From NCBI GenBank assembly GCA_901472455.1, contig LR590464.1, positions 682,001-746,000 on the forward strand: a stretch of 64,000 bases of DNA, given 5' to 3'. Shown here in pieces: positions 1 through 64,000 of the stretch (its first letter is position 1; every line of letters begins with the position of its first letter). The notes under the pieces are model-generated. The model had not been told where the DNA came from and did no database searches. It saw only the letters and a program-made list of their open reading frames with translations. A program made the position numbers and the translations under genes. The stretch comes from Leclercia adecarboxylata (GTDB taxonomy: Bacteria; Pseudomonadota; Gammaproteobacteria; Enterobacterales; Enterobacteriaceae).

Positions 1-414
1 CACCATGAAGAAACAGGGCCGTGCGTTGCTGTCCGTGCGTGAAGGGGATAAAGAGCGCGTAGTGGACCTGGCGGCGAAGCTGCTGAAACAGGGCTTCGAA
101 CTGGATGCCACTCACGGTACTGCGATTGTACTGGGCGAAGCGGTATCAACCCGCGTCTGGTGAACAAGGTGCATGAAGGTCGTCCGCACATTCAGGACCG
201 TATCAAGAATGGCGAGTACACCTACATCATCAACACCACTGAAGGGCGTCAGGCGATTGAAGACTCCAAGCTGATTCGCCGCAGCGCGCTGCAGTACAAA
301 GTGCACTACGACACCACCCTGAACGGCGGTTTTGCAACAGCCATGGCGCTGAACGCGGATGCCACCGAGAAGGTCATTTCGGTGCAAGAGATGCACGCGC
401 AGATCACGAAGTAA
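1..414 (+). CDS. carB: Carbamoyl-phosphate synthase large subunit, C-terminal end (partial)
   Basis: This is the last ~137 residues of CarB, the ATP-grasp subunit making carbamoyl phosphate for arginine and pyrimidine synthesis; the gene begins before the window. The segment is the C-terminal allosteric (MGS-like) domain that binds UMP, IMP and ornithine, with the recognisable stretches [20 protein letters not shown] and [20 protein letters not shown], ending at the TAA at 412-414. Near base 142 one base is missing: 'gaagcggtatc' should read 'gaagccggtatc'. The first ~45 codons and the remainder are therefore in different frames. Since carB is needed for prototrophy and similar indels recur through the window, I read this as a sequence error. 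A good intrinsic terminator follows. Confidence 0.95.
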
Positions 415-432
415 TCGCTTCAGATTGCTCTC

Positions 433-459
433 AAAACCCGCTTCGGCGGGTTTTTTTTA
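433..459 (+). terminator. Rho-independent terminator of carAB
   Basis: The stem AAACCCGC / GCGGGTTT with loop TTCG is followed by a run of T, 19 bases after the carB stop. Confidence 0.9.
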
Positions 460-541
460 TGTCTTTCCGACCATTTTTGGCGGTTGTGCCTCCTCCCTTT
501 TCAACGCACTGTAGGGCAATACCTGAAAAAAGGAGTTTATT

Positions 542-1031
542 GTGAAACAGGCCCTTACGTTGATACCCCTGGTAATACTGCTTGCTGGCTGTGCAGATTT
601 TGCCTCGTCGGTGACCAATACCATTGATGGAATGGGAATGACTCCCGACTATGCAAAAGGCTTAAAGGACGATCTGGAGCCGCAGAAAAAGTTAACCACA
701 CCGGTGGTGAAGGTGGCGGATAGCGTGCCTGAGGGCAAGCTCGTCGAGAAGTATGACAATGGCAATAAGAAGTTTGAGACTGTCATCAAGAACCGCTGCT
801 TTAACGACTATATCGACGTCTATTACCCGAACGGCGTCCTGCGGAGCCATACGCCGCTGGTTAACTGTCAGGCGGAAGGGCTGTCTCAGGGTTATACCCC
901 AGGACGGGAAGCTGCGCTCGACCATCACCTTCAAAGCGAGCGTGGCGAACGGCGAAGCGAAAACCTATGACGCTGGCGGAAAAGTGGTACAGACAGTGAT
1001 CTACAAAGATGGCTTCCCGCAGAAAAGCTAA
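542..1031 (+). CDS. MORN/YwqK-like repeat lipoprotein (frameshifted)
   Basis: A secreted lipoprotein of about 162 residues. The start is GTG at 542, with AAGGAG 8 bases upstream. The N-terminus is a lipoprotein signal with lipobox LLAGC (Cys about residue 17). The later part carries repeats of the type 'KYDNGNKKFET', 'VYYPNGVLRSHTPL' and 'TYDAGGKVVQTVIYKDG', the pattern of MORN-2/YwqK antitoxin-repeat proteins, which in enterobacteria are usually uncharacterised lipoproteins. One extra base near 902 (CCAGGACGGG for CCAGACGGG) splits it. Correcting it joins GLSQGYTP to DGKLRSTITF and restores the stop at 1031. It sits alone between the carB terminator and the next lipoprotein gene. Function is unknown; the 'antitoxin' family name should not be taken as evidence of a toxin partner, and none is seen. 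Confidence 0.75.
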
Positions 1032-1124
1032 CCTTCAGAGTGTTCTGCATTTTTCCCCTGACCGTAGCGTATTACGCTACAGTTTAGCCTGATGATAACA
1101 ATGACGACCAACAGGGAGAATACT

Positions 1125-1358
1125 ATGCAAAGCAAACTACTGATGGCCTCTGTCTTTGCGGCTGCAACGCTGTTTACCGTGACGGGATGTTCGTCTAATC
1201 AGGCGGTGAAAACGACGGACGGCAAAACCATCGTTACCGACGGTAAACCGCAGGTAGATGATGATACCGGGCTGGTGTCCTATGAGAATGCAGAAACCGG
1301 GCAAACCGAGCAGATTAACCGCGATCAGGTTAAATCCATGGGTGAACTGGATAACTGA
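1125..1358 (+). CDS. Small YgdI/YgdR-like lipoprotein
   Basis: A complete 77-residue lipoprotein. The ATG at 1125 is chosen over the in-frame ATG at 1092 because AGGGAGA lies 5-11 bases upstream and the signal sequence starts there. It has a short basic N-terminus, a hydrophobic core and the lipobox TVTGC, with Cys about residue 22. The mature part is a ~55-residue domain with DGKTIVTDGKPQVDDDTG and GQTEQINRDQV, typical of the DUF903 YgdI/YgdR family, a small SH3-like fold in the periplasm. Its function is not established in any species. It shares a two-way terminator with the convergent autotransporter gene. Confidence 0.85.
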   Translation: MQSKLLMASVFAAATLFTVTGCSSNQAVKTTDGKTIVTDGKPQVDDDTGLVSYENAETGQTEQINRDQVKSMGELDN

Positions 1359-1360
1359 TA

Positions 1361-1395
1361 AAAAAATGCAGTGGCCTGAACCACTGCATTATTCG
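1361..1395. terminator. Bidirectional terminator between lipoprotein and autotransporter
   Basis: The perfect inverted repeat TGCAGTGG / CCACTGCA (1367-1374 and 1381-1388) has A6 on the left and an AT-rich right side, so it can stop transcription from both convergent genes. Confidence 0.8.
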
Positions 1396-1409
1396 ATCTG
1401 ATTATGTGA

Positions 1410-4397
1410 TTACCAGCGGTGGTTCAGCAGGATATGACCGCCATACGCGTCATAACCGTTTTCACCCCACTCGCCGCTGGCGCGTAACGAGATCAGCGTG
1501 GTTTCATTCAGTTTGCCGGTAATGCCCAGCTCCAGTTGACCGCGGTCGTCCGGGGTATCGTTACTGAACGCTTCGCCGTTGAAGGCGATATCATTCTGTC
1601 CGGCACCTTTCAGCCAGTTGACTGCTACGTAAGGCTGCCATGCCTGCACATCTTTCTGATCGAAGTAGCTGGTTTTCACACCTACGCGTCCCAGAATGCC
1701 GTCATTATCAGGGGTAGAGATACGTACGCCGTCCGGCGTCTGTATGGTTTTCCTGATCAAGATAGCTATAGATGGCCTGGATCTGCGGTTCGATTTTCAA
1801 GGTTCTTTCGTTTTCTGAGTCAACGATCCAGGCGTGACCTGCTTCCAGTGATACAGCAAAGCCGTGGCTGTCGTAAGACTCGTCGCTGCGACCGTCACTG
1901 GTGAGCGAGTTGTGATACCAGCCGAAAGAGGCCCAGCTGTCGATATAGCTGCCTTTACGCAACTGTTGGTCTTCCTGCCAGGTGGCGTATACGCCGACAT
2001 TCACCCCATCGACTTTACCCTGCGCTGAACGTTTACTGCCTGTGGACGTGGAGTCAGTTTTTGCCTGACCGGCACCGAACATCACCCCGCTATGCAGTAC
2101 ACCCGTGTCCATCTTCTTGCTGATGAAATCACTGCCGACCTGCATCACGTACTGGGTGGTGTCATAGTTTACTTTACCGCCCGCCACATCGTTTTCGTGG
2201 TAGCGGCCTTTGACATACATCCAGGTGTTGAGATCTTCTTCATTGCGCAGCGTCAGCTGATCGCGATCGTCGCGTTTGTGCAGGAACATGTCCTGGGCAG
2301 CCAGGTAGTTACCTAAATAGGCACCGACCTCAGGAGCAAGATTGCTCATCTCTGGTGGGGTATAGCCGCCGCTGTTGCCGCCGTCGTTGTTACCACTGTT
2401 ATCACCGTCGGTGTTGCCGCCGTTACCGCCGTCGGTGTTACCGCCGTTACCGGCCGTCGGTGTTGCCGCCGTTACCGCCGTCGGTGTTGCCGCCGTTACC
2501 GCCGTCGGTGTTACCGCCGTTACCGCCGTCGGTGTTACCGCCGTTGCCGTCGTCGGTGTTGCCGTCGGTGTTATCGTCTTTGTCAGGAACCGGGGTAGTG
2601 TCTGCAGACTCCAGGTACCAGTTGCCATCGCTGTGCTGGTTCAGACTGTATTCCCACGCGCCAACGACGACCGGTCTGGAGAGGCTAAACGCAGCCCTGG
2701 AATCGCCACCCACGCTCACGATCTGCATACCGTTGACGGTCTTCGCGCCCGCCCCACCGATATTGCTGATACGGATATCCGATACACCTGCACTGTTACC
2801 GGTGATGGTAAGATGGTCGGTCAACGCATTGTCATCCCCCAGCACGCTGTTCATGGCGATCAAACTGCCGCTCATGCCGGTGTAATCACCGTTGATGGTG
2901 AAATCATTCCCCACACTGTCGTTCAGACCGCTGATTTGCAGCGTACCGCTGTTGGTGACGTTGCCGTTGATGGTATCGGCGGTAGAAGCACTGGACAGCG
3001 TATTTCCCTGAACCGCATTCCATGAGGCCAGAACGCCGCCGCCGAGAAATATTGACGTTATTGTTTACCGTACCTGCACTGGCGAAGGTAGCCCCGTCCT
3101 GAATCGTGACGGTGGCGGAATTGCCTGCACTTCCCAGCGTTGCGCCTTCGGCTACCAGCATCGTGCCGCTGTTCAACTGCGTGTCGCCTGTATAGCTGTT
3201 GTTGCCGGTCAGCGTCAGGGTATGGGCATCTGTTTTGATAACAGTACCGCTGCCCGTGATGCCAGTGGCAAAGTTGAAATCAGCAGCCTGATTAAATTCC
3301 AGCGTGCCGTTGTTGGTCAGCTTCCCACTTAAGGTGCCGGTTTTTTCGCCAGTACCCAGTTGCAGGGTAGCGCCTTCTGCGATGAGGGTATTACCAGCGT
3401 TGCTGACGTTGCCTGCGAAGGTGAGCTTGCCGGTATCAACCTTGATTGAATCATCCGTGCCGATGATATCCACATTACCGGTCAGCTCCCAATCGGTGCC
3501 TAACATGGTGAGAGAGGCGAAACCGTCGCCTTCATTCAGGCCAATGAAATTGCTGTCTTCAGTTCCTGTGCCTGTTAGTCGTAAAGTATTGGGTAGTTGA
3601 ATTGGTTGAAATAACATCCCCTTCCAACCGGGAGCCGGTCGTCAGAGTAAGAACGTTGTTTTTTTTCGCTGGTAAATGAAATAGCACTTTCGGCCGCCTT
3701 TGATGATTCCAGCATTAGTCACTTCAACTCTTGTGATACCAGAGGTGTGAATACCATGCTCAATCCCTTCAATCGTGCCGTTATTAGTAATTTTACTATT
3801 GCTGGTGACGCCGGAGAGTTCGACACCATTATTTAAATTACCTTTTATTTCACCATTATTAATTAGAATTATTCCGATCTTACTGGCAATCCCTGTTTTG
3901 CCTTCGATATGGCCAGTTGAAGCATTCTCAATCCTGAGCATCGACGAATCTTCTTCAATTTGGATGCCGCTTTCTGCACCCGTCACGTTACCCGCGTTTT
4001 TAATGGTGCCTGTCATTGAGTGAACAGTAATGGCATTTCCAGTGCTCGATGAAATCACACCAGATTGTGTGTTGTTAATGACAGGTTCCTGCGTACCGGT
4101 ATTAATATAGACAGCATCTCCGGTATTGGTAATTTTTTCCCTCGTTATCAACAGTAAGTAACTGATCGCCTGCTATCGTAACAGCCGCAGTGTTTGAACC
4201 CGTAGATATGAGTACATTTTCATTAATTGTGTATGACGGGTCGATGGAAAAAGTCTGAGCCTCCGTCGTAGAATCCTCAATGATGGCCGCTGGTTGCCAT
4301 TAATGGAGCAAACATAAGTAAAGCAGGGGAATATTCTGCTCATTGATTTTGTTATTTTATTTAATTGCGGGGTTTTTCTTTTCATTGCCACGTCCAT
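1410..4397 (-). CDS. AIDA/pertactin-type autotransporter (type V secretion), with several frame breaks
   Basis: A classical monomeric autotransporter of about 990 residues. The N-terminus (MKRKTPQLNKITKSMSRIFP...) is an extended signal; removing one base at about 4328 gives PALLMFAPLMAT. The passenger has beta-helix repeats of the type ITNNGTIEG / NAGNVTGAESG, then pertactin-like LTLTGNNSYTGDTQLNSG. A low-complexity linker of Gly-Asn-Thr-Asp repeats follows, then a ~290-residue beta barrel starting near NLAPEVGAYLGNYLAAQ, with WMYVKGRY, a region of alternating strands, and a terminal aromatic (LLNHRW). Frame breaks occur near 4328, 4145, 3630, 3045, 2452 and 1747. Each one I checked closely is repaired by removing one base, so the gene may be intact in the cell. 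It probably mediates adhesion or aggregation; the passenger gives no enzymatic motif. The AT-rich 5' flank suggests H-NS silencing. Confidence 0.85.
2381..2566. repeat. 24-bp tandem repeats encoding the autotransporter linker
   Basis: About seven head-to-tail copies of a 24-base unit (ccgtcggtgttaccgccg + ttaccg) lie inside the autotransporter gene. They encode an 8-residue Gly/Asn/Thr/Asp repeat (GGNGGNTD-type) between passenger and barrel. The 24-base period keeps the frame when copies are gained or lost. An extra G at 2453 breaks one copy. Confidence 0.9.
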
Positions 4398-4768
4398 TTG
4401 TGATTAAAAATGAATGGATATTTTAATGGCGATAAAAATTATTGTAAATATATGTTTTTACAGGGTAATTTGAGGGGTTGAAATTTAAATTATTAATTTC
4501 AAAATCAATTCTGTATATCAATTTATTTTAAATTTTTAATTAACCATGAGTTAAATGCTTCATATTTCTTATTGTTAACAATTAATCGATCTGTGATTAT
4601 AATATTATATCTTCTGGTGATTTATTATTTGCGATATATATCTTTTGCCGCGACGGGATTTGCCAATCCTTGCGGTTAAGCCAGGCACAGGCGCAGACCC
4701 CTTCAAACGCCCGCCGTTCCTGTCTACACTGACTGCTACAACAAGAAAGCAGTTCAACCAGGTTAATC
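4398..4768. promoter_or_regulatory. AT-rich divergent intergenic region, autotransporter / kefF
   Basis: 371 bases without a gene. The part 4398-4640 is extremely AT-rich, unlike its flanks, and reads towards the autotransporter. The kefFC side (4650-4768) has normal composition. The composition fits an H-NS-bound promoter for the autotransporter; no specific operator is recognised. Confidence 0.5.
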
Positions 4769-5299
4769 ATGATACTCATTATTTACGCCCATCCTTATCC
4801 GCATCATTCCCATGCGAACAAACGGATGCTTGATCAAGTCAAGACGCTGGAGGGCGTAGAGATCCGTTCGCTCTACCAGCTCTACCCCGATTTCAATATA
4901 GATATCGCTGCCGAACAGGAAGCGATCGCCAGGGCCGATTTGATTGTCTGGCAACACCCGATGCAGTGGTACAGTACGCCCCCGTTGCTGAAACTGTGGA
5001 TCGACAAAGTGTTCTCGCATGGCTGGGCATATGGTCATAACGGCAATGCGCTCAGGGGGAAAAGTCTGCTGTGGGCAGTGACCACCGGCGGCGGTGAAAG
5101 CCATTTTGACATCGGCTCCTTCCCCGGCTTTGAGGTACTGGCGCAACCGCTACAGGCAACGGCGCTGTATTGCGGCCTGAACTGGCTCCCGCCGTTTGCC
5201 ATGCACTGCACCTTCGTCTGCGACGACGAAACGCTCCAGGCGCAGGCGCGCCACTATAAACAACGTTTACTCGACTGGCAGGAGACGCACCATGGATAG
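4769..5299 (+). CDS. kefF: Glutathione-regulated K+ efflux ancillary protein KefF
   Basis: A complete 176-residue flavodoxin-fold quinone oxidoreductase, the same length as E. coli KefF. It binds FMN, reduces quinones, and as a soluble partner activates the KefC potassium/proton antiporter when electrophiles deplete glutathione. Diagnostic stretches are [20 protein letters not shown] (phosphate-binding N-terminus), [20 protein letters not shown] and [14 protein letters not shown]. The gene is intact. It overlaps the kefC start by 8 bases (ATG at 5292 inside its final codons), so the two are translationally coupled. Confidence 0.97.
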
Positions 5300-7160
5300 C
5301 CATACGCTGATTCAGGCGCTGATCTATTTAGGCGCTGCGGCTTTGATTGTGCCGGTTGCGGTACGCCTCGGGTTAGGATCAGTACTGGGGTATCTGATTG
5401 CCGGCTGCGTGATTGGGCCGTGGGGATTCCGGGCTGGTTACTGACGCCGAGTCGATTCTGCACTTTGCCGAAATCGGTGTGGTGCTGATGCTGTTTGTCA
5501 TCGGCCTTGAGCTGGATCCGCGTCGTCTGTGGAAGCTGCGCGCGTCGGTGTTTGGCGGCGGGGCATTGCAGATGCTGGCCTGCGGTCTACTGCTGGGCGG
5601 GTTCTGTATCCTGCTGGGCATGGACTGGAAGGTGGCAGGGCTGATCGGCATGACGCTGGCGCTCTCCTCAACGGCCATCGCCATGCAGGCCATGAACGAA
5701 CGTAACCTGACGGTTTCCCGTATGGGGCGCAGCGCCTTCTCGGTGCTGCTATTCCAGGATATCGCGGCTATTCCGCTGGGTGGCGATGATCCCGCTGCTG
5801 GCTGTATCCGGAGCGTCGACCACGCTTGGCGCTTTTGCGCTGTCGGCATTAAAGGTCGTCGGAGCGCTGACCCTGGTCGTCCTGCTCGGGGCGGTACGTC
5901 AGCCGACCGCTGCTGCGCTTTGTCGCCCGTTCCGGCCTGCGGAAGTGTTCAGTGCCGTGGCCTTATTCCTGGTCTTCGGCTTTGGCCTGATGCTGGAAGA
6001 GGCGGGCTGTCCATGGCGATGGGGGCGTTTCTGGCGGGTGTTCTGCTGGCGAGTTCGGAATATCGTCACGCGCTGGAAAGCGATATCGAGCCGTTTAAAG
6101 GGCTGCTGCTGGGGCTGTTTTTCATCGGCGTGGGGATGTCGGTCGACTTCGGAACGTTAGTGACGCATCCGCTGCGCATCGCCATCCTGCTGGTAGGTTT
6201 CCTGGTCATTAAAATGACGATGCTCTGGCTGGTGGCTCGTCCGCTAAAGGTGCCCGGAAAACAGCGCCGCTGGTTTGCCGTGCTGCTGGGGCAGGGAAGT
6301 GAATTCGCATTTGTGGTCTTCGGCGCGGCCAATATGGCAAACGTGCTCGATCCAGAATGGGCCAAGGCGCTGACGCTGGCGGTCGCGCTCTCAATGGCGG
6401 TCACGCCACTGCTGCTGGTCGTGTTGACCCGTCTGGAAGCGGCCGACAGCGGTCAGGAGCGTGAGGCAGATGAAATTGACGAGGAACAGCCGCGGGTGAT
6501 CATTGCCGGGTTTGGTCGCTTCGGCCAGATCACCGGCCGTTTGTTGCTCTCCAGCGGCGTTAAGATGGTTATCCTCGATCACGATCCCGATCATATTGAA
6601 ACCCTGCGTAAGTTCGACATGAAGGTTTTTTACGGTGATGCCACGCGCGTGGATCTGCTGGAGTCTGCCGGAGCGCACAAAAGCCGAAGTGTTGATCAAC
6701 GCGATAGACGATCCGAAAAATAGCCTGCAGCTGGTCGAGCTGGCGAAGACCCATTTCCCGCACCTGAAAATTATCTCCCGGGCGCGTGATATCGAGCATT
6801 ACATCAAACTGCGTCAGGCAGGTGTCGATGCGCCGGAGCGTGAAACCTTTGAAGGGGCGCTGAAATCGGGTCGGCTGGCGCTGGAGAGTCTCGGACTCGG
6901 GGCATATGAAGCCCGGGAGCGAGCCGATCTGTTTCCGCCGGTTTAATACTGAGATGGTCGAAGAGATGGCTGAAATGGCCGAGAATGATGCGAAGTCACG
7001 CGCGGCGGTGGTTAAACGTACCAGCGCTATGCTGATGGATATCATCAATGAAGATCGCAATCATCTCTCGCTGACGCAGCGTCACGGCTGGCAAGGAACG
7101 GAAGAGGGTAAGCATACCGGCGATCCGGGAGACGAGCCGGAAAGTAAACCACTGGCGTGA
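5292..7160 (+). CDS. kefC: Glutathione-regulated K+/H+ antiporter KefC (multiple frame breaks)
   Basis: An inner-membrane CPA2 antiporter of about 620 residues that acidifies the cytoplasm for protection against electrophiles. The N-terminal ~380 residues are transmembrane ([56 protein letters not shown]). A RCK/KTN nucleotide-binding domain follows ([36 protein letters not shown]) and binds glutathione and NAD. The C-terminal tail ends [15 protein letters not shown]. Frame breaks near 5438, 5778, 5887, 5940, 6008, 6675 and 6940 are single-base changes, mostly in runs of G, and each restores family sequence when corrected. The start overlaps kefF. Confidence 0.95.
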
Positions 7161-7274
7161 AGAGGGGTTGCCAGCAAATATAAAAAATTTCCTGTTCTTT
7201 ACTCTGCCGCCAGTCGACGAAAGATTAAGCTTTCCGTATAGTGGCGGCAATTTTTTGCATCCGGGAAATAATCA

Positions 7275-7755
7275 ATGATCAGTCTGATTGCGGGCGCTTG
7301 CGGTAGATCGCGTGATCGGTATGGAAAATGCCATGCCGTGGAATCTGCCTGCCGATCTCGCGTGGTTTAAACGCACTACGTTGAACAAGCCGGTAGTAAT
7401 GGGTCGCCTGACCTGGGAGTCAATCGGGCGTCATTGCCGGGCCGTAAAAAACATCGTTATAAGCAGCCAGCCGGCACGGATGATCGTGTTGAGTGGGTCA
7501 AATCCGTTGACGAAGCCATTGCTGCCTGCGGTGATGCCGAAGAGGTAATGGTGATTGGTGGAGGCCGTGTGTATGAGCAATTCCTGCCGAAAGCGCAGAA
7601 ATTATATCTGACACACATTGATGCTGAAGTGGAAGGGGATACCCATTTCCCGGACTACGATCCTGACGAGTGGGAATCGGTATTCAGCGAATTCCACGAC
7701 GCGGATGCGCAAAATTTCGCACAGCTATTGCTTCGAGATCCTTGAACGCCGCTAA
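7275..7755 (+). CDS. folA: Dihydrofolate reductase (multiple frame breaks)
   Basis: FolA reduces dihydrofolate with NADPH and is the trimethoprim target. The start MISLIA at 7275 and the end FEILERR with TAA at 7753-7755 match the family, for an expected 159 residues. Inside are [20 protein letters not shown] (folate and NADPH site), GRLTWESIG, and [20 protein letters not shown] (NADPH-binding loop). At least five single-base indels are visible, near 7290, 7431, 7446, 7470 and 7719. This essential gene cannot really be that damaged, so it is the clearest sign of sequence error. The promoter lies in the 114 bases after kefC. Confidence 0.95.
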
Positions 7756-7762
7756 TGTTTTA

Positions 7763-7791
7763 CTGCACCTTTCCCCACGGGAGAGGTGCAG
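7763..7791. terminator. Stem-loop between convergent folA and apaH
   Basis: Inverted repeat CTGCACCT / AGGTGCAG flanks a 13-base loop in the 43-base gap between the two stops. There is no strong T run, so its strength is uncertain. Confidence 0.5.
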
Positions 7792-7798
7792 CTCTCTG

Positions 7799-8646
7799 CT
7801 ACGACGCTACCGCTTCATTCTCGCCTAAATCCAGATGCCGGTTCGACGGCTGAACAAAGTACGCTTTATCTTCCCAGCGCAGGCAGGTGAGTTCTCCACC
7901 CCAGCAGCAGCCGGTATCCAGCCCGTAAATACCCTCAGGCGTGCCTTTGCCCTCCAGCGACGCCCAGTGACCAAAGATCACGTTGTAATGGTCCGTCACC
8001 GGGCCGGGGATCGCAAACCAGGGTTTGAGCGGGGTCGGTGCGTTTTCCGGCACATCCTTGCAGTACATGTCCAACTGACCGTTCGGGAAGCAGTAGCGCA
8101 TGCGGGTGAAGGCGTTGGTGATAAAACGCAGGCGTGCTACGCCGCTAAGCTCCATACTCCAGTTGTTGGGCATGTCGCCATACATGGCATCAAGGAAGAA
8201 GGGGTAAGAGTCGCTGGAGAGCACGGCTTCGACGTCGCGTGCGCACTCTTTCGCGGTTTGCAGATCCCACTGCGGGGTAATACCCGCGTGCGCCATCACC
8301 AGCTGCTTCTCTTCATCGACCTGTAGCAGTGGCTGGCGACGCAGCCAGTTAATTAAGTCATCGGCGTCAGGTGCATCCAACAGCGGGTTGAGCCGGTCTT
8401 TCGGTTTATTACGGCTGATCCCGGCGTAAACCGCCAGCAGATGCAGATCGTGATTGCCAAGGACGAGCCGCACGCTGTCACCCAGCGATTTCACATAACG
8501 CAGCACTTCCAGCGAGCCAGGCCGCGCGCAACGAGATCGCCGGTGAGCCATAGCGTATCCTTACCGGGGGTAAACTCCACCTGCTTTAATAATGCGATCA
8601 GTTCATCGTAGCAACCATGAACGTCACCAATGAGATATGTAGACAT
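7799..8646 (-). CDS. apaH: Diadenosine tetraphosphatase ApaH
   Basis: A symmetrical Ap4A hydrolase of the PPP metallophosphatase family, about 280 residues. It has the motifs GDVHGCYDE near residue 7, GDLVARGPG and [10 protein letters not shown], which bind the two metals. It also removes NpnN caps from RNA. A single missing C at about 8522 splits the first ~40 residues from the rest; the start at 8646 is ATGTCTACATATCTC. It lies two bases downstream of apaG in the surA-pdxA-rsmA-apaG-apaH run. Confidence 0.95.
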
Positions 8647-8648
8647 GT

Positions 8649-9027
8649 TTAGTGAATGAGTGTTGGAACAGCCAGACGGAAAACAGGAATGGCAACGCGG
8701 AATGCGTTGCCGTCGGCATCGACCATTTCATAATGGCCCTGCATGGTACCCAGCGGTGTTTCGATTACCGCACCGCTGGTGTACTGATACTCTTCGCCGG
8801 GATCAATGTGCGGTTGTTCACCCACCACGCCTTCGCCCTGCACTTCAATTTCACGACCGTTGCCGTTGGTGATAAGCCAGTAACGCCCAAGCAGTTGCAA
8901 CAGGCGTCCGCCCCAGGTTGCGAATGGTGACCGTATAAGCAAAGACAAAGCGCTCTTCATCCGGGGTGGACTGTGACTCAATATAGATGCTTTGTACGTG
9001 AACACATACGCGGGGCGAATCAATCAT
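8649..9027 (-). CDS. apaG: ApaG protein
   Basis: A small beta-sandwich protein of about 125 residues with fibronectin-III-like fold. The sequences [38 protein letters not shown] and the end RLAVPTLIH are family signatures. The true start is ATG at 9027 ([17 protein letters not shown]). One extra base near 8903 separates it from the C-terminal part. Its exact biochemical role is not settled, though it has been linked to Mg2+/Co2+ resistance. It lies 3 bases downstream of rsmA. Confidence 0.93.
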
Positions 9028-9030
9028 GGC

Positions 9031-9853
9031 TTAGCTCTCCTTCGGCGGCGCATTTTCGCTGATGTAATTAGCCAGCTTGCAGTACTGTTCTACAGAGATG
9101 TTCTCTGCACGCATTGCCGGATCAATACCCAGCTTAGCCAACACTTCAACGGTAAACGTATTGCCAAGGCTGTTTACGAATCGTTTTACGACGCTGGTTA
9201 AAGGCTTCAGTAGTAATACGGCTCAGGACACGCAGCTCTTTGACCGGGTACGGCTTGGTTTTATGCGGCACAAGGCGTACAACCGCAGAATCCACTTTTG
9301 GCGGCGGCGTGAACGCGGATGGCGGCACTTCGAGTACCGGGATCACGTTGCAGAAATATTGCGCCATCACGCTTAAACGACCATACGCTTTACTGTTTGG
9401 CCCTGCAACCAGTCGGTTAACGACCTCTTTTTGCAACATGAAGTGCATGTCGGCAATGGCATCAGTATAGCTAAACAGGTGGAACATCAGCGGCGTGGAG
9501 ATGTTATACGGCAGGTTGCCGAACACGCGCAGCGGCTGACCAAGCTTCTCCGACAGTTCACCGAAGTTCATGGTCATGGCATCTTGCTGATAAATAGTCA
9601 GTTTCGGCCCAAGGAACGGGTGCGTCTGCAGACGGGCTGCCAGATCGCGGTCCAGTTCGATGACAGTCAGTTCATCCAGACGCTCGCCAACCGGCTCGGT
9701 CAGTGCGGCCAGACCCGGGCCGATCTCGACCATCGCCTGGCCTTTTTGTGGATTGATAGCCGAAACAATACTTTCGATCACGAACTGATCGTTGAGGAAG
9801 TTTTGCCCGAAACGTTTACGGGCTAAATGGCCCTGGTGGACGCGATTATTCAT
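9031..9853 (-). CDS. rsmA: 16S rRNA dimethyladenosine transferase RsmA (KsgA)
   Basis: It dimethylates A1518 and A1519 at the 3' end of 16S rRNA using SAM, late in 30S assembly. Motifs are [11 protein letters not shown] (N-terminal rRNA/SAM site), [13 protein letters not shown] (SAM motif I), NLPYNIST (catalytic motif IV) and the C-terminal [10 protein letters not shown] one-base change near 9178 moves the last ~48 residues to another frame, ending at TAA 9031-9033. The start overlaps the pdxA stop (ATGA). Confidence 0.96.
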
Positions 9854-10838
9854 TGAGTATTAACAATCATTTTGATGGCGAGATTAAGCGCCGTAATAAA
9901 ACTGCCGACATCTGCTTTTCCCTGGCCCGCTAAGTCAAGCGCAGTGCCATGGTCAACAGAAGTGCGAATAAAGGGTAAACCGAGGGTGATATTCACGCCG
10001 CGGCCAAATCCCTGGTATTTTAGCACGGGAAGGCCCTGATCGTGGTACATCGCCAGCACGGCATCTGCATGATCGAGATATTTTGGTTGAAACAGGGTAT
10101 CCGCAGGCAGCGGCCCGCTGAGATTCATCCCCTGGGCACGCATCTCGTCCAGCACCGGAATAATGGTGTCGATCTCTTCCGTGCCCATATGGCCGCCTTC
10201 GCCCGCGTGCGGGTTCAGGCCACACACCAGTACGTGCGGATCGGCGATACCGAATTTGGTGCGTAAATCATGGTGCAGAATGGCAATCACCTCGCGCAGC
10301 AGGTCCGGCGTAATGGCATCGGAAACCGCTTTGATCGGCAGATGCGTGGTCGCCAGCGCAACGCGCAGCTCCTCGGTGGCCAGCATCATCACCACTTTTG
10401 CGCTGTGCGAGCGCGCTTCAAAAAACTCGGTATGGCCGGTAAAAGCTACCCCCCGCATCGTTAATCACCCCTTTATGCACCGGCCCGGTGATCAGCGCGG
10501 CAAATTCGCCGCTCAGGCAGCCATCACAGGCGCGTGCCAGCGTTTCCACCACATAATGACCGTTTTCGGTACTGAGTTGTCCGGGAACAACGGGGGTACG
10601 CAGCGGGACAGGCAACAGCGTCAGGGTGCCCGCTTGCTGGGGGGAGAGGCGCATTTTCTGCCTGATACGGCAGGAGCGTCAGCGGCAGATTAAGGGTTTT
10701 TGCCCGCGCCTCAAGCACGCTGGCATCGGCGCAAATCACCAGTTCGACCGGCCAGCTGCGCTGGGCAAGCTGGACGACCAAATCGGGACCAATCCCGGCA
10801 GGTTCGCCGGGAGTGATAACAACACGATGGTGTTTCAT
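9850..10838 (-). CDS. pdxA: 4-hydroxythreonine-4-phosphate dehydrogenase PdxA
   Basis: An NAD-dependent, metal-requiring dehydrogenase in pyridoxal 5'-phosphate synthesis, about 329 residues. [20 protein letters not shown] starts the protein; [32 protein letters not shown] (metal-binding His) and [19 protein letters not shown] are conserved. Frame breaks lie near 10660 and 10450. It overlaps surA by one base at the 5' end and rsmA by 3 bases at the 3' end. Confidence 0.96.
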
Positions 10839-12132
10839 TAGTTGCTCAGAACTTTGACGTAAGCGCTGGCGCGTTGTTCCTGCATCCAGGTTGCCGCTTC
10901 TTCAGAGAACTTACGGTTGAACAGCATGCGGTACGCACGGTCTTTCTGGGCTGCGTCGGTTTTATCCACGTTACGGGTGTCCAGCAGCTCAATCAAGTGC
11001 CAACCGAAGGTGGAGTGAACCGGTTCGCTCAGCTGACCTTTGGTCATTCGCATCAGCGCATCGCGGAAAGCGGGATCATAAAATATCCGCTGCCGCCCAG
11101 CCCAGATCGCCGCCCTGATTTGCAGAGCCTGGATCCTGAGAGAACTCATTCGCGGCGTTAGCGAAGGAGGTTTTACCGCTGCGGATATCGGCAGCAATCT
11201 GCTGCAGCTTAGCCCGCGCCTGATCGTCATTCATCAGTGGGGATGGCTTGAGCAGAATGTGACGGGCATGCACTTCGGTGACGGAGATGCTCTTGCTTTG
11301 GCCGCGCAGGTCGTTCACTTTCAGAATGTGGAAGCCAACGCCGGAACGGATTGGACCGATGATATCGCCTTTCTTCGCCGTGCTCAGCGCCTGAGCGAAG
11401 ATAGACGGCAGTTCCTGAATACGACCCCCAGCCCATCTGGCCGCCTTTCAGTGCCTGCTGGTCAGCCGAGTAGGTGATCGCCAGTTTGCCGAAATCACCA
11501 CCATTACGCGCCTGATCGACGATTGAACGTGCCTGGCTTTCCGCCTCAGCAACCTGGTCGGAAGACGGGTTTTCTGGCAGCGGGATCAGGATGTGGCTCA
11601 GGTTCAGTTCGGTGCTGGCATCATTCTGGTTACCCCACCTGTTTTGCCAGCGCGTCCACTTCCTGCGGCAGAATGGTCACACGACGACGCACTTCGTTGT
11701 TACGCACTTCTGAAATCAGCATCTCTTTACGGATCTGATTACGGTAGGTCGAATAGCTGATGCCGTCATAGGCCAGACGGCTGCGCATCTGGTCGGCTGA
11801 CATGTTGTTTTGCTTCGCAATGTTAGCGATAGCCTGATCGAGCTGCTCATCAGAGATCTTCACACCCATCTTCTGGCCCATCTGCAGAACGATCTGATCC
11901 ATGATCAGACGTTCAAGGATCTGATGACGCAGTGTGGAATCATCCGGAAGTTGCTGACCCTGCCTGACCCGCGTTGAGCTTCACAGACTGCATTAAACCA
12001 TCAAACGTCGCTCTTCAAGTACCACACCGTTGTTCACAACGGCAGCGACTTTGTCCGACAACCTGTGGGGCCCGCGAAGCTGGTATTCGCGACCATAGCG
12101 ATACCGAGCAGCAGCGTTTTCCAGTTCTTCAT
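10838..12132 (-). CDS. surA: Periplasmic chaperone/prolyl isomerase SurA (many frame breaks)
   Basis: SurA escorts unfolded outer-membrane proteins such as LptD across the periplasm. The start at 12132 reads [20 protein letters not shown], a Sec signal peptide. The N-terminal chaperone domain ([20 protein letters not shown] in the family; here [20 protein letters not shown]), two parvulin domains ([16 protein letters not shown] in the second) and the end [14 protein letters not shown] are visible. Breaks cluster within the first 150 bases (about 12075-11930) and near 11637, 11430, 11320 and 11085. No intact reading frame covers more than about 130 codons, which fits sequencing error rather than loss, as neighbours in the same transcript are similarly affected. 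Confidence 0.94.
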
Positions 12133-12185
12133 ACTTTTTCCATATCAATTAACCGCAATGCGGATTACGTTGTAAATCAAGCACA

Positions 12186-14535
12186 TTATAAGGAACTACG
12201 GTACGGCAGAATCGGTGAGCGCAGCATCTGCTGAGTGCCCAGGCCATAGTTGGAACTCAGGCCACGCAATTCGATGTTAAAGCCAATAACGTTATCGTAC
12301 TCGCTCTGACCTTTGTCAGGATCCCAGCCATTCAGCTTACGCTCGTACCCGACGCGGATCGCGTAGCAGCAGGAGCTGTACTGCACACCCAGCATCTGAT
12401 CGGCCGACTTACTCTGATTGGTATCAAAGTAATACGCCCCGACGATTGACCAGCGATCGGCAATCGGCCAGCTGGCGGTACCCCCCACCTGCGAAATGCC
12501 CTCTTTGTACTGATCCGCCGTCGAGAAGTTAGGCAGCGTTGCCTGGATATATTCCGGGCTGGCGTAACGGTAGCTCAGCTGAACCATGCGATCTTCGTCA
12601 CGGCGATACTCAATGGCGGCATTGCTGGTAGCAACGTTATCCAGACGCGTATCGTACTGCAGACCGCCACGCAGTCCCCAGCGATCGGTCATGCGCCAGT
12701 AGGTATCGCCCGCCCAGACCAGTGAACCCGTTTTGTTGTTTTTCTCCCAGTTGATGTTGTCATCGCCGGTACGCGATTCTGTGAAGTAGTAGATTTGACC
12801 CACAGAAGCATTAAAAACGTTCAACGGAAGCATCATCATAAACGCGGGTTGTGACGCCGGTCGTCACCTGGTTGGCCGAGGCAATACGGTCCAGACCACC
12901 GTAGGTACGGTCGCGGAACAGACCGCTATAGTCGGATTGCAGCAGTGAAGAGTCGTAGTTATTGATTTTGCTCTGATCGCGATATGGCACGTACAGGTAC
13001 TGCGCGCGCGGCTCCAGGGTCTGGGTATACCCCTCGCTCCAGTTCATGTCACGCTCGAAGACCAGCTTGCCGTCCATTTTAAACTGCGGCAGCGTACGGT
13101 TAACGGTCTCTTCCAGATGAGTACCGTTAGTGGCGTTGTACGTTTCCAGATTATCCTGCTGATAGTGGGTTGCCATCAGCTTCACTTCAGTATCCAGGCT
13201 TGCCCAGTCGTTAGACACCGGCAGGTTGATCGTCGGCTCAAGGTGAATACGGGTGGCTTCTGGCATATCCGAGTTGGTATTCACGAAATGCACGGCCTGG
13301 CCGTAGATACGAGTATCAAACGGGCCGACATCATTCTGGTACCAGTTGACGTCAAGCTGCGGTTCAGCCCCGTAGGTGCTGGCGTTCTGGCTGCTGAACA
13401 CCTGGAACTGACGGGTGGACACGGTGGCGTCAAAGTTTTTCACCGCGTAGCCTGCGCTAAAGATCTGCGTGGCGTAACCGTCGGTACTGGAACCGTATTT
13501 TGTTGTAAAGTCGTTGAAATAGTACGGATCGCTGACTTTGGTATAGTTGACGTTAAAGCGCCATACCTGATCCATTACCCCACCATGTTGCCAGTAGTAC
13601 AACCAGCGGTGGCGATCACCCTCGGTGGGGTGCTCGTCTTCAAAGACTTTATCCGATGGCAGATAGTCCAGCTCCATCAGACCTTCACCCGCGTGCGTCA
13701 GATAACGGAACTCGTTTTCCCACATGATGTTGCCGCGCTTATGGATATAGTGCGGCGTGATCGTGGCGTCCATGTTGGGCGCGATGTTCCAGTAGTACGG
13801 CAGGTAGAATTCGAAATAGTTGTTGGTGCTGTACTGAGCGTTCGGGATCAGGAAGCCTGAACGACGTTTGTCGCCCACGGGCAGCTGCAGATACGGGCTA
13901 TAGAAGACCGGTACCGGACCGAGCTTAAAGCGGGCATTCCAGATCTCCGCAACCTGCTCTTCGCGGTCGTGGATTACTTCGCTACCGACCACGCTCCAGG
14001 TATCAGAGCCCGGCAGACAGGAAGTAAAGGTCCCGTTTTCAAGAATGGTATAGCGGTTTTCACCGCGCTGTTTCATCAGGTCGGCTTTACCGCGCCCCTG
14101 ACGGCCCACCATTTGATAGTCACCTTCCCAGACGTTGGTATCTTTGGTATTCAGGTTCGACCAGGCTTTCGGACCTTTCAGGATGACCTGATTATCGTCA
14201 TAGTGCACATTACCCAGCGCATCCACGGTTCGTACTGGTTCTGCCGCGCCTTCTGGCTGTTTCTGGTGCAACTGAACTTCATCGGCCTGCAAACGGCTGT
14301 TGCCCTGGTTAATATCCACATTGCCGCTAAACACGGCGTCGTCAGGATAATTCCCTTTTGCATTGTCAGCCGTGATGGTGACCGGTAGCGTGTTCGTATC
14401 ACCCTGTACCAGCGGGCGATCATAGCTGGGCACACCCAGCTTACATTGCGAGGCGAGATCGGCTGCGAGACCCTGTTGACTGTACAAAGCACTCGCTATC
14501 ATCGTGGCCAGAAGGGTGGGGATACGTTTTTTCAT
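12186..14535 (-). CDS. lptD: LPS-assembly outer-membrane protein LptD
   Basis: An essential ~780-residue beta-barrel that with LptE inserts lipopolysaccharide into the outer leaflet. It has a signal peptide ([20 protein letters not shown]), a Cys near residue 31 (LASQCKLG), an N-terminal LptA-like jellyroll ([20 protein letters not shown]) and a C-terminal barrel. The adjacent CC pair ([15 protein letters not shown]) forms the inter-domain disulfides with the N-terminal Cys. It ends [19 protein letters not shown]. One extra T in a T4 run near 12830 (SVERF-NASVG) is the only break. It lies upstream of surA, and its own folding depends on SurA. Confidence 0.97.
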
Positions 14536-14773
14536 ACGTTTTATTTATTGTTCCGTCATCAGTGGCTTATCGCTGGCAAACGGTCAGAGACTATCTTACT
14601 CATCATCACAGTGCCAGCGTTAATCCTGCCCGTAAACAAGCCGTGGTGATAGGCTCGTTATTGAATGACGAGTATGATAATGCAAATTATAGGCGATGTC
14701 CTTCAATTGACCGTGGCCCGGCCACCGGAATGATGGCGTTCGCGGGATCAAATACATCACCATTTGGGAGTAT

Positions 14774-15592
14774 ATGCAGTATTGGGGAAAAATTATCGGC
14801 GTAGCGTTCGCTTTACTGATGGGCGCGGGCTTCTGGGGTATCGTTCTGGGCCTGATTATCGGCCATATGTTTGATAAAGCTAGAAGTCGTAAGATGGCCT
14901 GGTTTGCCAACCAGCGTGAACGTCAGGCACTTTTTTTTGCGACGACGTTTGAGGTCATGGGGCATCTGACCAAATCGAAAGGGCGGGTGACCGAGGCCGA
15001 CATCCATATCGCCAGCCTGTTTATGGACCGTATGAACCTGCACGGCGACTCCCGCGCGGCGGCACAACACGCATTTCGTATCGGCAAGGCGGATAACTAT
15101 CCCCTGCGTGAAAAAATGCGTCAGTTTCGCAGTATTGCTTTGGGCGCTTCGATTTAATTCGGATGTTTCTGGAGATCCAGATCCAGGCGGCGTTCGCCGA
15201 CGGCTCGCTTCACCCGAACGAACGTGCGGTGCTGTATGTGGATTGCTGAAGAGCTGGGGATCTCCCGCACGCAGTTTGATCAGTTCCTGCGTATGATGCA
15301 GGGCGGCGCGCAGTTTGGCGACGGCTATCAACAGCAGCAGGCGGGCGGTGGTGGCTGGCAGCAGGCACAGCGCGGGCCTACCCTGGAAGATGCCTGTAAC
15401 GTGCTGGGCGTGAAGCCCACCGATGAGCCAACGACCATTAAGCGCGCCTATCGCAAGCTGATGAGCGAGCACCATCCAGACAAGCTGGTGGCAAAAGGTT
15501 TACCGCCGGAAATGATGGAGATGGCGAAGCAAAAAGCGCAGGAAATTCAAAAGGCGTACGAACTCATCAAAGAGCAGAAGGGCTTTAAGTAA
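14774..15592 (+). CDS. djlA: Co-chaperone DjlA
   Basis: A membrane-anchored DnaJ-like protein of about 271 residues. It has an N-terminal single transmembrane segment ([20 protein letters not shown]...), a TerB-like central region ([24 protein letters not shown]) and a C-terminal J-domain with the HPD signature in [18 protein letters not shown]. It works with DnaK and influences capsule synthesis through Rcs in E. coli. One-base breaks lie near 15137 and 15237. Divergent from lptD; the 238-base gap between them carries both promoters. Confidence 0.95.
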
Positions 15593-15595
15593 GGC

Positions 15596-15625
15596 TATAG
15601 GCCGGCAAGCGTAGCGCCGCCGGGC
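15596..15625. repeat. REP-like palindromic element
   Basis: The sequence taggccggcaagcgtagc + gccgccgggc in the gap between the convergent djlA and rluA stops resembles an enterobacterial REP unit: an imperfect GCCCGG...CCGGGC stem with AAGCGNAGCGCC in the middle. It probably acts as an mRNA 3'-end stabiliser. Confidence 0.65.
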
Positions 15626-15631
15626 AAGACA

Positions 15632-16291
15632 TCAGAAATCCGCCGGGGCCCTTAAAGGTCATCGGCGTACCGTATTCGGGGTGGGTGATGGTCAGCATCT
15701 CTGCATGCAGCTGTAGCCGCGGCGCCATGGCCCGGGCTTCTGGCGTGGCATAGAAGCGGTCACCCAGAATAGGATGACCCAGTGCCAGCATATGCACACG
15801 CAGCTGATGCGAGCGGCCGGTAATCGGTTTTAACAGCACCGCGAGCGCTGTTATCCGCCGCGTACTCCAGAACTTCATACTCGGTTTGCGCCGCTTTGCG
15901 GTCTCGTAGCAGACCTTCTGCATCGGACGATTCGGCCAGTCGCAGATCAGCGGCAGGTCATCAGCCCTTCCGCCGGTTTTGGATGTCCCCAAACGCGCGC
16001 AAGGTACTGCTTCTTCGGCTCGCGCTCACGAAACTGCCGCTTCAGTTCACGCTCTGCCGCCTTGGTCAGCGCGACCACAATCACACCGCTGGTGGCCATG
16101 TCCAGACGATGCACAGACTCTGCCTGCGGATAGTCGCGTTGAACGCGCGTCATCACGCTGTCTTTGTGATCGTCCAGCCTGCCCGGTACGGACAACAAGC
16201 CGCTCGGCTTGTTGACCACCATAATGTGCTCATCCTGATACAGAATGACCAGCCACGGATCCTGCGGCGGATTGTAGGGTTCCATCAACAT
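15632..16291 (-). CDS. rluA: Dual-specificity pseudouridine synthase RluA
   Basis: It isomerises U746 in 23S rRNA and U32 in several tRNAs. The protein of ~219 residues has [14 protein letters not shown], the catalytic-Asp motif [14 protein letters not shown], and [21 protein letters not shown] place the stop at TGA 15632-15634, giving the family ending MTFKAPADF. An extra G near 15649 lets the frame run on to 15585, and that extension is spurious. Other breaks lie near 15957 and 15848. It is 12 bases downstream of rapA. Confidence 0.94.
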
Positions 16292-16303
16292 TTTGCGCTC
16301 CGC

Positions 16304-19215
16304 TTACTGATGCGTCACAACGATGAGACGCAGCGCATCCAGACGCCATCCCGCCTGATTCAGGCTTTCGAGTACCTGCTGACGATTGCTCTCAATCGCC
16401 GCCAGTTCATCGTCACGAATGTTCGGATTGACCGCGCGCAGGGCTTCCAGACGCGACAGCTCCGCCGACAGTTTTTCATCCGCTTCGCTGCGTGCAGCGT
16501 CAATCAATGCCCGCGCCGCTTTCTCGATCTGAGGCTCACCCTGCTGCAGGATGGTATAGACGTCCTGCTGCACCGCGTTCACCAGCTTGCTGCCGGTGTG
16601 GCGGTTCACCGCACTCAGCTGACGGTTAAAGCTCTCAAACTCCACCTGCGCCGCCAGGTTGGTGCCATTCTTATCCAGCAGCAGACGCACCGGCGTGGCT
16701 GGCAGGAAGCGGCTGAGCTGCAGCTGTTTCGGTGCCTGGGCTTCAACCACGTAGATCAGCTCCAGCAGCAGTGTCCCCACCGGCAGCGCCTTGTTCTTCA
16801 GCAGCGAAATGGTACTGCTGCCGGTATCGCCTGAGAGGATCAGATCCAGACCGTTACGGATCAGCGGATGCTCCCAGGTAATGAACTGGGCATCCTCGCG
16901 GGAGAGCGCCACATCACGTTCAAAGGTGATAGTGCAGCCATCTTCCGGCAGACCCGGGAAATCAGGGACCAGCATATGATCGGACGGTGTCAGCACAATC
17001 ATGTTCTCGCCGCGATCGTCCTGGTTGATACCGACGATATCAAACAGGTTCATGGCGAAGCTGATCAGGCTGGTATCGTCATCCTGCTCTTCGATGCTCT
17101 CCGGCCAGCGCCTGGGCCTTTTCGCCGCCGTTGGAGTGGATCTCCAGCAGACGGTCACGGCCCTGTTCCAGCTGCGCTTTCCAGGGCTTCATGCTGCTCG
17201 CGGCAGGTTTTGATCAGATCGTCGAAACCGTCCGTGTTTTCCGGTGCCGCCAGATACCCGGTCAGCTCGCTGTGCACGTTGTCGTAAATAGTACGGCCGG
17301 TCGGGCAGGTATGTTCAAACGCATCCAGCCCCTTCGTGGAACCAGCGCACCAGTACTGACTGGGCAGTTTTTTCCAGATACGGGACGTGGATCTGAATGT
17401 CGTGTGCCTGGCCAATACGATCCAGACGACCGATACGCTGCTCCAGCAGATCCGGGTTGAAGGGAAGATCGAACATCACCAGACGGCTGGCGAACTGGAA
17501 GTTACGCCCTTCGGAGCCGATTTCGGAGCAGAGCAGCACCTGTGCGCCGCTGTCCTCTTCGGAGAACCACGCCGCCGCACGGTCACGTTCAATAATCGAC
17601 ATGCCTTCATGGAACACAGCCGCGCGGATACCCTCCCGCTCGCGCAGAACCTGCTCAAGCTGGAGCGCAGTGGTCGCTTTGGCGCAGATCACCAGCACCT
17701 TTTGCGAGCGGTTGGCGGTCAGATAGCCCATCAGCCACTCAACGCGGGGATCGAAGTTCCACCAGGTGCCACTGTCGCCTTCAAATTCCTGATAAATCTG
17801 TTCCGGGTAGAGCATGTCCCGGGCACGCTCTTCTGCCGTTTTGCGCGCACCCATGATGCCTGACACCTTAATCGCCGTCTGGTACTGGGTCGGCAGCGGC
17901 AGGCGAATAGTATGCAGCTCGCGTTTAGGGAAGCCTTTCACCCCGTTACGGGTGTTACGGAACAGGACGCGGCTGGTGCCGTGGCGATCCATCAGCATGG
18001 AGACCAGCTCCTGACGCGCGGCTTCAGCACCCTCACGATCGCTGTTGGCAGCCTGCAACAACGGCTCGATATCCTGTTCGCCAATCAGCTCGCCCAGAGT
18101 GTTCAGCTCCTCGTTGGAGAGGTACTTGCCCGCCAGCAGAAGGGCAACGGCGTCGGCTACCGGGCGGTAATTGTTCTGCTCTTCGACAAAGAGCGCGAAG
18201 TCATGGAAGCGGTTTGGATCCAGCAGACGCAGACGCGCAAAGTGGCTCTCCAGACCCAGCTGTTCCGGGGTAGCGGTCAGCAGCAACACACCCGGTACGC
18301 GCTCGGCCAGCTGTTCAATCGCCATGTACTCACGGCTCGGCGCATCTTCGCTCCAGACCAGGTGATGGGCTTCGTCGACCACCATGATGTCCCACTCGGC
18401 GTCGCACAGATGCTCCAGGCGCTGCTTGCTACGGCGAACAAAATCCAGGGAGCAGAGCACCAGCTGTTCGGTTTCGAACGGGTTATCGGCATCGTGCTGG
18501 GCTTCGGCGTAGCGCTCATCGTCAAACAGGGAGAAACGCAGGTTAAAGCGGCGCAGCATCTCCACCAGCCATTGGTGTTGCAGGGTTTCCGGCACCACAA
18601 TCAGCACGCGCTCGGCTGCGCCGGAGAGCAGCTGCTGATGCAAAATCATGCCCGCTTCGATGGTTTTACCTAACCCCACTTCATCGGCCAGCAGGACGCG
18701 CGGCGCATAGCGGCGACCGACGTCATGGGCAATGTTTAACTGATGGGGGATCAGGCTGGTACGCTGGCCGCGCAGGCCGCTCCACGGCATACGGTATTGT
18801 TCGCTCTGGAACTTACGCGCGCGGTAGCGCAGCGAGAAGCGATCCATACGGTCAATCTGACCGGCGAACAGGCGATCCTGTGGCTTGCTAAATACCAGTT
18901 TGCTGTCGAGCAGCACTTCGCGCAGCATGACATCGGCCTCTTCGGTATCGAGGCGAGTACCGATATAGGCGAGCAGTCCATTCTCTTCTTTTACGTCTTC
19001 AATCTTCAGCTGCCAGCCCTCATGGCTGGTAACGGTGTCGCCCGGGTTGAACATCACGCGGGTAAACAGGGGAATCATTGCGAGCATACAGACGGTTTTC
19101 ACCGGTGGCGGGGAAAAGGAGAGTCACCATACGCGCATCCAGCGCAACCACAGTTCCTAACCCAAGTTCGCTTTCTGTGTCGCTGATACCAGCGTTGACC
19201 AAGTGTAAAAGGCAT
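16304..19215 (-). CDS. rapA: RNA polymerase-associated ATPase RapA (HepA)
   Basis: A SWI2/SNF2 translocase of about 968 residues that binds RNA polymerase and promotes its recycling. The start at 19215 is [29 protein letters not shown] is Walker [20 protein letters not shown] is the DEAH box, and [20 protein letters not shown] plus [20 protein letters not shown] form helicase motifs V/VI. It ends [10 protein letters not shown]. Single-base breaks lie near 19187, 19080, 17335, 17180 and 17105; the ATPase core (about 595 residues) is unbroken. Confidence 0.97.
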
Positions 19216-19343
19216 ATTTGTTCGGCTCTAATCTTTAATTGCAGGCAATAGTTCAACCACGATCATAAATGACGGCAATTGAATAATGGGTCCGGGAATG
19301 GAAAGGGCGCTATGGTACTGGATGGCAGCGATTTCGTCACCTG

Positions 19344-21703
19344 TCAAAATAGCCCCAACTGACCTGTCATCAGTGTAGCAAAGTCGTCGTCCATGAAAGG
19401 TAAAATTCCGTCTGCCACGGGCTGCAGTTGCCGTGTCAGGTAGTGCTCATAGTCAAGCGGAGCGCGCTGATAATCCACCGGCTCCGGGCCGCTTGGTGGT
19501 CCAGACATATTTGATGGTGCCGCGGTTCTGGTACTGCGGCGCCCGCCCAAGACGGACGTTCTCTTCATCGCAAGCCGGGCGGCACGGACGTGCGGCGGCA
19601 CGTTGCGCTGATACTCCGCCAGCGGGCGGCGCAGGCGTTTGCGGTACACCAGTTGGTCATCCAGTTCACCCGCCATCAGGCTGGCAATGGTCTCGCGTAC
19701 AAACTCCTTATAAGGCTCGCGACGGAAGATTTTCAGATAAAGTGCCTGCTGGAAGTGCTGCGCCAGCGGGGTCCAGTCGGTACGTACTGTTTCCAGCCCT
19801 TTGAACACCATCCGCTGCGTTTCCCCCTCCTGGATAAGCCCGGCATAGCGCTTTTTACTGCCCTGATCGGTACCCCGAATGGTGGGCATTAAAAAGCGGC
19901 AGAAGTGGGTCTCATACTCCAGTTCAAGGGCGCTGGTTAAGCCAGCCTGTTGCAGATGAGCCTGCCACCACTCATTAACGTACGCCACCAGCGACTGGCC
20001 GATGGCGGCCGCCTCGTGTTCGCTGTGCGCGCCCTTAAGCCAGACAAAGGTTGAATCGGTATCGCCATAAATCACGTCATAGCCCCGGGACTCTACCAAC
20101 ACTTTGGTCTGGCGCATGATTTCGTGGCCGCGCATGGTGATCGACGACGCCAGGCGCGGTCGAAGAAGCGGCACGCGCTGGTGCCCAGCAACGCCGTAAA
20201 AGGCATTCATGATGATCTTTTAGCGCCTGGGAGAGAGGCTTGTTGCCGTGGCGTTTGGCCTCTTCGCGACCGTGCCAGATCTGGCTGACAATCTCCGGCA
20301 GGCAGTGTTTTTTCCCGGGAAAAGCGCGCCCCGAGGAAGCCTTCAGTGCTGTGCTCATCATCCGGCTGCGCCAGGCCTTCCACCAGCCCGACCGGATCAA
20401 TAAGAAAGGTACGGATGATCGACGGATAGAGGCTTTTGTAATCCAGCACCAGCACCGAGTCGTACAGGCCGGGACGGGAGTCCATCACATAGCCGCCGGG
20501 GCTGGCCTGGGGCGGCACGTCACCCAGGTTCGGGGCTACATAGCCGCCCGGTGCATGCGCGGAAAATAGAGGTGGCTGAAAGCGGCTACCGAGCCGCCGT
20601 GCCGGTCAACGGCAAGGCCATTGACCGTGGCGCGCTCCAGCAGGAACGCATGATGTCGGTTTTGTGAAAAATGCGCGTGACCAGCTCGCAATCTTTCAGG
20701 TTATAGGTGGCCAGCGCCGGTTTATTTTCGGCGAAGCGGCGGTCGATCTCGTCCATCCTGTCCCACGGGTTGTCGATGGATTTGCCCTCGCCGAGCAGCT
20801 CCTGTGATACCGACTCCAGCGAAAACGACGGAAAACTCCAGAACGCCGATTTCAATGCCTCAATACCGTCGATAATCAGGCGTCCGTTTGCCTGGGCGAA
20901 GAAGACGCCGTTTTTAAAGCCGTGCTCGCGCCACTCCAGTTCGCTGTTCCCGCGCCCGAGCAACAGCGGAATGCGGTAGCGTTCGGCGTGCTTTTGCAGC
21001 ACCCGCAGATCAAACTGCACGACGTTCCAGCCGATGATCACGTCCGGGTCGTGCTGTGCAAACCACGCATTGAGCTTCTCGAGCAGTTGGGGACGGCTGT
21101 TAACGTAGATAAGATCAAAATCGAGCGTGGCGGCATCGCCATTTGCCGGGCCGAGCATATAGACAACACGCTGGCCACAGCCCTCAATGCCGATGCAGTA
21201 CAGCTCGCCGTGGCGGGTGGTTTCAATATCCACCGACGCCCATTTCAGCGGCGGGCGATAGTGCGGGTTAGGCTTGAGGCGGGCATTGATCAGGCGATCG
21301 CCCAGAGGTGTACCGTCCACCCAGACCGGGGCGGTAATAAAGCGCTCCATCAGAAAGCGTTCCGGGGGGCGAACATCGGCTTCATACAGGGTCACGCCTG
21401 CTTCGCGCCAGCAGTTTTTCATAACGCATCAACTGGCGATGGGCGCGGCAGTAAAGACCGTAGACCGGACGACGCTGGAAATCTTTCAGTTCAAGGGGCG
21501 TCAGGCGCCAGCCGCTTTCATCGCGCAGCAGCTGTCGGGTCTTTTCGACGTCTGGCTCAGGGATAAAGGCAACGGACTCCTGCGGCGGCAGGGTGATGTG
21601 CAGCGGGCCATTGTCAGTCGCCAGCCAGAATTCCACTTCGGTACCCTGTGGGGTATCCCGCCCAGTGTCGGGTCAGTAAAAAGCCTTGTTGCGCCTGCGC
21701 CAC
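19344..21703 (-). CDS. polB: DNA polymerase II (many frame breaks)
   Basis: The SOS-induced family B polymerase with 3'-5' proofreading, used for restart and translesion synthesis; ~783 residues. I choose the GTG at 21703 because it starts the family N-terminus ([14 protein letters not shown]) after repairing a G run. Motifs in order are [15 protein letters not shown] (ExoI), [19 protein letters not shown] (ExoII), [16 protein letters not shown] (ExoIII), [18 protein letters not shown] (Pol A), AFYGV (Pol B) and [15 protein letters not shown] (Pol C). Breaks are visible near 21670, 21418, 20655, 20575, 20520, 20330, 20215, 20170 and 19560. A LexA box lies upstream. Confidence 0.95.
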
Positions 21704-21760
21704 GCCGTTTTCTCATAAAACAAAACCAGGCGTGAGTATAGCCTGGTTGCGGGTGTTTTG

Positions 21761-21776
21761 CTGGGGTTTTATACAG
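21761..21776 (-). promoter_or_regulatory. LexA (SOS) box of polB
   Basis: On the minus strand it reads CTGTATAAAACCCCAG, fitting CTG-N10-CAG. It lies 58 bases before the polB start, where the E. coli polB LexA box sits. Confidence 0.85.
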
Positions 21777-21781
21777 GCATT

Positions 21782-21815
21782 CCTTCACCTTCTCCCAAAG
21801 GGGAGAGGGCGAAGG
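21782..21815. repeat. G/C-rich stem-loop of a dispersed enterobacterial repeat type
   Basis: The arms CCTTCACCTTCTCCC and GGAGAGGGCGAAGG pair around AAAG between araD and polB. Similar 'CCTCTCCC..GGGAGAGG' hairpins are common between enterobacterial genes. It may end araBAD transcripts or protect their 3' end. A T6 run lies only on the opposite-strand side. Confidence 0.55.
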
Positions 21816-21823
21816 GGGATTTT

Positions 21824-22521
21824 TTACTGCCCGTAATACGCCTTCGCGCCGTGCTTACGCAGGTAGTGTTTATCCAGCAGGGTTTGCTGCATATCAGGCA
21901 GCTGCGGTGCCAGCTGGCGGCAGAAGATGCCCATATAGGCCACCTCTTCCAGCACGATGGCATTATGCACGGCATCTTCGGCATTTTTGCCCCACGCAAA
22001 CGGGCCGTGAGAGTGAACCAGCACCCCCGGCATTTGCGCCGCGTCGATACCCTGTTTCTCGAAGGTTTCGACAATCACATTGCCGGTTTTCCCACTCATA
22101 TTCACCGTTGATTTCGGCATCGGTCATCTTGCGGGTGCAAGGGATGGTGCCATAGAAATAGTCGGCGTGAGTGGTGCCGGTTGCCGGGATGGGCTGTCCA
22201 GCCTGCGCCCAGATGGTCGCGTGACGGGGAGTGGGTATGAACGATGCCGCCAATCGACGGGAAAGCCTGATACAGCAGACGGTGGGTCGGCGTATCGGAG
22301 GAGGGCTTTTTCTTCCCTTCCACCACTTCTCCAGTGGCGATGCTCACCACCACCATATCGTCGGCGGTCATGACCCGGTAATCGACGCCGGACGGTTTAA
22401 TGACAAATACGCCAGCTTCGCGGTCAACCGCGCTGACGTTACCCCAGGTCAGGGTGACAAGATTATGTTCCGGCAGGGCCAGGTTGGCTTCAAGCACCTG
22501 ACGTTTGAGATCTTCCAGCAT
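21824..22521 (-). CDS. araD: L-ribulose-5-phosphate 4-epimerase
   Basis: The third arabinose enzyme, a zinc class II aldolase-fold epimerase of 231 residues giving D-xylulose 5-phosphate. Motifs are [26 protein letters not shown] with the following [10 protein letters not shown] (metal His), and [20 protein letters not shown]. Breaks near 22223 and 22097 are single bases. It ends [14 protein letters not shown]. Last gene of araBAD. Confidence 0.96.
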
Positions 22522-22539
22522 GTATCCTCCAGGAAAAAA

Positions 22540-22559
22540 GGCCCGCCCTGCGGCAGGCC
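22540..22559. repeat. Stem-loop in araA-araD gap
   Basis: The 20-base near-palindrome ggcccgccctgcggcaggcc lies between the araA stop and the araD start. It could lower araD expression relative to araBA or protect the upstream mRNA. Confidence 0.5.
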
Positions 22560-22572
22560 AAAGGTTCCCCTG

Positions 22573-24077
22573 TTAACGTTTTGAACCGTAATAGACTTCG
22601 TTCCAGCGCAGTGCGTCTTTGAACGCCGGCATGCGGGTGTCGTTATCAATGACGGCCAGCTCGATATCATGCAGCTCCGCGAACTGACGCATATCGTTCA
22701 GATCCAGCGCATGGCTGAAGACGGTATGGTGCGCGCCACCCCGCCACAATCCAGGCTTCGGATGCTGTCGCCAGATCCGGCTGGGCTTTCCACAGGGCGT
22801 TAGCCACCGGCAGTTTTGGCAGGGAGTGCGGCGTTTCCACAGCGTCAACGCAGTTGACCAGCAGGCGGAAACGATCCCCCAGATCGATCAGGCTGGCGTT
22901 AATCGCCGGGCCGGTACGTGTGTTGAAGATCAGACGCGCCGGATCGGCTTTGCCACCGATGCCGAGGTGTTGAACGTCGAGGATCGGTTTTTCATCCACC
23001 GCGATCGATGGGCAGACTTCCAGCATGTGGGAACCCAGCACCAGATCGTTGCCGTTTTCGAAGTGGTAGGTGTAATCCTCCATAAAGGAGGTGCCGCCCT
23101 GCAGACCGGTCGACATCACTTTCATGATGCGTAGCAGAGCGGCAGTTTTCCAGTCGCCTTCGCCGGCAAAGCCGTAGCCCTGCTGCATCAGACGTTGTAC
23201 CGCCAGGCCCGGCAACTGCTTCAGGCCGTGAAGGTCTTCAAAGGTGGTGGTAAAGGCATGGAAGCCGCCCTGTTCCAGGAAGCGCTTCATACCCAGCTCA
23301 ATACGGGCTGCATCCAGCACGTTCTGGCGTTTATCACCATTCACCTGCGCCGCCGCCGTCAGGCGGTAGCTGCTTTCATATTCATCCACCAGCGCGTTGA
23401 CGTCGCCCTCGCTGACGTCGTTGACAACCTGCACCAGGTCGCCCACGGCCCAGGTATTGACGGAGAAACCAAATTTAATCTGCGCGGCCACTTTGTCGCC
23501 GTCGGTGACGGCCACTTCGCGCATGTTGTCACCGAAGCGTGCCACTTTCAGCTGGCGGGTATCCTGCTTCGATACCGCCTGGCGCATCCACGAGCCAATG
23601 CGCTGGTGGGCTTGTTTGTCCTGCCAGTGGCCGGTTACAACGGCATGTTGCTGGCGCATACGTGCACCGATAAAGCCGAACTCGCGGCCGCCGTGCGCGG
23701 TCTGGTTCAGGTTCATAAAGTCCATGTCGATGCTGTCCCATGGCAGCGCCGCGTTGAACTGGGTATGGAACTGCAGCAGCGGTTTGTTGAGGATCGCGAG
23801 GCCATTGATCCACATCTTGGCCGGGGAGAAGGTATGCAGCCACACCACCAGCCCGGCGCATTTGTCGTCGTAGTTGGCGTCGCGGCAGATATGGGTAATT
23901 TCATCCGGCGAGGTACCCAGTGGCTTCAGCACCAGTTTGCACGGCAGTTTTGCTTCCGCATTCAGGGCGTTAACGACATGTTCTGCATGCTGAGTCACCT
24001 GGCGCAGGGCTTCCGGCCCCGTAAAGATGCTGACTACCAATCACAAACCACACTTCATAATTATTAAAAATCGTCAT
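22573..24077 (-). CDS. araA: L-arabinose isomerase
   Basis: It converts L-arabinose to L-ribulose, needs Mn2+, and has 500 residues. The start at 24077 reads [60 protein letters not shown] and [20 protein letters not shown] mark the family and include metal and substrate residues. Extra G bases near 24026 and 22737 produce two breaks; correcting the second joins [18 protein letters not shown]. It is 10 bases downstream of araB. Confidence 0.96.
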
Positions 24078-24087
24078 TATCGTGTCC

Positions 24088-25798
24088 TTAATGTGTCAGG
24101 GTTGCCGTAGATTCCGGGATGTTCTTAACCGGGGCGGCGACAGGGAGATAGTGCTGTTCAGCGCTCTTCGCCCACTGCTGGTAGCGCTGATAAAGTTGTT
24201 CAAAACGTTGCGCCTGCTGTGGGCGCGGCTGCAGGGTGCTTTCTACCTGGCTCGCCATGTACTGCTGCGCCGTCGGGATATCCGCATGTACCCCCGCGGC
24301 TACCGCTGCGAAGATTGCCGCGCCCAGAGCGCAGCACTGATCGGAGGCGACAATCTGCAGCGGACGATTCAATACGTCACAACAGGCCTGCATGATCACC
24401 GGGTTCTTACGGGCGATACCGCCCAGCGCCATCACCTCGTTGACGGCAATCCCCTGTTCGGTGAAGCACTCCATAATGGCGCGTGCGCCAAAAGCGGTGG
24501 CCGCCACCAGCCCGCCAAACAGCGCCGGGGCGTCGGTGGCGAGGTTCAGATCGGTAATGACTCCTTTCAGACGCTGGTTGGCATTCGGCGTACGGCGACC
24601 GTTAAACCAGTCGAGCACCACCGGAAGATGGTCGAGCGACGGGTTTTTGGCCCAGGCGTCAGTCAACTGTGGCAGGAGCTGTTTCTTGCTGGCGTCGATC
24701 TGGGTTTTCAGCTCGGGATGCGCAGCCGCCAGCTGATCCAGCGGCCAGCCCAGCACGCGACCAAACCAGGCGTAAATATCCCCGAAGGCAGACTGACCTG
24801 CTTCGAGGCCGATAAAGTCAGGCACTACGCTACCGTCCACCTGTCCGCAGATACCCTTCACGGCGCGGTCGCCGACGCTGGCTTTATCTGCCGTCAGAAT
24901 GTCGCAGGTGGAGGTGCCGATCACTTTCACCAGCGTATTCGGCTGGGCACCAGCACCGACCGCACCCATATGGCAGTCAAATGCACCGCCGGAGATGGCT
25001 ACGTGCTGCGGCAGGCCCAGGCGTTCCGCCCACTCGGCGCAGAGGGTGCCCACCGGGATGTCGGCAGTCCAGGTATCGGTAAACAACGGGTAGTCGAGAT
25101 TCTGGTTAATGATTGGATCGAGTTCGTCAAAGAAGGCGGCAGGCGGCAGACCGCCCCAGCTCTCATGCCAGAGGGATTTATGCCCGGCGCTGCAGCGGCC
25201 GCGACGGATATCCTGCGGGCGCGTCGTGCCGGAGAGCAGGGCCGGAACCCAGTCGCACAGCTCAATCCATGACACCGCCGCCTCGGCAACGCGCTGATCC
25301 TGACGGGTGACGTGCAGGATCTTCGCCCAGAACCATTCGCTGGAATAAATGCCGCCGATGTAGCGGGAGTAGTCGCTTTTGCCCGGCTGATGGCACAAAC
25401 GGGTGATGGCCTCGGCTTCTTCCCACCGCGGTATGGTCTTTCCACAGCACGAACATGGCGTTCGGGTTGTCGGCAAACTCCGGGCGCAGCGCCAGCACAT
25501 GGCCGTCGGCGTCAATGGGGGCCGGGGTGGAGCCGGTGCTGTCTACGCCAATGCCAACAATCTGGCTGCGCTGTGCCTCGCTTAATTCAGCCAACACGGT
25601 TTTGATCGCCGCTTCCATCGACTCGATATAGTCGCGCGGGTGGTGGCGGAACTGATTGTTCGGCGCATCACAGAAGCGCCCCTCTTGCCAGCGCGGATAC
25701 CACTCAACGCTGGTCGCTATCTCCTGACCCGTTGTGCACTCCACTGCCAGGGCGCGTACTGAGTCACTGCCAAAATCGAGGCCAATCGCAATTGCCAT
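24088..25798 (-). CDS. araB: L-ribulokinase
   Basis: An FGGY-family carbohydrate kinase of about 569 residues that phosphorylates L-ribulose. It begins [20 protein letters not shown] (ATP-binding phosphate-1 motif). The middle has [16 protein letters not shown] and GTSTCDIL. The C-terminal FGGY signature region includes [20 protein letters not shown]. One break near 25433 is a single base. It is first in araBAD, downstream of the araI/CRP control region. Confidence 0.97.
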
Positions 25799-25831
25799 GG
25801 TGTTGCTCCATCAAAAAACAGATATGAATGA

Positions 25832-25861
25832 ACATTAGAGAGTGAGGGGGAAAATCGTCAG
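25832..25861 (-). promoter_or_regulatory. araBAD promoter (pBAD)
   Basis: On the minus strand CTGACG (-35, complement of 25856-25861) and TAATGT (-10, complement of 25832-25837) are 18 bases apart, like E. coli pBAD (CTGACG-18-TACTGT). The -35 box overlaps the proximal AraC half-site, as expected for direct activation. Confidence 0.85.
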
Positions 25862-25896
25862 GCAGGATCCGCTAATCTTATGGATGATTTTGCTGT
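25859..25896 (-). promoter_or_regulatory. AraC activation site araI (I1 and I2)
   Basis: The minus strand reads CAGCAAAATCATCCATA (I1), then AGATTAGCGGATCCTGCCTG (I2). This is close to the E. coli sites, with I2 nearly identical. Confidence 0.85.
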
Positions 25897-25904
25897 GGCA
25901 TGGG

Positions 25905-25926
25905 AAAGTGTGACGCCGTGCAAATA
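25905..25926. promoter_or_regulatory. CRP site of the ara control region
   Basis: The plus strand AAGTGTGACGCCGTGCAAAT is nearly identical to the E. coli ara CRP site, between araI1 and araO1, and serves both araBAD and araC. Confidence 0.8.
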
Positions 25927-25972
25927 ATGGATGTGGACATTTCTGCCGTAGTTATAGACACTTTTGTTACTG
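25926..25972. promoter_or_regulatory. AraC operator araO1 / araC promoter region
   Basis: The stretch with GATGTGGACATTTCTGCCGT and TTATAGACACTTTTGTTAC matches the E. coli O1 block, where AraC represses its own gene. Confidence 0.75.
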
Positions 25973-26087
25973 CCGACCCGCTCGATGTTACGGTTAAATC
26001 GCAACGGAAGCGTTATGATGGTGGACATAAAAGCAGCCTGATACCTTTTTGTGCTTTGGATGGCCGGTTTTTATGCCGCTTTTGTTG

Positions 26088-26108
26088 ATATGGACAAATG
26101 GTTTCCTT
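26088..26108. promoter_or_regulatory. AraC looping operator araO2
   Basis: ATATGGACAAATGGTTTCC in the araC leader matches E. coli araO2. It is about 210 bases from I1, the same spacing as in E. coli, so the repression loop is probably kept. Confidence 0.8.
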
Positions 26109-26133
26109 CAGGACCGTCAGGAGTACTGAAAAT

Positions 26134-26979
26134 ATGGCTGAGACACAAAGTGATCCCCTGCTGCCGGGCTACTCATTTAACGCCCATCTGGTGGCGGGGC
26201 TGACGCCCATTGAGGCGGACGGTTATCTCGATTTTTACGTTGACCGACCGCTGGGGATGAAGGGGTATATCCTCAACCTGACCGTACGCGGGGAAGGGGT
26301 GATCAAGAATAACGATCAGACCTTCGTCTGCCGTCCGGGGGATATTTTGCTCTTCCCACCGGGCGAAATTCATCACTATGGCCGCCATCCCGATGCCCGC
26401 GAGTGGTATCACCAGTGGGTCTATTTCCGCCCTCGTGCCTACTGGCATGAGTGGCTGGCCTGGCCGTCCATGTTTGCTCATACCGGTTTTTATCGTCCTG
26501 ATGAGGTCCATCAGCCACAGTTTCGTGAGCTTTTTGCCCAGATCATCGAGGCTGGACAAGCCGGAGGACGCTACGCCGAGCTGCTGGCAATCAACCTGCT
26601 GGAGCAGCTTCTGCTGCGCCGGATGGAGGCGATCAACGAATCGCTTAACCCGCCGCTGGATCACCGGGTGCGCGAAGCCTGCCAGTACATCAGCGATCAT
26701 CTGGCAGATAGCCAGTTTGATATCGCAAGCGTAGCCCAGCATGTCTGCCTGTCGCCTTCGCGTCTCTCGCACCTGTTTCGCCAGCAGTTAGGGGTGAGCG
26801 TGCTGAGCTGGCGAGAAGATCAGCGCATCAGCCAGGCCAAGCTGTTACTCAGTACCACCCGGATGCCCATAGCCACCGTCGGGCGCAATGTGGGCTTTGA
26901 GGATCAGCTCTATTTTTCTCGCGTGTTCAAGAAATGCACCGGTGCCAGCCCGAGCGAATTCCGTGCAGGCTGTGAATAG
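26134..26979 (+). CDS. araC: Arabinose regulator AraC
   Basis: A 281-residue dual regulator that loops DNA without arabinose and activates araBAD with it. The start [20 protein letters not shown] at 26134 has CAGGAG 10 bases upstream; the N-terminal arm controls looping. The arabinose-binding cupin follows ([20 protein letters not shown]), then a linker and two helix-turn-helix motifs ([20 protein letters not shown] and [20 protein letters not shown]). It stops after FRAGCE, about 11 residues shorter than E. coli. The gene is unbroken and divergent from araBAD. Confidence 0.97.
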
Positions 26980-27108
26980 AAGGTAAATAAAGCTAAACAT
27001 ATTCGCTGAATGTCGTTCACACCCGGTAAACTATTCAGACAATTGTTGTCTTGACGAAGCAGGCCTCTCTTCGCAGAATCCCTGCTTCGTCACCTGACCG
27101 GAACTGTT

Positions 27109-27876
27109 ATGCAGGCATTGCTGGAACATTTCATTACCCAGTCCGTTACTTATTCGCTCATCGCTGTGGCGTTAGTGGCTTTTCTTGAATCTCTGGCGCT
27201 GGTCGGACTGATTTTACCCGGCACGGTGATGATGAGCGGGCTGGGTGCCCTGATCGGCAGCGGCGAGGTGAACTTCTGGCAGGCGTGGCTGGCGGGGATC
27301 GTCGGCTGTCTGCTCGGGGACTGGATCTCATTCTGGCTGGGCTGGCGCTTTAAAAAACCGCTCCACCGCTGGTCGTTCATGAAGAAGAACAAAGCGCTGC
27401 TCGATAAAACCGAGCATGCCCTGCACCAGCACAGCATGTTTACCATTCTGGTCGGGCGCTTTGTCGGGCCGACGCGTCCGCTGGTGCCGATGGTGGCGGG
27501 AATGCTGGATCTGCCGGTCGCCAAGTTCATTATCCCGAATCTGCTGGGTTGCCTGTTCTGGCCGCCAATCTATTTTCTGCCGGGTATTCTTGCCGGGGCG
27601 GCCATTGATATTCCTGCCGGGATGCAGAGCGGCGGCTTTAAGTGGCTGCTGCTGGCGACCGCGCTGCTGCTGTGGCTGGCCGCATGGCTCTGCTGGCGGC
27701 TGTGGCGCAGCAAAAAAGCGTCTGCCGATCGTCTGAGCCATTACCTGCCGCGTGGGCGCTTGTTCTGGCTGGCCCCCGTCACCCTGGGTATCGCTGTGGC
27801 GGCGCTGGTGGTGCTGCTCCGCCACCCGCTGATGCCGGTTTACGGCGAGATCTTATTGAAGGTGGTGAGCCGCTGA
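27109..27876 (+). CDS. yabI: DedA-family membrane protein YabI
   Basis: A complete 255-residue inner-membrane protein. It has the DedA/VTT features: FLESLALVGLILPGTVMMSG near the N-terminus, LGDWISFWLGW, and the conserved GRFVGPTRPLVPMVAGM with Arg and Pro in the re-entrant region. About five to six membrane segments are predicted by eye. DedA proteins are linked to undecaprenyl-phosphate recycling and membrane lipid balance; the precise substrate of YabI is not known. Convergent with thiQ, 6 bases between stops. Confidence 0.95.
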   Translation: MQALLEHFITQSVTYSLIAVALVAFLESLALVGLILPGTVMMSGLGALIGSGEVNFWQAWLAGIVGCLLGDWISFWLGWRFKKPLHRWSFMKKNKALLDKTEHALHQHSMFTILVGRFVGPTRPLVPMVAGMLDLPVAKFIIPNLLGCLFWPPIYFLPGILAGAAIDIPAGMQSGGFKWLLLATALLLWLAAWLCWRLWRSKKASADRLSHYLPRGRLFWLAPVTLGIAVAALVVLLRHPLMPVYGEILLKVVSR

Positions 27877-27882
27877 CCGCCG

Positions 27883-28578
27883 TCAGTGGATCCCCAGCAG
27901 GCGCGACGCGCTGGCTTTTCCGCTCGCTAACTGTTCCGTATCGCCATCCCAGGCGATACGGCCATCGGCAATCACCACAGACCGCGGAGCGATTCTGACC
28001 GCATCTTCCACGCTGTGCGACACCATCAGCATCGTCAGGCCCTGGCGTTCACACACCTCTTTGACCAGCAGCAGCATCTCCTGGCGTAACGCCGGGTCGA
28101 GCGCGGAAAAGGGCTCATCCAGCAGCAGGATTGGCTGCTCACGTACCAGGCAGCGGGCAAGGGCGACGCGCTGACGCTGGCCTCCCGATAGCTCGCCCGG
28201 CAGCCGTGCCAGCAGATCGCCAATCCCCATTTGCGCTGCGATATCACTCAGCTTCTGCTGCTGTCCGGCGTTCAGCCTGAGTCCCGGATGCATGCCGAGG
28301 CCGATGTTCTGGCGCACGGTCAGATGGGTGAAAAGATTGTTTTCCTGAAACAGCATCGACACCGGGCGCGCAGCGGGCGGCGTATGGGTATGGTCCTGAC
28401 CCTCAATGGTGATACGGCCATTCGCCGGTTGCAGAAAACCGGCCACCAGATTGAGGAGCGTGCTTTTCCCTGCGCCGCTGGGGCCGAGCACGGCAATCAG
28501 TTCGCCCTGACGCACGGACAGGGTGAAACGCATCGGCAGGTGTTGATAAAGCCAGGTGACATCAGTGAGTGTTAGCAT
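27883..28578 (-). CDS. thiQ: Thiamine ABC transporter ATPase ThiQ
   Basis: A 231-residue ABC ATPase that powers uptake of thiamine, TMP and TPP. It begins [20 protein letters not shown]. Walker A is GPSGAGKST, the Q-loop is MLFQENNLF, the ABC signature is [15 protein letters not shown], Walker B is [12 protein letters not shown], and the H-loop is MVSHS. The start overlaps thiP by 17 bases, indicating coupling in thiBPQ. Confidence 0.96.
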
Positions 28579-30172
28579 CACGCCCCGGAAGTTTCTCAAT
28601 AACGGTAAATAACGCAAAGCACAGTAACAGCAGCAGCAGCGCCGTGACGGCACCGTCCTGGCTGCGATACGAGCCGATCTGCTGGTACAGCCAGAATGGC
28701 AGGGTGCGGAAATCATCATTGCCAAACAGCGCCACCACGCCAAAATCACCAATCGACAGTACGCAGGCAAAGGCCAGCGCTTGCGCCAGCGGGCGTTTCA
28801 GGGCGCGCAACTCAACCACCTTCAGCCGCTGCCAGCCGTGCATTCCCAGCGAGTCGCAGAGCAGGGTATAGCGGGCGGCAAGATCCCGCATCGGGTTTTC
28901 CAGCACCTTCAGCGCATACGGAATGGCCATTAATGCGTTGGTAAAAATGACGATGCCATCCGCCGATTCGGGCAGGCCGACGGTGCTGTTAAACAGCAGG
29001 AAGAAACCGCTCGCCAGCACGATACCGGGCATCGCCAGGATCAGCATCCCGCTGAGATCCAACGCCTGTCCGGCTACTGTGGCCTGACGGGCATACAGCT
29101 CGCGGCTGGTCCACAGCAGCATCATGGTTAATAGCACGCAGAGTAGACCGGCCCCCAGCGCAATACGCAGCGAGGTGCCGAGCGCCTGCCACAGCACCGG
29201 CTGTTGCAGCACCGACAGCAGGTTAAGATTCAGGCCATCCACCACCACCGCCAGCAACGGCGGGAGCAACAGCAGCAGGGCCAGAGTGATAAGCAAGCCA
29301 TCGGTCAGGCGGCTGCGCAGGCTGTCCTGCGGATCGCGCCAGCCTGCCAACTGGTTACTGCCCACGGCGATAGCTTTACCCAGCCGCTGACTCAGCATCA
29401 CCAGCCCCAGGCAGCAGATCATCTGCACCATCGCCAGTAGCGCCGCGCGGCCCGGATCGTAGTCGTAGCTCAGGGCCTGATAGATGGCAAGCTCAATGGT
29501 GGTGGCCTGCGGCCCGCCGCCCAGCGAAAGCACCGTGGCAAAGCTGGCAAAGCAGAGCATAAAAATCAGCGCGGCCACCGGCGGAATTTGTCGGCGCAGC
29601 CACGGCCATTCAACGAAGCGGAAAAAGAACCAGCCGCGCATCCCGAGCTGGGCGGCGAGCTGACGCTGCTCGCCCGGGATATTCTCCAGCGCCTGCAGGA
29701 GCAGCCGCGTCGCCATTGGCATGTTGAAAAAGACGTGCGCCAGCAGGATGCCCTGCAGGCCATAAGGCGAGAAGGTCCACTCCAGCCCGAGCGCCTGGCA
29801 GAGGGCGGCAAGCCAGCCCTGACGGCCATAGACGCTAAGAATGCCAAATATCGCCACCAGCACCGGCAGGATCAGCGTCATGGCGCACAGGCGCAGCAGC
29901 ACCTGCCGTCCGGGGAAGCGACGGCGGTAGAGGGCGCGAGCAAGAAATATGGCGGGCACGACGGAGAGCAGGGCAGAAAGAAACGCCTGCCAGAAAGAGA
30001 AGCGGATGACGTGCCATAGATAGCTATCGTGTAGCAGCGCCGTCACGTCGGTGGCTGGCGCGTTAAACCACAGCGCCAGAAATGCACCCAGGGCGACAGC
30101 GACCATTAAGATGGCGGCTATCAGCCCCGGGAGTAACCAGCCGGCGATCAGCGGCTGACGGCGCGTTGCCAT
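28562..30172 (-). CDS. thiP: Thiamine ABC transporter permease ThiP
   Basis: A 536-residue inner-membrane permease equal in length to E. coli ThiP. It is a fused double permease with two BPD_transp_1 halves; the EAA-type loops are near [20 protein letters not shown] and [20 protein letters not shown]. About 12 transmembrane segments. It overlaps both thiB (25 bases) and thiQ (17 bases). Unbroken. Confidence 0.97.
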
Positions 30173-31131
30173 TCACTGACCCAGGCAGCACGTTTCCCGG
30201 CCACTTCCTGCGGGGAGTATTCCAGCGCGGTTTGCGGTTTCACCAGCGTGTCGAAACCGGCCGGTAAGGCGACGTCAGTTACCGGGTACATCCAGTTGCC
30301 GGTCGGGATCGCATTCTGGAACGACGGCGAGACCATAAATTTCAGGAACTTGTTTGCCAGTTCCGGCTGTTTGCTGGCGGCGGTGCGGGCGGCAACTTCC
30401 ACCTGCAGGTAGTGGCCTTCAGCAAAATCGGCAGCAGCGTAGTTCTCTTTTTTCTCCGAAATAATGTGATACGCCGGAGAGGTGGTGTAGCTCAGCACCA
30501 GGTCGCTTTCCCCTTTCAGGAACAGGCCGTAGGCTTCGCTCCAGCCTTTGGTGACGGTGACGGTTTTGGCGGCCAGCTTCTGCCAGGCTTCCGGGGTCTT
30601 ATCGCCGTACACTTTTTGCATCCACAGCAGCAGACCCAGCCCCGGCGTGCTGGTGCGTGGATCTTCGTAGATCACACGCCATTTCTGATCGCTTTCCACC
30701 AGCTCTTTCAGGCTTTTCGGCGGGTTTTTTAGCTTGTTTTTGTCATACACGAAGGCGAAATAGCCGTAATCGAAAGGCACAAAGGTGTCGTTCTTCCAGC
30801 CGCCAGGGATGTTAACCGCATCGGTCGCCACGCCGCTTTTGGCGAACAACCCGGTTTGCGTTGCCGCTTCCAGCAGGTTGTTATCGAGACCCAGCACCAC
30901 GTCGGCTTTGCTGTTCTTACCTTCCATACGCAGGCGATTCAGCAGCGAGACGCCATCTTCCAGCGCCACGAATTTCAGCTCGCAGTTGCAGTCGGCTTCA
31001 AAGGCTTTTTTGACCGCCGGGCCTGGACCCCAGTCGGCGGCGAATGAGTCGTAGGTGTAGACCGTCAGGACAGGGCTGGCAACGGCAGGCAGCGCCATCA
31101 GCGCCAGCAGGGAAAGAACAGTTTTGAACAC
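30148..31131 (-). CDS. thiB: Thiamine-binding periplasmic protein ThiB (TbpA)
   Basis: The periplasmic receptor of the thiamine transporter, 327 residues. I choose the GTG at 31131: AGAGG lies just upstream, it gives exactly the E. coli length, and a signal peptide (FKTVLSLLALMALPAVA) follows. An upstream ATG at 31182 would put 17 residues before the signal and lie inside the riboswitch expression platform. The mature protein starts near SPVLTVYTYDSFAADWGPGP. GWSEAYGLFLKGESDLVLSY and NAIPTGNWMYPV are family-typical. First gene of thiBPQ under the TPP riboswitch. Confidence 0.96.
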   Translation of the reverse strand: MFKTVLSLLALMALPAVASPVLTVYTYDSFAADWGPGPAVKKAFEADCNCELKFVALEDGVSLLNRLRMEGKNSKADVVLGLDNNLLEAATQTGLFAKSGVATDAVNIPGGWKNDTFVPFDYGYFAFVYDKNKLKNPPKSLKELVESDQKWRVIYEDPRTSTPGLGLLLWMQKVYGDKTPEAWQKLAAKTVTVTKGWSEAYGLFLKGESDLVLSYTTSPAYHIISEKKENYAAADFAEGHYLQVEVAARTAASKQPELANKFLKFMVSPSFQNAIPTGNWMYPVTDVALPAGFDTLVKPQTALEYSPQEVAGKRAAWVSEWQRAVSR

Positions 31132-31173
31132 TTTGCACCTCTGTATTTGAGAGTGGCAAAGGATTTTGAGCGA

Positions 31174-31264
31174 CAGCCTCAAATCCCTTCGCCGGCGTTA
31201 TCCGGATCAGGTTCGACGGGTATTTTCTCAGCACACGCTTGCACGTAGCACCCCGTTGAGAACG
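31174..31264 (-). ncRNA. TPP riboswitch (THI element) of thiBPQ
   Basis: On the minus strand it has the conserved blocks GGGGTGC, GCTGAGA, ATACCC, GAACCTGATCCGGATAA and CGCCGGCGAAGGGA in order, about 40 bases before the thiB start. It should shut off the transporter when thiamine pyrophosphate is plentiful. Confidence 0.96.
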
Positions 31265-31301
31265 GCGGTATTGTAATGATTTGGTGAATATTACGAAAGT
31301 A

Positions 31302-32957
31302 TTATGGTTCCGGTGGGGCAAACCACGCGGATTTAAAGTCAAACCAGCCCAGGGTATTCATGCGTAAGCCGCGCATACTGCGCTGCCCCTGGATCATCAG
31401 CCAGTGGTGGATCAGCGGGACAATCGCCTGCTGGGACAGCAACTGCTGGCACCAGGCGGCAAGGTTCATCTCGCCTGCGCGCCACTGGGCGGCGTCCTGC
31501 TGCCAGTCGCGGGGAATGCAGTGTTGCAGGAGCGGGACTTCATACAGATGCGAGAACAGCGAGAAGTCGAGCGGCAGGGTGAAATTGACGCTGTTGAGCC
31601 AGATGTCGCTCACCGCCTCGCCGCGATGCCACTCTTCATAGCTGACCTCCTGAATATTCAGCGTCACCTGCTCGGCGGCCAGCAGTTCACTCATCATTCT
31701 GGCGATCACCCGATGTTCAATATGCTCGCGGTAGAAAGTGAGGGTGAGGCTCTCCAGTCCGGCCGGTTTGTCACCGCGTCCCGGGCGGGCGTGATGCCAG
31801 CGTGGCAGCAGGCCATAGGCCGGGAACCAGTAGGACTGATAGACCTCCTCGGCCTTATAGATCAGATTGGCCGGTGAGAGGATCTGGCTTACCCACTGAC
31901 GCACTTCTGCGCTGGCGCCGCGATGGGAGCGGGCGTCGAACAGCAGATAGTAACAGCCCTCTTCGAGCCGACTTTCCACTGCCTTTTCTCCCTCGGTCGG
32001 GCCCTCCAGCGTCAGGCCGACGCTCAGCTCTTCGTTGATATCCGGCAAGACCCAGACGTTCACCTCGTCAATCAGCGCCCGGTAACCAAAGTAGTCATCG
32101 AAGGCGCGGATCTTCAGCTGGTTATTGTTGTTACGCGATACGGCATACGGCCCGGTACCCACCGGCAGGCTGGCAAAGTTGTGCATCGATTCCCACTCGC
32201 GCGGCAGGATCATCGACGGCACATACCCCAACAGCCAGGGGAGCCAGCGGTCAGGCTGCGAGAGATGGATATCCAGGGTCCAGGCGGTAGGGGATTCGAC
32301 CCGGGTAATGTGTGAATAGAGGGGTAGCTCGCGGGCGCGCTGCAAAGTGGCAATGACGTCGGCCATCTCCAGCTCACGTCCATGGTGAAAATGGATACCC
32401 GGCCGCAAGAAAAAGCGCCAGTGCAACGGGGAAAGTTGCTGCCAGTGGTGGGCAATATCGGCTTCGAGTTCCCCATTTTCCTCATTTATGCGCATCAGCC
32501 CGCTGAAGATCTGGCGTGCCATATGGGTTTCGGAGCGTCGTAATGCGCTGCCCGGCAACAAGTTTTTCATCGGACGATAATAGAGTACCCGCAGGATGTG
32601 TCTGCCCTGGCGGAAGCTGCGGCCCAGATGGGAGACCAGCATCTGGCGTACCGCAGCCTTATCACCTACCAGCTGCACCAGCTGATCGATACGATCCTGC
32701 TCCAGCAAATCTTCTGCCCGCTGCTGCTGCAGTGCGAGGCCAGTGTAGAGAAAGGTGAGTCGGGAACGCTTGCCGCGCCCGGCTTCGGCTTCCCAGCTCA
32801 GCCAACCCTGTTGCTGCATGGTATTCAGCAGGGTGCGCATATGGCGGCGCGAACAGCTGAGTAACTCGGCCAGCTCGCTGAGCGTGGTGACCTGAGCCTG
32901 GCCGTCACAGCACTGCCACAGGCGAATGAATTGTTGTTGCAGACGACCAGAGGGCAT
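31302..32957 (-). CDS. sgrR: SgrR, regulator of sugar-phosphate stress
   Basis: A 551-residue activator of sgrS, the same length as in E. coli. The N-terminal winged helix ([40 protein letters not shown]) binds DNA. The long C-terminal part is a periplasmic solute-binding (SBP_bac_5) fold that probably senses a small molecule in the cytoplasm. It is divergent from sgrS across ~67 bases and autorepresses. The gene is unbroken. Confidence 0.96.
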
Positions 32958-33044
32958 AAAAGGGGAACTCCTGACAAAAAATCAGCAATTTATTAATCCC
33001 TATATTAAGCCAATAATTCACTTCGATGAAGCGAGGAGGTGAAT

Positions 33045-33197
33045 ATGAAGAGGTCTACCACGAGTCAGTTTTACCGACAGTACTTCTCAGCGACAAAGGG
33101 AGTGTCCTGGCTGGCCCGCCGGTGTGCAGAACAGCAGCTGAAAATACTGGAAGATCTGATGCAGTGGGAGGTGACACCGTCGACCTCGGAACGCTGA
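33045..33197 (+). CDS. sgrT: SgrT, small inhibitor of glucose transport
   Basis: A 50-residue protein encoded in the 5' part of SgrS that inhibits PtsG activity. It starts MKRSTTSQFYRQYFSATKG, preceded by GAGGAGGTG, and ends LKILEDLMQWEVTPSTSER. The QFYRQYFSAT and EDLMQW blocks match E. coli SgrT (QFYQHYFTAT, EGLMQW). It is ~7 residues longer, through an N-terminal KRSTTS addition and a different tail. Confidence 0.9.
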   Translation: MKRSTTSQFYRQYFSATKGVSWLARRCAEQQLKILEDLMQWEVTPSTSER

Positions 33198-33242
33198 ATG
33201 GCTTCGATCATGTGTGACTGAGTATTGGTGCGAATCACCACG

Positions 33243-33271
33243 CCAGCAGGTATTATCTGCTGGCTTTTTTC
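33243..33271 (+). terminator. Terminator of sgrS
   Basis: CCAGCAG-GTATTAT-CTGCTGG followed by CTTTTTT. This U tail is also needed for Hfq binding in SgrS. Confidence 0.93.
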
Positions 33272-33300
33272 GTTTTCACTTGCGCTAAAGGGAACAGTTA

Positions 33301-34506
33301 ATGCTCTGGTTAATGACGATGGGACGCCGTCTGAACGGTGTTTATGCCGCCTTTTTAGTGGTGGCTTTTATGATGGGCATCGCCGGTGCGCTACAAGCCC
33401 CGACCCTGAGCCTGTTCCTGAGCCGTGAGGTGGGTGCCCAGCCATTCTGGGTAGGGATTTTTTACACCGTCAATGCCGTCGCCGGGATCCTGGTCAGTCT
33501 GTGGCTGGCGAAACGATCGGACAGCCAGGGCGATCGCCGCAAGCTGATCCTCTTTTGCTGCGCGATGGCGATTTGTAACGCGCTGCTGTTTGCCTTTAAC
33601 CGTCACTACCTGACCTTATTGACCTGCGGCGTGCTGCTGGCTTCGCTGGCCAATACCGCCATGCCGCAGCTGTTTGCCCTCGCGCGGGAATATGCCGACA
33701 GCTCGGCGCGTGAAGTGGTGATGTTCAGCTCGGTAATGCGTGCCCAGCTGTCGCTGGCGTGGGTTATCGGCCCGCCGCTGGCCTTTATGCTGGCGCTTAA
33801 CTATGGCTTTACCGTCATGTTCTCTATTGCGGCGGCCATTTTTGCTATCAGCCTGGGGCTAATCGCTTTCGCACTGCCGTCGGTTTCCCGGGTGGAATCA
33901 GCAAGTGCCGTACCGGTGACGCAGATCAGCGGCTGGAAAGACAAAAACGTCCGCCGGCTGTTTATCGCCTCTACCCTGATGTGGACCTGCAACACCATGT
34001 ACATCATCGACATGCCCCTGTGGATCAGCAGCGATCTGGGCTTACCGGATAAGCTGGCCGGGATCTTAATGGGTACCGCCGCCGGGCTGGAGATCCCGGC
34101 AATGATCCTTGCTGGCTATTACGTCAAATACTTTGGTAAGCGGCGGATGATGGTGATTGCGGTGGCGGCGGGCGTGCTGTTCTACTTTGGGCTGATCCTC
34201 TTTCACAGCCATGAAGCGTTACTTGCCCTGCAGCTGTTTAACGCGGTCTTTATCGGCATCGTCGCCGGGATTGGCATGCTCTGGTTCCAGGATCTAATGC
34301 CGGGGCGGGCAGGTTCAGCCACTACGCTGTTTACCAACAGTATTTCAACCGGCGTGATTCTTGCGGGGATTATTCAGGGGGCGCTGGTGCAAAGCTATGG
34401 TCATGCCGTGGTGTACTGGGTGATTGCAGCCATCTCGCTGGTGGCGCTGGTGCTGACCTGGCGGGTAAAAGAGAGTGAAATTCTGGAAGGCGGCTTCACG
34501 AAATGA
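33301..34506 (+). CDS. setA: Sugar efflux transporter SetA
   Basis: A major-facilitator sugar exporter of 401 residues that exports glucosides, lactose and analogues, and helps relieve sugar-phosphate stress. The start MLWLMTMGRRLNGVYAAFLV has AAAGGGA upstream. LWLAKRSDSQGDRRKL is the typical MFS loop 2-3 motif, and NTMYIIDMPLWISSDLGLPD and GRAGSATTLFTNSISTGVI are Set-family. About 12 membrane segments. Downstream in the ancestral order comes leuD; here the island intervenes. Confidence 0.96.
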   Translation: MLWLMTMGRRLNGVYAAFLVVAFMMGIAGALQAPTLSLFLSREVGAQPFWVGIFYTVNAVAGILVSLWLAKRSDSQGDRRKLILFCCAMAICNALLFAFNRHYLTLLTCGVLLASLANTAMPQLFALAREYADSSAREVVMFSSVMRAQLSLAWVIGPPLAFMLALNYGFTVMFSIAAAIFAISLGLIAFALPSVSRVESASAVPVTQISGWKDKNVRRLFIASTLMWTCNTMYIIDMPLWISSDLGLPDKLAGILMGTAAGLEIPAMILAGYYVKYFGKRRMMVIAVAAGVLFYFGLILFHSHEALLALQLFNAVFIGIVAGIGMLWFQDLMPGRAGSATTLFTNSISTGVILAGIIQGALVQSYGHAVVYWVIAAISLVALVLTWRVKESEILEGGFTK

Positions 34507-34546
34507 CGGCCGATTCTGACAGCAGGACGGAATACGAATAGAGTTC

Positions 34547-34631
34547 ACGCGGGTGCTTGAGGCTGTTTGCCTGAAGCATTGCTGGAAGGGTAAACAGAAG
34601 AAAGCCCCACTCAACATAACGTTGATGTGCA
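34547..34631 (+). ncRNA. 5' remnant of a hok-type toxin mRNA
   Basis: The stretch gggtgcttgaggctgtttgc, then a complementary gtaaacagaagaaagcccca, resembles the 5' end of hok-family mRNAs (GGTGCTTGAGGCTGTCTGCC ... GCAGACAGAGAAAAGCCCC). It is cut off by the left end of the IS element. The toxin part of such a locus reappears at 50506. This identification rests on remembered hok sequences and should be checked by alignment. Confidence 0.6.
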
Positions 34632-34674
34632 TGCACTGCACCCATTTAGTTGGACTCTCAAACTGGAGAGTCCT

Positions 34675-35184
34675 ATGCCCGGACGTAAATATACCCTCGA
34701 AGAACGCCTTGCAGTCGTTATGCACTATCTTGCTGGCGATGAAGGCTATCGGTTAACTTCAGCCCGTTTCAACGTTCCCAGAACCCAGGTAAGAATCTGG
34801 GTTGCAGCCTATGATGCTTATGGTGAAGAGGGATTAAAGCCCAGAGATAAGGGCGTATCCATCGATCCTGAAATCAGAATTGAAGCTGTGAAAGCCGTGC
34901 TTTCCGGACAGATCTCCCTTACCCAGGCCGCGACTAAATTCAATGTTGCTGGTGCATCATCTGTCGCCAAATGGGTAAAAGTGTTCAATGAGCATGGTGA
35001 AGAAGGGCTTCGAGCACTCAAGGTAGGCACAAAAAGGGTATCTTACATGGCTGAACACCCTGAACTTATTGAAGCCGCAGAGGAACGATCAAAAGAGCAA
35101 CGGATTCATGAGCTGGAAAGGAAGGTCAAACGTCTGGAATTACGGATAGTTTATCTACAAAAGCTGAAAGCCTTAGTTCGGTAA
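34675..35184 (+). CDS. IS150-like OrfA (helix-turn-helix protein)
   Basis: A 169-residue DNA-binding protein of an IS3-family element. It has two helix-turn-helix parts (RLTSARFNVPRTQVRIWVAA and SLTQAATKFNVAGASSVAKW) and ends in a leucine-zipper-like coiled coil (RIHELERKVKRLELRIVYLQ). The layout and wording (EERLAVVMHY, ARFNVPRTQVR) are those of IS150 OrfA. Translation is expected to slip back one base near the end to make OrfAB. Confidence 0.92.
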   Translation: MPGRKYTLEERLAVVMHYLAGDEGYRLTSARFNVPRTQVRIWVAAYDAYGEEGLKPRDKGVSIDPEIRIEAVKAVLSGQISLTQAATKFNVAGASSVAKWVKVFNEHGEEGLRALKVGTKRVSYMAEHPELIEAAEERSKEQRIHELERKVKRLELRIVYLQKLKALVR

Positions 35185-36044
35185 GAGATAAGGTTCTCGT
35201 TGTTGACGAACTAAGGCAGCATTATCCGCTTGACCAGCTGCTGAGTATTGCCCGGATACCCAGAAGCACGTTTTACTATCATCTTAAGGCACTTAAGTCT
35301 CCTGGAAAATACGATGCAATAAATCGTCGAATCAGTGAGATATATGATGAAAACCAGGGTCGATATGGTTATCGACGGATAACGCTGGCGCTCAGAAGAG
35401 AGGGGGGCGTGATCAACCACAAAGCGGTCCAGCGCCTGATGAATGCTCTTGACCTTAAAGCAGCTATCAAAGTAAAGCGTTACACCTCATGGCGTGGCGA
35501 ACGGGGAAGTGCTGCTGCCAATATCATGCAACGAAACTTCAAAGCCAGCCGGCCTAATGAAAAATGGGTCACAGACGTCATCGAGTTTGCTGTCAATGGC
35601 CGGAAACTCTATCTTTCTCCGATCATCGATCTCTTCAATAACGAAGTCATTTCATACAGTATTTCGGAACGCCCAACCATGCCGATGATTGACGACATGT
35701 TGATTAAGGCATTTGCCAGAATGGAGGCAAACAGCAAACCAGTACTTCATTCAGATCAGGGCTGGCAATACCGGCATCGATGGTATCAGTATCAGTTGCG
35801 TGAGTTTGGGGTTTTGCAAAGCATGTCCCGTAAAGGAAACTGTCTGGATAATGCCTGTGCAGAATGCTTTTTCGGGACCTTAAAATCTGAATGCTTTTAC
35901 ACCCGTAAATTCAACGATGTTGACGAACTGAAGATCGTTCTTGAGGAGTACATTCATTACTACAACACCCGGCGAATCAGCCTTAAATTTAACGGCCTCA
36001 GCCCGGTTGAATATCGCCTGAAAACCTATCCGCTACGAATTTGA
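35163..36044 (+). CDS. IS150-like OrfB (DDE integrase, made as OrfAB fusion)
   Basis: The catalytic half of the transposase, in the -1 frame relative to OrfA. The frame is open from 35163 (AESLSSVRDKVLVVDELRQ) through the stop at 36044. There is an HTH_21 region (RYGYRRITLALRREGGVINH). The DDE triad is in WVTDVIEF (first D), HSDQGWQYRH (second D) and NACAECFFGTLKSE (E). A slip on caaaag at 35158-35163 would fuse it to OrfA. The catalytic parts are intact, so it could act in trans on related ends. Confidence 0.92.
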   Translation, partial: AESLSSVRDKVLVVDELRQHYPLDQLLSIARIPRSTFYYHLKALKSPGKYDAINRRISEIYDENQGRYGYRRITLALRREGGVINHKAVQRLMNALDLKAAIKVKRYTSWRGERGSAAANIMQRNFKASRPNEKWVTDVIEFAVNGRKLYLSPIIDLFNNEVISYSISERPTMPMIDDMLIKAFARMEANSKPVLHSDQGWQYRHRWYQYQLREFGVLQSMSRKGNCLDNACAECFFGTLKSECFYTRKFNDVDELKIVLEEYIHYYNTRRISLKFNGLSPVEYRLKTYPLRI

Positions 36045-36371
36045 TATGGTGATTTTCATCAAGGAAGCATCATAAATAAAATTATGATAAGGCGTAATCA
36101 GCTTGCGCAGGATTTTTACATTTTTGATGATAGTGTTAAGGATATCATCCAGTTATCAAGCCTGCTCAATATCTGAAATGAATAGGGTATAGGTCCGCTA
36201 TGAGCGACAAGCGGAAATCCGCCTGGTGTTAGAGATATGCTGTGAGCGATGGCCGACTCTGCTCATCAGAAGGTTAAATGTTACTTGCAAACATTACAGG
36301 GCATTGATTTTGCAAAACTATGCCTCTTAAAATTCAATTGGTTGTTTTATTTGCTCACTTGCTGAATATGC
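36045..36371. other. Island intergenic region with a decayed GTCCGC dyad
   Basis: 327 bases, AT-rich at both ends, without a recognisable gene. At 36191-36220 lies aggtccgctatgagcgacaa + gcggaaatcc, one copy of a dyad family repeated in this island. The promoter for the sulfatase should lie after it. Confidence 0.5.
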
Positions 36372-38348
36372 TTGCCTGGTTATATTTATTCATGTTCCCC
36401 GCCGTTAATTCTATTTCTTGAAATTTTTTCAGCCAGCGCACTCGCAGCAGAAGCACCGAAAGAGGCTGCCGCCGCCACACAACAGGCCAATAACGCCCTG
36501 TTCAGCCAGCTGCCTTTCTCCGATAACACCGACTTTACCGATGCCCACAAAGGCTTTATCGCCGCACTCCCCGCAGAGGTAATCAAAGGCGAACAGGGCA
36601 ACGTAGTCTGGGATCCGCAGCAGTACGCTTTTATTAAAGAGGGCGATAAAGCGCCGGATACCGTCAACCCCAGCTTATGGCGGCAGGCGCAGTTGATTAA
36701 TATCAGCGGCCTGTTTGAGGTGACGGACGGGGTGTATCAGATCCGTAACCTCGACCTGTCGAACATGACCATTATTGAAGGCGCCACCGGCGTGACCGTG
36801 GTCGACCCGCTGGTCTCGGCGGAAACGGCAAAAGTCGGGATGGATCTCTACTTTAAAAACCGCGGCCAGAAACCGGTGGTGGCGGTGATCTACACCCACA
36901 GCCACGTTGACCACTACGGCGGCGTGCGCGGCGTGGTGAATGAGGCCGACGTCAAGGCCGGTAAGGTGAAAATCTATGCCCCGGCCGGCTTTATGGAAGC
37001 AGCGGTGGCAGAAAACATTATGGCCGGGAACGTGATGAGCCGTCGCGCGAGCTATATGTACGGCAACCTTCTGAAACCGGATGCCAAAGGCCTGGTCGGT
37101 GCCGGGCTGGGTACCACCACCTCCGCCGGGACCGTTACCCTGCTTGCCCCAACCAATATCATCGAAAAGGATGGTCAAAAAGAGACCATCGACGGTCTGA
37201 CCTATGACTTTATGTTGGCACCAGGCTCAGAAGCGCCCTCTGAAATGCTCTGGTATATCGAAGAGAAAAAACTGATTGAATCCGCCGAGGACGTGACCCA
37301 TACCCTGCATAACACCTACTCCCTGCGCGGTGCCAAAATCCGCGAGCCGCTGCCGTGGTCGAAATACATCAACGAAGCCATTGTGCGCTGGGGTGATAAA
37401 GCCGAGATCCTGATGGCCCAGCACCACTGGCCGACCTGGGGCAATGAAAACGTCAATAAACTGCTGAAGAGCCAGCGCGACCTGTACCGTTACATCAACG
37501 ACCAGACCCTGCGCATGGCGAACCAGGGCCTGACCCGGGACGAAATCGCCGTCAACTTTAAACTGCCGGATTCGCTGGCGCACACCTGGGCCAACCGGGG
37601 TTACTACGGCTCGGTGAGCCACGACGTGAAAGCCACCTACGTGCTGTATCTCGGCTGGTTTGACGGCAACCCGGCCACCCTGGATGAACTGCCGCCGGAA
37701 GAGGCCGCGAAGAAATTCGTTGACTACATGGGCGGCGCGGACGCCATTCTGCAGAAGGCCAAAACCGACTTCGACCAGGGTAACTATCGCTGGGTGGCGC
37801 AGGTGGTGAGCAAAGTGGTGTTTGCCGATCCAAACAACCAGGCGGCCCGCAACCTGGAGGCGGACGCGCTGGAGCAACTGGGTCATCAGGCCGAATCGGG
37901 CCCGTGGCGTAACTTCTACCTCACCGGCGCACAGGAACTGCGTAACGGCGTGGTGAAAGGCCCGACCCCTAACACCGCCAGCCCGGATACGGTGCGGGCG
38001 ATGACTCCAGAGATGTTCTTCGACTATCTGGCGGTGCACATCAACGGCGAGAAGGCCGGGACGGCGAAATCGGTGTTTAACATCGATCTTGGCAGCGACG
38101 GCGGTAAGTACAAGCTTGAGCTGGAAAACGGAGTGCTGAACCACACCGCCAACGCCGAAGCGACCGATGCTGACGCCACCATTACCCTGAATCGCGACAC
38201 CCTGAACAAAATCATCCTCAAGGAAACCACACTGAAACAGGCCGAGGAGAACGGCGCGGTGAAAGTGACCGGTGACGGGACAAAACTTGATGCCATGCTG
38301 GGATATATGGATAAATTTGAGTTCTGGTTCAATATCGTGACACCGTAA
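36372..38348 (+). CDS. Periplasmic alkyl sulfatase (SdsA1/YjcS family)
   Basis: A 658-residue metallo-beta-lactamase-fold sulfatase that hydrolyses primary alkyl sulfates such as dodecyl sulfate to alcohol and sulfate. The N-terminus is signal-like (LILFLEIFSASALA before AEAPKE). The zinc motif THSHVDHYGG is near residue 175, with other ligands in APGSEAPSEM and ESAEDVTHTLHNTYSLRGAK. A dimerisation helical region (NRGYYGSVSHDVKATYVLYL, QLGHQAESGPWRNFYLTGAQ) and a C-terminal SCP2-like lipid-binding domain (EMFFDYLAVHINGEKAG to the end) follow. The length matches Pseudomonas SdsA1 and E. coli YjcS. The start codon is uncertain: a poor RBS precedes 36372. It is unbroken and next to the IS. Confidence 0.9.
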   Translation: MPGYIYSCSPPLILFLEIFSASALAAEAPKEAAAATQQANNALFSQLPFSDNTDFTDAHKGFIAALPAEVIKGEQGNVVWDPQQYAFIKEGDKAPDTVNPSLWRQAQLINISGLFEVTDGVYQIRNLDLSNMTIIEGATGVTVVDPLVSAETAKVGMDLYFKNRGQKPVVAVIYTHSHVDHYGGVRGVVNEADVKAGKVKIYAPAGFMEAAVAENIMAGNVMSRRASYMYGNLLKPDAKGLVGAGLGTTTSAGTVTLLAPTNIIEKDGQKETIDGLTYDFMLAPGSEAPSEMLWYIEEKKLIESAEDVTHTLHNTYSLRGAKIREPLPWSKYINEAIVRWGDKAEILMAQHHWPTWGNENVNKLLKSQRDLYRYINDQTLRMANQGLTRDEIAVNFKLPDSLAHTWANRGYYGSVSHDVKATYVLYLGWFDGNPATLDELPPEEAAKKFVDYMGGADAILQKAKTDFDQGNYRWVAQVVSKVVFADPNNQAARNLEADALEQLGHQAESGPWRNFYLTGAQELRNGVVKGPTPNTASPDTVRAMTPEMFFDYLAVHINGEKAGTAKSVFNIDLGSDGGKYKLELENGVLNHTANAEATDADATITLNRDTLNKIILKETTLKQAEENGAVKVTGDGTKLDAMLGYMDKFEFWFNIVTP

Positions 38349-38355
38349 GTTATAT

Positions 38356-38384
38356 CCCTGCAGGCTTCACTTTAGCCTGCGGGG
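38356..38384 (+). terminator. Stem-loop after the alkyl sulfatase gene
   Basis: CCCTGCAGGC / GCCTGCGGGG (38356-38365 and 38375-38384), 8 bases after the stop. No T run follows, so termination is uncertain. Confidence 0.5.
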
Positions 38385-38398
38385 AATTAATACCAGTA

Positions 38399-38471
38399 AC
38401 GTCCGCTACTGGCACCAGGCGGACATATTCACGGTGTTACAGGTCGACTATGAGCGAAAAGCAGAATTCAG
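38399..38471. repeat. Two adjacent GTCCGC dyad repeats
   Basis: First acgtccgctactggcaccag + gcggacata (38399-38427), then aggtcgactatgagcgaaaa + gcagaattc (38441-38469). These are two versions of the dyad family seen also at 36191, 44921, 48981 and 49436. Confidence 0.6.
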
Positions 38472-38582
38472 ATATCAAGATGGAGGCGGGGACTTAAAGC
38501 AAAGATAACATGGCTGCGTAACCGGGTTTGCCCGGTAGCGGTTTTTCAGCCGGAATTAGCGAAGACAGGCGCCAGGTTCATA

Positions 38583-38613
38583 CAAAACAGCACGGCCTCT
38601 GGCCGCGCTGTTT
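38583..38613 (-). terminator. Terminator of the secreted esterase gene
   Basis: On the minus strand AACAGCGCGGCC-AGA-GGCCGTGCTGTT ends in TTTTG, 17 bases past the stop. Confidence 0.8.
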
Positions 38614-38629
38614 ATACCTTATGCGGATA

Positions 38630-39649
38630 TTATTTCAGGTGGTTCTGCAGCGCTGCGCCCGCCTGCTCCAGCGCTGTTCTGACAGTGGGCTCCTGACTTA
38701 ACGGGTTCAGCAGCCCGTAGTCATGGATCATGCCGTTGTAGCGTGTCACGGTCACAGGCACGCCGGCGGCATCGAGCTTGCGACCGAACGCTTCACCTTC
38801 GTCACGCAGAACATCCAGTTCCGCTGTCTGGATTAAGGTTTGCGGGAAACCTTTCAGCTGTTCCGTGGTGGCCCGCAGTGGCGAGGCAAGAATATTATTA
38901 CGGTCTGACGCGTTAGTGGTGTAGTTATCCCAGAACCATTTCATCATGTTTTTCGTCAGGAAATAGCCGTTTTCATACTGGTTATAGGATGTGCTGTCAA
39001 AATTCGCATCCGTTACCGGCCACAGCATCACGTTATAACGGATCTTCGGTCCGTTAAACTGTTTAGCCTGCAGCGCCACAGAGGCCACCATATTCCCCCC
39101 GACGCTGTTACCGACCAGGCCCAGACGGCTGCCATCGACGCCAATTTCCTGACCGTGTTCAGCCACCCATTTGGTTGCTTCATACGCCTGGTTAATCGCG
39201 ACAGGGAAGTGGGCCTCCGGTGACGGCGTGTAGTCCACATATACCGCCGCAGCGCCGGATGAACGAACCAGGTCCCGGATCAGACGTTCATGGGTCGGGA
39301 AATCTCCCAGCACCCAGCCGCCACCATGGAAGAACATGAATACAGGAAGGGTGCCGGTCGCGTTGTCCGGTTTCACGATTTTCAGTTTAATGGATTGCCC
39401 GTTTACCGTGATGATTTTTTCTGCAACCTGCGCAGATGGCAGCGTAACGCCCTTCTGTGCCCGATCAGCACCTGACGGGCCTCCCTGCGGGGTCATCTGT
39501 TCCATAGGCTTGCCGTCACCGGCGTTCAGCACGTTGAGAAATGCCTGCACGCCGGCTGTGGGAGCAGGAAGGTTAACTGGTTTTTCGGAAGCCACAGCGG
39601 TGGCGGATGCGAAAAGAGCAGAAGTCAGGACAGCTGATACGGTTTTCAT
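38630..39649 (-). CDS. Secreted alpha/beta hydrolase (esterase, HSL-type)
   Basis: A 339-residue esterase or lipase of the hormone-sensitive-lipase (Abhydrolase_3) family. It has a Sec signal peptide (MKTVSAVLTSALFASATAVA), the oxyanion-hole motif HGGGW at residues 108-112, the nucleophile Ser182 in GNSVGG, the acid Asp279 in ELDVLRDEGEAF, and His309 in GMIHDYG. The substrate is unknown; the family takes short acyl esters. The start at 39649 is supported by the signal sequence. An OhrR-like regulator lies upstream, and a 38-base repeat with a palindrome lies in front of both genes, suggesting control by that regulator. Unbroken. Confidence 0.9.
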   Translation of the reverse strand: MKTVSAVLTSALFASATAVASEKPVNLPAPTAGVQAFLNVLNAGDGKPMEQMTPQGGPSGADRAQKGVTLPSAQVAEKIITVNGQSIKLKIVKPDNATGTLPVFMFFHGGGWVLGDFPTHERLIRDLVRSSGAAAVYVDYTPSPEAHFPVAINQAYEATKWVAEHGQEIGVDGSRLGLVGNSVGGNMVASVALQAKQFNGPKIRYNVMLWPVTDANFDSTSYNQYENGYFLTKNMMKWFWDNYTTNASDRNNILASPLRATTEQLKGFPQTLIQTAELDVLRDEGEAFGRKLDAAGVPVTVTRYNGMIHDYGLLNPLSQEPTVRTALEQAGAALQNHLK

Positions 39650-39732
39650 GATTAAGCCTCGTTAGATGTGTGTTGATTGTATGATTCGGTTGAGTGCCGG
39701 TTGTTGATGGCACTTGCCTTGTGTAGATAATA

Positions 39733-39770
39733 CTTGCACGCAATATTCTTTCGGTCAAACATTATTTAAA
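39733..39770. promoter_or_regulatory. Putative MarR/OhrR operator repeat, copy 1 (esterase side)
   Basis: cttgcacgcaatattctttc... to attatttaaa aligns without gaps to 40403-40440, with most positions identical. It includes the near-palindrome TTGCACGCAA, 84 bases before the esterase start. Confidence 0.6.
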
Positions 39771-40020
39771 TAACTTTTTCTGAATATCCTGGCCTTCAGT
39801 TAATTAAGTGTTTAAAAACAGTTAATTAGAAGATACTGCATTTTGTTATCCTGATTTACCTGCTGATCCGCTCTGCCGCCAGCTGCCTCTCTTCACAACC
39901 AGTGTTCTGCTAACTGCCCTGCGGCTGGCCGGTCTTAGGGCTGGCTCAGTCAATACGGTTCTGCGCAGTTTCGTTGAAAACCGGACGTTCCTTGCTATCT
40001 CTCCTCAAGACATGTGGCGT

Positions 40021-40135
40021 ATTAACCGACACAGACCCGGGGCAGGTAATCCCTTGTCTGCCTGGCTGACGTCTGAGCGAGTGGTCTCTCGTTTATGTTG
40101 AATATAAAAGTAAACGATCACTTATATAAATACAA
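40021..40135 (-). repeat. Inverted copy of the aldehyde dehydrogenase promoter region
   Basis: The complement of 40101-40135 matches 41370-41404 at about 31 of 35 bases. The complement of 40021-40063 matches 41447-41489 at roughly 36 of 43. The copy faces away from the ALDH gene, towards 39.9 kb, where no gene is now found. Confidence 0.7.
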
Positions 40136-40402
40136 TGATTTTTTATGTGCTTTTTTCGGGTGTTATGTGAATGACGTCGCTGGCGTTCATGAGAAGGGGT
40201 CAGTAAGCATGAGATAATCACGGTATTCAAAGAAATGCCCGGCCCTCGCTGCTGAGCAGAAAACAAACCGGTTGCCCGGAAAATGCCTCAGGGAGAATGC
40301 AAATAAGGCAAAATTCAGGACATCTGGTCCGGCTTTTTATGACCGGCCTTGGTAAAATTATGCGCATCGCCTTGTTACCGGCATTTAACTTTTGCGAATT
40401 TA
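40136..40402. other. Non-coding stretch between repeats
   Basis: Part of the 825-base gap between the esterase start (39649) and the MarR start (40475). No gene or RNA is recognised here. The segment 39771-40020 likewise holds only short meaningless frames. Confidence 0.4.
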
Positions 40403-40440
40403 GCTTGCATGCAATATTCTTTATTGCAGATATTATTTAA
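40403..40440. promoter_or_regulatory. Putative MarR/OhrR operator repeat, copy 2 (regulator side)
   Basis: cttgcatgcaatattcttta... to attatttaa contains the perfect palindrome TTGCATGCAA and the inverted repeat GCAATA-ttcttt-ATTGC. It lies 34 bases before the regulator start, where it would give autoregulation. Confidence 0.65.
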
Positions 40441-40474
40441 AACAATTCTGGTATCTTTGCATGGAGATAATTAA

Positions 40475-40897
40475 ATGCAAAAAAACAGCATCTTAGAGGA
40501 AAAGCTATGCTTTTCTTTGTATTCGGTAACAAACGCGCTAATCCGCCAGTATCGGCCCTTGCTGAAAGAGTTTGACCTGACCTACCCACAGTTTGTCGTG
40601 CTTATGGCCCTTTACGAGCAGGACAATATCCCGTTACGGGCGCTTGGCCAGAAGACATTATTTGACTCGGGAACGCTGACGCCGCTTGTACAAAAACTTG
40701 AGGCGAAGGGGTTTCTGAAAAGGATGGCTGTCGCCGGAGATGAAAGGATGAAAAATGTCGTTCTTACTGAAAAGGCGAATGAGATGAAAGAGGCTCTGCT
40801 GGATCTGCCTGGTAAGATGAGATGTACCATGCAGATGAACGATGAAGAGTTAAATCTGCTTCGGCAACTGTCGGCTAGTCTGCTGAAAGACTTGTAA
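40475..40897 (+). CDS. MarR-family, OhrR-like redox regulator
   Basis: A 140-residue winged-helix repressor. The N-terminal LCFSLYSVTNALIRQYRPLL followed by FDLTYPQFVVLMALYE is the OhrR pattern, with the peroxide-sensing Cys near residue 12. The wing region is TLFDSGTLTPLVQKLEAKGF and RKNVV-like DERMKNVVLTEKA. The start at 40475 is preceded by GGAGA. OhrR proteins normally control the peroxidase Ohr, which is absent here; the nearest likely target is the secreted esterase. The gene is unbroken. Confidence 0.88.
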   Translation: MQKNSILEEKLCFSLYSVTNALIRQYRPLLKEFDLTYPQFVVLMALYEQDNIPLRALGQKTLFDSGTLTPLVQKLEAKGFLKRMAVAGDERMKNVVLTEKANEMKEALLDLPGKMRCTMQMNDEELNLLRQLSASLLKDL

Positions 40898-41516
40898 GGC
40901 TTAGTGCCGGTGTGGCATGGACGGGAAGCACAGTCCGGCAATTCAGCGGTACACCAGAAGATTGCGGCAGCCGTCCATTTTTCCCGGAGGGAATTGCTCT
41001 GACGCAGAGCAACAGCGATGGCCGGAGCAGTGTCAAAAATGTTATGAGCGGCGGGGTGAAGGATGCATCCTGATTCCCCGTCATGAATGGGACGGAAATT
41101 CGGGATCCCCGGCCGGATTTAAGCCTTGTACTCGCAGAATGCATGCTCTTTTTGAGCATGATTTCCTCGTTTGAACCTAGTAAAAATTTCGCTTACTCAA
41201 AGATTCACATTTGGGGCAGTTACAGCCCATCTGTACCGGGCGGCAAAAGATTTGAGCTGCCGCCCCAGGGCGATGCGTATTCGTTCCATGACCATCTATC
41301 CTCGCCAGGACGAGTCCCGTCCACGCCAGCAGTGTTAATCCCATAATATCTGAGCGCTGTAAAATAACGTTGCATTTATATAAATGATCACTTACTTTTA
41401 TATTTGTCGCGACGCAAACGGGCAGCTTTTAGCTTCGGCGTCAACTAGGCAGACAAGGGATTACCCGCACCGTGTCTGCATCGTTCAATCCGCGGGATAC
41501 CCGGAAAGGAAATATC
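40898..41516. other. Gap with ALDH promoter region
   Basis: 619 bases without a supported gene. 40900-41345 holds only short frames with no family likeness and may be decayed coding DNA. 41370-41489 is the promoter/operator block that has an inverted copy at 40021-40135. It includes the palindrome ATTTATATAAAT and TGATCACTTACTTTTATATT, a likely TetR operator region. Confidence 0.5.
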
Positions 41517-42990
41517 ATGGAACACCCGAATATGACTGAAGCTGCAGGAAACTGGATCAACGGTAACTGGAACAACGGAGGCACGATAAGACAGGCGATA
41601 AGCCCTTCAACAGGCCAGCCACTGGGAAACTACCTGGACATCGGCACTGACGAAGCACGTCAGGCGATCGAAGCCGCCCGTACTGCCTTTGACACGACAA
41701 GCTGGTCCAGAGATCGCTCCCTGCGCTCACGTGCCCTGTTTGAACTGGCCGACGAGGTCGCAAAACGGGTGGACGAGATAGCAATCCAGCTGGCACGCGA
41801 AGGGGGGCAAGCTGCTGGCGCAGACTCAGTGGGAGCTGGCATTAACGGTGGAGTGGCTGCGTTATGGTGCCGCCACGGCACTGCTGCAGACCGGCGGGCG
41901 CGCCCTTGAAGCCGCTCCGGGAATGCATTTCCATTCCGATCCCGAACCTCTTGGCGTTGTGGGCGTTATTTCGCCATGGAACTCACCAATCATACTGTCA
42001 GTGCGCGCTGTCGCTCCCGCCCTGGCTGCCGGATGTACTGTGGTGCTGAAACTGCCGCACCAGACCGCGCTTACCAATGCCCTGTTTTCCCGGGCAATCG
42101 CTGCAGTCAAATCGCTGCCACCGGGTGTACTGAATGTGATCACCGAAACCGGGAGTACAGGCGCTTCCATGCTGGTCGACTCCCCTCTGGTGAACATGAT
42201 CAGCTATACCGGCAGCACTAAAGTAGGCCGCCTCATTGCCGCCAACGGCGCCAGAACGCTCAAACGTCTGAATCTGGAACTGGGCGGCAAAGCGCCGCTG
42301 ATCGTATTTGATGATGCAAACCTTGATGTGGTGGTGCCGCAGATCGTCATGGCACTGGTCGCGATGAATGGTCAGTTCTGCTGTACCGGTTCACGGGTAC
42401 TGGCCCAGCGTGGCATCGCCGACCGGTTGCGCGCTGCACTGATCGAGGCTTATCAGAATGTCCGGCTCGGCGAAAGCGAAGACCCGCAGGCGCAGCTTGG
42501 CCCGTTGATCGACAAGGCCAGTGTTCAGCGCGTTGACGCCGTGGTCGCGGCTGCAGGATCGTATGCAAACATTCTGGTGCGCGGCGGCCCCGTAAATGAA
42601 GGCCCTCTGGCCTCAGGCGCGTTCTACCGCCCCACCCTGATCGAAGTACAGGACCTGAGCACCGATGTCATCCAGTCTGAAGTCTTCGGGCCGGTCCAGA
42701 CTTTCGAGATTTTTGATGACGAAGCTGATGCAATCATGCGCGCAAACGCTACCGAATTCGGTCTCGCCGCGTCGGTGTTCTCAGACGACACGGCGCGTGG
42801 CCGGAGAGTTGGCAAGTCTGTTCAAGCCGGTCATATCTGGCTAAACTGCTGGGGCGTTATGTCCGAGCACTTCGAACAGAGCGGCTTCAAGCAAAGTGGT
42901 ATCGGCGTCCTCTGCGGGCCACGTGCGATTGAGCAGTTTCAGGAAATCAAGGTCTATGCGAGCGTTGAGGCTACGCCGGCGTCACTCTGA
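41517..42990 (+). CDS. Aldehyde dehydrogenase (NAD(P)+-dependent)
   Basis: An ALDH superfamily enzyme of about 490 residues oxidising aldehydes to acids. The start ATG at 41517 follows AAAGGAAAT. Motifs are GVISPWNSPIILSVRAVAPA (Rossmann, PWN), ISYTGSTKVG, LELGGKAPLIVFDD (catalytic Glu), MNGQFCCTGSRVL (catalytic Cys) and EVFGPVQTFEIFDD. One extra G in a G6 run near 41808 (LAREGGKLLAQTQWE after repair) is the only break. Substrate is not deducible. A TetR gene follows 110 bases later in the same direction and may control it through the 41.37-41.49 kb region. Confidence 0.9.
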
Positions 42991-43100
42991 CGTTTATCGC
43001 CTCGTATCGCCAGTTCGTCCACTGCGCGGCTGACCTGACCTGCAAACTGAGGACGACACTACTCCGGTGTCGTCCTTGTGTTACCTGAATGGAATAAAAT

Positions 43101-43733
43101 GTGAAAATGAAAACTGATGCAGACAAGCCCCTGCGCGGGCGTCCCGTGAATGAGCATGCGCGTGAAGAACGCATGACCCAGATCCTCAACGGGGCCCGAA
43201 CCTGCTTTATACAACGAGGGTTTCACGCCTCATCTATTTCCGAGATTGGTGCGGCTGCAGGGGTCAGCGTTGCGAACATTTACCAGTACTTTCCGAGCAA
43301 GGACGTCCTCATCACGGCGCTTATTGAACTCGACCTGCAGCGGCATCACAATCTGATAAGCCGTTTCTGGAGTACTGATTTCAGTCGCAAGGCGATTGAA
43401 GAGTTGCTGGCAGAGATTTTCCTCACACCCGAGGGGCACGCGGTGGCGGTTTTACGTGCTGAAATCGCCAGTGAAGGTGCGCGTAACACACATGTTGCGG
43501 AACTCCTTCGTGATTCAGAAGCTGGCCTGATTGACAGCGTCCATAGCAGGATACGCGCGGCCCAGAGCAGCGGCCAGATATCTGCCGGACTCGATCCGCA
43601 TGCAGTGACAGAGCGCCTGTCCCTTGTTTTTGAAGGCCTCATGCGCCTGTACCTGTTCTCCCCGGACAATGGACAGAAACTCATCGAGCTGTATTACCGC
43701 CAGTTTGCCGATACGCTTCAACTGAAGTTTTGA
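43101..43733 (+). CDS. TetR/AcrR-family transcriptional regulator
   Basis: A ~210-residue repressor. The N-terminal helix-turn-helix (ILNGARTCFIQRGFHASSIS, EIGAAAGVSVANIYQYFPSK) is typical TetR. The C-terminal ligand domain is unlike named members. The start is GTG at 43101 or ATG at 43107. Both lie near a weak RBS (GGAAT). The arrangement behind an ALDH gene suggests local control, inducer unknown. Confidence 0.88.
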   Translation: MKMKTDADKPLRGRPVNEHAREERMTQILNGARTCFIQRGFHASSISEIGAAAGVSVANIYQYFPSKDVLITALIELDLQRHHNLISRFWSTDFSRKAIEELLAEIFLTPEGHAVAVLRAEIASEGARNTHVAELLRDSEAGLIDSVHSRIRAAQSSGQISAGLDPHAVTERLSLVFEGLMRLYLFSPDNGQKLIELYYRQFADTLQLKF

Positions 43734-43931
43734 CTTCCTGTCCACGGTAGAAAATGAAGGTGGCGCCAGGCTAACCAGGGCTGAATTATCGGCTGGTACC
43801 GGAGCCTGGCATAACGATAATACATGCACGTTGCTGGCACAGAATGACAGCCCCGCCTGTCCGTTAAACCAACTTTCACACCTTTTTAAGATGCCCCTGT
43901 ATACCAATTAAATGTAGGTTAACCTCCCGTA

Positions 43932-44366
43932 ATGAACGAAAAACCTCCTTTGACAAGTGAAGCGGAAGTACTGGCCGAAGAACTGCGCGAGATAGTGAGC
44001 GCGTTTATTCGAAATGTACGCATATCAACCGGCACAATTCGCACATCCCAGTATGAAACCCTGGATCTGCTCGATACGCACCATGCGCTTTCTATCGCTG
44101 AACTTGCCAGCCTGCGGGGTGTAAAACATCAAAGCATGCGTCTGGTAATCAATGAACTTGAGCTTCAGCGTCTGGTGCAGCGGCAAAAAAATCCGCAGGA
44201 TGCGCGGGCACAACTGATTGTACTAAGTGAAAATGCACGTGCCCTACTGGCCGACGCACGTGCAAAGCGAGTTGAGTGGATTGCGGCACGGTTAGATACC
44301 CTGCTCAGTGAAGCCGAACGCGGGGATCTGCAGAAAGGTCTGGCAGCACTGCACAAACTCCTTTAG
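43932..44366 (+). CDS. MarR-family transcriptional regulator
   Basis: A 144-residue winged-helix regulator (LLDTHHALSIAELASLRGVK, SMRLVINELELQRLVQRQKN, DARAQLIVLSENARALLADA). No Cys near the N-terminus, so not OhrR-type. It converges with the SnoaL-like gene; the stop codons overlap by 4 bases. The perfect palindrome upstream of that gene is a plausible binding site. Unbroken. Confidence 0.88.
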   Translation: MNEKPPLTSEAEVLAEELREIVSAFIRNVRISTGTIRTSQYETLDLLDTHHALSIAELASLRGVKHQSMRLVINELELQRLVQRQKNPQDARAQLIVLSENARALLADARAKRVEWIAARLDTLLSEAERGDLQKGLAALHKLL

Positions 44367-44773
44367 TTCTGCTTTAGCTGACTCAACACCTGTGCCAGTG
44401 TGTTTAGTCCCCAGTGCTCTACGTATTTTCCTTCAGCAATCCGGACCATATCTATCACTGAAATGTTGACAGCTTTACCGGTTGGAGCGACCCCCATCAG
44501 TTCACCTGTATGCCTGCCCGTTATCGTTTTACGCGTGGTGACCCAGTCTCGTTCGGCAATCTGATCTTCTATATTGACCTGCAAATTTGTAAGCGCGGGG
44601 CGAAGGATCTGGTCAAAGGTACGCCACAGACTTTCACGATCGCCGGCAGTGCCTTCCGGCGCGGATCGATTGATAAAACGGTCAGCCACTAATGCGTCAA
44701 ATGCCTCGCGGCTGCCTTCGGCAATAACGTACTGATTGAAGCGTTGCACGACAATTTTATTTTGCTCAGACAT
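44363..44773 (-). CDS. SnoaL-like ester cyclase / NTF2-fold protein
   Basis: A 136-residue single-domain protein of the SnoaL/NTF2 cone-barrel family. VVQRFNQYVIAEGSREAFDA, TRKTITGRHTGELMGVAPTG and VIDMVRIAEGKYVEHWGLNT are typical of the 'ester cyclase' group with pocket residues HW. Its substrate is unknown. The start is ATG at 44773 (MSEQNKIVVQ); the ATG at 44785 lies inside a perfect palindrome and is unlikely. Unbroken. Confidence 0.87.
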   Translation of the reverse strand: MSEQNKIVVQRFNQYVIAEGSREAFDALVADRFINRSAPEGTAGDRESLWRTFDQILRPALTNLQVNIEDQIAERDWVTTRKTITGRHTGELMGVAPTGKAVNISVIDMVRIAEGKYVEHWGLNTLAQVLSQLKQN

Positions 44774-44783
44774 GAAAACCCCC

Positions 44784-44808
44784 ATATATACAGTTTAACT
44801 GTATATAT
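44784..44808. promoter_or_regulatory. Perfect 25-base palindromic operator
   Basis: ATATATACAGTT-T-AACTGTATATAT: two 12-base arms without mismatch around one base. It ends 10 bases before the SnoaL-like start, so a bound protein would block its promoter. The MarR encoded at 43932-44366 is the likely ligand (inference). Confidence 0.75.
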
Positions 44809-45024
44809 TAAAGCAGATCTTGGCCCCCTTTGAATAGTGATGTTGTGCGGTCAGATGTTCAGGACGTACCTGAGTTTTTCTCAGTTTGTTTCCGGCATAA
44901 AGCGGGCCTGCCTTGAGGATTATGTCCGCGTTGAAGAAAAGGCGGAGAATCGGTTGTTCTGGCAGGAATACCCACTACGCGCCCACAGGTCCCTCCGGTC
45001 TGGACTGATGGGGCCAGAACGCAG
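44809..45024. other. Intergenic DNA with decayed dyad repeats
   Basis: It holds gtttccggcataaagcgggc (44887-44906) and tatgtccgcgttgaagaaaa + ggcggag (44921-44947), weak copies of the island dyad family. No gene seen. Confidence 0.45.
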
Positions 45025-45216
45025 GTGGCTGGGGCAGTTTCAGTGGATATAATTACTGTGGATTTGATCCCTTACCAGCAGGCAGGTATCGGCAACAGGG
45101 TGAAATTGTGGGGTAAAAAGATCCTGATTAATGAGGATGCGTACGCTGTCGGTACCGTTGGTAATGAGCTGACGTGTGCGCTTGCTCCGCGGGTACCGGT
45201 CGGGGTTATTTGGTTT
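45025..45216 (+). pseudogene. Alanine racemase C-terminal fragment
   Basis: The plus strand encodes VSVDIITVDLIPYQQAGIGN, then KLWGKKILINEDAYAVGTVG and NELTCALAPRVPV. This matches the end of DadX/Alr (SVDMLAVDL...AGIG...VELWGKEI...AAGTVGYELMCALA-RVPV). Only the last ~55 residues of the C-terminal beta domain remain, without the PLP-lysine part. It is abutted by the end of the efflux pump gene on the other strand. A remnant of a second racemase gene. Confidence 0.8.
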
Positions 45217-46406
45217 TCAGCGCGGTAAGCGTACCGTGCATATTCCTGCTGCATTTCCACGCCAGCGCTGCCAGCACGGCACCCATAATCATCATCGCAC
45301 TCAGCGCAAGCTTCTCGTTTACCGGCAGAGCCATCGCCAGTAAACCGGCAGAGGAGCCGCCCGCCATCTGAATAAATCCCGCCAGGGCCGAAGCCACGCC
45401 AGCCTGCTGTTTATAAGGTTCCAGTGCAAAGCTGGTTGCCGGGCCAACCGTAAAGGCCAGACCGGCTACCGAAATAGCCACCGGGAACATATACAACGCC
45501 CAGCTGGTTTGCATCTCTGCCGGGAAGATGGCCATGCCTGCCAGCATCGTCACAGCACCACAGGCCATTGCCAGACTACCAAAAGCCAGACAGATGGACC
45601 GGCCCAGTTTGCGGATGATTTTATTTACCAGCACGCTGCCCAGCATAATCCAGAAGCCATTAGCGCCAAAGGCTATGGAAAACTGCAGGGCAGAGAGTTT
45701 TCCTTCGGTCATCAGCACCTGCGGAGCCAGCGACACGTAGGTCAGCACCATGCCCATTGCACCCGCATTAGCAAACGTAAAAGCAAGGAAGCGGGGTTCA
45801 CGCAGGATTCTGGCGTACTGGACAAGCGGAAGTGCTTTGACTGCCAGCGTTCCGGCCGGACGTGTTTCAGGCAGGAAACGCAGGATCATCAGGCCAATGA
45901 CCAGCACATAACTGGCAAGAAACCAGAAGGGGGCACGCCAGCCAAACGCACCGGCCAGGAAACCACCCAGCATCGGTGCCAGTGCCGGAACAATATTCAG
46001 GGCACCGTTAAGAAAACCGTAGGCTCGTGCCGCTTCCTCGCCCTCAAGACGATCCCTCACGCCGCTGAACGCCACCACGGCCGGTACAGCAAACCGCGCA
46101 ACCCTGAACAATACGCGCGCTAAGGAACTGCGGCCAGCCGGTTGCAGTGGCAGCCAGAATACTGCCCATCAGATAAAGCAGGATCCCGGTTATGGCTACA
46201 GGTTTACGGCCAAAATTATCAACCAACGGACCCGCAACAATCTGACCTAAACCCATGACCAGCAAAAACAGGGGAATGGTTGTCTGGATCGTGGTCACAG
46301 GCGTGTTCAGCCCCAGCGCAATGTCTGGCAGGGTAGGCAGGTAGAGGTCAATGCCCAGCGGACCCAGAAGCACCAGGCTGAGTAAAAGAAGCGTGAATTT
46401 TTGCAT
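45206..46406 (-). CDS. Bcr/CflA-type multidrug efflux MFS transporter
   Basis: A ~400-residue, 12-segment drug:proton antiporter. N-terminal MQKFTLLLLSLVLLGPLGID is followed by LYLPTLPDIA, typical of the DHA1 Bcr/CflA group. GQIVAGPLVDNFGRKPV is the loop 2-3 motif A. VRDRLEGEEAARAYGFLNGA and APMLGGFLAGAFGWRAPFWF cover helices 4-5. One extra G near 46081 (after repair VCCTAVVAFSGVRD) breaks the frame. The start at 46406 is preferred over 46442. Confidence 0.88.
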
Positions 46407-46445
46407 CGTGCGTGACAGCATCCATATAAAAGCGAGCCGCACAGG

Positions 46446-46577
46446 TTAGCGCAACCGCAGAAAAAGAAAAGGGTAAGTCAGCTCGTGGATCATCGCCATT
46501 ATGGCTATGACAATTTCCCGGAGCACCACCCAGTCCTTCATGAGCTCAAGCCAGTCCGTTACCTTTTTCTTATTCAT
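46446..46577 (-). CDS. Possible 43-residue membrane-associated peptide
   Basis: A short frame reading MNKKKVTDWLELMKDWVVLR, then EIVIAIMAMIHELTYPFLFL: a basic start and a hydrophobic C-terminal half. There is no strong RBS and no family match that I recognise. It sits between the efflux pump and the aldo/keto reductase in the same direction. It could be chance. Confidence 0.3.
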   Translation of the reverse strand: MNKKKVTDWLELMKDWVVLREIVIAIMAMIHELTYPFLFLRLR

Positions 46578-46784
46578 AAATGCCTGTCAAAAGATCCAAC
46601 AGGCTATCGCGTCCCGCCCTGTGGGCTGAATTTTTCACAAAGTCCGGTGGCGACCTGTAGCTACAGAAGTTTCAGCCGGGACAGATCAATTTTTTGCTCA
46701 GCGTAAAACAGGCCGTGACGTATTGCATCCGCAGACACCACTCAGCTGAACTTTCTGTTTTCGGTATAAATTTGAAATAGGTAT

Positions 46785-47772
46785 CTACCAGCGCTGATGA
46801 ACCCATGGGGATATTTTTTGTTGGTAAATCTTCTGCCAGGGCGGTCATCACTTCATCTGAAAGAGCATTGATACTCCCTGCCTGCGCATTAGCCTCTGAC
46901 TGAGCCTTGTTTTTGGCACCAGGGATCACGACAGAAACATCCTCATTCATGAGAATCCAGCGCAGGGCGAATGCGGCTATTGTGATATCACCCGGTACAA
47001 GGCGTCGTATTTCCTCCACGGCATCGAGCGCAACGTCGAAAGGCACACCGGCAAAGGTTTCCCCCTTATCAAACTGCTTCTCCATTACGATTAAAAGATC
47101 GATGGTCATCGGCTGAGAATACTGTGTCCGTTTTCATTTTGCCGGTCAGCAGGCCTGAAGCCAGCGGGACGCGAGCAATGATCCCCACCTCCCGACGCCT
47201 GGCCTCACGCAGCAGCAACTCAGCAGGACGCTGCCTGAAAATGTTGTAAATCAGTTGAATGGATGAAACGTTCGGGTACTCAAGTGCCTTAAGCCCCTCT
47301 TCCACTTTTTCAACAGAAACCCCATAGCTGCGAATTTTTCCTGCCTTCATCATTTCATCCATAACGGCGAAAACTTCAGGCGTGTAATAAATTTCGGTTG
47401 GCGGACAGTGCAGCTGAACCAGGTCCAGCGTTTCTGTTTGCAAATTATCGCGGGAGCGATCGACAAACTCGTTGAGATTTTTTTCTGTGTAACCCGAGGC
47501 TACATGGGGGAAAGACGGCGGCCAATTTTAGTCGCAACAAAAGGACGTTCGCCGCCCCGCTCTTTCAATACCTCGGCAATGATTTTTTCAGAACGCCCGT
47601 CACCGTAAACGTCAGCGGTATCGATAAAGGTCATACCCGCGTCCAGTGCTGCATGCAAGGCACCTCTGCATCCTCCAGGCTGACTTCCCCCCCAGGTCCC
47701 ACCAATAGCCCAGGCTCCGAAGCCAATTTCAGATATGCTTTTTCCGGTTTTACCAAGAATTCTTTTTTTCAC
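46785..47772 (-). CDS. Aldo/keto reductase (several frame breaks)
   Basis: An NADPH-dependent aldo/keto reductase of about 329 residues. It begins MKKRILGKTGKSISEIGFGA. MTFIDTADVYGDGRSEKIIA holds the catalytic Asp and Tyr, TETLDLVQLHCP the active-site His region, and VSVVIPGAKNKAQSEANAQA the cofactor site. I end it at TAG 46785-46787, where repair near 46830 gives the typical ending KISPWVHQRW; the longer run to 46672 is an artefact. Other breaks lie near 47690, 47665, 47508 and 47115. It is divergent from a LysR gene across 151 bases and is probably its target. Confidence 0.87.
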
Positions 47773-47923
47773 GAGTATCCCTCACTGGGTGAACTGTACG
47801 CTTCGGCTTTAATCACCTGCGTATATGACTGTAATCACAAAGCTTAGCGTTTACGGGCACTGAATTCTTATGCTAAAAGATGTGCCAGATTCACTGAATC
47901 GATTAATGAGGTTCATCATATAA

Positions 47924-48877
47924 ATGGAGCGTATTGATTTCGCTGATCTTCAGGCATTCGTGACTGTTTTACGGTGCCGAAGTTTTAAACTCGCCGCCAT
48001 TGAACTTGGTCTGTCATCTTCAGCCGTAAGCCATGCCATCAGGCGACTTGAAACCCGGCTGGGAGCCAGACTGCTAAACAGAACCAGCCGATCGGTATCG
48101 GCAACGGCGCTGGGCCAGGAGATAGCTGAAAAGCTTTCGTGCGGATTTGATACGATTTCTTCTGCGCTGGATACTGTCAACGCGCCTGGCCGTGGACGCT
48201 TTGGTGTATTGCGTATTAACGTCTTTGCCGACGCTGCTGCGCAATTGATTTCGCCTTCCCTGAAAGAGTTTGCGACAAGGTGGCCTGATGTCCGGCTGAC
48301 TGTTGTCGTAGAAGACCGGCCTGTCGATATCACCGCCGAAGGATTTGATGCAGGTATGCGGTATGGGCATCTGGTACCCGAAGACATGGTCGCCGTGGCC
48401 CTGACCGGCTCTCAGCGCTGGATAGTGGTGGGCTCCCCTGATTATGTAAATCGTTATGGAACACCGAACAGGCCAACTGAATTATCCGCACATAACTGCA
48501 TACAGCTGTTACTTGGGAATAATGCCAGTTTTCGCTGGGAGTTTGATGCGCCTGAAGGAAATTTCAGTATACGTGTACCGGGTTCTATCACCCTGAAAGA
48601 CACGGCGACAACAATTGCAGCGGCCAAAGCCGGGATTGGTCTGGCTTATGTGCTGGAATCTCGTGTTCAGACAGAGCTTACAGAGGGAACTCTTATCAAT
48701 GTCATGCCCATGCATTCTGCTTATGGCGATCCTTTCCACATGTATTACAGCTCTCGTCGATACGTCCATCCCGCTCTGCGAGAGCTTATCAATATCATTC
48801 GCGCTGACAACGGGTTGCAGTCTTTACCGGATTTACCTCATCAAAAGCAGAATAGCCCGCAAAGTAATTTTAGATAA
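47924..48877 (+). CDS. LysR-family transcriptional regulator
   Basis: A 317-residue regulator with N-terminal winged helix (DFADLQAFVTVLRCRSFKLA, ELGLSSSAVSHAIRRLETRL) and a substrate-binding domain (RGRFGVLRINVFADAAAQLI, DAGMRYGHLVPEDMVAVALT). It resembles the group that controls neighbouring short-chain or aldo/keto reductases. It is divergent from the aldo/keto reductase gene, the classical LysR layout. Unbroken. Confidence 0.9.
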   Translation: MERIDFADLQAFVTVLRCRSFKLAAIELGLSSSAVSHAIRRLETRLGARLLNRTSRSVSATALGQEIAEKLSCGFDTISSALDTVNAPGRGRFGVLRINVFADAAAQLISPSLKEFATRWPDVRLTVVVEDRPVDITAEGFDAGMRYGHLVPEDMVAVALTGSQRWIVVGSPDYVNRYGTPNRPTELSAHNCIQLLLGNNASFRWEFDAPEGNFSIRVPGSITLKDTATTIAAAKAGIGLAYVLESRVQTELTEGTLINVMPMHSAYGDPFHMYYSSRRYVHPALRELINIIRADNGLQSLPDLPHQKQNSPQSNFR

Positions 48878-48980
48878 CGTGCGTTGCGATAAAAAATGAT
48901 GTCAGTAATGTCTGTTATTAGTCCCGGATGGTCATCTTCATGGCATTGAAGACCGGATAGCTGACGTCTTCAGAAAACAA

Positions 48981-49009
48981 TATGTCCGCTCTGAGCGAAA
49001 AGCAGACAG
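48981..49009. repeat. GTCCGC dyad repeat
   Basis: tatgtccgctctgagcgaaa + agcagacag, in the 252-base gap after lysR. Apart from this the gap shows nothing recognisable. Confidence 0.55.
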
Positions 49010-49129
49010 AGGCCGTTGAGTGTTGTATAACGATTTCATTTGAGCTGATAGTGTGATGAGAAAGGGAAAATGGGCACAGAAAATAGAGATAATTTCTCCT
49101 CCAAGACTAAAAATTAAAGGACAAATAAC

Positions 49130-49417
49130 ATGACACCAGAGTTACTAAATACAATAGGGCTGACTTCTAATATTTTTGGTGTAATTCTAATTTTCTTCTT
49201 TGGGCTGCCTCAGCCATCACATGATGAAGGTGTGTCTTTAGGGTTGGAGGACGGTACGCCTTTGGGAGATGGAACAACGGTCGGGGAGAGGAATGTTAAA
49301 ATCCGTAAGCGAAAAGCTCTTTATAAATTTTTCGCCTACGTTGCGCTCATTTTAATGCTTTTTGGTTTCGTACTTCAATTTTTAGCTTTGCATATTGATC
49401 TAATTCCATTTCATTAA
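49130..49417 (+). CDS. Small membrane protein of unknown function
   Basis: A 95-residue protein. ATG at 49130 follows AAAGGA at 49117-49122. It has two hydrophobic segments (IGLTSNIFGVILIFFFGLP near residues 9-27; FAYVALILMLFGFVLQFLAL near 69-88) joined by a polar loop with charged KIRKRK. The gene is more AT-rich than its neighbours. I do not recognise a family. It precedes the vapBC module convergently. Confidence 0.7.
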   Translation: MTPELLNTIGLTSNIFGVILIFFFGLPQPSHDEGVSLGLEDGTPLGDGTTVGERNVKIRKRKALYKFFAYVALILMLFGFVLQFLALHIDLIPFH

Positions 49418-49435
49418 CCCTCGGGACTCTTTGCA

Positions 49436-49466
49436 ATGTCCGCTTCTGGCACAAAGCGGACATTCC
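49436..49466. repeat. Perfect GTCCGC dyad
   Basis: AATGTCCGCTT-ctggcaca-AAGCGGACATT, arms of 11 bases without mismatch, 18 bases after the small membrane protein stop. The best-kept copy of the island dyad family; it may end transcription or be a mobile palindrome. Confidence 0.8.
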
Positions 49467-49489
49467 GACCTTTAAGACTCTTTCTGCCG

Positions 49490-49906
49490 TCAGTTAGCCC
49501 AGTCTTCCAGGACAAGGCCAGGCACACGCTCAAACTCACGTACATTGTTCGTTACCAGCACTGCGCCGGCGGCGATGGCATGCCCGGCGATCGCCGTATC
49601 GTTCGGACCGATTGGCGTCCCGGCCGCAGTCAGTGCGGCCTTAATCTCCGTGGTTGCGTCCACCGCGGCGCGGTCCCAGGCGAGGATTGCATCGAGGCGG
49701 GCGCAGAAAGCTTCGACAAGCAGGCCGTGGCGGGGAGATGCCTTCTTTCCGATCGCACCGAAACGCATCTCTGCATAAGTAATGGCCGAAACCACGATGC
49801 GGTGATTCCGCAGCACTGCCTGCTCCAGCCGTTTAATGACAGCTTCCGGCTGCTCACGCATGATGAACGAGCAAATGTTGGTGTCCAGCATATAGGTCTT
49901 GATCAC
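49490..49906 (-). CDS. vapC: VapC PIN-domain RNase toxin
   Basis: A 138-residue PIN-domain ribonuclease, in this family typically cutting initiator tRNA. MLDTNICSFIMR carries the first Asp, SAITYAEMRFGA the Glu, and PNDTAIAGHAIAAGAVLVTN the two later acidic or polar metal ligands. Full length compared with MvpT/VapC. It overlaps vapB by 4 bases (ATGA). Confidence 0.93.
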   Translation of the reverse strand: MIKTYMLDTNICSFIMREQPEAVIKRLEQAVLRNHRIVVSAITYAEMRFGAIGKKASPRHGLLVEAFCARLDAILAWDRAAVDATTEIKAALTAAGTPIGPNDTAIAGHAIAAGAVLVTNNVREFERVPGLVLEDWAN

Positions 49907-50133
49907 AAGTCAAACCGTCCTTCATCGCTGACGACGTCCCCACGTTCGGACATAAAGTCTGAGTCGGCTTTTTCGAGCTGAGTAAACGAACCCCATGTTG
50001 GACGAACGGGACGAAGGATGATGCTGTCACCTTCCCGGACGATTTCCAGTTCGCTCACTCCCTCAAAATCCAGGTCGCGGGGCAGACGGATAGCGCGATT
50101 GTTGCCGTTTTTGAATATCGATACGGTTCTCAT
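49903..50133 (-). CDS. vapB: VapB antitoxin
   Basis: A 76-residue antitoxin with an N-terminal AbrB/SpoVT beta DNA-binding domain (MRTVSIFKNGNNRAIRLPRD, LEIVREGDSIILRPVRP) and an acidic C-terminal tail that neutralises VapC. First gene of the pair, with AGGAGAAAT just before the ATG. Confidence 0.93.
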   Translation of the reverse strand: MRTVSIFKNGNNRAIRLPRDLDFEGVSELEIVREGDSIILRPVRPTWGSFTQLEKADSDFMSERGDVVSDEGRFDL

Positions 50134-50172
50134 AGTATTTCTCCTGATAGGTTAGCCTTAAAGCATATCCTA

Positions 50173-50200
50173 AGTATATGCAGATGTTTGGCATATGTAT
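50173..50200. promoter_or_regulatory. Putative VapBC operator
   Basis: Inverted repeat AGTATATGC-agatgttt-GGCATATGTAT, 40 bases upstream of vapB, a usual place for a VapB-type dyad operator. Confidence 0.6.
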
Positions 50201-50381
50201 AGATATAACTACTTCGGAGTGATAGAGGTGCAAATGCGGTGCATGCAAAAATGCTCTACATACCTCAATTAATCTTTTCTTCACCTAAGATCTGAATAAC
50301 CAGAATCGGATCTTGCTCAATTAACTGGTGCAGTACAGATGGTTGCAGAAACAAGGAAGTGCATGGAGTAGGAGGCAGTTG

Positions 50382-50401
50382 AATGGATGATTTTGCTGTG
50401 G
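50382..50401. other. Exact match to the araI1 core
   Basis: atggatgattttgctgtgg here is identical over 19 bases to 25880-25898 in the araBAD control region. Whether it binds AraC is unknown. Confidence 0.4.
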
Positions 50402-50432
50402 AAGAGTTTATTTAACTTTTGCAGGAAACAAA

Positions 50433-50461
50433 AAAGAGCCCATGTATTCCATGGACTCTTT
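50433..50461. terminator. Stem-loop before the IS right end
   Basis: AAAGAGCCCATG-TATTC-CATGGACTCTTT forms a long stem with one mismatch and a run of A before it. It may be the 3' hairpin of the IS element. Confidence 0.5.
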
Positions 50462-50481
50462 CTGGGATGCCTCGATTATTC

Positions 50482-50505
50482 TGTCCAACTTTTGGGGGTC
50501 AGTAC
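50482..50505. mobile_element. IS3-family right end without transposase
   Basis: gtccaacttttgggggtcag + taca. Its complement TGTACTGACCCCCAAAAGTT + GGAC aligns without gaps to the left end at 34632-34655, with about 17 of 24 identical. No transposase part adjoins it. Confidence 0.75.
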
Positions 50506-50585
50506 AATGTGAGGCTACCCAACCAACACAACTCAACCCTGTGAGGGTAGCCTCTTCATCGCTGGAAAGCAATAAGGAGGCTGGA
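50506..50585 (+). ncRNA. hok leader (Sok antisense target region)
   Basis: GAGGCTACCC (50511-50520) pairs with GGGTAGCCTC (50543-50552), followed by AAGGAGG before the toxin ATG. In hok-type loci this is the part covered by the antisense Sok RNA. The 5' part of the mRNA is missing here and seems to lie at 34547-34631. Confidence 0.65.
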
Positions 50586-50739
50586 ATGCCAAAACCTACT
50601 CTGCTGTTAGGTTTGTTGATGATCTGTATGACGTTTACTGATCTTCACCTGGATGGTTCGCGGCTCGCTGTGTGAGCTGCGATTCAGACAGAAACAGACA
50701 GAGCTGGCGGCAGTGTTAGCTTACGAAGTGAAACGTTAA
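50586..50739 (+). CDS. Hok/Gef-family type I toxin (one-base frameshift)
   Basis: A 50-residue membrane-depolarising toxin. The start is MPKPTLLLGLLMICM. Removing one T at about 50632 gives TLLIFTWMVRGSLCELRFRQ then KQTELAAVLAYEVKR with TAA at 50737-50739. This has the Hok pattern: one membrane helix, a Cys in SLCELR, and ELAA-x-LAYE. It was probably cut off from its own promoter by the IS and island. The frameshift may be real or a sequence error. Confidence 0.85.
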
Positions 50740-50744
50740 GGCAA

Positions 50745-50769
50745 GGGCGGGGGAGACAATTCCCCGCCT
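50745..50769 (+). terminator. Stem-loop of the hok mRNA 3' end
   Basis: GGGCGGGG-GAGACAATT-CCCCGCC, just after the toxin stop, as in other hok mRNAs. Confidence 0.6.
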
Positions 50770-50800
50770 TTCCAGACTTTGAGGTTGGCTCAGGCACTTT

Positions 50801-50828
50801 TTTAATGGCCCGCTTTGCGGCCATTAAA
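50801..50828. terminator. Stem-loop at the end of leuABCD
   Basis: TTTAATGGCC(CGC)TTT(GCG)GCCATTAAA is a near-perfect hairpin directly at the leuD stop. There is no T run on the leu side. Confidence 0.6.
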
Positions 50829-51434
50829 TCACCCCATAAACGCAGGCTGTTTGTTCTCGTAGGCGGCAATTGCATCTTCATGCTGCAGCGTCAGCCCGAT
50901 GCTGTCCAGGCCGTTGATCATGCAGTGGCGACGGAATGCATCGATAGTAAAGCTATAGATTTTATCCCCGGCCTTCACTTCCTGCGCTTCCAGGTCCACT
51001 TCAAACGTTATCCCCGGCTGGCTCTGCACCAGCGCAAACAGCTCGTCGACCTCTTCATCGCTCAATGTTACCGGCAGCAGCTGGTTGTTAAAGCTGTTGC
51101 CATAGAAGATGTCGGCGAAGCTCGGCGCAATCACGACTTTGAAACCGTAGTCGGTCAGGGCCCAGGGCGCATGCTCACGGGAAGAGCCACAGCCGAAGTT
51201 TTCCCGCGCCAGCAGGATCGACGCGCCTTTAAATGCCGGGAAGTTCAGCACGAACTCCGGGTTCGGCACTTCGCCTTTGTCATCCAGGAAACGCCAGTCG
51301 TTAAACAGATGGGCGCCAAAACCGGTGCGGGTGACCTTCTGCAAAAACTGCTTCGGGATAATGGCGTCGGTATCGACGTTGGCGGCGTCCAGAGGGACCA
51401 CCAGGCCAGTATGTTGGGTAAATTTCTCTGCCAT
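50829..51434 (-). CDS. leuD: Isopropylmalate isomerase small subunit
   Basis: A 201-residue swivel-domain subunit that with LeuC isomerises 2- to 3-isopropylmalate. [40 protein letters not shown] and [13 protein letters not shown] are conserved. It ends KQPAFMG. Unbroken; last gene of leuABCD, 10 bases after leuC. Confidence 0.97.
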
Positions 51435-51444
51435 GATGGTCTCC

Positions 51445-55522
<4,078 letters not shown>

Positions 55523-55563
55523 GGGTTAGGTCCTTGTCTGAATTTGGGCGCCTTGCTACGAGC

Positions 55564-55600
55564 ATAAAAAAACCCGCGCAGTGGCGCGGGTTTTTTGTCT
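55564..55600 (-). terminator. leu attenuator terminator
   Basis: On the minus strand AAAACCCGCGCCACTGCGCGGGTTTTTTT. It lies between leuL and leuA and ends transcription when leucyl-tRNA is plentiful. Confidence 0.95.
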
Positions 55601-55614
55601 TACCAGAGAACGAT

Positions 55615-55698
55615 TCAGTGCTGAATTTCGCCCGCCAGTCTACCGCGCACAGTGGATGCGTTTAGTAGTAGACCGGTGAAACGAATGCTGTGAATCAT
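55615..55698 (-). CDS. leuL: leu operon leader peptide
   Basis: A 27-residue leader: MIHSIRFTGLLLNASTVRGR then LAGEIQH. Three adjacent Leu codons are all CUA (rare), the sensor of leucyl-tRNA. Stop TGA at 55615. E. coli LeuL has four adjacent Leu codons and 28 residues. Start chosen by homology with MSHIVRFTGLLLLNAFIVRG. Confidence 0.93.
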   Translation of the reverse strand: MIHSIRFTGLLLNASTVRGRLAGEIQH

Positions 55699-55732
55699 GA
55701 ATCATGCCCCAGATAAATAAGATATGCTTTTA

Positions 55733-55761
55733 GTGGTACTGGATACGCGGTTTGATGTCAA
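55733..55761 (-). promoter_or_regulatory. leuLABCD promoter
   Basis: Minus strand TTGACA (complement of 55756-55761), 17 bases, then TACCAC (complement of 55733-55738). This matches the E. coli leu promoter position and the flanking GTATCCAGTA. Confidence 0.8.
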
Positions 55762-56314
55762 CCCCTGCACGGTGAAAACGCGCTTTCGACCCGCCAGCTT
55801 CATCGCACGTAATTAGCTTATTGTGCTGGTTTTGCCCTTTCAGACAATTTTATTCGTCTGGCGGCTCGCAGAGAATACATAGTCAGAATCGTTTGCATAA
55901 ACTTGATTGCAATTGTTCAAACTTTTGATACAAAGGCGCCGTTTTTTGAATGCGTTAATTTTCATTATGTTAGCTTGATACTCAACCTATAAAGCGTATA
56001 CCGGTAGGCGTAGTGATAAAGAAATGTTAATCATTTAAAATAAAAGGCTATTAATAATTCATTAATACTTAAATAAGCCTTAACTAAACGCGATATTTTT
56101 TATTCGCGTAATTTATGTTTTCATTCGAACTATAAACTTATAAGTATGTTTCCTCCTGTCAGGATAGGTTTCCACGTTTTATTTTTCAACCCTGTCACGG
56201 TTGACGGGTATTTATATATTCCTAATTTGTAACATTTTCCTTTTTCTTGTTTTATATGCGTGGTAAATCATATTTTCAAAATTGATTGTTGCTGACGAGT
56301 AAAGGGAGTTTAAC
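55762..56314. promoter_or_regulatory. AT-rich control region between leuL and leuO
   Basis: 553 bases, increasingly AT-rich towards leuO, without a gene. In E. coli and Salmonella the equivalent region is an H-NS-silenced, LeuO-relieved stretch; composition and position agree. Confidence 0.6.
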
Positions 56315-57278
56315 GTGACAGTGGAGCAGGATATGTCTGTAGAAAAAGTTGAAAAAACAGCAGCATTCGAGGGGGCAAAACCACAGCTCCGTACGGTGGA
56401 TCTGAATCTGCTAACGGTATTTGATGCGGTAATGCAGGAGCAAAATATCACGCGCGCTGCCCATTCGCTGGGGATGTCACAACCCGCTGTCAGTAAATGC
56501 GGTTGCCCGACTCAAGGTCATGTTTAATGACGAGTTGTTTGTGCGCTATGGCCGAGGATTCAGCCTACTGCGCGTGCATTCCAGCTATTTGCATCGGTAC
56601 GCCAGGCGTTGCAGCTTGTACAGAATGAGTTGCCTGGGTCGGGGTTCGACTCTTCCAGCAGCGAGCGTATTTTCCATTTGTGCGTTTGCAGCCCTCTCGA
56701 TACGTATATGACCTCGCTTATTTATAATAAAGTTGAGCAGGTCGCGCCTAATATTCACCTGGTGTTCAAATCTTCGCTTAACCAGAATACCGAACATCAG
56801 CTGCGTTATCAGGAAACCGAGTTTGTGATTGGGTATGAAGAGTTCCGCCGCCCGGAATTTTCCTGCGTACCTTTATTCAAAGATGAAATGGTGCTGGTGA
56901 CCAGCAAAACACATCCACGTCTGCATGGTACGCTGCTGGAGAGCGATATATATAGCGAAGAGCATGCGGTTGTCGCCCTCGATCGCTACGCCTCTTTTAG
57001 CCAGCCGTGGTATGACACCCCGGATAAACAGGCCTGCGTAGCGTATCAGGGTATGGCAATGGTCAGCGTATTAAACGTCGTCTCACAAACACAGCTGGTT
57101 GCTATCGCGCCGCGCTGGCTGGCAGAGGAGTTTTCCGGGCCGCTGAATCTGCGGATATTACCGCTGCCGGTTGAACCTGAACTCGCGTACATGTTATCTC
57201 TCATGGCATGAAGCTGCCGGACGCGATAAAGGCCATCAATGGATGGAAGAGCTGCTGGCGAGCGTCTGCCGCCGCTAA
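56315..57278 (+). CDS. leuO: LysR-type regulator LeuO
   Basis: A ~320-residue H-NS antagonist. The GTG start at 56315 follows [26 protein letters not shown] and [16 protein letters not shown] are the helix-turn-helix. [40 protein letters not shown] and [20 protein letters not shown] belong to the effector domain. Breaks near 56502, 56565 and 57180. After repair it ends [14 protein letters not shown]. Between leu and ilvIH as in E. coli. Confidence 0.95.
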
Positions 57279-57285
57279 ACGACTT

Positions 57286-57335
57286 CAGGATAAATTGCAC
57301 TGTTGTTGTTATTTATCCTGACTTTCTTTTTGTTC
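57286..57335 (+). terminator. leuO terminator
   Basis: CAGGATAAAT (57286-57295) pairs perfectly with ATTTATCCTG (57311-57320), followed by ACTTTCTTTTTG. Confidence 0.8.
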
Positions 57336-57665
57336 GTGAAATTTTATTCTGTCGCCATTTTTTTCATTGCCGCTTCCGGTCAGTAAAATTGCATGAATTA
57401 CTGTACCTTTTCCTTTTTAAATGATGAATGCTCACGGCTGTTCGTTATCGTAGTTGATTTATCCATAACAATTATTAATACCTCATATTTCTTCTTTAGT
57501 GCTTATGGCTCCGCGCAGGTTTGCTAATTGCCTGCCTTCCGGCGAGCGGTTATGTTAACTGTCACTCTGCACAATAAAAAAAACGCCAGGGGTAACCCTG
57601 ACAAAAAAGACGGCGCAGTGCATATTTCTCCTGTCCGTCTGAAACGATAAGCCTGGAGGCTAATC
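57336..57665 (+). promoter_or_regulatory. ilvIH upstream region
   Basis: 330 AT-rich bases before ilvI. In E. coli Lrp binds several sites here; I see the composition but cannot place sites. A CAGGG-GTAA-CCCTG hairpin with A-rich flanks lies at 57587-57600, and GGAGG before the ilvI start. Confidence 0.5.
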
Positions 57666-59393
57666 ATGGAGATGTTGTCTGGCGCCGAAATGGTCGTCCG
57701 ATCGTTAATCGATCAGGGCGTGAAGCAAGTGTTCGGTTACCCCGGGGGCGCGGTCCTCGATATTTACGATGCGCTACATACCGTGGGCGGTATCGATCAT
57801 GTTCTGGTACGTCATGAGCAAGCTGCCGTGCACATGGCCGACGGACTGGCGCGTGCAACAGGCGAAGTTGGTGTGGTGCTGGTGACATCTGGCCCTGGCG
57901 CGACCAATGCCATTACGGGTATCGCCACAGCCTATATGGACTCCATTCCGATGGTGGTGCTCTCCGGTCAGGTGGCGACCTCGCCTGATTGGCTACGATG
58001 CCTTTCAGGAGTGCGACATGGTGGGCATCTCCCGACCCGTGGTGAAACACAGTTTCCTGGTCAAACAGACGGAAGATATCCCCGGCGTGTTGAAAAAAGC
58101 TTTCTGGCTGGCGGCGTCCGGGCGTCCCGGTCCGGTGGTGGTTGACCTGCCTAAAGATATCCTCAATCCGGCGAACAAACTGCCTTACGTCTGGCCGGAA
58201 TCCGTCAGCATGCGCTCTTATAACCCCACCCACGCAGGGGCACAAGGGCCAGATTAAACGGGCGTTGCAGACTCTTGTCACCGCCAAAAAACCGGTCGTG
58301 TATGTTGGCGGCGGGGCGGTGAACGCTAAGTGTGAATCGCAGCTGCGCGCGCTTATCGAAAAGTTGAATCTGCCGGTGGCCTCTTCATTAATGGGGTTAG
58401 GCGCGTTTCCGGCTACCCACCGTCAGGCGCTCGGCATGCTGGGTATGCATGGCACCTACGAAGCCAACATGACGATGCACAATTCCGACGTCATTTTTGC
58501 TGTAGGGGTGCGCTTTGACGATCGCACGACCAACAACCTGGCGAAATACTGTCCCAACGCGACCGTGCTGCACATTGATATTGATCCAACCTCGATTTCC
58601 AAAACCGTCCCGGCGGATGTGCCCATTGTTGGCGATGCCCGTCTGGTACTGGAACAAATGCTGGAACTGCTGGGGGCAGGAAAACGACGTTCAGCCGCTC
58701 GATGAGATCCGCGACTGGTGGCTGCAGATTGAACAGTGGCGCGCGCGTCAGTGCCTGAAATACGACACGCAAAGCGAGAGCATTAAGCCCCAGGCGGTGA
58801 TTGAAACCCTCTGGCGACTGACAAAAGGCGAGGCTTATGTGACCTCGGATGTGGGTCAGCACCAGATGTTTGCCGCTCTTTATTACCCGTTCGATAAGCC
58901 ACGTCGCTGGATCAACTCCGGCGGTCTGGGCACCATGGGCTTTGGCCTGCCTGCCGCGCTGGGCGTGAAGCTGGCGTTACCGAATGAAACGGTGGTCTGC
59001 GTGACCGGCGATGGCAGTATTCAGATGAACATTCAGGAGCTGTCCACTGCCCTGCAGTACGACCTGCCGGTGCTGGTCCTTAACCTGAACAACGGCTATC
59101 TGGGCATGGTGAAGCAGTGGCAGGATATGATCTATTCCGGCCGCCATTCGCAGTCGTACATGAAGTCACTGCCTGATTTTGTTCGTCTGGCTGAAGCCTA
59201 CGGCCATATCGGTATACGCATCAGCAGTCCGGCCGAGCTGGAGACGAAACTGAGCGAAGCCCTTGAGCACGTCAACAATAACCGCCTGGTGTTTGTCGAT
59301 GTCGTGGTTGATGGCACCGAGCATGTCTATCCGATGCATATTCGCGGCGGCGGTATGGATGAGATGTGGTTAAGCAAAACGGAGAGAACCTGA
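57666..59393 (+). CDS. ilvI: Acetolactate synthase III large subunit
   Basis: A ThDP- and FAD-dependent enzyme of ~574 residues in valine, leucine and isoleucine synthesis. Regions are [40 protein letters not shown] (catalytic Glu), [20 protein letters not shown], and the ThDP/Mg motif [20 protein letters not shown] ending [11 protein letters not shown]. Breaks near 57985, 58240 and 58680 are single bases. It is valine-sensitive with IlvH. Confidence 0.96.
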
Positions 59394-59394
59394 T

Positions 59395-59887
59395 ATGCGC
59401 CGGATATTATCGGTATTACTGGAAAACGAGTCCGGAGCGCTATCACGCGTGATTGGGCTTTTCGCACAGCGCGGCTATAACATCGAAAGCCTGACGGTTG
59501 CCCAACGGACGATCCGACGCTTTCGCGCATGACCATCCAGACGGTGGGTGATGCAAAGGTACTGGAGCAGATCGAAAAGCAACTGCACAAACTGGTTGAT
59601 GTGTTGCGCGTCAGCGAGCTTGGGGCAGGGGGCTTACGTCGAACGTGAGATCATGCTGGTGAAAATTCAGGCCACGGGTTATGGCCGGGAAGAGGTGAAA
59701 CGTAATGCGGACATTTTCCGCGGGCAGATCATCGACGTTACTCCCTCCATCTATACCGTTCAGCTGGCCGGCACCAGCGATAAAACTGGACGCCTTCCTC
59801 GCCTCGGTGCGGGATGTCGCCAAAATTGTTGAAGTGGCGCGTTCAGGCGTCGTGGGTCTTTCCCGCGGTGACAAAGTGATGCGTTAA
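59395..59887 (+). CDS. ilvH: Acetolactate synthase III regulatory subunit
   Basis: An ACT-domain protein of ~163 residues conferring valine inhibition on Ilv[21 protein letters not shown] and [15 protein letters not shown] are the ACT fold. After repair it ends [13 protein letters not shown]. Breaks near 59505, 59628 and 59785. One base after the ilvI stop. Confidence 0.95.
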
Positions 59888-59912
59888 GGATAAAAAGGTT
59901 CGCCTCTAGCTT

Positions 59913-59940
59913 GCCCGGTATGAATGACCGGCTTTTTTTT
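59913..59940 (+). terminator. ilvIH terminator
   Basis: GCC(C)GGT / ACCGGC with loop and T8. Confidence 0.85.
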
Positions 59941-60066
59941 GTGCACCGATGTCGCTGCACCGACAAAAGCGGTTGCCGGACAGGCTATTCTGCGCTTAGA
60001 TGTTACAAGATTTAGCCCATAACCCTGACGAGGTCATGGACTCTTTTCTTTTTTTTAAGGGCAATT

Positions 60067-61072
60067 GTGAAACTGGATGAAATCGCCAGGCCTAGCCGGG
60101 GTATCGCGAACAACGGCAAGTTATGTGATTAACGGTAAAGCGAAGCAGTATCGTGTCAGCGATAAGACCGTTGAGAAAGTCATGGCAGTGGTTCGTGAAC
60201 ATAACTACCATCCGAATGCCGTCGCGGCAGGTTTACGTGCCGGGCGCACCCGTTCGATCGGTCTGGTGATCCCGGATCTGGAAAACACCAGCTACACCCG
60301 GATCGCAAACTACCTTGAGCGCCAGGCCCGTCAGCGTGGTTATCAACTGCTGATCGCCTGTTCGGAAGATCAGCCCGATAACGAGATGCGCTGCATTGAG
60401 CATCTGTTGCAGCGCCAGGTTGATGCCATTATCGTTTCCACCTCCTTACCCCCTGAGCATCCTTTCTATCAGCGCTGGGCCAATGATGCGTTTCCGATTG
60501 TCGCCCTCGACCGTGCGTTAGATCGTGAGCATTTCACCAGCGTGGTCGGCGCGGATCAGGACGATGCTGAAATGCTGGCGGCAGAGTTGCGTACTTTTCC
60601 GGCGGAAAATGTCCTCTATCTGGGAGCACTGCCGGAACTCTCCGTGAGCTTCCTGCGTGAGCAGGGTTTCCGCACAGCCTGGAAAGACGATCCCCGTAAA
60701 GTTGATTACCTCTATGCCAATAGCTATGAACGCGAGGCCTCGGCCCAGTTGTTCGAAAAGTGGCTGGAGACCCATCCGATGCCGCAGGCTCTGTTCACTA
60801 CCTCGTTTGCACTGTTACAGGGGGTGATGGACGTGACCTTACGTCGTGAAGGCAAGCTGCCATCCGATCTGGCCATTGCGACCTTTGGCGATCATGAGCT
60901 GCTCGATTTCTTGCAGTGCCCGGTGCTGGCTGTAGCGCAGCGTCATCGCGACGTGGCCGAGCGGGTGTTAGAGATTGTACTGGCAAGCCTCGATGAGCCA
61001 CGTAAGCCGAAACCGGGACTGACCCGTATTCGTCGTAACCTTTATCGTCGCGGTATTTTAAGCCGCGCGTAA
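60067..61072 (+). CDS. cra: Catabolite repressor/activator Cra (FruR)
   Basis: A LacI-family regulator of ~334 residues controlling glycolysis and gluconeogenesis in response to fructose 1-phosphate. The start is GTG at 60067 ([20 protein letters not shown]), with AAGGG upstream. One extra C near 60090 separates the first seven residues from the rest; a start at 60077 would lose half of the recognition motif. [20 protein letters not shown] and [20 protein letters not shown] are effector-domain parts. Confidence 0.97.
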
Positions 61073-61077
61073 AGACA

Positions 61078-61102
61078 TCAGGGCAGCGAAAAGCTGCCCT
61101 GA
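61078..61102 (+). terminator. cra terminator stem
   Basis: TCAGGGCAGC-GAAAA-GCTGCCCTGA, six bases after the stop; weak T tract. Confidence 0.75.
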
Positions 61103-61591
61103 AATTCTCATCCTGAATCAACAAATTAATTCCCACAGTATTTTTAAGATAATTCCTTTAAAACCTTTGCCTGCTACGCTTTTTAATTCCTTTTATTGTT
61201 TAAACCTTCTCTTGATGTTTATTTTATTGTCAGTAGCGCCTTTAATTGTATTATTTTGTTACATAACCGACAGTCAGTGCTGAATTATCAGCCATTTTTT
61301 TCGCCTGGAGTAACCTGCTTACGCCTGCCCGCTACAGGCTTCGCGCCCGCAGCGCAGCTAGCGCTGTTATCCCCCCGCAATATGGCTTAAAATGCCGCCC
61401 GCGTCGCAAACTGACACTATATATTTACCTGCGATGATAGACGTGGTTTTAAAGACGGATATGCGTATTCGCGTTTTTTCTCACAGCTATTCATCACGTT
61501 AATTTTGCCGCGCCAGTTGGGTAGTTAATAGCCGGACGAACTTCCATTCGTAAATCAGTGACATTTAGACAGATGTCGCGGAAGTCCTGGC
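61103..61591. other. cra-mraZ gap
   Basis: 489 bases, AT-rich up to ~61300. I find no gene; the mraZ promoter follows. Confidence 0.5.
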
Positions 61592-61655
61592 TTGACAAGC
61601 TTTTTCCATCGCTCCGTAAACTCCCTTAAGTGGGAATTTGTGGGTTAAAGTGGTG
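61592..61655 (+). promoter_or_regulatory. Pmra promoter and MraZ boxes
   Basis: TTGACA at 61592-61597 and TAAACT at 61617-61622 match E. coli Pmra (19-base spacing here). TGGGA at 61631, TGGGT at 61641 and TGGTG at 61651 are exactly 10 bases apart, the MraZ repressor repeats. Confidence 0.85.
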
Positions 61656-61673
61656 AGGAGGGGTGAGACTGGC

Positions 61674-62131
61674 ATGTTCCGTGGAGCGACGTTAGTCAAT
61701 CTCGACAGCAAAGGGCGTTTATCGGTACCAACCCGATATCGCGACCAGCTGAACGAGAGCGCTTCTGGTCAAATGGTCTGCACCATTGACATCAACCACG
61801 CCTGCCTGCTGCTTTACCCCTTGCCTGAATGGGAAATCATTGAGCAAAAGCTGTCTCGACTGTCGAGCATGAACCCGCAGGAACGCCGCGTGCAGCGGCT
61901 GTTATTGGGTCATGCCAGTGAATGTCAGATGGACAGCGCGGGGCGTTTATTGATTGCGCCCGTGCTGCGGCAGCATGCCGGTCTGACAAAAGAAGTGATG
62001 CTGGTCGGACAGTTCAATAAGTTTGAGCTGTGGGATGAAACGACCTGGTATCAACGGGTCAAGGAAGATATCGACGCTGAGCAGTCTGATTCCGCACATT
62101 GTCGGAACGATTGCAGGATTTGTCTCTATAA
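61674..62131 (+). CDS. mraZ: Transcriptional regulator MraZ
   Basis: A 152-residue AbrB-like repressor of the dcw cluster. [20 protein letters not shown] and [20 protein letters not shown] are the two DNA-binding halves (DSKGR / DSAGR). One base is missing near 62099; repaired, it ends [10 protein letters not shown] at TAA 62129-62131. Confidence 0.96.
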
Positions 62132-62134
62132 AAA

Positions 62135-63077
62135 ATGATGGAAAATTATAAACATACGACGGTGCTACTGGATGAAGCCGTCAATGGCCTGAATATTCGT
62201 CCTGATGGCATCTATATTGATGGCACTTTTGGCCGGGGTGGCCACTCACGTTTGATCCTCTCCCAACTGGGCGCGGACGGCCGTTTGCTGGCAATCGATC
62301 GCGATCCGCAGGCTATCGCCGTGGCGAAAACCATCGATGACCCTCGCTTTTCCATCGTACATGGTCCTTTCTCCGCGCTGGCTGATTACGTCAGCGAGCG
62401 CGATTTAACCGGCAAAATTGACGGGATCCTCCTCGATCTTGGCGTCTCCTCACCACAACTTGATGATGCTGAACGTGGCTTCTCCTTTTATGCGCGATGG
62501 CCCGCTGGACATGCGTATGGATCCGACGCGCGGCCAATCTGCCGCCGAGTGGCTGCAAACCGCCGAAGAAGCCGATATCGCCTGGGTGATCAAAACCTTC
62601 GGGGAAGAGCGTTTTGGCAAACGTATTGCTCGCGCCATCGTGGAACGTAACCGTATCGAACCCATGACCCGCACCAAAGAGCTGGCGGAAGTGATCGCCG
62701 CGGCCACGCCGGTAAAAGACAAGTACAAGCACCCGGCTACCCGCACCTTCCAGGCGGTGCGTATCTGGGTTAACAGCGAGCTTGATGAAATCGAGCAAGC
62801 CCTGAAAAGTTCGCTTAGCGTGCTGGCTCCGGGCGGTCGCTTGTCGGTAATCAGCTTCCACTCGCTGGAAGACCGCATTGTGAAGCGCTTTATGCGTGAA
62901 CAGAGCCGTGGCCCGCAGGTTCCGGCCGGGTTACCGATGACGGAAGAGCAGCTCAAAAAACTGGGCGGCCGCCAGCTACGTGCCTTAGGTAAGTTAATGC
63001 CGGGCGAAGCGGAAGTGGAAGAGAACCCGCGCGCCCGCAGTTCAGTGCTGCGCATTGCAGAAAGGACTCATGCATGA
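62135..63077 (+). CDS. rsmH: 16S rRNA m4C1402 methyltransferase RsmH (MraW)
   Basis: A SAM-dependent enzyme of ~313 residues methylating N4 of C1402. [40 protein letters not shown] (SAM motif) and [20 protein letters not shown] are conserved, as is the end [17 protein letters not shown]. One extra T near 62490. It overlaps the ftsL start by 4 bases. Confidence 0.97.
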
Positions 63078-63439
63078 TCGGCAGAGTGGCAGACACCCTC
63101 AGCAAGGTGAAAGAGACGTTAGGCAGCAACGAGCGTCATGCCTTGCCGGGTGTTATCTGGACGACCTGTTGCGTTTCGGCAAGCTGCCACTGTGTCTGTT
63201 CATTTGCATCATTGTGTCGGCGGTCACCGTTGTGACCCACCGCTCACCATACCCGTTTGTTAACGGCGCAGCGCGAACAGCTGGTGCTGGAGCGTGATGC
63301 GCTGGATATCGAGTGGCGAAATTTGATCCTCGAAGAAATGCGGCTCGGCGATCATAGCCGGGTTGAACGGATCGCAACGGAAAAGCTGCAGATGCAGCAT
63401 GTTGATCCTTCTCAGGAAAATATCGTAGTACAAAAATAA
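63074..63439 (+). CDS. ftsL: Cell division protein FtsL
   Basis: An essential bitopic division protein of ~121 residues in the FtsQLB complex. [20 protein letters not shown], the membrane segment [17 protein letters not shown], and the coiled coil [20 protein letters not shown] are seen. It ends [10 protein letters not shown]. Breaks near 63155 and 63246, repaired by one base each. Confidence 0.95.
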
Positions 63440-63453
63440 GGGAAACGCGACGC

Positions 63454-64000
63454 ATGAAATCCGCGGCGAAGGCGCTAAAACCAAAACGTCAGGAAGAACA
63501 GGCCAGCTTCATCAGCTGGCGTTTTGCGTTGCTTTGCGGCTGCATTTTACTGGCGCTGGGTTTCCTGCTGGGACGCGTGGCGTGGCTGCAAATCATTGCC
63601 CCTGACATGCTGGTACGTCAGGGCGACATGCGCTCCCTGCGCGTGCAGGAAGTGTCAACTTCGCGTGGTCTGATCACCGACCGTTCCGGCCGTCCGCTGG
63701 CGGTCAGCGTGCCGGTGAAAGCGATCTGGGCCGATCCCAAAGAACTGCATGATGCCGGTGGGATCTCGCTCGATAACCGCTGGAAGGCTCTCTCCGACGC
63801 GCTGAAAATGCCGCTCGATCAGCTGGCTGCCCGCGTCAATGCGAACCCGAAAGGGCGCTTTATCTATCTGGCGCGTCAGGTTAACCCTGATATGGCCGAC
63901 TACATCAAAAAACTGAAGCTGCCGGGTATTCACCTTCGTGAAGAGTCGCGTCGTTACTACCCATCCGGGGAAGTGACCGCGCACCTGATTGGCTTTACCA
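63454..64000 (+). CDS. ftsI: Peptidoglycan transpeptidase FtsI (PBP3), N-terminal part
   Basis: The septal class B penicillin-binding protein; the gene runs off the window after ~182 codons. MKSAAKALKPKRQEEQASFI is the cytoplasmic tail, then a membrane helix (FALLCGCILLALGFLLGRVA). The pedestal domain follows (STSRGLITDRSGRPLAVSVP, PGIHLREESRRYYPSGEVTA). The catalytic domain lies outside. ATG at 63454 with AAGGGAAA upstream. Unbroken so far. Confidence 0.97.
   Translation, partial: MKSAAKALKPKRQEEQASFISWRFALLCGCILLALGFLLGRVAWLQIIAPDMLVRQGDMRSLRVQEVSTSRGLITDRSGRPLAVSVPVKAIWADPKELHDAGGISLDNRWKALSDALKMPLDQLAARVNANPKGRFIYLARQVNPDMADYIKKLKLPGIHLREESRRYYPSGEVTAHLIGFT

Follow-up and report, generated by a model that had tools for sequence, protein, structure and literature searches.

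The closest described counterpart of the locus analysed here comes from A. tumefaciens, where EstR, a paralogue of OhrR, represses the divergent esterase gene estC as well as its own gene. As described in PMC5201249, one operator lies at the estC promoter and another at that of estR; EstR binds both, and cumene hydroperoxide releases it by way of Cys16. Canonical OhrR/Ohr systems (X. campestris, A. tumefaciens, C. violaceum) combine the MarR fold and a 2-Cys switch with an adjacent target, which is ohr. The OhrR box is TACAATT-AATTGTA in A. tumefaciens (PMC5201249) and ATAGTGCACTAT in C. violaceum (PMC3469484), both unlike the box described below.

We analysed a 64-kb stretch of Leclercia adecarboxylata DNA (hereafter the window), in which the gene of an OhrR-like putative repressor lies divergent from an alpha/beta-hydrolase esterase gene. 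Like EstR/EstC (Atu5211/Atu5212), the window has two operators, here candidates, with one for each promoter, and its regulator shares with EstR the sensing Cys, two Tyr and the second Cys (PMC5201249). The window also shares the MarR fold, the 2-Cys switch and the adjacent target with the canonical systems, but the target is ohr there and an esterase here. EstR is 37% identical to the window regulator over 100 aa and falls outside its branch. EstC belongs to Abhydrolase_6, whereas the window esterase belongs to Abhydrolase_3, and a tblastn search of the EstR/EstC locus with the window esterase returned no match at E 0.01. The EstR operator GTTATCGCGATAAC contrasts with CTTGCnnGCAAG in the window: the EstR palindromes, which we found in the pAt record (L101), differ from the box here, and this different box occupies the same place in 24/24 loci with a single site and in 7/7 loci with two. 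The EstR operators lie within ~100 bp without gene fossils between them, whereas such fossils separate the two in the window.

A first-pass annotation of the window had put forward the secreted esterase as a new OhrR target. This claim is unsupported, or at best partly right, because an OhrR paralogue paired with an esterase is already proven in EstR/EstC, albeit with a different operator; the kind of system is therefore known. Among the matches listed from the open-licence literature, EstR/EstC was the one conspicuous case of an OhrR-type regulator of an esterase, and these matches held no earlier report of the operator type, the esterase family or the duplicated, partitioned layout presented here.

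An esterase/ohrR pair with a repeated box

The esterase gene (38630-39649, minus strand; 339 aa) was assigned by Pfam (PF07859, E 2.4e-69) and alignment to alpha/beta-hydrolase-3, the bacterial HSL type. All features of HSL-type esterases are present, namely HGGGW (H108-W112), the G-x-S-x-G nucleophile (S182 in GNSVGG), Asp (D279) and His (H309), and these residues are invariant in 9/9 aligned homologues. The closest solved chain is 6kmo_A (E 3e-195), and the solved esterase of PDB entry 6kmo matches the window esterase over its full length. It may be an Enterobacter enzyme named CinB. The N terminus, judged by eye, resembles a Sec signal, and secretion is putative. The window esterase reads QGGPSGADR where most aligned homologues have QEARQVLIG, an odd stretch that possibly stems from a sequencing error. 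The genome is a single contig of 78% estimated completeness with split frames (aldehyde dehydrogenase and ohr), suggesting sequencing errors in an uncorrected long-read assembly.

The regulator gene (40475-40897, plus strand; 140 aa) encodes a MarR-family protein (Pfam MarR, 8.1e-13) whose closest solved relatives are OhrR proteins (2pfb, E 1.1e-24; 1z91, E 4.8e-24). C12, Y26, Y37 and C117 are invariant in 6/6 aligned regulators. The two Cys, spaced by 105 residues, correspond in the alignment to positions 22 and 127 of the X. campestris protein (OhrR, 2pfb/2pex), which the introduction of PMC5201249 gives as the sensing and resolving Cys. These structure matches and invariant residues bear out the first-pass description of the regulator as OhrR-like and show that it has the 2-Cys residues. 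Its score against NCBIfam NF052638 (Vibrio-type OhrR) is 151.7 bits, below the cut-off of 200, and we therefore call it "OhrR-like, 2-Cys type" rather than by the name of the equivalog. Neighbourhood to an ohr gene, a mark of the OhrR subfamily, is lacking: the ohr gene of this genome (L068, contig 1, 609984-610366, apparently split in two frames) lies ~112 kb away. A search of this ohr locus for the box found none, and we set aside the idea that the regulator controls the genome's own ohr. We found no OhrR of ordinary family level in this genome (next best match E 3.6e-7), which is a weak absence at 78% completeness.

The direct repeat that had drawn attention to the locus is real and longer than the 38 bases first reported. 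A repeat search gave two stretches of 70 nt, at 39701-39770 on the esterase side and 40372-40441 on the ohrR side, which are 70% identical and spaced by 671, with no strand assigned. CTTGCA starts at 39733 in the first copy, as originally placed, and at 40404 rather than 40403 in the second. The perfect 10-base palindrome of the second copy (TTGCATGCAA, 40405-40414) was confirmed, and gene coordinates and strands agree with one copy preceding the divergent esterase gene and the other the MarR-family gene. Site comparison delimited two candidate operators, CTTGCACGCAA at 39733-39743 (copy 1) and CTTGCATGCAA at 40404-40414 (copy 2), likewise without strand. The longer inverted repeat keeps 10 bp in copy 2 and is imperfect at the centre in copy 1, where the palindrome TTGCACGCAA has two imperfect central bases.

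Taken by itself, the 10-mer palindrome is at chance level in the window (5 matches with <=1 mismatch vs 4.1 expected), and we rejected it as evidence on its own. The composite box CTTGCNNGCAATATTCTTT has 2 matches in 64 kb, each with 0 mismatches; with <=3 mismatches, shuffled sequences gave a mean of 0.25 matches, and 2 were reached in 4/100 shuffles. In the 5.06-Mb genome, CTTGCNNGCAAKNTWCTT matches perfectly at these two sites only, and with <=2 mismatches it has 26 matches in all vs 29 for a reversed control pattern. A wider regulon was rejected because the pattern shows no excess over this control. Six other genomes summed to 37 matches vs 35 for the control, with 8 vs 4 in G437, 6 vs 4 in G516 and four genomes at or near control; G587 holds two further perfect matches to the box pattern. 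As the comparisons below indicate, it is conservation across loci, not the 10-mer itself, that lifts the box above chance.

The segment 38393-43955 is 97% identical to a plasmid region of Enterobacter chuandaensis, and the module is therefore probably on mobile DNA here. A viral origin was rejected, as a scan of viral contigs found no relative. Transposase-like frames (judged by eye) and an alkyl-sulfatase gene, the latter not seen in the module of related loci, lie near the esterase gene at 34627-36044 and 36372-38348.

The box in relatives of the pair

In a scan of species genomes, relatives of the regulator were encoded at 27 loci, and at 15 of them the identity to it is 64-92%. The esterase gene adjoins the regulator gene divergently in 14/15 of these, and 12 of the 14 have one short intergenic region. 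Together with L009, L012 and ten further genomes of the window's genus, these 12 make up 24 single-intergenic pairs, which include Enterobacter, Pectobacterium, Acinetobacter, Pantoea and Tatumella. Within the genus of the window, the regulator is present in 12/61 genomes. Among the matches, 12 enterobacterial plasmid records carry the pair (H2-H13), and four were taken for comparison.

All 24 single-intergenic pairs contain CTTGCnn[G/A]CAAG, located 73-75 bp before the position aligned to the start codon of the window's ohrR in 24/24 (the first ATG of L050 and L052 lies 3 bp further on). Site sequences are identical in L044/L085, L046/L086 and L048/L088, and each of these pairs may represent one genome twice. 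The full inverted repeat CTTGC-nn-GCAAG is found in 17/24 boxes with varying centres (CG, GC, AC, AT, GT), and one arm pair is broken in the other 7/24 (3/4 Pectobacterium, both Tatumella, L081 and L092). In 14/15 loci of ~6.4 kb (L041-L055), CTTG[CT]nn[GA]CAA on the plus strand occurs at the expected promoter place or places only. The remaining locus, L053 of Acinetobacter seifertii, has no box in its sequence and lacks this esterase, a different alpha/beta hydrolase (Abhydrolase_1) occupying its place. There (1757-3423) the regulator, 64% identical, is divergent from the hydrolase gene and preceded by a 20-bp palindrome, ATAGTTTGATATCAAACTAT. The search of genomes for the motif beside homologous pairs, which the first-pass annotation had suggested as a check, thus found it conserved in 24/24 single-site and 7/7 two-site loci, counts that are not independent events since the loci are related. 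The lack of conservation that the annotation had named as a refutation was therefore not seen.

Two further arrangements were seen on Klebsiella plasmids. A further ohrR copy (89% identical) is present at 1956-2449 of L007 (pINF078-VP), close to an IS256-family transposase gene. No esterase gene adjoins this copy, and its own box CTTGTATGCAA lies 71 bp upstream of the ATG. At 3925-6536 of L010, a 120-kb plasmid of Klebsiella pneumoniae, the gene of an esterase of 75% identity is grouped with those of an Abhydrolase_6 hydrolase and of an OhrR-like regulator (36% identity). The perfect palindrome TTGCAATTAAATTGCAA upstream of that esterase gene is nearer to the classical OhrR box, and L010 is possibly an independent OhrR-esterase pairing.

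Two candidate operator copies, gene fossils and putative promoter elements

Seven loci, namely the window, the plasmid loci L005-L008, Enterobacter sp. kpr-6 (L041) and Cedecea colo (L042), have an intergenic region of 525-910 bp with two boxes CTTG[CT]nn[GA]CAAT in 7/7, and their regulators form one clade (100/100). Linked to the pair in 7/7, on its downstream side, are an aldehyde dehydrogenase (ALDH) gene (in the window 41517-42990, plus strand, split into the frames 41472-41909 and 41848-42990) and a TetR-family regulator gene (43101-43733, plus strand, from the frame list and domain search). Between the two boxes of the window we detected remnants of three genes. A second ohrR leader and 5' end (ohrR', 39785-39885, plus strand) was found by local alignment to 40452-40564, clearest in the leader and first codons, with a score of 50 that 0/500 shuffles reach. 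It is followed by an inverted second ALDH upstream region and 5' end (ALDH', 39890-40145, minus strand; blastn E 3.5e-24 for 39965-40145 and 0.008 for 39890-39942), for which we took 41488 as the beginning of the ALDH gene, ~29 bases ahead of its likely ATG (41517). The third is a second esterase 5' end (est', 40231-40336, minus strand; 65% over 110 columns, E 4e-5).

The Cedecea locus has the same order of fossils at higher identity, with ohrR' over 181 columns at 83%, inverted ALDH' over 288 at 89% and est' over 119 at 89%, while those of the window have drifted to 65-69% identity. ALDH' was detected in 7/7 loci and est' in 6/7, and the ohrR' alignment is reached by <=1/500 shuffles in 6/7 (1/500 in L008). 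The exception is L041, where the search of the intergenic region gave no significant est' and 59/500 shuffles reach the ohrR' score. Moreover, CAATATTCTTT is shared by 12/14 box copies, with a one-base difference in each of the remaining two, and stands in place of the CAAG(A/T)T(A/T)CTT of single-site relatives, a pattern expected from duplication of one changed site. We thus read the two copies, by comparison of sequences, as the fossil of a duplicated single shared divergent operator in one lineage. Neither the duplication nor the gene fossils between the copies appeared in the first-pass annotation, and both are new here.

The inversion of ALDH' implies an event more than plain tandem duplication. 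The two copies are 76% identical to each other in Cedecea vs 61-73% in the other six loci, and the Cedecea copies are on average 69% identical to the esterase-side copies of the other loci; this likeness makes gene conversion or a later re-duplication possible there. The ALDH upstream region at 41360-41404 and the fossil at 40101-40145 are 84% complementary, and both stretches keep an imperfect palindrome around GATCACTT/AAGTGATC, possibly an operator of the TetR regulator at 43101-43733.

The promoter elements around the boxes were counted at fixed positions relative to the box. While the operator is kept in 24/24 single-site, 7/7 esterase-side and 7/7 ohrR-side copies, [AG]AT[AG]C at its left edge is found in 24/24, 7/7 and 0/7, respectively; in the window this element is AATAC on the plus strand (39729-39733), part of the probable esterase -10 region AAGTATTAT on the minus strand. 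GTCAA, which reads TTGAC on the esterase strand and is the probable esterase -35 (39754-39758, minus strand), is found in 24/24, 6/7 and 0/7. The opposite holds for TATA[AC]T, the probable ohrR -10, with 24/24, 0/7 and 4/7; it is missing at the expected place in the ohrR-side copy of the window, L005 and L042. On the esterase strand, TTGAC(C/T) is separated from TATTAT by 20 bp. Promoter prediction by a simple scan gave nothing convincing and was set aside: it found none on the esterase strand at copy 1, none at copy 2, and one plus-strand match (39704-39731) just left of copy 1. By these counts, the elements serving the missing gene tend to be gone from each copy, and the operator persists in both. 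No other sequence feature argues as strongly as this complementary loss alongside operator retention that the two operators still matter, although the losses are not seven independent events because the seven loci share one ancestor.

Proposed regulation and alternative explanations

We consider it likely that the OhrR-like regulator encoded at 40475 uses both repeats as operators and would repress the esterase gene and itself from these separate sites. The promoter assignments, binding, repression and peroxide induction in this model are predicted. In its reduced state, the regulator dimer would occupy the CTTGCnnGCAAG-type box. A single such site separates the divergent esterase and ohrR genes of relatives. 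It sits in the spacer of the esterase promoter, flanked by the probable -35 TTGAC and the -10 region, and abuts the ohrR -35 region ~74 bp ahead of that gene's start, so that one dimer could repress both genes. On oxidation by an organic hydroperoxide, C12 would form a disulfide with C117 of the other subunit; the dimer would then leave the DNA, and the esterase gene and ohrR would be switched on. In the lineage of the window, the module would have been duplicated and the inner ohrR and esterase copies would have decayed, each surviving gene retaining its own operator copy with its own promoter elements. The first-pass proposal that a redox-sensing regulator controls the esterase and itself is partly supported: comparison backs an OhrR-like regulator with 2-Cys residues and a box conserved with the pair, while the control itself is predicted. 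Several observations weigh against the model. The inverted repeat is shortened in copy 2 and centrally imperfect in copy 1, 7/24 single-site boxes have a broken arm pair, the NCBIfam score falls below its cut-off, TATA[AC]T is missing from the window's ohrR-side copy, TTGAC(C/T) and TATTAT lie 20 bp apart, the promoter scan gave nothing convincing, the core also occurs outside the branch, ALDH' is inverted, and L041 gave no significant est' or ohrR'.

The regulator might bind the box and yet sense another signal, such as hypochlorite, an electrophile or an ester-derived ligand, or it might also act as an activator. Its target is an esterase rather than a peroxidase, and other members of its branch stand beside an oxidoreductase or another hydrolase. 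In a review (PMC10458429), NaOCl is named as an additional signal to which B. subtilis OhrR responds, and two OhrRs are marked as R/A (repressor/activator). Against this stands the complete conservation of the four 2-Cys peroxide-switch residues, which EstR shares, and EstR is responsive to cumene hydroperoxide (PMC5201249); we find this explanation possible but doubtful. We regard it as unlikely that the duplication is real but one operator is a passive relic, with only one gene still under OhrR control. Much of the insert is decaying, as its fossils attest, and the window copies differ by 30% over 70 nt. This is countered by the operator being kept in 7/7 and 7/7 copies while neighbouring elements were lost in a complementary way, and while the fossils between the operators drifted to 65-69% identity in the window.

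Whether the box belongs to this regulator at all can be judged from loci in which the partner gene differs. In two genomes of another family (G437 and G516), an OhrR 53-54% identical to the regulator is divergent from an ohr gene, whose product is 61-62% identical to the Ohr of the window's genome (OsmC domain verified in L084), and CTTGCATGCAA or CTTGCACACAAG precedes the ohr-linked ohrR. These OhrRs and that of Pseudoalteromonas sp. THAF3 belong to the same branch as the window regulator and have TTGCATGCAA or TTGCACACAA boxes upstream as in the window, but their partner is ohr, not an esterase. Since the box also precedes ohrR/ohr pairs, it follows the regulator. A further eight OhrR loci of lower identity, picked by identity and taxon ahead of any box search, all have TTG[CT]nn[GA]CAA within 250 bp upstream (8/8). 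They come from 47 distant rows which, together with 13 close ones, made up the 60 matches listed of 475. Five have an ohr gene in the locus (Pseudoalteromonas sp. THAF3, two Vibrio, Photobacterium and Cupriavidus), and three, from Aeromonas and two other Pseudoalteromonas, a zinc-type NADP-dependent oxidoreductase (assigned by Pfam in L094 and L100). In the latter (L094, L095, L100), the regulator is divergent from the oxidoreductase, and paired boxes such as TTTGCGCGCAAA were observed.

The upstream count of this core took in 51 loci, with 12 occurrences vs 0.79 expected among 23 non-family OhrR loci and 4 vs 0.84 among 28 ordinary OhrR loci of the window's family. The latter (L013-L040, the best 28 below the two close ones) are ~36-41% identical to the regulator, 26/28 adjoin ohr, and CTTGCnn[GA]CAA was found in 0/28 of the oriented loci. 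In a tree of 43 OhrR rows (a chosen subset, with the root for drawing only and L096 on a long branch of unsure place), the esterase-linked OhrRs and L053 form an 18-row fork (98/93) inside a 24-row branch (99/95). The six other rows of this branch have TTG[CT]nn[GA]CAA boxes and ohr (G437, G516, THAF3) or the zinc-type oxidoreductase (three) as partner. EstR, the Vibrio-type rows and the family OhrRs fall outside, and the core is not exclusive to the branch, as the Vibrio-type rows and 4/28 family loci carry it.

A different regulator, perhaps a global one, might bind the box, its place near ohrR genes being incidental; from these comparisons, this appears very improbable. Binding of the box by this regulator is something we infer, and the family loci with the core would suit such a site, though they could equally reflect a wider OhrR box. 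Against it, the longer box has no perfect match in the genome other than those at this pair, accompanies this OhrR branch whether the partner is esterase, ohr or oxidoreductase, and is absent from the 316-bp upstream region of one Pantoea dispersa esterase homologue (one record) with no ohrR neighbour in its stretch. Finally, the copies are only 70% identical, but that the repeat arose independently or by chance is scarcely credible given the est', ALDH' and ohrR' fossils between the copies, well preserved in Cedecea, and the CAATATTCTTT reading of 12/14 copies vs CAAG(A/T)T(A/T)CTT in single-site relatives.

Returning to the two-operator model, we lean slightly towards a broader reading in which an OhrR branch with TTGCnnGCAA-type operators, the core of which also occurs outside it, has repeatedly swapped partners while mostly keeping its box. 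The partners would comprise ohr, a zinc-type NADP-dependent oxidoreductase, an HSL-type esterase and another hydrolase. A mobile lineage would then have duplicated the shared operator and split it by complementary promoter loss, uncoupling self-control from target control. The findings suggest that OhrR-type esterase control arose more than once. For an OhrR branch present in Enterobacteriaceae, Pectobacteriaceae, Erwiniaceae and Acinetobacter, and on Klebsiella, Enterobacter and Leclercia plasmids, the box provides an operator that can be tested. The doubled divergent promoter amounts to a natural experiment that labels promoter parts by gene: the parts each gene seemingly needs were retained only in its own copy, and the operator was retained in both.
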